Part shown: piece after piece, positions 1-23,526 of the stretch | Layout of the letters: each line of letters begins with the position of its first letter | Position numbering within the stretch: the first letter of the stretch is position 1 | Virus record (IMG/VR): IMGVR_UViG_3300047562_004236 | Span: 1-23,526 of that record | Source of the DNA: a virus | DNA: 23,526 nt | Strand: one strand, 5' to 3' | Notes under the pieces: generated by a model | Seen by the model: only the letters and a program-made list of their open reading frames with translations | What the model was told of the DNA's origin: nothing | Databases searched by the model: none | Program-made: the position numbers and the translations under genes

Positions 1-2
1 AT

Positions 3-134
3 ACTTCTGGAATAGATGTAGAACATTCACTCTATCGGTTTTTGAATCAAAAGAATATTGTTTCAATTTCAAATCTTGGTCTTACGATGATTAAAGGAAT
101 GTCTGGAGAAAACGGAGGATACTGTCAGACATGA
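3..134 (+). CDS. C-terminal end of a surface-glycan-type protein (partial)
   Basis: An open frame enters from the left edge and stops with TGA at 132-134, giving the last 43 residues of a protein whose start lies outside the window. The tail reads VEHSLYRFLNQKNI and then SNLGLTMIKGMSGE. This loosely recalls the end of WavE-like lipopolysaccharide synthesis proteins, but the fragment is too short to name. Its stop overlaps the next ATG as ATGA, the coupling seen throughout this island, which supports it being real. Confidence 0.6.
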   Translation, partial: TSGIDVEHSLYRFLNQKNIVSISNLGLTMIKGMSGENGGYCQT

Positions 135-784
135 AAATTGCAATCTTTTATCATATAGCACAAATGGGAATGGGTGCTTTTGTATACCAACAGCAACTTC
201 ATAGATTATATACTTCTGGATTAATTGAAGTTGCAGATTACATTCATTTTGGAGTCAATGGAGACCAAGAACTTTTTAATATTCCAGAAAAAGCAATTAT
301 AAAGACAAATACTAATTGGAAAGAAGAAACAGAAACTCTTATAGACCTAAAAAATTTCTCCCAAAAAAATTTGGACTATAAGATTTTATATTTTCATATG
401 AAAGGAGTAAGTAAAGAGACTCTTATTGGCAATTCTTGGAGACTGATGTTAGAGTATTTTGTGATTGATAAATGGAAAGAGTGTGTAGAATATTTGAAAG
501 AATATGATGCTGTTGGAAGTAATATTAAAATTTTGGGAGCAACAACTTGGAGTGATGGAAGGCAATCCTGGGAAAGAGCAGGAACTCAACATTTTGTAGG
601 AAATTTTTGGTGGGCAAATGCTTCTTATGTAAATACTTTAGATGATGAGTTTTTAAAAAGTGATTTTAGACTAGACCGTGAATTTTGGATTGGTACGGGA
701 AATGGTAAAATGAAATCTTTATATCAACCAGAAGATTATGAACCTTATACACATTACTACAAAGAAATTGAGTATGTAAGATAA
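131..784 (+). CDS. putative glycosyltransferase, RgpF-like
   Basis: A 217-aa soluble protein with no signal peptide or membrane segment. Seen: YFHMKG at residues 87-92, a Trp-Arg pair at 103-104, and the aromatic block HFVGNFWWANASY at 154-166, followed by REFWIG at 183-188. A 'H-(T/M)-KG' motif followed by a 'GNFWWA' block is the pattern of RgpF-like rhamnan-synthesis proteins and related viral glycosyltransferase-like proteins, so a sugar-transfer role on a surface glycan is inferred. Acceptor and donor cannot be read from sequence. The start overlaps the stop of the preceding partial gene by 4 nt. It is convergent with the inverted fucosyltransferase gene, with only 3 nt between the stops and no terminator. 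It could instead be a non-catalytic relative. Confidence 0.65.
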   Translation: MKIAIFYHIAQMGMGAFVYQQQLHRLYTSGLIEVADYIHFGVNGDQELFNIPEKAIIKTNTNWKEETETLIDLKNFSQKNLDYKILYFHMKGVSKETLIGNSWRLMLEYFVIDKWKECVEYLKEYDAVGSNIKILGATTWSDGRQSWERAGTQHFVGNFWWANASYVNTLDDEFLKSDFRLDREFWIGTGNGKMKSLYQPEDYEPYTHYYKEIEYVR

Positions 785-787
785 AAA

Positions 788-1546
788 TTAAATCACAATC
801 CAATCTTTTGGAATAATATCTTTTATACTATTGTTTCCAAACCATTTATTGGGTGAAATTATGGTAGAAGAATTGGATAACCAAGCACCCCACCAAGAAA
901 AAGAAGAATTGGAAATAATATGTCCAGAGCATAAAGTCATTAAACATAAATCTATGGCATTATTAAATGGTGATATAAAAAATCTATTGGATTGAAAGAG
1001 TTCCTGTTTTTCACACCATTTAGTGTCATCAGAAAATACAATAACTTTTTTATTATTAAAGTAAGATAATGCTTTTGTGTAATAATCAATACCTAAAAAT
1101 TCTTTTATGTTTATATAATCATTTCTTCTTATATGAAGAGATAAACAATCTTCAAATTTATTAATTATTTTTTTGCAAGGATTTATAATATTATCTTTAA
1201 ATGTAAAATCCTCTTTTATACTATTTTTAATATGCTTAAAATATTTTTCTGTTTGAAAAAAACCACCTAAATTAATATTGTCTGGACAATTGCTAAATAA
1301 CCCAGAATCAAAATAAAAATCGGTTTCCACTATAAGTGGATAATTATCTGGAACATATCCAATATATTTTAAAGATTTAAGATTAAATAATTCAAATAAC
1401 TGATGGTCGTAATATGGTTGCCTAAAATTACTTGGAGGAATACACCAATCATAATTATGTTTTGCCGCTATTCCTCTTAAAGCAGCATATTGAAACATTT
1501 GATTACCAAGTCTTCCGTGTCTACCAAGTCCATTAAATCCAATCAT
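788..1546 (-). CDS. GT11 family alpha-1,2-fucosyltransferase-like protein (inverted copy)
   Basis: This 252-aa protein carries the signature motifs of glycosyltransferase family 11: GRLGNQMFQYAALRG near residues 11-25, the GDP-fucose-binding HIRRND at 138-143, FSDD at 171-174, and NSSFSWWGAWL at 213-223. GT11 enzymes move L-fucose from GDP-fucose onto a galactose O-2 position; here the acceptor is unknown. Length fits compact bacterial and viral members. The usual HxRRGDY reads HIRRNDY, an Asn for Gly change next to the catalytic block. It is the only minus-strand gene of the glycan island, divergent from the Cys-rich gene across just 36 bp, so it needs its own promoter or antisense read-through. 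A paralogue lies at 9387-10166 on the other strand. Confidence 0.88.
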   Translation of the reverse strand: MIGFNGLGRHGRLGNQMFQYAALRGIAAKHNYDWCIPPSNFRQPYYDHQLFELFNLKSLKYIGYVPDNYPLIVETDFYFDSGLFSNCPDNINLGGFFQTEKYFKHIKNSIKEDFTFKDNIINPCKKIINKFEDCLSLHIRRNDYINIKEFLGIDYYTKALSYFNNKKVIVFSDDTKWCEKQELFQSNRFFISPFNNAIDLCLMTLCSGHIISNSSFSWWGAWLSNSSTIISPNKWFGNNSIKDIIPKDWIVI

Positions 1547-1582
1547 TAAATCATTTTAATTTACAATATATATTAGAAAATT

Positions 1583-1942
1583 ATGAGACCTTGTGGAGAA
1601 TGTACTGCATGTTGTACTTGGTTAATTGGTGATGCTTATGGGTGGGAATTTGGAAATGGAAAATCTTGTAGATTTTTATGTGAAAAGGGTTGTAGTATTC
1701 ATAAGATACGACCAGAAGCATGTCAAAAATATTTCTGTGCTTGGTCACAAGAACTCATAGATGAAGAATTTAGACCTGATAAATGTGGAGTATTAATTTC
1801 TGTAGAACAAAATGAAAATGGTCAGTATCTTAAAGCATTAAAGATAAAAGATGAAATAAATACAGATATAATAGAGTATTTACAAAAATGGAGTGAAAAA
1901 ATGAACACTCCTATTGTTTATCTTTCCAAAGTTATAGATTGA
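1583..1942 (+). CDS. YkgJ-like cysteine-cluster (Zn/Fe-chelating) protein
   Basis: A 119-aa protein whose first half is packed with cysteines: positions 4, 7, 10, 11, 29, 33, 37, 47 and 52, with His40. The order CGECTACC, then CxxxC, GCSIHKIRPEAC and YFCAW matches the YkgJ-type metal-chelating family (PF03692), whose biochemical role is poorly known. The second half is plain and acidic. In this island it precedes the RCC1-like gene by 9 nt and lies just upstream of a 2OG-Fe(II) oxygenase gene, so a role in metal supply or in modifying a surface protein is conceivable but only inferred. Start ATG at 1583 puts the first Cys motif at the very N terminus, as usual for the family. Confidence 0.75.
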   Translation: MRPCGECTACCTWLIGDAYGWEFGNGKSCRFLCEKGCSIHKIRPEACQKYFCAWSQELIDEEFRPDKCGVLISVEQNENGQYLKALKIKDEINTDIIEYLQKWSEKMNTPIVYLSKVID

Positions 1943-1951
1943 GAATTCCAA

Positions 1952-3100
1952 ATGCCAAAAGAAAATATTAATTATAGTTTTACAGAAAATGGAGTTGTCT
2001 ATGATTTTTATGATGTTTTTGTTCCTGTTGAATTGTTTAGACAACCTTCTTTGTGGGTTTGGGGTCTAGGAGATGGTGGATTAAATGCTTTAAATACTGA
2101 CACTAATAGAAGAACTACTCCAGTGACCACATTTGCTGGAGGAACAAATTGGAAACAAGTTGGCGGATCTGCAGCAATTAAAACTGATGGAACCTTATGG
2201 GTTTGGGGTGGTAATGGAGGAAGACTTGGAACAAATGATACTGCAAATAGAAATACTCCAGTTACAACATTTGCTGGTGGAAATGATTGGAAACAGGTAG
2301 ATGCTACTAATTTTTATGGTTGTATGGCAGCAGTTAAGACTGATGGAACCTTATGGGTTTGGGGTACTAATTCAAATGCACAATTAGGAACAAATGATAA
2401 TATAACAAGAAGTACACCAGTCACTACATTTGCTGGAGGAAATGATTGGAAACAAGTTAGTTTGTCTAATACTGCAGTAGCAGCAGTTAAGACTGATGGA
2501 ACCTTATGGGTTTGGGGATATAATAATGGAATTAGACTTGGAATATATGATGGACCAACCATAGTATCTACTCCAGTCACTACATTTGCTGGAGGAACGA
2601 ATTGGAAACAAGTTAGCATGTCAGATAGTGATTCCGTTAAAGGAGGTGCCGCAGTTAAAACTGATGGAACCTTATGGTGGTGGGGTCTTGTCAATTTTGT
2701 TCAACTTACAAGTACCCCAGTTACCACATTTGCTGGTGGCACAGATTGGAAACAAGTTGCACTAACCAAAGCAGTTAAGACTGATGGAACTTTATGGACT
2801 TGGGGGAATACAAATGGAACTCCTGTGGATACTACTATTGCTACACCAGTCACTACATTTGCTGGAGGAACAAATTGGAAACAAGTTGCTTTTGATGGTG
2901 TTCACCATGTAGCAGCAGTTAAGACTGATGGAACCTTATGGGTTTGGGGTGATGGAGGTGAAGGAAAACTTGGAACAAATGATACTACATCTAGAAATAC
3001 TCCAGTAACCACATTTGCTGGAGGAAATAATTGGAAACAGGTTCATACACATACCGGTACTAACACGGTTGCAATAAGATATGATAATTTTAATATATGA
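1952..3100 (+). CDS. RCC1-like seven-repeat beta-propeller protein
   Basis: This 382-aa protein has a short N-terminal segment (residues 1-33) followed by seven tandem repeats of about 40-56 residues. Each repeat follows the pattern LWxWG ... TPVTTFAGGxxWKQV ... AAVKTDGT, the typical RCC1-type blade. Seven such repeats fit one closed seven-bladed propeller. Repeat 5 is the shortest (about 40 residues), lacks the 'LGTND' loop and reads LWWWG. The final repeat ends AIRYDNFNI in place of the KTDGT strand. There is no signal peptide. RCC1-like proteins are common in marine phages, where a virion appendage or adhesin role is suspected; that function is inference. Nucleotide sequence is strikingly conserved between repeats. 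Its stop overlaps the next start (ATGA). Confidence 0.8.
   Translation: MPKENINYSFTENGVVYDFYDVFVPVELFRQPSLWVWGLGDGGLNALNTDTNRRTTPVTTFAGGTNWKQVGGSAAIKTDGTLWVWGGNGGRLGTNDTANRNTPVTTFAGGNDWKQVDATNFYGCMAAVKTDGTLWVWGTNSNAQLGTNDNITRSTPVTTFAGGNDWKQVSLSNTAVAAVKTDGTLWVWGYNNGIRLGIYDGPTIVSTPVTTFAGGTNWKQVSMSDSDSVKGGAAVKTDGTLWWWGLVNFVQLTSTPVTTFAGGTDWKQVALTKAVKTDGTLWTWGNTNGTPVDTTIATPVTTFAGGTNWKQVAFDGVHHVAAVKTDGTLWVWGDGGEGKLGTNDTTSRNTPVTTFAGGNNWKQVHTHTGTNTVAIRYDNFNI
2050..3062 (+). repeat. tandem in-frame coding repeats in the RCC1-like gene
   Basis: Six copies of a near-identical core beginning ACTGATGGAAC start at 2183, 2339, 2492, 2660, 2780 and 2924. The distances are 156, 153, 168, 120 and 144 bp, all multiples of three. 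A second conserved core, around ACATTTGCTGG followed by GGAAACA(A/G)GT, recurs once per unit. Conservation extends to third codon positions, pointing to recent duplication or gene conversion between units rather than old protein-level conservation. Confidence 0.85.
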
Positions 3101-3699
3101 ATTTTAATCATGTAGCGTTACCAAATCCTGGGGTAACGATTGGTCAACTCCCAGAAGATTTGTATGAATTAGTAATGAATGAAATAAATGAAATTTCTTT
3201 GACATTTGATAGTCATTTAAGTTATAATAGTGGTCTTGTAGGAAATATTGAAAAACAATATGAACTGAATAAGTCTATTTCAGTTTTACAACCATATTTA
3301 AATGCAATGTGCAAATCATACACATCGTATTGGAGTTTCTATCAAAAACAAGAAGATTTTAATCTTACACATTTATGGGTTAATTTTCAAAAAAAGAATG
3401 AATTCAATCCGGTTCATCATCATAGTAGCACTTTTAGTTTTGTTTGTTGGTTAAAGATTCCATATAAGATTGAAGAAGAATTAAATGCTTCTCATGTAAA
3501 AGACACAAAAGCAAAGGCAGCATCAACATTTCAATTCATTTATCCAAATATTTTAGGACAAATCACTTTAGAAACTTTATATGTAAATGCAGATTGGTGT
3601 GGTAGAATAATATTATTTCCTGCACATTTATCTCATTGCGTATATCCATTTACTACAAGTGATGATTATAGAATTTCTATTTCTGGCAATTTAGTATGA
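3097..3699 (+). CDS. putative 2OG-Fe(II) oxygenase
   Basis: A 200-aa protein with the layout of small phage 2-oxoglutarate/Fe(II)-dependent dioxygenases (TIGR02466-like). Iron ligands are probably supplied by NPVHHHS (residues 105-110, HxH) and by FPAHLSH (175-180). R192 in DDYRISISGN is the likely 2-oxoglutarate-binding arginine. This family hydroxylates proteins or small molecules; the substrate here is unknown, but a prolyl or sugar target within the surrounding decoration genes is a reasonable inference. The HxH in place of the more usual HxD at the first pair is seen in part of the family. It is coupled by 4-nt ATGA overlaps to both the RCC1-like gene upstream and the glycosyltransferase downstream, which suggests the three are made together. 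Confidence 0.75.
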   Translation: MNFNHVALPNPGVTIGQLPEDLYELVMNEINEISLTFDSHLSYNSGLVGNIEKQYELNKSISVLQPYLNAMCKSYTSYWSFYQKQEDFNLTHLWVNFQKKNEFNPVHHHSSTFSFVCWLKIPYKIEEELNASHVKDTKAKAASTFQFIYPNILGQITLETLYVNADWCGRIILFPAHLSHCVYPFTTSDDYRISISGNLV

Positions 3700-4391
3700 A
3701 AAAAATTCAAGTATTTTTAAGACATTGTTATTATTCGCATTTACAATATTCAAACAATAATCGTCCTGAATGGTGGGATAAAGAAAAAGTATTTAATAAT
3801 TTTAAAAAAACACTCAACAAAAAAACTACAGACTACACAATCATCTATGATAAACATCATGGTGAAAGAGCAGATACATTTTTAAAAGATGAAGAGAATG
3901 TTTACGAAATTGATTGTGGAAAAGAGAGTTTGAGTTTTATTGAAACATTAGATTATATTCTTACTCAAAATTTTGATGATGATACAATCATTTATTTTTT
4001 AGAAGATGATTATATTCATCGTCCAGATTGGGATAAAATTTTAATAGATGGATTTAATCTTCCAGTTGATTATGTTACCTTATATGACCATGGAGATAAG
4101 TATCAAGAAATGTATAAAGATTTTATGACTAAAGTTCTTCATACTGAATTATCTCACTGGATTCCTACTCCTTCTACCACAAATACTTTCGCTACAAAGT
4201 TTAAGACATTAAAGGAGGATTATATCATTCAAAAGAAATGGTCTGTGGGATATGAACCAAGTGCAGACCATGCAAAGTTTATTGAGTTGAGTCAAAGAAA
4301 AAGAATTTTAATTTCAGCACTTCCTGGATATTCAACGCATTGTCAAAAAGAATTTTTAGCACCTTGTATTGATTGGGTGAAATACTTATGA
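3696..4391 (+). CDS. putative GT-A-type glycosyltransferase
   Basis: A 231-aa protein with a strongly predicted catalytic acidic motif: IIYFLEDDYIHRPDW at residues 98-112, where EDD resembles the metal- and nucleotide-sugar-binding DxD of GT-A enzymes. Further features are the N-terminal strand KKIQVFLRHCYY and a late VGYEPSADHAKF block. No membrane segment is visible. I infer transfer of a sugar from a nucleotide donor, with donor and acceptor unknown. Its 3' end encodes IDWVKYL, and the DNA of this end is nearly repeated upstream of the FkbM gene at 5221-5248, suggesting rearrangement at this junction. It overlaps both neighbours by 4 nt. Confidence 0.65.
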   Translation: MKKIQVFLRHCYYSHLQYSNNNRPEWWDKEKVFNNFKKTLNKKTTDYTIIYDKHHGERADTFLKDEENVYEIDCGKESLSFIETLDYILTQNFDDDTIIYFLEDDYIHRPDWDKILIDGFNLPVDYVTLYDHGDKYQEMYKDFMTKVLHTELSHWIPTPSTTNTFATKFKTLKEDYIIQKKWSVGYEPSADHAKFIELSQRKRILISALPGYSTHCQKEFLAPCIDWVKYL

Positions 4392-5215
4392 AAATTATTT
4401 TCTGTGCAGAAAATAGAAATAATAATTGGACGGAAGATTTTTTAATAAATGAATTTTTTAATTATGAATATGTTTATGAAAAAAATTTAAATAATATAAA
4501 TTCTTATAAAGATATATTAGTATTTTCATCACCAAGGCATTCGTTTGATGATGTTTTAAATTTAGTGAAGAAAATTTCACCAAAAATTATTGTTAATCTA
4601 TCAGACGAATTTTATGGTTGGGATTTTGATAATTTTAATATTTTAGGCAATTATTGTGACATTTATATGAGGGAATATCATTATAAAAATTATAATTACA
4701 CATCAAATACCATACATATTCCTCTTGGTTATACAAATGACTTGATAAAATATAAAAAGAAAAATATCAAATCAAATGATAGAAAAATTACTTGGTCTTT
4801 GTTTACAAATCATTTGAATTATGATAGATTACAATTAATTTCTTGTTTTAAACAATTGAAAGGTGGATTTTATGGAAAAAATATGAATAAAAAAACTTTA
4901 AGTAATTTTTATTCAAATAGTGTATTTTCTCCTTGTGGAAGAGGTCATTCAAATTTAAATTGTTTTAGGTTATATGAAGCAAGTTTATTTGGTTCTATTC
5001 CTGTAGTTGTTGGAGACCCCGATGAAATAAAACAAACATTTTTTTATGAAGACAATCCTCCGTGGATTTTTTCACATTCTTGGGAAAATTCAGTAGAGTA
5101 TTGTAAATACCTACTAAATAATGCTACAGAATTGTTAAGTATTCAAGAAAAAATAGAAATTTGGTGGAGCAAAAGATTATTTGATGTTAAAGTTAAACTT
5201 AAAAATTTTTTATAA
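4388..5215 (+). CDS. exostosin-like (GT47-type) glycosyltransferase
   Basis: A 275-aa protein beginning at ATG 4388, which overlaps the preceding TGA as ATGA; a TTG start 15 nt upstream would also be in frame but is less likely. Motifs: LSDEF (71-75), HIPLGY (110-115), the nucleotide-sugar-binding type block SPCGRGHSNLNCFRLYEAS (181-199), PVVVGD (205-210) and NPPW (223-226). This is the C-terminal exostosin/GT47 pattern, in which a basic and Glu-containing region binds the donor. It is clearly paralogous to residues 1-300 of the protein at 10163-11890, sharing LSDEF, the HIP(L/I)GY motif, the 'RLYE' block and the 'ENPPW/DNPPW' turn in the same order. Role: likely glycan chain assembly. Confidence 0.75.
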   Translation: MKIIFCAENRNNNWTEDFLINEFFNYEYVYEKNLNNINSYKDILVFSSPRHSFDDVLNLVKKISPKIIVNLSDEFYGWDFDNFNILGNYCDIYMREYHYKNYNYTSNTIHIPLGYTNDLIKYKKKNIKSNDRKITWSLFTNHLNYDRLQLISCFKQLKGGFYGKNMNKKTLSNFYSNSVFSPCGRGHSNLNCFRLYEASLFGSIPVVVGDPDEIKQTFFYEDNPPWIFSHSWENSVEYCKYLLNNATELLSIQEKIEIWWSKRLFDVKVKLKNFL

Positions 5216-5242
5216 TTTTATATTGATTGGGGAAAAGTACTT

Positions 5243-6805
5243 ATGAAATTGGTACAAATTGGAGCAAACAAAGGAAATGATGATTTGGCAAAATTTCTAA
5301 AAAGGTCTAATATAGATATAGAATTTGGATTATTTGTAGAAGCAAATTCACTTCATATTCCAGAATTAACAAAATGTTATGAAAAATATCAAAATGTAAT
5401 TATTGAAAATGTTGCCATTAAAACTAAAAGTCACTTAAATAATACGTTACAATTTTTTTATCCAACAAAAGATTCTCCAGGTTATGGTATAGCTTCGTGT
5501 AAAAAAGAACACGTAGAAAAACATATTAGAGATTTATATTGGTTAAGAGGAAGTGAGATTAAAACATTTACTGTTCCTTGTATTACTATTGAAGAATTAT
5601 TTAAAAAATATAATATTATTGAATTGGATTGGTTATTATTAGATGTTGAAGGTATAGATGCTGAGTTACTTCTCACAACAGAATGGAGTAAATATAATAT
5701 AAGAAAATTTGAATTTGAAAATATACATTTTAATAATATTGAAAAAGAAAGTATTCATAAAATGTTTTCAAATTATGGATATGTAAAAACAATTTCTTTA
5801 AACCCTTTTGATGAATCATGGATTAAAAAAGAAGAGGTAAAACAAATGAATGTAACACTTTATTCAATTTGTAAAAACGAAGAGAAAAATATTGAAAAGT
5901 TTCTTGAGAACTCTAAGAAGTTTTCTCATACTATAGTAGTAGATACTGGAAGCACAGACAATACAGTTAAATTACTTAAAGAAGCAGGTATTGAGGTTTA
6001 TGAACATCCTCAAACTAAAGAAGAGTTTGATTTTTCTGTGGCAAGGAATACTGCATTATCATATGTAAAAACTGACTGGGCATTTTCATTAGACTTTAAT
6101 GAAGATGTTGATGATTTATTTTTGGATGGTTTAGATATCATTGAAAATGAGTTTACGAAATTTAATCATTTAAGATTTGATAAAACCGAGAATGATGAAT
6201 CAAAACAATCATTTGAGGTTCATACTAGATTTCATAGAACAAAAAATTATAAATGGACAAATGCTGTTCATGAAATTCCAGTTTTTATGTCTACAGAAGA
6301 ATATCCAGAAGAAGTTAATGTAGATACTACTATCAAAATCACTAAAAAAATTCATAAAACAATTTCAAAAGAACTTTTTTATCTTGATATTTGTGAGAGA
6401 GAATATAAAAAAGACCCAAGCAATTGGTATTATATTTGGTTTATTTTTAATCACTATTTTATGGTTTCTAATTATCCAAAAGCACTTGAGATGGGTCAAG
6501 AGTATTTAAATATTTCAAAGGCATATTTTGATACATTTAGAATACTTGCCTTTATTAAATGCAGTATTTGTTTAATTAAACTTAATGATGTTTCAAAAGG
6601 AGCAAATTATGCTTTTCATGCTGTTAGTGAAGCAATGAACCTAGGTGAACCATATTTGTCTCAGGCATTTATGCATTTAAATCAAATTTCAAAAATTGTA
6701 AATAATCCTAATATTACAATTTTTGCAACTGGATTTAATTCTGAAACTTTACAATCACCTGAAAGATATCAGGCAATTGATGAGTTATATCAGTCAAAAT
6801 TATGA
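5243..6805 (+). CDS. FkbM methyltransferase - GT2 glycosyltransferase fusion
   Basis: A 520-aa, two-enzyme protein. Residues 1-200 form a FkbM-type SAM methyltransferase: VQIGANKGND (4-13) for SAM binding, FVEAN (31-35), and LLLDVEG (131-137) as the late acidic strand. Residues 202-350 are a GT2 domain: ICKNEEKNIEKFL, VVDTGSTDNT (232-241) and FDFSVARNTAL (262-272). Its metal motif reads SLDFNEDVD where most relatives have LDADE, so the motif is relaxed. Residues 350-520 look helical and TPR-like. FkbM enzymes O-methylate sugars or polyketides; joined to a GT2 domain, a methylated-sugar transfer is inferred. Met202 at 5846 has a GAGGT sequence 7 nt upstream and may serve as an internal start. 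The stop overlaps the next gene by 4 nt. Confidence 0.85.
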   Translation: MKLVQIGANKGNDDLAKFLKRSNIDIEFGLFVEANSLHIPELTKCYEKYQNVIIENVAIKTKSHLNNTLQFFYPTKDSPGYGIASCKKEHVEKHIRDLYWLRGSEIKTFTVPCITIEELFKKYNIIELDWLLLDVEGIDAELLLTTEWSKYNIRKFEFENIHFNNIEKESIHKMFSNYGYVKTISLNPFDESWIKKEEVKQMNVTLYSICKNEEKNIEKFLENSKKFSHTIVVDTGSTDNTVKLLKEAGIEVYEHPQTKEEFDFSVARNTALSYVKTDWAFSLDFNEDVDDLFLDGLDIIENEFTKFNHLRFDKTENDESKQSFEVHTRFHRTKNYKWTNAVHEIPVFMSTEEYPEEVNVDTTIKITKKIHKTISKELFYLDICEREYKKDPSNWYYIWFIFNHYFMVSNYPKALEMGQEYLNISKAYFDTFRILAFIKCSICLIKLNDVSKGANYAFHAVSEAMNLGEPYLSQAFMHLNQISKIVNNPNITIFATGFNSETLQSPERYQAIDELYQSKL

Positions 6806-7161
6806 AAGTTACAGTTCCAATATCGGTAGGAGAGTTAATTGACAAGATTACGATTCTTGAAATTAAAGCAATTTTTACTGATGACAAATTTGTTCATAAA
6901 GAATTAGAGGAATTAAATAAAATTAAAAGTACTATAACTCAATATACTTTAGACTATGAAATTAAACTTAAAACAGTAAACGAAACACTTTGGAAAATTG
7001 AGGATAAAATTAGAGAGAAAGAAAAATTGCAACAGTTTGATGATGAATTTATTGAGTTGGCAAGAAGTGTTTATAAAACTAATGATGAAAGAGCAAGAAT
7101 CAAAAATAGTATAAATCAATTATGCAAATCTGAATATAAAGAGATAAAAATTTATGAATAA
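6802..7161 (+). CDS. DUF6165 family protein
   Basis: This 119-aa protein begins VTVPISVGELIDKITILEIK and continues with VNETLWKIEDKIREKE (66-81), FDDEFIELARSVYKTNDERARIKNSIN (best seen from residue 86 on). That is the pattern of DUF6165, a family regularly found beside glycosyltransferases in bacteria and phages, with no known biochemical activity. Heptad-like spacing in the middle suggests a helical coiled structure, so a scaffold or partner role for neighbouring glycan enzymes is possible but unproven. It overlaps the upstream stop by 4 nt and the downstream start by 8 nt, placing it in the middle of the coupled operon. Confidence 0.8.
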   Translation: MKVTVPISVGELIDKITILEIKAIFTDDKFVHKELEELNKIKSTITQYTLDYEIKLKTVNETLWKIEDKIREKEKLQQFDDEFIELARSVYKTNDERARIKNSINQLCKSEYKEIKIYE

Positions 7162-8131
7162 TTTTGTGAAATTGGCATTAGAAAATGGCGGAATTATTAA
7201 ACCTTTACTTATTCCACCAGAAAAACTTTCTGGACCTTCCTGTATGAATCCATCTGTCCTTGTTGTGGATGGAAAAATATTAGTAAATATTCGTAATGTA
7301 AACTATACATTATATCACTCTGAAATGAATGTTTTTGAACATACTTGGGGTCCATTAGTTTATGTTCATCCGGAAAATGACCTTCATTTAAGAACTACAA
7401 ATTATATAATGGAGATGGATGATGAGTTAAATATGATTCATCAATCAAAAATAGATACATCAAATTTTGACACGTATCAACCTCAATGGGAGTTTGTTGG
7501 ATTAGAAGATGTTCGGTTAATTGAATGGAACGGTAAAATTTATGGAATTGGTGTAAGAAGAGATTTGGATACTGTTGGAACAGGAAGAATGGAACTTTCT
7601 GAACTTGAATTTTCTCAGTCTATAGTTAAAGAAGTTTCAAGATATAGAATTCCTGGTCCACCCCCAGACAATGAATATTGTATGAAAAATTGTACTCCAA
7701 TCCAGGATAAACCTTTTACATTATTAAAATGGACAAATCCTACAGTATTAATGAAATTTTATCCTGATGGTAGAGATACTGAAGTAGTTACAACTAATGA
7801 ATATAAATCTGGATATGCTGACATGAGAGGGGGTTCTCAGGTTATTAAATATAAAAACGGTTATATTACTTTAATTCATGAAACTTATTTGTATCGTTCA
7901 GAACAAGATAGAAAAGATGGTCATTATAAACATAGATTTGTAATCTGGGACAACGAGTTTAAAGAGCAAAAATTTTCTGAACTATTTTCTTTTATGAATA
8001 TGAAAATAGAATTTTGCTGTGGAATGTCTGTTTACGGAAATGATTTTCTTATAAGTTTTGCCGTACAAGATAATGCATCATATATACTAAAAATACCACA
8101 AACTTTTATTGACAATTTTATAGGTTTATAA
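7154..8131 (+). CDS. GH130-like five-bladed propeller protein
   Basis: A 325-aa soluble protein with motifs of the GH43/GH130-type beta-propeller: GPSCMNPSVLVVDG (27-40), FVGLEDVRLIEWNGKIYGIG (114-133) as the central acidic motif, MRGGSQVIKYKNGYITLIHE, a HRFVIWD motif in the mid-250s, and EFCCGM in the high 280s. GH130 enzymes cleave beta-mannosides, mostly by phosphorolysis. Whether this protein is catalytic is uncertain, since distant members found in glycan clusters are often annotated only by fold. In context it may trim, transfer or bind sugars during glycan assembly. It overlaps the DUF6165 gene by 8 nt and is followed after 4 nt by the double FkbM gene. Confidence 0.65.
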   Translation: MNNFVKLALENGGIIKPLLIPPEKLSGPSCMNPSVLVVDGKILVNIRNVNYTLYHSEMNVFEHTWGPLVYVHPENDLHLRTTNYIMEMDDELNMIHQSKIDTSNFDTYQPQWEFVGLEDVRLIEWNGKIYGIGVRRDLDTVGTGRMELSELEFSQSIVKEVSRYRIPGPPPDNEYCMKNCTPIQDKPFTLLKWTNPTVLMKFYPDGRDTEVVTTNEYKSGYADMRGGSQVIKYKNGYITLIHETYLYRSEQDRKDGHYKHRFVIWDNEFKEQKFSELFSFMNMKIEFCCGMSVYGNDFLISFAVQDNASYILKIPQTFIDNFIGL

Positions 8132-8135
8132 AATT

Positions 8136-9377
8136 ATGCTTTTAAATTTTACCGAGTTGAAAACAAAATATAACGCAAATATAATTGGTATTATACATAT
8201 TGGAGCACATTATGGAGAAGAGATTAAAGACTATATTGACAATGGAATACAAAAACTTTTGCTATTCGAACCTCTGGAAGATAATTATAATATTCTTTTA
8301 GATAGAATTAATGGATTGAATGCTAATATAAAATTACATAAGGTTGCTCTAGGTTCAGAAATTAAAGAAGCAACTATGTATGTAAGTGATAACGAAAAGC
8401 AAAGTAGTTCGATATTGAAACCAAAAAAACATTTAACACATCATCCGGACGTATATTTTCCAGATATGGAGAATGTTGAAGTGAATATCTTAGATAATTA
8501 TGACACCTTTGAATATAATTTTATTTCAATGGATGTTCAAGGATATGAATTGGAGGTTTTGAAAGGTGCAAAAAATTCCTTAAATAGTATCGATTATGTT
8601 TATTGTGAAGTCAATAGAGATGAAGTGTATGAAAATAATGCTTTAATAGAAGAAATAGATTTATATCTATCTCAATTTGGTTTTACCAGGGTTGAAACTG
8701 ATTGGTCTGGTGGAATATGGGGAGATGCTTTTTATGTTAAAAATTTTTTAAATGATTATCAAAAATGTTTATCTAGAGTAAATTTTGATTCAAAATATTC
8801 TCTATTGTTTTTAGATGTTGGGTGTAATATTGAAGATGAAATGGATGATTTTACTGAAATGTTTTTTAAAAAATACAAAAATTCAAATTGTGTAGCAATA
8901 GAACCTGTTTTTTATAAAAAATATGAAGAAAAATGGGGTAATGATTCAAGAGTAACTCTTGTTAAAAAAGCTTTAAGTAATAACTCGTCAACTAAAATTT
9001 TATATTCACCTCCAGTTTGTAATGGATTGTCATCTTTTTATAAAAGGGATTATTTTAATGGTAATTATAATGAACTTTATATTGAATGTTTATCTTTAGA
9101 TGATTTGTCTGTCGATTTAAATATAAATTATATTGATTATCTTAAAGTTGATACGGAAGGTTCTGAATTTCCAATTTTAATGGGGAGTATTAATTTGTTA
9201 AAAAATAAAAAAATTAATTATATTCAGTTAGAATATGGTGGAACATATAAAGATGCCAATTATACTGTTTTAGATGTTATAACCTTTTTACTTTCATATA
9301 ATTATGAGTTAATTTACTATACTGGAGATTGTTATAATAATAATTCTTCTGGAGAATTATTATTTAAATGTATGTAG
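8136..9377 (+). CDS. tandem double FkbM methyltransferase
   Basis: A 413-aa protein made of two consecutive FkbM-type SAM methyltransferase domains. Domain 1: IIHIGAHYGEE (19-29), LLFEPLEDNY (42-51), FISMDVQGYELEVLKGA (129-145). Domain 2: LFLDVGCNIEDE (224-235), VAIEPVF (253-259), LKVDTEGSEFPILMG (336-350). Both keep the glycine-rich SAM loop, the acidic residue after strand 2, and the D-x-x-G strand-4 motif, so both may be active. The two halves are diverged, so this is not a very recent internal duplication. Likely role: O-methylation of sugars on the glycan made by neighbouring enzymes, possibly at two positions. A GGAG-type ribosome site precedes the following GT11 gene, separated by 9 nt. 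Confidence 0.85.
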   Translation: MLLNFTELKTKYNANIIGIIHIGAHYGEEIKDYIDNGIQKLLLFEPLEDNYNILLDRINGLNANIKLHKVALGSEIKEATMYVSDNEKQSSSILKPKKHLTHHPDVYFPDMENVEVNILDNYDTFEYNFISMDVQGYELEVLKGAKNSLNSIDYVYCEVNRDEVYENNALIEEIDLYLSQFGFTRVETDWSGGIWGDAFYVKNFLNDYQKCLSRVNFDSKYSLLFLDVGCNIEDEMDDFTEMFFKKYKNSNCVAIEPVFYKKYEEKWGNDSRVTLVKKALSNNSSTKILYSPPVCNGLSSFYKRDYFNGNYNELYIECLSLDDLSVDLNINYIDYLKVDTEGSEFPILMGSINLLKNKKINYIQLEYGGTYKDANYTVLDVITFLLSYNYELIYYTGDCYNNNSSGELLFKCM

Positions 9378-9386
9378 GAGAAAAAA

Positions 9387-10166
9387 ATGATTTCAATGAA
9401 TAAACTTGGGTCAATGGGAAGACTCGGAAACCAAATGTTCCAATACGCAGCATTAAGAAGTCTTGCGAAAAAATTTAATTATGAATACTGTTTGCCATAT
9501 TTTGAGGGAAGTTTGTGCGGAGAAGATTTAACTTTATTCGATTGTTTTGAATTGAATGGGGAGAAAAGAAGAAATACAAATTTATATGAAATTAAGTTAG
9601 ATACATTATCTTTTGATGAAAATATTTTTGATAGATGTCCAGATAATGTAGATTTGATTGGTTATTTTCAGGATTCAAAATACTTCGAAAATAATTCAGA
9701 AGACATAAAGAAATCATTCAAATTCAAAGAAATATTTTTTGATCTCGCAAAAAATTATTTTTATTCTACTTTTGGAGATGAAGAAATTATATCTTTACAT
9801 ATTAGAAGAGGTGATTATTTACAGTTTCCTCATCATATAGTTCAAGATAAAGAATATTATGAAAGAGCATTAAAATTTTTTAATAAAAATTTAAAAGTGC
9901 TGATATTTACAGATGATATTGAATGGTCTCAAAATCAAGATATATTTAAATCACAAAGATTCTTTTTTTCTACAAATAATAATAGTGCAGTTGATCTTTG
10001 TATGCAAACTTTTTGTAAATATCATATTATATCAAACTCTACTTTTAGTTGGTGGGGTGCTTGGTTATCAGATAGTAAAAAAGTAGTAAAACCTTCTGAT
10101 TGGTTTGGTTCAGAATTAAGTAATTATGAGAATTTTCTTCAAGTTGATAGTTGGATTTCTATATGA
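9387..10166 (+). CDS. GT11 family alpha-1,2-fucosyltransferase-like protein
   Basis: A 259-aa GT11 enzyme with GRLGNQMFQYAALRS (11-25), HIRRGDYL (138-145), FTDD (174-177) and NSTFSWWGAWL (217-227). The HxRRGDY motif is intact, unlike in the inverted paralogue at 788-1546. Motif spacing is nearly equal in the two proteins, so they are clear paralogues of similar length. Predicted reaction: transfer of L-fucose from GDP-fucose to a glycan hydroxyl. The ribosome site AGGAGA lies about 9 nt before the ATG, one of the better ones in the island. The stop overlaps the next ATG as ATGA at 10163. Confidence 0.9.
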   Translation: MISMNKLGSMGRLGNQMFQYAALRSLAKKFNYEYCLPYFEGSLCGEDLTLFDCFELNGEKRRNTNLYEIKLDTLSFDENIFDRCPDNVDLIGYFQDSKYFENNSEDIKKSFKFKEIFFDLAKNYFYSTFGDEEIISLHIRRGDYLQFPHHIVQDKEYYERALKFFNKNLKVLIFTDDIEWSQNQDIFKSQRFFFSTNNNSAVDLCMQTFCKYHIISNSTFSWWGAWLSDSKKVVKPSDWFGSELSNYENFLQVDSWISI

Positions 10167-11890
10167 ATGATACATTAAAAATATTGTTCTTTGGAATTTC
10201 AAATAGAGAATCAATTTGGGAATATGATTATATTCATAATGAGTTTTTTTCAGATTGGGATAACACAAATGATTATTTTTTAACACTATCTGAAGTTAAA
10301 CAAATAAACTCTAAGTTTGATGTTATTGTATATTTTTGTAGAGATCCAAATAATTATCCGTGGGGATATATACCAACTTATGAACATATTTTAGAATGTG
10401 TCCAAATTACAAATCCAAAAATAGTTATTCAATTATCTGATGAATTTATACATGAAAATCTTCAAGAGCACAATAAGTTGGCAAATTATTGTGACTTATT
10501 TTTAAGGCAATATAATCATAAAAATTATTTTTACGAAAAAAATACAACACACATACCTATTGGATATAGGAATAACTTTAACACTAAAGAAAAGTGTATT
10601 AAAAAAATTAAAGATAGAAAATATAATTGGAGTTTTTTTGGTACTTACAAGTCTGATAGAAAAGAATTAGTTGATATATTTTCCAATATTTCAAATGGAA
10701 AATATATTTTACGAGATGAAAGTTGTTCAGATTTAATATCATCAGATGAATTAGTTGATTTTTTTATTGACTCTATTTTTATTCCTTGTAGTAGAGGATG
10801 GTCAACTTTAGACACTATGAGATTATATGAATCATCTATATGTGGTGCAATACCAATTGTTGTTGGAACAAAAGAAGAAATTGAATTTGTGTTTAAGTAT
10901 GAAGAAAATCCACCTTGGTTATTTTTTGAAAGTTGGGAAGATGCTTGTAAAGAATGTTTGAATTTATTGGAAGACAAAGAGAAACTGCAAGAAATTCAAG
11001 ATAAAGTTTTACTATGGTGGGAAAATAGAATTTTTACAATAAAACAAAATATAAAAAAACATTTTATTAACAGTTATGAGCAAAATAAATTAAAAAATTT
11101 TCCTCCAGTTAACTTTATAAGTATTGAAGAATCTGAGGATAGGAGGAAAGTTTTATGTGAAAATTTTAAAAAATATGAAATTACTCGGATAACTCCTCAT
11201 ATATACAAAAAATACAATGATGATTATCATAAAATAGTTGGACGTGATGTTGATAATATGATACCAAAACATCATAGAGGTCCAGTAACATCACATTTAA
11301 AAGCAATTAAAGAGTGGTACGAATCAACAGATGAAGATTATGCGTTTTTTTGTGAGGATGATTTGAGTTTTGAGTCAATTAAATATTGGAATTTTACTTG
11401 GGAAGAATTTTTTAATAGATTGCCGAAAAACTGGCAATGTGTTCAGTTATCTTTTATTACTACACAATTACCATATATTGAATATGTAATAAAAGAATAT
11501 AATAATTTGTTTAGATATAGAGACTGGGGTGATTGGTCTTGTTGTTCTTATTTAATAAAAAGATCTCATGCAAAAAATATAGTAAATAATTATTTTAATG
11601 GTGATAAAATAATTTTAGAATATAAGGGACACGATTGGGAAAAAAGATTACAATCCCATAAAAGTTGGTCGATACCTTGTTCAGAAACAATGGTTTGCAC
11701 TTATTTTTATGAAGATACAATTTATATTATGCCACTATTTTTAGAATCTATAGATTTTTCAAGTACTTGGTCTGATGATAAATATGATAGTAGAGATAGT
11801 GTTCATAATTTTTCACATCATATAATACTAAATTGGTGGAAAAATACTGGTAAGTACTTAACTATAGATCAAATATTTGAATCAAAATAA
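10163..11890 (+). CDS. exostosin-like - GT25-like bifunctional glycosyltransferase
   Basis: A 575-aa protein starting at ATG 10163, overlapping the preceding TGA; a TTG 12 nt upstream is a less likely start. Residues 1-300 are exostosin-like, with LSDEF (91-95), HIPIGY (130-135), IPCSRGWSTLDTMRLYESS (207-225), PIVVGT (231-236) and NPPW (249-252), and are paralogous to the protein at 4388-5215. Residues 315-575 resemble family GT25 (LPS galactosyltransferase type): NFISIEESEDRR (317-328), RITPHIY, RGPVTSHLKAIKEW (372-385) and the acidic YAFFCEDDLSFE (393-404). Two sugar-transfer steps in one chain are inferred, with unknown donors. No membrane segment is visible. The next gene starts 14 nt later with a GAGGT ribosome site. 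Confidence 0.8.
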   Translation: MNDTLKILFFGISNRESIWEYDYIHNEFFSDWDNTNDYFLTLSEVKQINSKFDVIVYFCRDPNNYPWGYIPTYEHILECVQITNPKIVIQLSDEFIHENLQEHNKLANYCDLFLRQYNHKNYFYEKNTTHIPIGYRNNFNTKEKCIKKIKDRKYNWSFFGTYKSDRKELVDIFSNISNGKYILRDESCSDLISSDELVDFFIDSIFIPCSRGWSTLDTMRLYESSICGAIPIVVGTKEEIEFVFKYEENPPWLFFESWEDACKECLNLLEDKEKLQEIQDKVLLWWENRIFTIKQNIKKHFINSYEQNKLKNFPPVNFISIEESEDRRKVLCENFKKYEITRITPHIYKKYNDDYHKIVGRDVDNMIPKHHRGPVTSHLKAIKEWYESTDEDYAFFCEDDLSFESIKYWNFTWEEFFNRLPKNWQCVQLSFITTQLPYIEYVIKEYNNLFRYRDWGDWSCCSYLIKRSHAKNIVNNYFNGDKIILEYKGHDWEKRLQSHKSWSIPCSETMVCTYFYEDTIYIMPLFLESIDFSSTWSDDKYDSRDSVHNFSHHIILNWWKNTGKYLTIDQIFESK

Positions 11891-11904
11891 TTTTGAGGTA
11901 ATGT

Positions 11905-14352
11905 ATGAATGAATTGATTGATTTTTCTTTAGATACAGAAAATGGAGAAAAAAATTATAATCTGGCAAAATGGTATGAATCTCAAGGACAAACTGCAGCA
12001 GCACATACCTATTATTTAAGATGTGCCGAACGGTCTGAAAACTACCTTTTATCATATTCGGCATTAATTAGAGCGTCATTTTGTTATAAATCTCAAGGTT
12101 CAAGAGATGTTACAGAAAAAGTACTTCTTGAAAATGCTTTAATACTAATTCCAGAAAGACCGGAAGCATATTATTTTATTTCATTATTGTATGAAAAAAA
12201 ACAAGATTGGCAAAATTGTTACATCTATGCGGATTTTGGATTAAGATGTGATTTTTCTCCATTGGACTATATTCCTGAATATGGAGGAAAACATCTATTG
12301 ATTTTTCAAAAAGCAGTTGCGTCTTGGTGGTGGGGTAAAGGAATGGAATCCAGAAAATTATTTCATTCTCTTGTTGATAACCATTGGGAACTATTAGATG
12401 AAACTCATAAGAAATCTGTAGAAAGTAATATTGCAAGATTGGGTTCTGGTCCAAAATCTCAAGAATTTGTTTTTTATAAAAAAGAAAATTATTATAAGTT
12501 AAGATATAACTTTCCGGATTCTTCTTCAATAGAACATAATTATTCTCAAGTTTTTCAGGACATGTTTATTCTTTCTATGACAAATGGAAAGAAAAATGGA
12601 ACTTTTCTTGAAATAGGAGGATCAGACCCATTTAGAGGTAATAATACTGCACTTTTAGAAAAAAATTTTGATTGGAAAGGAGTTTCTATTGAATATGATA
12701 AAAAATTTATTGATAATTATACAAATAATAGAACTGCAAAATTAATACACGACAATGCATTAACAATAGATTACAATAAACTTCTTCAAGAGAATTTTAA
12801 AGATAATGTTATTGATTATCTTCAACTAGACATTGAACCAGCAAGAAATACATATGAGTGTATGCTAAAAATACCTTTTGATGAATATAAGTTCGCTGTG
12901 ATTACTTATGAACATGATTATTACATTGATATAACTAAGTCTTATCGTGATAAATCAAGAGAATTTCTTAAAAGTAAAGGTTATGTGATGATTGTAAATG
13001 ATATTTCTCCTGATGGACTTAGTAATTTTGAAGATTGGTGGGTTCATCCTGATTTAGTAGATAAAAAAATTATGAATATTATGAACGATGTATCAGATAA
13101 TATTAAAAAAGTTGATGACTATATGCTCAGTAATGATTATTATGCTGAATTTGATACTGATAAGTACTTAAGAGAAAATTTTTTTCCGGACTTTTCTTAT
13201 AAAGGAGTAATGGTTGAAGTTGGCGCAGGTCCACCGACATTCATCAGTACTTCTAAGCATTTTAGAAACAATGGATGGAGAACGATTTGTATTGAACCAA
13301 ATCCAAAGTTTGTAAAACAGCATAAAAAAGAAGGAAGTGAAGTCTATCAATATGCGTGTTCAGATGAAGAAAATAAAACTTCATTTGTAATTAACTACAA
13401 TAATGATAATTGGTATTCTCAAGAAAACGATGGAGTTAGTTACTCATCCTTAGGAATTAGATATCAAAATATTCCAGAACACAACACTCAAGAAACAATT
13501 GAGGTTAATACAATTAGACTTAATACTTTACTAGAAAAAATTAATGTAGAAAAAGTTGATATTCTTTCTATTGATGTAGAAGGATGGGAACTTGATGTAT
13601 TGATGGGATTTGATCATATTAAATATGATCCTAAAGTAATTGTTTTAGAAAACTTTGAAAATAAAGTTGAATATGAAGTTTTTATGAGTGAAAGAGGATA
13701 TTATAAAAAAACTTCTCTTGGTTATAATGAAATCTATGTGAAGATTCAAGAACAAAAATTTTTTGAAATTAATTCAAATTTACAATCAACTTCTTGGATT
13801 GTTGATAATTTTTATGAAAATCCAGATGAAATAAGAAAATTTGCATTAGAACAAGATTATGATATTGGAGGAATTGGTAGAGGATACATTGGAAATAGAA
13901 CTCATAAACAATTTTTATTTCCGGAACTCAAAGAAAAATTTGAAAATGTAATGGGTAAAAAAATTACTAAATGGGAAGAATATGGGATGAACGGTAGATT
14001 TCAATATTGTTGGTCAGGTCAACCATTGGTATATCATTGTGATAGTCAAAAATGGGGAGGAATGTTATATCTTACTCCAAATGCTCCATATCAATGTGGA
14101 ACAACTTTATATGCACATAAAAAAACCAGAGCTAGAACTTATTATGATCAAGGATGGAATTCATCATGGATAGATGTTCCTGGAGATTGTCATCTTGATG
14201 GTACACCTTTTGAACCAGTAGATGTTTTTGGGAATGTTTATAATCGTCTTGTCATATTTGATGCGAGTTGTATACATTCTGCTTCAGAATATTTTGGAAC
14301 AGTAAAAGAAAATTGTAGATTATGGCAAATGTTCTTTTTTGACGCAGATTAA
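11905..14352 (+). CDS. four-part protein: TPR-like, two FkbM methyltransferases, 2OG-Fe(II) oxygenase
   Basis: At 815 aa this is the largest product in the window. Residues 1-190 are helical and TPR-like (AKWYESQGQTAAAHTYYL, LLENALILIPERPEAYY). Residues 210-400 resemble a FkbM domain: QVFQDMFIL, GTFLEIGGSDPF (232-243), VSIEYD (260-265), YLQLDIEP (305-312). Residues 430-615 are a second, more canonical FkbM domain: MVEVGAGPPTF (436-446), ICIEPNP (461-467), ILSIDVEGWEL (553-563). Residues 625-815 are a DUF6445-like 2OG-Fe(II) oxygenase, with HCD (711-713), H791 in FDASCIHSA, and R805. In domain 1 the D-V-E-G strand is D-I-E-P, so its activity is less certain. The combined chain suggests coupled methylation and hydroxylation of a glycan or glycoprotein; this is inference. 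It is the last gene of the island. Confidence 0.8.
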   Translation: MNELIDFSLDTENGEKNYNLAKWYESQGQTAAAHTYYLRCAERSENYLLSYSALIRASFCYKSQGSRDVTEKVLLENALILIPERPEAYYFISLLYEKKQDWQNCYIYADFGLRCDFSPLDYIPEYGGKHLLIFQKAVASWWWGKGMESRKLFHSLVDNHWELLDETHKKSVESNIARLGSGPKSQEFVFYKKENYYKLRYNFPDSSSIEHNYSQVFQDMFILSMTNGKKNGTFLEIGGSDPFRGNNTALLEKNFDWKGVSIEYDKKFIDNYTNNRTAKLIHDNALTIDYNKLLQENFKDNVIDYLQLDIEPARNTYECMLKIPFDEYKFAVITYEHDYYIDITKSYRDKSREFLKSKGYVMIVNDISPDGLSNFEDWWVHPDLVDKKIMNIMNDVSDNIKKVDDYMLSNDYYAEFDTDKYLRENFFPDFSYKGVMVEVGAGPPTFISTSKHFRNNGWRTICIEPNPKFVKQHKKEGSEVYQYACSDEENKTSFVINYNNDNWYSQENDGVSYSSLGIRYQNIPEHNTQETIEVNTIRLNTLLEKINVEKVDILSIDVEGWELDVLMGFDHIKYDPKVIVLENFENKVEYEVFMSERGYYKKTSLGYNEIYVKIQEQKFFEINSNLQSTSWIVDNFYENPDEIRKFALEQDYDIGGIGRGYIGNRTHKQFLFPELKEKFENVMGKKITKWEEYGMNGRFQYCWSGQPLVYHCDSQKWGGMLYLTPNAPYQCGTTLYAHKKTRARTYYDQGWNSSWIDVPGDCHLDGTPFEPVDVFGNVYNRLVIFDASCIHSASEYFGTVKENCRLWQMFFFDAD

Positions 14353-14357
14353 ATAAC

Positions 14358-14386
14358 TTGACATAACTTTTTCTTAACTCTATAAT
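14358..14386 (+). promoter_or_regulatory. sigma70-type consensus promoter before the glutaredoxin gene
   Basis: TTGACA (14358-14363), a 17-bp spacer, and TATAAT (14381-14386): both hexamers match the bacterial consensus exactly. It starts 6 bp after the stop of the glycan island and 24 bp before the glutaredoxin ATG. It marks the start of a new transcription unit, presumably read early by host RNA polymerase. Confidence 0.88.
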
Positions 14387-14409
14387 GTAAAAGACACTTA
14401 AATTTTTTT

Positions 14410-14646
14410 ATGAATTTTTCTGTATACTCAAAAGAAAATTGCCCATACTGTGAAAGAGTAAAAAAAGTTTTTGATATGTTAAATATTCAACATAAAATTT
14501 TTACTTTAGACAAAGATTTTGTTAAAGAAGAATTTTATTCTAAGTTTGGAAAAGGATCAACTTTTCCCCAAGTATTATGTGATGATGAGATAATTGGGGG
14601 GTGTGTAGAAACAATTAAGTTCCTAAAGGAAAACAAGTTTGTATAA
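14410..14646 (+). CDS. nrdC: glutaredoxin
   Basis: A 78-aa protein with the thioredoxin fold of small glutaredoxins: FSVYSKENCPYCERVKK with the redox motif CPYC at residues 11-14, then STFPQVLCDDEIIGGCVET carrying the cis-proline (TFPQV) and the GG of the glutathione-binding site. T4-like phages encode such a protein to reduce ribonucleotide reductase, hence the symbol nrdC, given from context. An extra Cys sits in the GGC motif. No convincing Shine-Dalgarno precedes the ATG; the leader from the consensus promoter is very short and T-rich. The stop TAA-proximal sequence overlaps a late-promoter-like TATAAATA. Confidence 0.9.
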   Translation: MNFSVYSKENCPYCERVKKVFDMLNIQHKIFTLDKDFVKEEFYSKFGKGSTFPQVLCDDEIIGGCVETIKFLKENKFV

Positions 14647-14845
14647 TATAAATAACTCTGAAGACTACATTAATCGTGGTTTTGAATTTTTACTTGATGG
14701 AGGAAGAAAGCAAACTAAACCATTTCAAATTATCTTTAAGAAGATAGTTTGCTTTCTAAATCGGGAAGTATCTATCTCCTTTGAACTTTCCTTAAGAAAA
14801 AAGGAAAAAACCAATCTTTTGGAGAACAACCATGTTAGCAGTTAG
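14639..14845 (+). CDS. possible small gene without an ATG, or translated relic
   Basis: A 68-codon open frame between the glutaredoxin and the small membrane protein genes. It has no ATG in frame and could only begin at TTG 14639, inside the glutaredoxin 3' end. The predicted residues (EDYINRGFEFLLDGG, then FKKIVCFLNREVSISFELSL) look protein-like, with alternating hydrophobic positions, but the frame also spans a 12-bp inverted repeat at 14705-14757 and the ribosome site of the next gene. Either it is a decayed or unusually started gene, or the stretch is a structured leader RNA and the frame is accidental. I cannot decide. Confidence 0.3.
   Translation: MYNINNSEDYINRGFEFLLDGGRKQTKPFQIIFKKIVCFLNREVSISFELSLRKKEKTNLLENNHVSS
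14647..14654 (+). promoter_or_regulatory. T4-type late promoter box
   Basis: TATAAATA, an exact match to the T4 late promoter consensus recognised by sigma gp55 with gp33, lies directly after the glutaredoxin stop and faces the structured region before the small membrane protein gene. An 8-bp A/T motif can occur by chance in such AT-rich DNA, so position is the main support. Confidence 0.45.
14705..14757 (+). promoter_or_regulatory. nested inverted repeat (candidate RNA structure)
   Basis: Perfect 12-nt arms AGAAAGCAAACT (14705-14716) and AGTTTGCTTTCT (14746-14757) enclose a 29-nt loop that contains its own 5-bp hairpin, ATCTT/AAGAT (14732-14736 with 14741-14745, loop TAAG). A further 7-bp hairpin follows, TTTCCTT (14787-14793) with AAGGAAA (14801-14807). 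None is followed by a T run, so these are not simple terminators. They lie between a late-promoter-like box and the 14832 gene. Confidence 0.5.
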
Positions 14846-15095
14846 TCTAGTATTTGGTTCATTTCTTACAGTTTTATTTTTTATTGTTGGATTAATTGTT
14901 GGATGGGTTATAAGAGAATATATGATGAATTATAGAGAGTTTCCAAAAATGCATCCAGAATTTTTTGATAATGAAGGAAATATCATCTCTGATGAAATAG
15001 TATCTCTTAAAGTTGAACCTGGATTTTATGATGAATTTTTAGAAGAATATAATGAATCTCTTGAAGATGATGAAGACGAAGATAAAAATGAGTAA
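14832..15095 (+). CDS. small single-span membrane protein
   Basis: An 87-aa protein. Residues 2-27 form one clear hydrophobic helix (LVFGSFLTVLFFIVGLIVGWVI), followed by a basic RE/YR stretch and a strongly acidic C-terminal tail (EDDEDEDKNE). The topology is probably N-out with the acidic tail in the cytoplasm. GGAG at 14821-14824 supplies a ribosome site 7 nt before ATG 14832. Small one-helix acidic-tailed proteins near nrdC are common in T4-like cyanophages, but I do not know a function. It could be a late or holin-accessory protein, without evidence for either. Confidence 0.7.
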   Translation: MLAVSLVFGSFLTVLFFIVGLIVGWVIREYMMNYREFPKMHPEFFDNEGNIISDEIVSLKVEPGFYDEFLEEYNESLEDDEDEDKNE

Positions 15096-15133
15096 TATAT
15101 AAAATAATAAACACATATCATATTGAAATTATT

Positions 15134-15724
15134 ATGCCTACAAAAACTGTTGTTACAAAAAAATCTGTTGGTACAAAATCAAAAGGAAGTAGTATTGATC
15201 TTCCTGCAAATCCTTTTATTTTTGAAATTTTAAATCTTACATCAAAACAAAGAGTAACTTCAAAAAAAATTGAAATTTTAAGGAAGTACGAACACCCATC
15301 ACTTAAATCAATTTTTATTTGGAATTTTGATGAAAGTATTGTATCTGCTCTTCCTCCTGGAGATGTTCCTTATGCTGCACTTGAAGAGCAAAATTCTTTT
15401 TCAGGTACACTAAGTGAAAAAATTGATGATGCTGTATCTAAAATGAAAGAGATTGAATCAAATTCACTTGGGTCTCAAGATCAAGGTAGATCTAGTATTC
15501 GTAAAGAATATGAAAAATTTTATAATTTTGTTAGGGGTGGAAATGATGGACTAAGTTCTCTTCGTAGAGAAACTATGTTTATTAACATTCTACAAGGTCT
15601 TCATCCTCTTGAAGCAGAAATTCTTATTTTAACTAAAGATAAAAAACTACAAACAAAGTATAAAATCACCAAAGAACTGGTAACTGAAGCATATCCTGAT
15701 ATTAAGTGGGGAGGTCGTTCATAA
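15134..15724 (+). CDS. DUF6433 family conserved phage protein
   Basis: A 196-aa protein starting MPTKTVVTKKS, with a Lys/Thr/Ser-rich head to about residue 20, then NPFIFEILNLTSKQRVTSKKIEILRKYEHPSLKSIFIWNFD-type sequence and a conserved end LHPLEAEILILTKDKKL ... EAYPDIKW. I recognise this as the DUF6433 protein conserved in T4-like cyanophages; its job is unknown. The mixed alpha-helical composition and basic N terminus leave nucleic-acid binding open. There is no recognisable Shine-Dalgarno before ATG 15134, only an AT-rich 38-nt leader. The next gene starts 1 nt after the stop, so the two are co-transcribed, ending at the terminator at 16089. Confidence 0.75.
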   Translation: MPTKTVVTKKSVGTKSKGSSIDLPANPFIFEILNLTSKQRVTSKKIEILRKYEHPSLKSIFIWNFDESIVSALPPGDVPYAALEEQNSFSGTLSEKIDDAVSKMKEIESNSLGSQDQGRSSIRKEYEKFYNFVRGGNDGLSSLRRETMFINILQGLHPLEAEILILTKDKKLQTKYKITKELVTEAYPDIKWGGRS

Positions 15725-15725
15725 G

Positions 15726-16079
15726 ATGAGTAAACTTCGTGATGTTATAGAAAAAGCAAAAAATACAGAAGAGCATATGGAATATTGGACACCAACAGAA
15801 AAAGAAACATGTAAATCACGATATGGATGTGATATTTTGCTGGAAAATGGTTCTTATGCTGAAGTGTGTACAAAAGAAGCACCTAATGATGCTTATATTA
15901 TTAAATATCTGGTAGAAAATAAAATTTGTTTTGACCTAACTAGAGGAACACGAGTTCGTTTATTTGATATGTATTGGGATAAGTTTCGTGAAAATTTGAA
16001 GAGTATTGAATTTGGATACGGTAGATATAATCCAAAACTTTGGGGTTATTCAAAATCTAAAAACAAAAAGAGAAAATGA
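15726..16079 (+). CDS. conserved cyanophage protein of unknown function
   Basis: A 117-aa protein, MSKLRDVIEKAKNTEEHMEYWTPTEKE..., with two Cys near the middle (CKSRYGC), aromatic motifs LFDMYWDKFRENLKSIEFGYGRYNPKLWGY and a basic tail (KSKNKKRK). I recall similar proteins in T4-like cyanophages but no assigned function. The Trp/Tyr-rich C-terminal part with a lysine-rich tail could bind nucleic acid. GGAGG in the end of the upstream gene (AAGTGGGGAGGTCG) supplies its ribosome site. It ends just before a rho-independent terminator, so it is the last gene of the nrdC unit. Confidence 0.7.
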   Translation: MSKLRDVIEKAKNTEEHMEYWTPTEKETCKSRYGCDILLENGSYAEVCTKEAPNDAYIIKYLVENKICFDLTRGTRVRLFDMYWDKFRENLKSIEFGYGRYNPKLWGYSKSKNKKRK

Positions 16080-16088
16080 ATTTCAAGA

Positions 16089-16118
16089 ACCCGGAAAAAA
16101 AATTCCGGGTATTTTTTT
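16089..16118 (+). terminator. rho-independent terminator
   Basis: An 8-bp stem, ACCCGGAA (16089-16096) with TTCCGGGT (16103-16110), loop of six A residues, followed by ATTTTTTT. It is GC-rich against this AT-rich background and lies 10 bp after the stop of the 117-aa gene, closing the nrdC transcription unit. Confidence 0.93.
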
Positions 16119-16159
16119 GTCTCTTAAGATTTTATAAAATTGTATTTTTTTACCAAAAT

Positions 16160-16188
16160 TTGCTAAATAAAAAGGAATGGTCTATAAT
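16160..16188 (+). promoter_or_regulatory. promoter for the riboswitch-controlled micro-operon
   Basis: TTGCTA (16160-16165), a 17-bp spacer and an exact TATAAT (16183-16188). Transcription would start near 16195, exactly where the riboswitch fold begins, which strongly supports the assignment. Confidence 0.8.
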
Positions 16189-16194
16189 GACCTT

Positions 16195-16323
16195 ACGTTC
16201 ATCTCAGGAAACTGAGACGCAAGTAGGACGGCGGAACGGAACGTTCATTTGCTATTTGTGAATAGCAAACGCAAACCGCCCGAAGGAACGGGATTTACAA
16301 TCTCATTCTGGAGGAAAATCCTA
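16195..16323 (+). promoter_or_regulatory. glutamine riboswitch (glnA / Downstream-peptide type) with expression platform
   Basis: P1 pairs CGTTC (16196-16200) with GAACG (16286-16290). P2 is TCTCAG (16202-16207) with CTGAGA (16212-16217) around a GAAA loop. The conserved junction reads GACGCAAGTAGG on the 5' side and CCGAAGGAACG on the 3' side, the hallmark of glutamine-binding glnA and Downstream-peptide RNAs. P3 closes with GGCGG (16230-16234) and CCGCC (16276-16280) and carries a 9-bp hairpin, TTTGCTATT (16248-16256) with AATAGCAAA (16261-16269). Alternatives visible: CCCG (16279-16282) with CGGG (16289-16292), which would break both P1 and P3, and ACGTTC (16195-16200) with GAACGT (16239-16244). 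GGATTT (16291-16296) with AAATCC (16316-16321) would put the GGAGG ribosome site (16310-16314) in a loop. Translational control by glutamine is inferred. Confidence 0.85.
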
Positions 16324-16515
16324 ATGGCAAAAGTAACTTATAGGGGTGTTTCTTATGACACCAAAATTTATCATCAACAAAATCAAACACAAAATCAAAA
16401 TTTTGATTTGAATTATCGTGGTATTCATTATAATACACAAGTTCAACAACATCAGCAACCACAGCAATGTAATTTGAATTATCGTGGTATTAAATATGTG
16501 AAGGAAATTAACTGA
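16324..16515 (+). CDS. DUF4278 repeat peptide
   Basis: A 63-aa protein with three copies of the cyanobacterial DUF4278 motif: VTYRGVSYD (4-12), LNYRGIHYN (29-37) and LNYRGIKYV (51-59), joined by Gln/Asn/His-rich linkers. The family occurs as small proteins in cyanobacteria and their phages, with no known activity. GGAGG at 16310-16314, 9 nt before ATG 16324, sets the start; an in-frame extension upstream would run through the riboswitch and is rejected. As first gene after a glutamine-type riboswitch it is presumably made according to nitrogen status. Gln-rich linkers are notable given the ligand, though this may be coincidence. It overlaps the next start by 1 nt. Confidence 0.85.
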   Translation: MAKVTYRGVSYDTKIYHQQNQTQNQNFDLNYRGIHYNTQVQQHQQPQQCNLNYRGIKYVKEIN

Positions 16516-16613
16516 TGAAAAAATTAAACTTTCTTCAATTAATTAAAACACAAAAAGAAAAAGAAAACCGTCGCCATCAAGCACAACTTGTTCATTTAGT
16601 TGGAGCAAAATAA
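16515..16613 (+). CDS. 32-aa basic peptide
   Basis: MKKLNFLQLIKTQKEKENRR followed by HQAQLVHLVGAK: a short basic, probably helical peptide. Its ATG shares one base with the DUF4278 stop (TGATG), and its own stop shares one base with the next start (TAATG), the classic signs of translational coupling. AAGGAAAT in the end of the DUF4278 gene can serve as ribosome site. I do not recognise the sequence. Real translation is supported only by the tight packing of three frames between riboswitch and terminator. Confidence 0.6.
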   Translation: MKKLNFLQLIKTQKEKENRRHQAQLVHLVGAK

Positions 16614-16696
16614 TGGCAGTTGTCACTCAAATTACAATCGCATCTGCTTTTACAATTACTTTATTATCCATTCTTATTCAGTGTTTATATAAGTAA
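16613..16696 (+). CDS. 27-aa membrane peptide
   Basis: MAVVTQITIASAFTITLLSI followed by LIQCLYK: almost the whole peptide is one hydrophobic helix of about 20 residues with a short Lys-ended tail. Such size and shape match tiny single-span membrane peptides, including small subunits of photosynthetic complexes or membrane regulators, but no motif allows a name. It is coupled to the 32-aa gene by TAATG and ends 15 bp before the terminator, so it is the last gene of the riboswitch-controlled unit. Confidence 0.6.
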   Translation: MAVVTQITIASAFTITLLSILIQCLYK

Positions 16697-16711
16697 TTTA
16701 AAATTTATTAT

Positions 16712-16743
16712 AAAAGAAAGAGAGTTGATCTCTTTCTTTTTTT
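16712..16743 (+). terminator. rho-independent terminator of the micro-operon
   Basis: A 12-bp stem, AAAAGAAAGAGA (16712-16723) with TCTCTTTCTTTT (16729-16740), loop GTTGA, continuing into TTT. It is weak in GC but long, and has the U run. Its loop and 3' arm also contain the -35 element of the next promoter. Confidence 0.82.
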
Positions 16744-16753
16744 ATGCTATAGT
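16725..16753 (+). promoter_or_regulatory. candidate promoter for the thyX unit, nested in the terminator
   Basis: TTGATC (16725-16730), 17-bp spacer, TATAGT (16748-16753): four of six and five of six matches to consensus at ideal spacing. It lies 24 bp before the ATG of the next small gene, the same distance as the nrdC promoter has to its gene. Confidence 0.6.
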
Positions 16754-16776
16754 CAAAATGAAACTTAAATTATTTT

Positions 16777-16917
16777 ATGGATAGAGATAAAATAAAAGTA
16801 ATTATAAGAAATATGGAACTTCTTCTTGATAGTTTAAAAGCAGAAATTTATACCGATGTTCCATCTTATAATTATGACGATATTATTCCTTATGAAGAAG
16901 AATATGACGAAAAATGA
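16777..16917 (+). CDS. 46-aa acidic-tailed protein
   Basis: MDRDKIKVIIRNMELLLDSL begins an amphipathic helix, followed by KAEIYTDVPSYNYDD and an acidic end (EEEYDEK). The ATG lies 24 bp after the candidate promoter, and the stop overlaps the next gene (ATGATGA). Helical head with Asp/Glu/Tyr tail is a pattern I associate with small cyanophage proteins beside thyX; function unknown. Too short for strong inference, but coupling to the neighbours supports translation. Confidence 0.65.
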   Translation: MDRDKIKVIIRNMELLLDSLKAEIYTDVPSYNYDDIIPYEEEYDEK

Positions 16918-17078
16918 TGAGAACTAAAAAAATGATTAATTTGCTTAAAACAGCAATCAAAAATAAACATATGTATTCTTTAGAAGAAATTGAATATATG
17001 GAACAACAATTAAGTTTTATAGAAAATAAAGTAAAAGAAGTTCAACATAAAGATTATAAAGGATTTGGAAAAAAATGA
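16917..17078 (+). CDS. 53-aa helical protein
   Basis: [20 protein letters not shown], then [20 protein letters not shown] and a basic end (DYKGFGKK). It is predicted to form two helices, the second with coiled-coil spacing. The start overlaps the previous stop by one base, and the stop overlaps the ThyX start by 4 nt (ATGA), so it is translated together with ThyX. No family is known to me beyond small conserved cyanophage proteins of this kind. Confidence 0.68.
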
Positions 17079-17725
17079 GTGTAAAATTAATTAGTGTAAC
17101 TCCAGATGCTGAAAAACATATTGCTTATTGTGCCAGAGTAAGTAATCCATCAAATCAAGAATCCAGTAGTTTTGAAGGACTTATTCGTTATTGTATTAAA
17201 CATAGGCATTGGTCTATTTTTGAAATGGCAAGTATGACTTTAGAAATTGAAACTACTCGTGGTATTGCTGCACAAATTCTTCGTCATAGAAGTTTTACAT
17301 TTCAAGAGTTTTCTCAAAGATATGCTGACTCCTCTTTATTAGGAGAAATTCCTGTTCCACAACTTCGTCGTCAAGATGTAAAAAATCGTCAAAATTCTAT
17401 TGATGATCTTTCTCCTGGTATGAAAGAGGATCTCTGGTTAAAAATTAATGACCATTTTCAGGAGTCTATGAGACTCTACAAAGAACTTCTTGATAAGGGA
17501 GTAGCAAAGGAATGTGCTCGCTTTGTATTGCCCTTAGCAACACCTACACGCATCTATATGACGGGTTCTGTGAGGTCTTGGATTACATATATTGCTCTAA
17601 GAGAAAAATCTGGAACACAAAAAGAACATATGGACGTTGCGAAAGAATGTAAAGTTATTTTCAATGAATGTTTTCCAATTACATCTTCTGCTTTAGGTGG
17701 AATTGAAACCGAATGGATTATTTGA
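17075..17725 (+). CDS. thyX: flavin-dependent thymidylate synthase
   Basis: A 216-aa enzyme making dTMP from dUMP with FAD, NADPH and methylene-tetrahydrofolate. The ThyX signature RHRx7S is present as R70-H71-R72 with S80 and R82 in [16 protein letters not shown]. Other family features are [17 protein letters not shown] (43-59) and a C-terminal [25 protein letters not shown] stretch that carries dUMP-binding residues. Length is typical of compact phage and cyanobacterial ThyX (about 210-230 aa). It supplies thymidine for the AT-rich phage genome. It is coupled to the preceding 53-aa gene by an ATGA overlap. Confidence 0.96.
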
Positions 17726-17761
17726 CCAATAAATATTTTATATTTTATGGAGGAATGAATT

Positions 17762-18004
17762 GTGCCAACATATCCAGTCAAAAATTTAAAAACAGGAGAG
17801 ACTAAAGAACTTGAGATGAGTATTTCTCAATATGAGAAGTGGAGAAAAGAAAATCAAGATTGGGATAAAGATTGGCAGGCAGGAGTTGCTGGTGTTGGTG
17901 AAGTGGGTGAATGGAAGGATAAGTTAAATAAATCTCATCCTTCTTGGAACACAATTTTAGACCGAGCAGGCAAAATGCCTGGTTCAAACGTAAGAAGAAA
18001 CTAA
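17762..18004 (+). CDS. 80-aa conserved cyanophage protein (MPTY-type)
   Basis: The protein begins MPTYPVKNLKTGETKELEMS and has a Gly/Val-rich centre (AGVAGVGEVGEW) and an end HPSWNTILDRAGKMPGSNVR. I recognise the type from T4-like cyanophages, where relatives are labelled hypothetical or FmdB-like and carry the MPTY-xxx-TGE start; no zinc-ribbon cysteines are present here. GTG at 17762 is the start, set by GGAGGA at 17749-17754, 7 nt upstream; no ATG is in frame. An AATAAATA box at 17727-17734 could be a late promoter. The gene abuts PhoH (next codon after stop). Confidence 0.7.
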   Translation: MPTYPVKNLKTGETKELEMSISQYEKWRKENQDWDKDWQAGVAGVGEVGEWKDKLNKSHPSWNTILDRAGKMPGSNVRRN

Positions 18005-19825
18005 ATGGCAAGAAGAAAAAGAACAGAACAACCAATTGGTGTTGGTCTTACTATAAGGCAGATAAAAAGAAAAAAACCAATTAGTTTAGATTATCTTATA
18101 GATATAGATCCTCTTACAGAAAATCAAAAAAAATTATTTGATTCTTATGTAGAAGGAAAAAATATAATTGCATATGGTGCTGCTGGAACAGGTAAAGCAC
18201 AACCATTATATTCCAAAATTTTAACTCCTAATGGTTGGATTACTATGGGACAAGTTAAAATTGGTGATTATGTATTAACTCCAACGGGCAAAAAAACTAA
18301 AGTTTGTGGAGTTTTTCCTCAGGGGAAAAAGCATATTTATGAGGTTGTTTTTCACGATGGTTCTAAAACCAAGTGTTGTTTAGAGCATTTATGGGAAATT
18401 AACTGCCCCAGTGGATGGAATAGAAGAAAATCTGGAACTAAAAAAATAGTTAATACTCAATATATCATTGATTTTTTGCGTGAAAAAGAAATTAGAAAAT
18501 CTTCAACTAATATCTCAATTGATTTAATTGAACCTGTTAAAACTGATGATATTAATTTGCCTTTAGATCCTTATATTGTCGGTTGTTTAATTGGTGATGG
18601 TTGTTTAACAACTTCTACTCCCAAAATAACATCAAAAGATGATGTGTTGATTTATAAATTACAAGAAATTATTGGAGAAGAATATTACATAAATCATTGC
18701 AAATCTTCTCAATATAATTATAATTTTATTGATAAATTATCTCGCAAAAATAAAGTTAACAGAATTACTGAGATCTTAAAAGAACTTGGACTACAAGGTA
18801 AAAAGTCTTATGAAAAAATTATTCCTTCAATATATGTTAATTCAGGAACAGACCAAAAACTTAATCTCATAAGAGGATTAATGGATACCGATGGAACTGT
18901 TGATTATAAAAACGGAACAGTTTCATTTTCAACAACAAGTGAAATTTTAGCAAAACAAGTTCAAGATATTATTTGGTCTTTTGGTGGAATTTGTAAAATT
19001 ACTTCTAAAATTCCAACATATACTTATGATGGAATTAAAAAAGTAGGTAGAAAATCTTATAATGTTTGGATTACTGTTAGAAATCCAAAAGAATTATTTA
19101 CTCTACAAAGAAAAAAAGACCTTTGTAGAGAAACTTACGACAAACTTCAATACCGAAGAAAAATTAAAAATGTAAATTATGTTGGAGAAGAAGAAGCACA
19201 ATGCATTATGATAGATGATGAAAATCATCTTTATGTCACTGATGATTATATTATTACGCATAATACGTTCATCACACTTTATAATGCTCTTCGTGATGTT
19301 TTAGATGAAAGAACACCATATGAAAAAATTTATATCGTAAGATCTTTAGTTCCTACAAGAGAAATTGGATTTCTTCCTGGAGATCACGATAATAAAGCAG
19401 ATATTTATCAAATTCCTTATAAGAATATGGTAAAATATATGTTTCAAATGCCAAGTGATGTTGACTTTGAGATGCTTTATGGTAATCTTAAATCTCAAGA
19501 AACAATTAAGTTTTGGAGCACTTCTTTTTTACGTGGTGTAACGATTGATAATGCTATTGTAATTGTAGATGAATTTGCTAATCTTAATTTTCACGAATTG
19601 GATTCAATTATTACTCGTGTTGGTGAAAATTGTAAGATTATGTTTTGTGGTGATGCAACTCAAAGTGATTTGGTCAAAACAAATGAAAGAAATGGAATTA
19701 TTGATTTTATGAAAATTATTAGAACTATGCCGTCTTTTGATATTATTGAATTTGGTATTAATGATATTATTAGATCTGGAATTGTAAAAGAATATCTTGT
19801 TGCCAAATTGAATAGTGGAATGTAA
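18005..19825 (+). CDS. phoH: PhoH-like P-loop ATPase interrupted by an intein
   Basis: The 606-aa precursor contains a 356-aa intein (residues 65-420), so the spliced protein would have 250 aa, typical of cyanophage PhoH. The N-extein runs to GAAGTGK (58-64) and the C-extein resumes with T421, which together restore the Walker A loop GAAGTGKT. After the intein come YEKIYIVRSLVPTREIGFLPG, the Walker B strand AIVIVDEFANLNF and GDATQSD. PhoH is a putative RNA/DNA-linked ATPase, widespread in cyanophages and named for the phosphate-starvation E. coli homologue; its role in infection is not settled. Without splicing the P-loop would be broken and ATP binding lost, so protein splicing is probably needed for function. 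The ribosome site is poor. The stop overlaps the nuclease start (TAATG). Confidence 0.95.
   Translation: MARRKRTEQPIGVGLTIRQIKRKKPISLDYLIDIDPLTENQKKLFDSYVEGKNIIAYGAAGTGKAQPLYSKILTPNGWITMGQVKIGDYVLTPTGKKTKVCGVFPQGKKHIYEVVFHDGSKTKCCLEHLWEINCPSGWNRRKSGTKKIVNTQYIIDFLREKEIRKSSTNISIDLIEPVKTDDINLPLDPYIVGCLIGDGCLTTSTPKITSKDDVLIYKLQEIIGEEYYINHCKSSQYNYNFIDKLSRKNKVNRITEILKELGLQGKKSYEKIIPSIYVNSGTDQKLNLIRGLMDTDGTVDYKNGTVSFSTTSEILAKQVQDIIWSFGGICKITSKIPTYTYDGIKKVGRKSYNVWITVRNPKELFTLQRKKDLCRETYDKLQYRRKIKNVNYVGEEEAQCIMIDDENHLYVTDDYIITHNTFITLYNALRDVLDERTPYEKIYIVRSLVPTREIGFLPGDHDNKADIYQIPYKNMVKYMFQMPSDVDFEMLYGNLKSQETIKFWSTSFLRGVTIDNAIVIVDEFANLNFHELDSIITRVGENCKIMFCGDATQSDLVKTNERNGIIDFMKIIRTMPSFDIIEFGINDIIRSGIVKEYLVAKLNSGM
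18197..19264 (+). mobile_element. class 3-type intein with LAGLIDADG homing endonuclease
   Basis: PhoH residues 65-420, from A65 (codon 18197-18199) to N420 (19262-19264). The splicing domain starts AQPLYSKILTPNGWITMGQV and ends HLYVTDDYIITHN before Thr+1. Ala at position 1 cannot act as the class 1 nucleophile. The class 3 WCT signature is complete: W130 two residues after the block B His128 (LEHLWEI), C400 in block F (AQCIMIDDE), T418 just before the terminal His-Asn. The centre holds two LAGLIDADG motifs, IVGCLIGDGCL (191-201) and LIRGLMDTDGTV (288-299), both with the catalytic Asp, so the homing endonuclease may be active. Insertion in a phage P-loop ATPase fits the proposed phage origin of class 3 inteins. 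Confidence 0.93.
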
Positions 19826-20502
19826 TGTTTACCCATATTGATATAGAACTTCCTAAATTAGATCGTGAAACAATTGATGGTGTTCGTTACTATACTATAA
19901 AAGAAGAACAAGAATTATTTAAATTAGTATCAATCACTTCTGTTACAAGTCATTTTAATCGTGAAATCTTCAATAACTGGCGCAAAAAAGTCGGTGAAGT
20001 GGAGGCAGAAAAGATCACTAAAGCGGCTACTTCTCGTGGCACAGACCTCCATTCTCTTGTGGAAAATTACCTTTATAATCAAATTCTCCCTCAAGTTCCG
20101 CCGCTTCCGGAGTTTCTTTTTAAAGTTGCTAAAAAAGAACTAAACAAAATCAATAATATTCATTGTTTAGAAGGTGCTTTATACAGTATAAAACTTGGTG
20201 TTGCAGGAACAACAGATTGTATTGCAGAACATAATGGTGAACTTGCTGTAATTGATTTTAAAACTTCTAAAAAACCAAAACCAGTTGAGTGGATTACTCA
20301 TTATTTTGTTCAGGCAATGTTTTATGGTATGGCATACTATGAAATGACTGGAACTCCTATTAAAAAACTTGTAATTATTATGACTTGTGAAAATGGCGAA
20401 TGCGTTGTTTATGAAGAAAGAGATTTTAAAAAATATATGAAATTAGTTGTTCAATATATTAAAAAATTTGTGGATGATAAATTAAAACTTATTTCTTCTT
20501 GA
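19825..20502 (+). CDS. PD-(D/E)XK nuclease, RecB-like
   Basis: A 225-aa protein with Cas4/RecB-type nuclease residues in order: RGTDLHSLVE (71-80, His76), E116, GVAGTTDCIAE (125-135, Asp131), and AVIDFKTSKK (141-150, Asp144 and Lys146), followed by QAMFYGMAYYE with the conserved Gln motif. No iron-sulphur cysteine cluster is seen, unlike Cas4. Such exonuclease-like proteins sit next to phoH in many T4-like cyanophages, probably acting in recombination or host-DNA breakdown. The ATG overlaps the phoH stop by one base. A consensus promoter for gene 33 begins just before and across its stop codon. Confidence 0.88.
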   Translation: MFTHIDIELPKLDRETIDGVRYYTIKEEQELFKLVSITSVTSHFNREIFNNWRKKVGEVEAEKITKAATSRGTDLHSLVENYLYNQILPQVPPLPEFLFKVAKKELNKINNIHCLEGALYSIKLGVAGTTDCIAEHNGELAVIDFKTSKKPKPVEWITHYFVQAMFYGMAYYEMTGTPIKKLVIIMTCENGECVVYEERDFKKYMKLVVQYIKKFVDDKLKLISS

Positions 20503-20527
20503 CAAAATCTTAAGATTTCTTTATAAT
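20499..20527 (+). promoter_or_regulatory. consensus promoter for the gene 33-59 unit with a palindromic spacer
   Basis: Exact TTGACA (20499-20504), 17-bp spacer, exact TATAAT (20522-20527), 21 bp before the gene 33 ATG. The spacer begins with a 14-bp perfect palindrome, AAATCTTAAGATTT (20505-20518), placed where a repressor or activator dimer could sit. The -10 is followed by AATAAATAT, which also resembles a late box. Confidence 0.88.
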
Positions 20528-20548
20528 AAATATAATATTGTAAAAATA

Positions 20549-20854
20549 ATGACAAATTATCTAAAAAATTTACTCTACATTGATATAGAAGAAATGGAAA
20601 AAAACGAAGAATTAGAAAAGGTCATAGAACAAAAATTTCTAACTCCATCAAAGTTCGCATTAGAAATTGAAAATATTGTAGTAAGTCATAAATTAAATTA
20701 TATTGATGCTATAATTTTATTTTGTGAGGAAAATAATCTTGAAATTGAATCTGTTTCAAAATTAATTTCTAAACCATTAAAAGAAAAATTAAAATGGGAC
20801 GCAATAAATCTCAATTTTATAAAGAAAACCTCTCGTGCTAAACTTACATTTTGA
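20549..20854 (+). CDS. 33: late transcription co-activator gp33
   Basis: A 101-aa protein like cyanophage gp33. Its core FLTPSKFALEIENIVVSHKLNYIDAIILFCEENN (about 36-69) is followed by the conserved IESVSKLISKPLKEKLKWDA and an end NFIKKTSRAKLTF. In T4, gp33 binds the beta flap of host RNA polymerase and, with sigma gp55 and the sliding clamp, switches on late genes. Close linkage with gene 59 and gene 32 matches the T4 arrangement. The first 25 residues (LLYIDIEEMEKNEELEKV) are an acidic extension that may be lineage-specific. The stop overlaps the gp59 start as TTGA. Confidence 0.85.
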   Translation: MTNYLKNLLYIDIEEMEKNEELEKVIEQKFLTPSKFALEIENIVVSHKLNYIDAIILFCEENNLEIESVSKLISKPLKEKLKWDAINLNFIKKTSRAKLTF

Positions 20855-21447
20855 TTGTGGCTCCTTTTGAAGTTTATTGTGAATATCTTGCCTTAAAAAA
20901 TCATTTTTCCAATCCCAAATACGATTATTTTAAATATAATAAAAAAGTTAGAGCAACTGTAACATCTTTTAATCGCAGAAAAGATCGTTATTTTTTTGAA
21001 AGAACTTCTCGTAAATTTTCAGATAAAGAAATAGTAGATTTTTTAGTATCAAACTTTGTAGCGGTAGATTCCCCAAGCAACTTATGGATTGGATCAATTA
21101 TAAATTCTGGAGAAAAAAATTACGCAGATTGGATGAAGAGACAACAGAGTTTGACATACTTGTTCAAAGAACAATCAATGGAATTGTTCTCAGAGAACGA
21201 ATTAGAAAATGCGCTGAATTGTTCCAAAGGACATCCAATCGTTCTTAAAAATTTTTTGAAAGGGCAAATTTGTATTGAAACTTTAGTGATATATAATAAA
21301 ATATTTGAATTTGGAAAAAAATTCGATAAAAAACTTTTAGATCCTGTATGGGAAACTGTAAGTTTGAAAATTAAAAAATATTCTCCATTTCTCCAGATAG
21401 ATATTTTTAAGTATAAAAAAATTTTAAGGGATATTTTAAATGAATAG
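20851..21447 (+). CDS. 59: gp59 helicase loader
   Basis: A 198-aa homologue of T4 gp59 (217 aa), which loads the gp41 helicase onto gp32-covered DNA at forks and recombination intermediates. Seen: VYCEYLALKNHFSNPKYDYFKYNKKVRA near the N terminus, NRRKDRYFFERTSRKFSDKEIVDFLVSNFVA, and NLWIGSIINSG, matching the T4 KYDVIKYN ... RRDKYFFQKLSEK ... ISNLVA ... WIGDI order. The start is TTG 20851, overlapping the gp33 TGA, or GTG 20857 two codons later; there is no ATG. A non-ATG start coupled to gp33 would keep levels low. It overlaps the next gene by 8 nt. Confidence 0.92.
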   Translation: MIVAPFEVYCEYLALKNHFSNPKYDYFKYNKKVRATVTSFNRRKDRYFFERTSRKFSDKEIVDFLVSNFVAVDSPSNLWIGSIINSGEKNYADWMKRQQSLTYLFKEQSMELFSENELENALNCSKGHPIVLKNFLKGQICIETLVIYNKIFEFGKKFDKKLLDPVWETVSLKIKKYSPFLQIDIFKYKKILRDILNE

Positions 21448-21769
21448 TTTTTTTGAATCTGACATCATACAAGAAGAAATAAAAGAAATTAATAGTCTTC
21501 AACAAGAAATATATTCAGATATATTTAATTTTCTTTCAATGACTGTTGAGGAAAAGCAAAATCATATTGATAAATTGTCTGATTTATTAGAAAAACAAAA
21601 AATTATGTATACCCGTCTTTCTTTATCTGACGATCCAAGAGCATTAGAATTAAAAGATAATTTAAAGAAATCAATATCTTTTATGGGATTCCCTCCAGAA
21701 ACTGATATGAATTTAGTTTTTAATACTATACAAAAAACTATTAATGCTTTAAAAGAAAGAATGCAATAA
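21440..21769 (+). CDS. DUF1825 family protein
   Basis: A 109-aa helical protein. FFESDIIQEEIKEI (4-17) at the N terminus, DKLSDLLEKQKIMYTRLSLSDDPRA (44-68) in the middle and MGFPPETDMNLVFNTIQKTINALKERM at the end match the pattern of cyanobacterial DUF1825 proteins, which begin FF(D/E)SEIVQEE and carry a RFxLSDD motif. The family is almost confined to cyanobacteria and their phages and has no known function. Here it sits between the helicase loader and the ssDNA-binding protein, so a role in replication or recombination is inferred. Small size and heptads suggest oligomerisation. It could be mistaken for UvsY, but the motifs favour DUF1825. Confidence 0.8.
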   Translation: MNSFFESDIIQEEIKEINSLQQEIYSDIFNFLSMTVEEKQNHIDKLSDLLEKQKIMYTRLSLSDDPRALELKDNLKKSISFMGFPPETDMNLVFNTIQKTINALKERMQ

Positions 21770-21779
21770 AATTTTTGGC

Positions 21780-21808
21780 TTGACATCCATTTATAGGTAC
21801 TCTATAAT
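21780..21808 (+). promoter_or_regulatory. consensus promoter for gene 32
   Basis: Exact TTGACA (21780-21785), 17-bp spacer, exact TATAAT (21803-21808), leaving a leader of about 35-40 nt before ATG 21852. No ribosome site with GGAGG is visible in that leader, which is AT-rich and unstructured, a possible place for gp32 autoregulation as in T4. Confidence 0.9.
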
Positions 21809-21851
21809 AAAGTCGTCGTAAAACCAAATCTAATTAATCTAAAAAAATCTT

Positions 21852-22766
21852 ATGTCATTTCAAAATCTTAAAAAACAATCTAAACTTGGTTCTCTTACCG
21901 AAAAATTGGTAAAAGAAGTAGAAAAAATGAATTCTGGCAATTCGTCAGGTGATGATCGTGTATGGTCTTTAAGCGTAGACAAAGCAGGAAATGGATATGC
22001 TATTATTCGTTTTCTACCAGCACCAGAAGGAGAAGACCTTCCATTTGTAAAACTTTATTCACACGGATTTCAAGGTCCTGGTGGTTGGTATATTGAAAAT
22101 TCCAGAACTACTCTTGGTGATAAAGACCCTGTTTCGGAATATAATACTCAACTTTGGAACAATGGAACTGATACGGGTAAAGAGCAAGCAAGAAAGCAAA
22201 AACGTAAACTGACATATATTAGTAATATCTACGTTGTAAAAGACCCAGCAAATCCAGAAAACGAAGGAAAAACTTTTCTATTTAAATACGGAAAAAAAAT
22301 CTTTGATAAAATTGCTGCAGCAATGCAACCAGAGTTTGAAGATGAGACACCAATTGACCCATTTGATTTCTGGACTGGTGCAAATTTCAAACTTAAGGCA
22401 AAAAATGTTGCAGGTTATAGAAATTACGATTCCAGTGAATTTGCATCACCTTCTGCTCTTTTGAATGATGATGATAAACTGGAAGAGATTTGGAAAAATC
22501 AATATTCTCTCTCTGATTTTGTTTCACCAGATAAATTTAAAAGTTATGGTGAACTCAAACAACGCCTAAATATGGTCTTAAATGTTAAGACATCTCAGCG
22601 TCTTGATGAAGAAGTTGAAGATGAGGATAATTATCGTGATACAGAAAGTGAACTTCCTCAAGACTTAAAACAACAACTTAATAGTCTAAAACCATCTAAA
22701 TCAGTTTCTTATGATGATGAAGATGATGAAACTCTATCATATTTTCAGAAATTAACTGAATCTTAA
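21852..22766 (+). CDS. 32: gp32 single-stranded DNA-binding protein
   Basis: A 304-aa homologue of T4 gp32 (301 aa), the cooperative ssDNA-binding protein of replication and repair. Domains: a basic N-terminal B-like segment (FQNLKKQSKLGSLTEKL, the cooperativity part), the OB-fold core (AIIRFLPAPEGEDLPFVKLYSHGFQ, WYIENS, NIYVVKDPANPENEGKTF, FKYGKKIFDKI), and an acidic tail (EEVEDEDN, DDEDDETLSYFQKL) that in T4 contacts partners such as gp59. The T4 zinc site (His64, Cys77, Cys87, Cys90) is lost: a His remains at 71, but ENS at 82-84 and the following loop contain no Cys. It has its own promoter and terminator. Confidence 0.95.
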   Translation: MSFQNLKKQSKLGSLTEKLVKEVEKMNSGNSSGDDRVWSLSVDKAGNGYAIIRFLPAPEGEDLPFVKLYSHGFQGPGGWYIENSRTTLGDKDPVSEYNTQLWNNGTDTGKEQARKQKRKLTYISNIYVVKDPANPENEGKTFLFKYGKKIFDKIAAAMQPEFEDETPIDPFDFWTGANFKLKAKNVAGYRNYDSSEFASPSALLNDDDKLEEIWKNQYSLSDFVSPDKFKSYGELKQRLNMVLNVKTSQRLDEEVEDEDNYRDTESELPQDLKQQLNSLKPSKSVSYDDEDDETLSYFQKLTES

Positions 22767-22780
22767 TTTTTTGTTTTGTG

Positions 22781-22807
22781 TGGGGAGAATATTCTCCCCA
22801 TTTTTTA
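22781..22807 (+). terminator. rho-independent terminator after gene 32
   Basis: A perfect 20-bp palindrome with arms TGGGGAGAAT (22781-22790) and ATTCTCCCCA (22791-22800), followed by TTTTTTAT. It lies 15 bp after the gene 32 stop. The T run exists only on the + strand side, so it mainly ends gene 32 transcripts; gene 53 comes from the other side and its stop lies within the T run. Confidence 0.93.
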
Positions 22808-23452
22808 TGGTGATGTTACTCTGGTATTTTCAGTCTTTATTGTTTTTGTATCGACATATTGAGAAGATAAATCATAAATCATTGCTTTTCTCGTATCATT
22901 AATAAATTGTTGGAGATAAATTTTCTTCAGTAAATAAATTGATCTTTTATTATTATTTTTAATGGTCTCATATTCATAATTACTAATTCCAACTACAGGA
23001 TTTAATGTTGCTAATTTATTTGATGGATTTGGAATAGTAAAATTATTATCAACAATTTTACCTGCAGGAAGAATTAATCTATCTTCAGAGTCTTTAACTT
23101 CTGTTGTTTCATAATGGTGAATATTATTTAAATTATTTCCGTATATATCTAAAGCATAATTATACAAATCTCTGTCAGATAATGGCCATTGATCTCTAAC
23201 TCGTGTAATATTTGCAGTAGTTAAAACAACCCAATCAAATTTAGTGCTTCCATAATATTCTTTTGCTACTGTTTCTGGACGAGCACCATCTGGAATTTGA
23301 TATTTTTGAAAAACTGTAAATACATTTTGTAAGTCATCACGAAGTTTTACTCTACGAAATAAATTTTTTACCGTTACATATTCATTTGATGAAAGTCTTC
23401 CTGGTAATAATGATTGATATTGTAAGTCCGGTAATTCTCTGAAGTAAGTCAT
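22805..23452 (-). CDS. 53: baseplate wedge subunit gp53
   Basis: A 215-aa homologue of T4 gp53 (196 aa), which joins the wedges of the baseplate around the hub. Recognised by TYFRELPDLQYQS at the start, then VTVKNLFRRVKLRDDL, the LysM-like conserved FQKYQIPDGARPETVAKEYYGSTKFDWVVLTTANI (about 50-84) and DLYNYALDIYGNNLNNIHHYET. The gene reads leftward, opposite to everything else in the right half, and converges on gene 32. Its ATG shares one base with the stop of the preceding minus-strand gene (TAATG), so it lies inside a structural-gene operon that comes from beyond the right edge. Confidence 0.95.
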   Translation of the reverse strand: MTYFRELPDLQYQSLLPGRLSSNEYVTVKNLFRRVKLRDDLQNVFTVFQKYQIPDGARPETVAKEYYGSTKFDWVVLTTANITRVRDQWPLSDRDLYNYALDIYGNNLNNIHHYETTEVKDSEDRLILPAGKIVDNNFTIPNPSNKLATLNPVVGISNYEYETIKNNNKRSIYLLKKIYLQQFINDTRKAMIYDLSSQYVDTKTIKTENTRVTSP

Positions 23453-23526
23453 TAGTATCCTACTCCTATTCCATCATCAGAACCATTTTCCGAAGTTGTA
23501 AGATAATCTTCATAGTAAATTGGAGT
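23452..23526 (-). CDS. C-terminal end of an unidentified structural-operon gene (partial)
   Basis: The last 24 residues, ending YYEDYLTTSENGSDDGIGVGY, come in from the right edge on the minus strand and stop with TAA at 23454-23452, sharing a base with the gp53 ATG. Location directly upstream of gene 53 suggests a virion or baseplate gene, but the acidic, glycine-rich tail alone does not identify it. Confidence 0.6.
   Translation of the reverse strand, partial: TPIYYEDYLTTSENGSDDGIGVGY

Follow-up and report, generated by a model that had tools for sequence, protein, structure and literature searches.

The window, a 23,526-nt stretch of T4-like cyanophage DNA (its SSB shares 75% identity with the SSB of Synechococcus phage S-SRM01), carries a DUF4278 micro-operon whose leader is, taking the explanation as a whole, probably a nested (double-headed) type-1 glutamine riboswitch that controls translation of the unit and is ON with glutamine. 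Comparison with related phages shows an outer canonical aptamer composed of P1 (strands a and d), P2a, the AGUA/GAA motif, and P3, a circularly permuted aptamer-like module (P1', strands b and c, and P2b) that caps the outer P3, and a promoter predicted to start the transcript at approximately the first aptamer base, with DUF4278 as the gene under control in the cyanophages examined. Host glutamine would bind at least the outer pocket and stabilise P1, leaving the ribosome site of ORF1 exposed in the manner reported for host switches; ORF1 and ORF2 would act together, as their fusions in other phages suggest, and the products may adjust host nitrogen assimilation or the PII/GS regulators when glutamine is plentiful. 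The combination of a riboswitch with three tiny genes suggests a virus that reads its host's nitrogen state. If confirmed, the element would be a naturally occurring double riboswitch that owes its form to nesting and circular permutation, not to tandem repetition, with protein-coding genes placed inside aptamer loops of relatives, and it raises the question of whether cyanophages read host glutamine and what purpose the DUF4278 peptides serve. Since many cyanomyovirus genera and metagenomic phages share the element, it is relevant to viral responses to nitrogen state in the ocean.

A gathering-threshold scan of the 23.5 kb against Rfam produced a sole match, the glutamine riboswitch RF01739 at 16194-16294 (+), with 39.4 bits against a cut-off of 35 and an E-value of 1.8e-5, which places the element in that family and settles the covariance search that the original prediction had proposed. 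That prediction had described a glnA/Downstream-peptide fold, of which the type 1 (glnA) assignment stands and the Downstream-peptide assignment falls: the halves scored 24.6 and 20.3 bits with RF01704 (Glutamine-II/Downstream-peptide) against a cut-off of 33, and RF01704 was absent from the gathering scan. On the plus strand, the outer aptamer reads as the P1 5' strand (a, 16196-16200), the P2a hairpin TCTCAG-GAAA-CTGAGA (16202-16217), J2/3 CGCAAGUA with its AGUA strand (16218-16225), the P3 5' strand GGACGGC (16226-16232), and, at 16282-16290, the GAA strand followed by a G and the P1 3' strand GAACG (d). The AGUA and GAA strands together form what we take to be an E-loop-like motif. Between the two P3 strands lie the inner P1' hairpin GAACG-GAA-CGUUC (b-c, 16234-16246) of the nested permuted module, the P2b hairpin (16248-16269), and the inner CGCA junction, which continues into the P3 3' strand AACCGCCC (16270-16281). 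The RF01739 core elements CGUUCA, CGGAAGUA, and GAAGGAACG are present in one junction, save that CGC stands for CGG; AGUA and GAA fall in the same junction solely under the nested topology, and the Rfam alignment places a 52-nt insert in P3. P1 is followed by a putative hairpin GGGAUU-UAC-AAUCUC (16290-16304), whose GGG/YCC pairing is weakly conserved among 110 linkers and whose 3' strand is able to pair with the ribosome-binding site instead. That site, GGAGGA, was located by sequence at 16310-16315; the bracketing ascribed to it is a weak feature that is not clearly conserved.

Relatives came from viral contigs scanned for DUF4278 (80 loci retained), from viral contigs scanned for the hairpin pattern, and from named phages; at least 141 distinct elements in at least 160 loci show the strict nested pattern. 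Within the DUF4278-based sample it was present in 66 of 80 loci; of the 14 remaining loci, a contig end truncates six (L010, L011, L019, L040, L061, and L067), five have the nested form with changed letters (L033, L037, L038, L046, and L047), L057 is without its 3' end, L069 has collapsed to a single element, and L045 was placed in none of these classes. One viral contig, L138, holds one single canonical aptamer. For covariation, 41 insert-free phage elements were aligned, leaving out the window and its two identical relatives, and a covariance model built from these 41 elements recovered the held-out window with 77.2 bits (E 2.1e-18) over positions 1-89 of 89. RF01739 matched 18 of 20 named phage records at E <= 0.01 and exceeded the cut-off in 6; the two phages without a match, P-RSM4 and P-HM1, bear a further insert in P2a. 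Conservation of the riboswitch across cyanophages is thereby supported.

Control is probably translational, since no terminator stands between the aptamer and the first gene. On the best reading, the switch would turn ON to signal high host glutamine, and the peptides would adjust nitrogen regulation. In the opposite reading, an OFF switch, P1 formation would free AAUCUC (16299-16304) to pair with GGAGGA, and constrained single-sequence folding of the window leader agrees with it to the extent that enforcing P1 left the ribosome site paired more, not less, and so less accessible. We nevertheless regard an OFF switch as unlikely: the anti-P1 pairing of the window (GGAAC with AUUC) is not evident in 110 aligned linkers, and host type-1 and type-2 switches raise DUF4278/gifB expression with glutamine according to the accessible text of PMC6316151.

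An unlikely alternative to glutamine-responsive control is that the phage aptamer has been remodelled so that glutamine binding was lost or another ligand adopted, leaving a leader that is constitutive or under other regulation. In the outer J2/3, the window and most phages have CGC where nearly all host aptamers have CGG, so affinity could differ; AAA replaces GAA in 54 of the 141 elements listed, and several phage elements lie under the Rfam cut-off (the 6 of 20 records noted above being over it). Against such remodelling, the core letters are otherwise invariant in the 41-row phage alignment, phages and hosts share the regulated gene family, and Glutamine-II aptamers too carry CGCA in their model consensus.

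The host counterparts are simpler. RF01739 was matched at E <= 0.001 in 72 of 386 genomes from the phylum of a Crocosphaera MAG, with 62 over the cut-off, and the nested pattern was flagged in none of 70 host loci; where the aptamer was read in these loci it was single, approximately 48-93 nt long, with AGUA and GAA together. The best score of the phage model was 39.6 bits in the 70 host loci and likewise 39.6 in the 386 genomes, compared with 77.2 for the window, and its matches in the host genomes span approximately 49-62 nt without the inner module. The nearest host likeness of ORF1 lies in 66-75 aa triple-YRG DUF4278 proteins of small-genome cyanobacteria, whose genes sit behind a single aptamer with different P1 letters. 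This small-genome type-1 variant, with a CGUUG...CAACG P1 before triple-YRG DUF4278 genes, was seen in L372-L381 and L384, and some of its representatives score under the RF01739 cut-off. As a separate observation, nine host loci (L343, L350, L365, L368, L397, L401, L402, L404, and L405) have glutamine riboswitches before non-DUF4278 ORFs, including short membrane-type ones.

The original prediction of a closed unit with genes of 63, 32, and 27 aa and a terminator was confirmed in that the ORFs and both flanking terminators were located. A terminator at 16089-16110 precedes the unit, and a 12-bp intrinsic terminator closes it at 16712-16740 (+). ORF1 (16324-16515, +; 63 aa) has three YRG repeats and belongs to DUF4278 (PF14105, 46.1 bits against a curated cut-off of 25.3, 6.4e-12), matching phrog_5049 as well (1.1e-20). 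ORF2 (16515-16613, +; 32 aa) is an LIKxQxxKExRRHQAQL module that matches the N-terminal half of phrog_545 (9e-5), and ORF3 (16613-16696, +; 27 aa), whose start overlaps the ORF2 stop, is a predicted single-TM peptide. In phages, the ORF2-type module was represented by 54 distinct cropped sequences, either free-standing or fused to DUF4278 at the N-terminus (phrog_545) or at the C-terminus (L157 and L179); since the fusions occur in either order, ORF1 and ORF2 would be functionally linked. Hydrophobic, single-TM-like micro-ORFs of the ORF3 kind, some of them near-identical, were found in 9 of 23 loci with a free ORF2. On the sequence comparison, then, the three-gene unit is real with ORF3 optional: both peptides behind DUF4278 belong to the same unit as had been proposed, and conservation across cyanophages holds for DUF4278 and ORF2, and for ORF3 in the loci just counted.

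The first gene behind the element is DUF4278 in nearly all cases listed, the exceptions including L194, in which an ORF2-like module alone follows, and a few ends that are cut or ambiguous; each of the 20 named phage records has exactly one DUF4278 match. In the window, the micro-operon is followed at a short distance by thyX and a PhoH gene. The PhoH-like gene (18005-19825) is apparently interrupted by an intein, with a C-terminal part that matches PhoH and residues approximately 40-425 that match terminase, DnaC-like, and primase profiles, themselves probably intein-bearing. Elsewhere in the window (1952-3100) a 382-aa ORF consists of repeated TDGTLWVWG/TPVTTFAGG units, and its neighbours resemble glycosyltransferases and methyltransferases by eye. 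In other phages a manA RNA (RF01745) adjoins the glutamine riboswitch unit, following DUF4278 in P-RSM6 (L005, 2727-2912) and preceding the riboswitch in L012 (1-139).

The sensing of glutamine by a glnA-type RNA had been linked by the original prediction to glutamine synthetase inhibitors, and the accessible text of PMC6316151 provides part of that link: cyanobacterial glutamine riboswitches mostly accompany DUF4278 genes, including gifB, which encodes IF17, and DUF4278 constitutes the N-terminal part of this inhibitor. The same text describes that part as dispensable for inhibition, and the phage protein is without an IF tail, which makes the link an indirect one. The IF7-like C-terminal region is absent from ORF1, which is thus outside the IF17/IF7 group. 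One could suppose that ORF1 and ORF2 are the two parts of a divided IF17-type inactivating factor and inhibit host glutamine synthetase, as IF17 combines DUF4278 with a C-terminal IF7-like region (PMC6316151, accessible text, and the host proteins examined) and the fusions in L157 and L179 join DUF4278 and the ORF2 module in the same order. We give this idea little credence, as the ORF2 module, compared by profile with 23 host IF regions, gave a probability of 0.42%, with 61 of 300 column shuffles scoring as high, and host DUF4278 proteins of the picocyanobacterial type likewise are without an IF tail. Descent of ORF2 as an IF7/IF17 remnant, suggested by a 17-residue ungapped likeness seen by eye, was rejected on the same profile comparison and shuffles. 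A structure search found no solved structures of DUF4278/IF proteins.

The promoter was identified as TTGCTA - 17 nt - TATAAT at 16160-16188 (+) by a scan and by comparison with related phages. Within the window, promoter-like pairs occur at chance level (7 found, 7.1 expected). Upstream of 133 distinct related phage elements, a sigma-70-like pair (TTG[AC].. - 16/18 - TANNNT) is present in 114, compared with a mean of 4.0 and a maximum of 11 in shuffled controls, although related sequences can exceed such a null without structure, and the -10 end mostly falls 7-10 nt before the aptamer. The comparison supports a transcript start that coincides, as predicted, with the first aptamer base or lies close to it. 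An inverted repeat surrounds the -10 element (GGTC-TATAAT-GACC, 16179-16192, +), with a 4-bp arm in the window; its stem reaches at least 5 bp in 87% of the 133 upstream regions versus 28% when shuffled, and its arms differ among phages (GGTC-TATAAT-GACC, TGTGTTAGTATTAACACA, and others), so that it could possibly be an operator or a transcribed hairpin. The T4-type late promoter TAAATA is also overrepresented upstream (63 of 133 versus 17.9 shuffled). It was rejected as the sole promoter, the sigma-70-like pair being far commoner, and a late-type promoter alone was seen in MA10, S-H34, and a few others; both kinds may be in use.

The nested architecture is carried by the relationship between the two halves of the element. 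Across the 141 elements listed, the first half contains the AGUA strand and the second GAA (87) or AAA (54), and the P3 strands pair across the halves, with the observed complementarity reached in 0 of 10,000 permutations, both for all elements listed and for their 31 distinct combinations. The 41 aligned phage sequences contain 31 cross-half P3 cells with double changes versus 8.5 when shuffled (0 of 500), tests subject to the same caution about related sequences, and covariation was zero for local P3 helices of the tandem type. Pair 43-90 of P3 occurs as AU (10), GC (10), and UA (10), with zero breaks in the 30 rows where it is present, and pair 35-99 as AU (30), GC (7), GU (3), and one other in 41 rows; positions 38-96 and 41-93 are mostly mismatched (34 of 41 and 20 of 30 rows), a constant feature that counts against a perfect helix in this alignment. 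RNAalifold applied to 42 elements gave the nested P1 pairs probabilities of 0.986-0.999, the b-c pairs 0.998-0.999, and the tandem pairs 0, and the enforced nested fold was lower in energy than the tandem fold in 42 of 42, by a mean of 3.2 kcal/mol. In L033, the inner P1' has changed to CAACG/CGTTG; compensation preserves the b-c pairing, and the tandem pairings a-b and c-d would be mismatched. Strand listing often mis-assigned the outer strand a inside P2, and from it the b-c result and the loci with a long P2a alone were used. Taken together, these comparisons identify the 52-nt P3 insert as a second, circularly permuted aptamer-like module, nested so that P3 is common to both and with its own predicted P1 closed by a GAA/GAU loop. 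Two complete serial aptamers, each with its own P1, P3, and AGUA/GAA, were not found in the window, and an explanation of the insert as tandem aptamers chimerically aligned by Rfam was discarded because P3 is complementary across the halves and because of the b-c change in L033. A tandem reading was first suggested by each half scoring about 30 bits alone as RF01739 (30.1 at 16194-16242; 30.3 at 16240-16294), and tandem glnA RNAs have been published (PMC2864571; the accessible text of PMC9481103 counts 157 doublets and 4 triplets), yet two independent aptamers with a-b and c-d P1 helices and pseudo-cooperative control as in doublets are very improbable given the cross-half P3, the divided AGUA and RAA strands, the L033 compensation, and the folding energies.

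In 99 of the 141 phage elements listed, the P2b loop is expanded and carries a small ORF, as in P-SSM2; the S-PM2 element is without this ORF, and the window element has neither the P2b insert nor the P2a insert described below. In 92 of these 99 the stop of the P2b frame lies over the [GA]AA strand (one of the 92, L169, being a 6-aa artefact), in 3 the stop lies just before the P2b 3' arm, and 4 have no stop inside the element. Across 229 comparable pairs among the elements listed, with core-overlapping codons dropped, the dN/dS of this ORF had a median of 0.24 and was always below 1. The family corresponds to phrog_504, annotated in phages as T4-like GC 430 or 541. Such 49-66 aa ORFs, under purifying selection and usually ending on UGA/UAA over the aptamer RAA strand, include that of P-RSM6 (L005, 2319-2524) and those in L008, L015, L020, L021, L326-L328, L330-L332, L334, L335, L337, L339, L340, and many other loci. 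P-RSM4 (L329, 1040-1250) and P-HM1 (L338, 1036-1250) have a second annotated ORF, T4-like GC 429, in the outer P2a loop, with a UAA stop that overlaps the AGUAA strand at AGUA, and further loci with a long P2a exist. We tentatively entertain a broader interpretation, which we consider less likely than not to be correct in full, in which the RNA would be a pseudo-two-fold-symmetric riboswitch with a permuted aptamer set into P3 of a canonical aptamer, and glutamine would be bound cooperatively by both pockets via the shared P3. Most phages would host small genes in the P2 loops with stops drawn mostly from the aptamer core (UGA/UAA over RAA, and UAA over AGUA in P-RSM4 and P-HM1), so that ribosomes and ligand would compete for the RNA, and the window would be a streamlined form.

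Glutamine riboswitches in cyanophages and before cyanobacterial DUF4278 genes are already in print, the former mentioned or listed in the accessible texts of PMC9602691 and PMC9964418, and other marine phages have them as well (PMC9004378, accessible text). The kind of riboswitch is thus known, and it is the nested architecture that looks new: searches of the main texts of open-licence papers turned up no account of a glutamine aptamer that is nested or permuted, of ORFs within one, or of phage DUF4278 control, and the natural permuted RNAs listed in the accessible text of PMC10085705 include no riboswitch. The methylophage Melnitz, a phage of OM43, likewise has a glutamine riboswitch next to thyX, linked in the accessible text of PMC9004378 to ssrA and not, as in the window, to DUF4278. 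The S-CREM1 glnA RNA is likewise an RF01739 element in a T4-like cyanophage, and its length of 99 nt points to the same nested form, although the accessible text of PMC9964418 describes no nested structure and names no regulated gene. IF17 (gifB) and the DUF4278 proteins of the picocyanobacterial type share with ORF1 the YRG-repeat DUF4278 domain behind a glutamine riboswitch; IF17 bears an IF7-like C-terminus that ORF1 lacks, and the 66-75 aa triple-YRG proteins are nearer. The doublets of Sherlock et al. 2022 (PMC9481103) likewise have two aptamer-like units per leader, arranged in tandem with pseudo-cooperative control according to the accessible text, whereas the phage element is nested with crossed halves; in that main text the words "nested" and "insertion" are absent and "permut" occurs once, for ribozymes. 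Compared with the type 1 (glnA) RF01739 of cyanobacteria, the phage element shares the P1-P2-P3 junction, CGUUCA, AGUA/GAA, GAACG, and a position in the DUF4278 5' UTR, and differs in a P3 held in common with a permuted module, found in none of the host loci examined, and in mostly having CGC for CGG.

Follow-up and report, generated by a model that had tools for sequence, protein, structure and literature searches.

A predicted mobile class 3 intein, with a homing endonuclease of the LAGLIDADG type, in the Walker A motif of PhoH from a probable T4-like cyanophage

The phoH gene in the 23.5 kb window (the whole stretch of DNA analysed here, a virus record of the IMG/VR type) carries a long in-frame insert in its nucleotide-binding loop, which raises the question of what this insert is and whether it serves PhoH in any way. 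The evidence makes it very probable that the insert is a class 3 intein, full-length and mobile, which includes a LAGLIDADG homing endonuclease and is lodged between the Walker A Lys and Thr of PhoH in a T4-like cyanophage, and that it is a selfish element, not a PhoH regulator; both splicing and DNA cutting are predicted.

The genes surrounding phoH encode a thymidylate synthase, a small regulator, an exonuclease, a late promoter regulator, a helicase loader, a DUF1825-type protein, an ssDNA-binding protein and a baseplate wedge protein. This gene content matches that of the Synechococcus phages S-SRM01 (Kyanoviridae) and S-SKS1, and the virus is therefore most likely an uncultured T4-like cyanophage. 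Close to the replication genes lies a long probable surface-modification island (window 788-14352) with two family 11 glycosyltransferases (PF01531), FkbM-type methyltransferase domains in three ORFs and one family 2 glycosyltransferase. An ORF made of RCC1-like repeats (PF00415, 2.5e-19) was also observed at window 1952-3100.

Residues 1-64 and 421-606 of the precursor matched PhoH in Pfam (PF02562, 3.4e-33) and in PHROGs (phrog_170, 1.4e-87), and the PF02562 domain with both Walker A and Walker B motifs places the protein in the PhoH family. Residues 65-420 constitute the insert, which matched Pfam LAGLIDADG_3 (1.1e-11). The features of the locus are collected in Table 1. A first-pass annotation of the window had named a set of intein residues in precursor numbering, and all of them (A65, H128, W130, C400, T418-H419-N420 and T421 at +1) were present on translation; up to N420 they correspond to A1, H64, W66, C336 and T354-H355-N356 of the intein. 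The same annotation had the Walker A motif split between GTGK and T, and this agrees with intein-free relatives, which read GTGK|TF without a break. In a scan based on the C-extein, 79 of the 80 closest additional PhoH loci were uninterrupted at this junction and one (L025) carried the intein, while in Synechococcus phage S-SRM01 the site was empty within a syntenic context. The insert is thus in frame and precisely absent from its homologues, as an intein should be.

Table 1. Features of the interrupted phoH gene, in window coordinates
Feature	Position	Strand	Basis or remark
PhoH precursor ORF	18005-19825	+	606 residues
N-extein of PhoH, 64 aa, ending in Walker A ...GAAGTGK	18005..18196	+	Empty homologues run on directly into TF
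Intein assigned to class 3, 356 aa, Ala1 to Asn356	18197..19264	+	Sequence, PDB matches, model
Ala1, block A:1, without N-terminal nucleophile	18197..18199	+	Translation
Block B core C60-C61-L-E-H64-L-W66; B:10 His, B:12 Trp; B:7 Cys replaces Thr or Asp	18374..18394	+	Alignments
First LAGLIDADG motif YIVGCLIGDGCL, D134	18572..18607	+	Translation, alignment
Second LAGLIDADG motif LNLIRGLMDTDGTV, D230/D232	18860..18901	+	Translation, Pfam, alignment
Cys336 (precursor C400), predicted block F:4 nucleophile	19202..19204	+	Invariant in 74/74 sampled viral relatives
T354-H355-N356, block G:5-G:7	19256..19264	+	Translation, alignment
C-extein of PhoH, 186 aa, starting at Walker A Thr+1	19265..19822	+	Pfam, empty homologues

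Class 3 inteins and their connection with phages have been described before. The intein showed each of their sequence hallmarks: a first residue other than the Cys, Ser or Thr nucleophile (Ala1), the triad of Trp at B:12, Cys at F:4 and Thr at G:5 (W66, C336 and T354), and a Ser or Thr, rarely Cys, at +1 after His-Asn (here HN|T). A phmmer search against PDB sequences (E<=1) returned gp41-1 engineered to class 3/WCT (6riz, 3.8e-11), native gp41-1, the class 3 DnaB inteins of M. chimaera (6rix, 6riy) and M. smegmatis (DnaBi1, 6bs8), and one unrelated synthetase. H64, W66, C336 and the THN end aligned with the class 3 residues of the solved inteins, and this common register argues that the motifs are not a chance reading. 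The splicing part again matched class 3 inteins and gp41-1 when a profile of 47 relatives was searched against the PDB. The best PDB sequence matches are class 3, but class 1 gp41-1 scores too, and the comparison is one of match scores, not of descent in a tree with class 1 and class 2 outgroups.

The alternative would be class 2 splicing, in which Thr+1 attacks the N-terminal junction directly. Class 2 inteins likewise lack a nucleophile at position 1, as Ala1 would allow. Two published points count against the preferred reading: the class 3 signature alone does not exclude the class 2 route (PMC5222942), and a class 3-type intein without the F:4 Cys failed to splice (PMC3196547). The class 2 intein KlbA, however, gave no match at E<=1 by phmmer or profile search of the PDB and was not in the Foldseek top 50, and the class 2 assignment was rejected on the WCT triad and on the best solved matches, which are class 3 or engineered to class 3. 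Moreover, the F:4 Cys is invariant among the viral (74/74) and bacterial (80/80) relatives sampled. Splicing by the class 2 route is accordingly a very remote prospect, and the class 3 (WCT) assignment of the first-pass annotation is supported, with the splicing chemistry itself predicted from the sequence.

An AF2 model of the intein, built on an alignment of 47 relatives, reached a mean pLDDT of 93.4 and a pTM of 0.91. Foldseek searches with the model found PI-SceI as the best overall match, and recovered PI-SceI-type bifunctional inteins together with class 3 DnaB inteins, the latter with 30-36% identity over the splicing part. The middle part of the 47-relative profile matched PI-SceI, PI-PfuI and I-DmoI. 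Both LAGLIDADG motifs keep their Asp residues, as had been noted from the letters (D134 in 'GCLIGDG', D230/D232 in 'GLMDTDG'), so that two acidic motifs, the LAGLIDADG_3 match and PI-SceI- and I-DmoI-like folds are found together. Over 28 pairs, the median dN/dS was 0.255 in the endonuclease part and 0.142 in the splicing part, which supports an intact endonuclease under purifying selection. In one copy, 98% identical to the intein (L003:2501-3566), the frame is shifted within the endonuclease region, where there is a run rich in A, through either decay or sequencing error.

This broken frame, along with a published pseudogene of a related class 3-type intein (PMC3196547), would fit a reading in which the insert is decayed and non-splicing and the gene a dead PhoH. 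In the window, however, the reading frame is open, purifying selection acts on intein and C-extein alike, and the catalytic residues are all kept in full-length relatives of the same clade. A dead PhoH is therefore hardly credible, and an active intein is the preferred reading.

Eleven more IMG/VR loci (L002-L011 and L025) have this insert at the identical position in PhoH, and of these L002, L003 and L011 may come from the same or a very near virus. An intein-based scan recovered ten loci at this site with 76-100% identity and, in addition, L012, a copy with 42% identity whose host is a ClpB-like ATPase. The divergence of intein and host gene did not run in parallel. In coding DNA, the intein dS was 0.47 against 1.41 for the C-extein in the pair L004/L005, and 0.30 against 1.10 in L007/L008, whereas the pair L006/L009 showed the reverse (0.43 against 0.11); dS is high in some pairs, so that single values are rough. 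Homing combined with replacement would give discord both ways, and the two directions seen fit this expectation. Since the intein is less diverged than the extein in some pairs and more diverged in another, it is probably mobile, as the first-pass annotation had proposed; the empty sites in nearly all of the closest loci and the purifying selection on the endonuclease are in line with this.

Relatives of the intein were sought more widely by a codon scan for GTGK-AQP in viral contigs; together with added phage loci, this yielded at least 74 distinct inteins, a sample and not a total. The AQP start, the preceding GK and the HN[STC] end were selection criteria, so that A1, Q2, P3 and GK are conserved by design in this set, which a search pattern with GTGK also biases towards hosts such as PhoH. 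Among the 74 viral inteins, the F:4 Cys and the B:10 His were present in all, the B:12 Trp in 69 and the G:5 Thr in 72, with Thr or Ser at +1. Class 3-type inteins in four clamp-loader-like hosts (L116, L184, L201 and L210) keep the block F Cys and THN and have Asn instead of Trp at B:12. By profile, PhoH was the host of 35 of the 74, five of these 35 being checked with Pfam; only the first-round profile set was used, because later iterations drew in terminase, helicases, clamp loaders and thus other P-loop proteins. The other viral hosts included DnaB/gp41, TerL, SF1 and SF2 helicases, clamp loader, ClpB, SbcC-like gp46 and AAA ATPase, names that are working labels taken from Pfam hits, record annotations or the look of the sequence. 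One of the five hosts checked with Pfam is the PhoH (1.7e-30) of an isolated phage, Vibrio phage 1.161.O (L014, MG592529.1, AUR91592.1), whose P-loop is split by a class 3 intein. In bacteria, 80 loci were found through the block F/G pattern alone, and intein starts were then also sought after GK: all 80 had the F:4 Cys, about 75 of the inteins started directly after the Walker A GK, and T or S followed the insert in nearly all. Judged from these sequences, the class 3 lineage of the window intein occupies the GK|T/S junction of the P-loop in many unrelated NTPases.

A tree built from 61 full-length inteins placed that of the window in a clade of ten PhoH copies (support 100/99). The PhoH host label changed 11 times over this tree, at least 4 of the changes being forced by well-supported branches. 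A vertical lineage confined to PhoH was rejected, a single PhoH clade having an AU p of 5.5e-93. The shared site could instead reflect independent insertions of long-separated class 3 inteins, with no hopping of one lineage between hosts, and the tree does have long deep branches and many open nodes. Nevertheless, the inteins share an AQPL start and one alignable endonuclease, PhoH as one clade is rejected, and an intein in PhoH (L180) pairs with one in an SF1-type helicase (L187) at a support of 100/100, which together leave independent insertion improbable. A bolder reading is that a single class 3 lineage has specialised on the P-loop Lys|Thr/Ser junction, with an endonuclease that tolerates Walker A codons and hops across non-homologous NTPases (PhoH, DnaB, TerL, SF1 and SF2 helicases, clamp loader, ClpB, SbcC-like gp46 and AAA). 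It would have a main reservoir in phage PhoH, and its block B would mostly be CxxH, not TxxH or DxxH. We give this proposal an even chance of being right.

The first-pass annotation had also suggested that splicing could gate PhoH activity. As a hypothetical conditional switch, the intein would be kept because splicing in the P-loop makes PhoH activity depend on the cell's redox, metal or energy status during infection. The insert parts the Walker A Lys from the Thr, so that precursor PhoH should be inactive; oxidation and zinc inhibit M. smegmatis DnaBi1, which is likewise a P-loop intein of class 3 (PMC6195587, PMC7360933); and a Cys pair at B:6-B:7 (window 18374-18394) sits beside the active site. 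In the phmmer alignment, Asp62 of DnaBi1 (DxxH) falls on Cys61 of the window intein, which thereby departs from mycobacterial class 3 inteins, reported to have Asp here. This B:7 Cys occurred in 34/35 viral PhoH inteins, 17/39 other viral and 61/80 bacterial inteins of the samples, and most inteins of the lineage have CxxH in place of DxxH or TxxH. On the other side, the partner Cys48 of DnaBi1 aligns with Ile47, and the DnaBi1 redox switch is therefore not conserved in the window intein; a switch of this type was rejected. Mobility explains the presence of the intein, which 79 of 80 close relatives do without, and no support for gating beyond the P-loop position was found in this analysis. 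Gating of PhoH is thus unlikely, and the selfish element remains the preferred reading.

For such an element, splicing, DNA cutting and any effect on the phage can be predicted as follows. Cys336 (F:4) would attack the Lys-Ala1 peptide bond to give a branched intermediate, the N-extein would be transferred to Thr+1, and cyclisation of Asn356 would release the exteins to join and restore GTGKT, so that only spliced PhoH can have a P-loop. In a mixed infection, the endonuclease would cut intein-free phoH at the conserved P-loop codons, and repair of the cut gene would copy the intein in (homing); the signs of mobility and the dN/dS values speak indirectly for such cutting. The intein lineage at GK|T/S junctions has probably passed between PhoH and other host proteins on more than one occasion.

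Phage diversity is surveyed with phoH as a marker (PMC4476143, PMC6351560), and a 1 kb insert in its P-loop consequently matters to primer surveys and to annotation. The PhoH of Vibrio phage 1.161.O illustrates the hazard, being labelled, together with its intein, merely as 'hedgehog/hint domain protein'. For intein biology, this set of loci provides numerous natural examples of empty and of filled sites, distinguishes two sites in PhoH and shows a clear conflict between intein and host-gene histories, which makes the specificity of an endonuclease for a near-universal ATPase motif directly testable. The commonness of CxxH in class 3 block B further implies that structural statements derived from mycobacterial DxxH are not general.

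The first-pass annotation had regarded a class 3 intein in PhoH as undescribed, and a claim to the first such intein does not stand: class 3 inteins from PhoH of M. fortuitum (OBK00716) and M. xenopi (EID13626) have been aligned (PMC6195587, Fig. 6a), and an intein has been counted in M. smegmatis PhoH (PMC7360933). Among 297 Actinomycetes genomes sampled, all 17 intein-bearing PhoH loci fetched had the insert at MRGR|TLNDAF, just before Walker B; these inteins are class 3-type (L311-L327 in part, L335), and the GTGKT P-loop was intact wherever readable. The P-loop site of viral PhoH is therefore probably distinct from the published one, i.e. a second PhoH site. No description of a P-loop intein in viral PhoH was found in the literature searched, which covered few subscription journals; the type of element is known, but neither its location in phage PhoH nor its hopping from one unrelated ATPase to another seems to have been reported.

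Among known systems, the mycobacterial PhoH inteins (OBK00716, EID13626; PMC6195587) likewise represent class 3 in a PhoH-family protein, though probably at a different site, as judged from the sampled actinobacterial loci and not from these two entries themselves. Msm DnaBi1, Mch DnaB1 and Mle DnaB (6bs8, 6rix, 6riy) share the class 3 triad, Ala1, P-loop insertion (in DnaB for DnaBi1; PMC6195587) and Hint fold with the window intein, but are mini-inteins, whereas the window intein has an endonuclease and resides in PhoH. The Msm and Mle inteins further have Ser+1 (PMC5222942) in place of Thr+1, and DnaBi1 has DxxH in place of CxxH in block B. Mycobacteriophage TerL1-a and the helicase, DnaB and TerL inteins of jumbo phages (PMC5050341; PhiPA3, EL) are phage LAGLIDADG inteins in other host proteins; phage inteins such as those of PhiPA3 and EL are 35-43% identical to the window intein over the full length, and TerL1-a has the same 'classic' K|T P-loop insertion (PMC5050341). 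PI-SceI (1lwt, 1vde), finally, is a bifunctional LAGLIDADG intein like that of the window, from which it differs in being class 1 and in its host, yeast VMA1.
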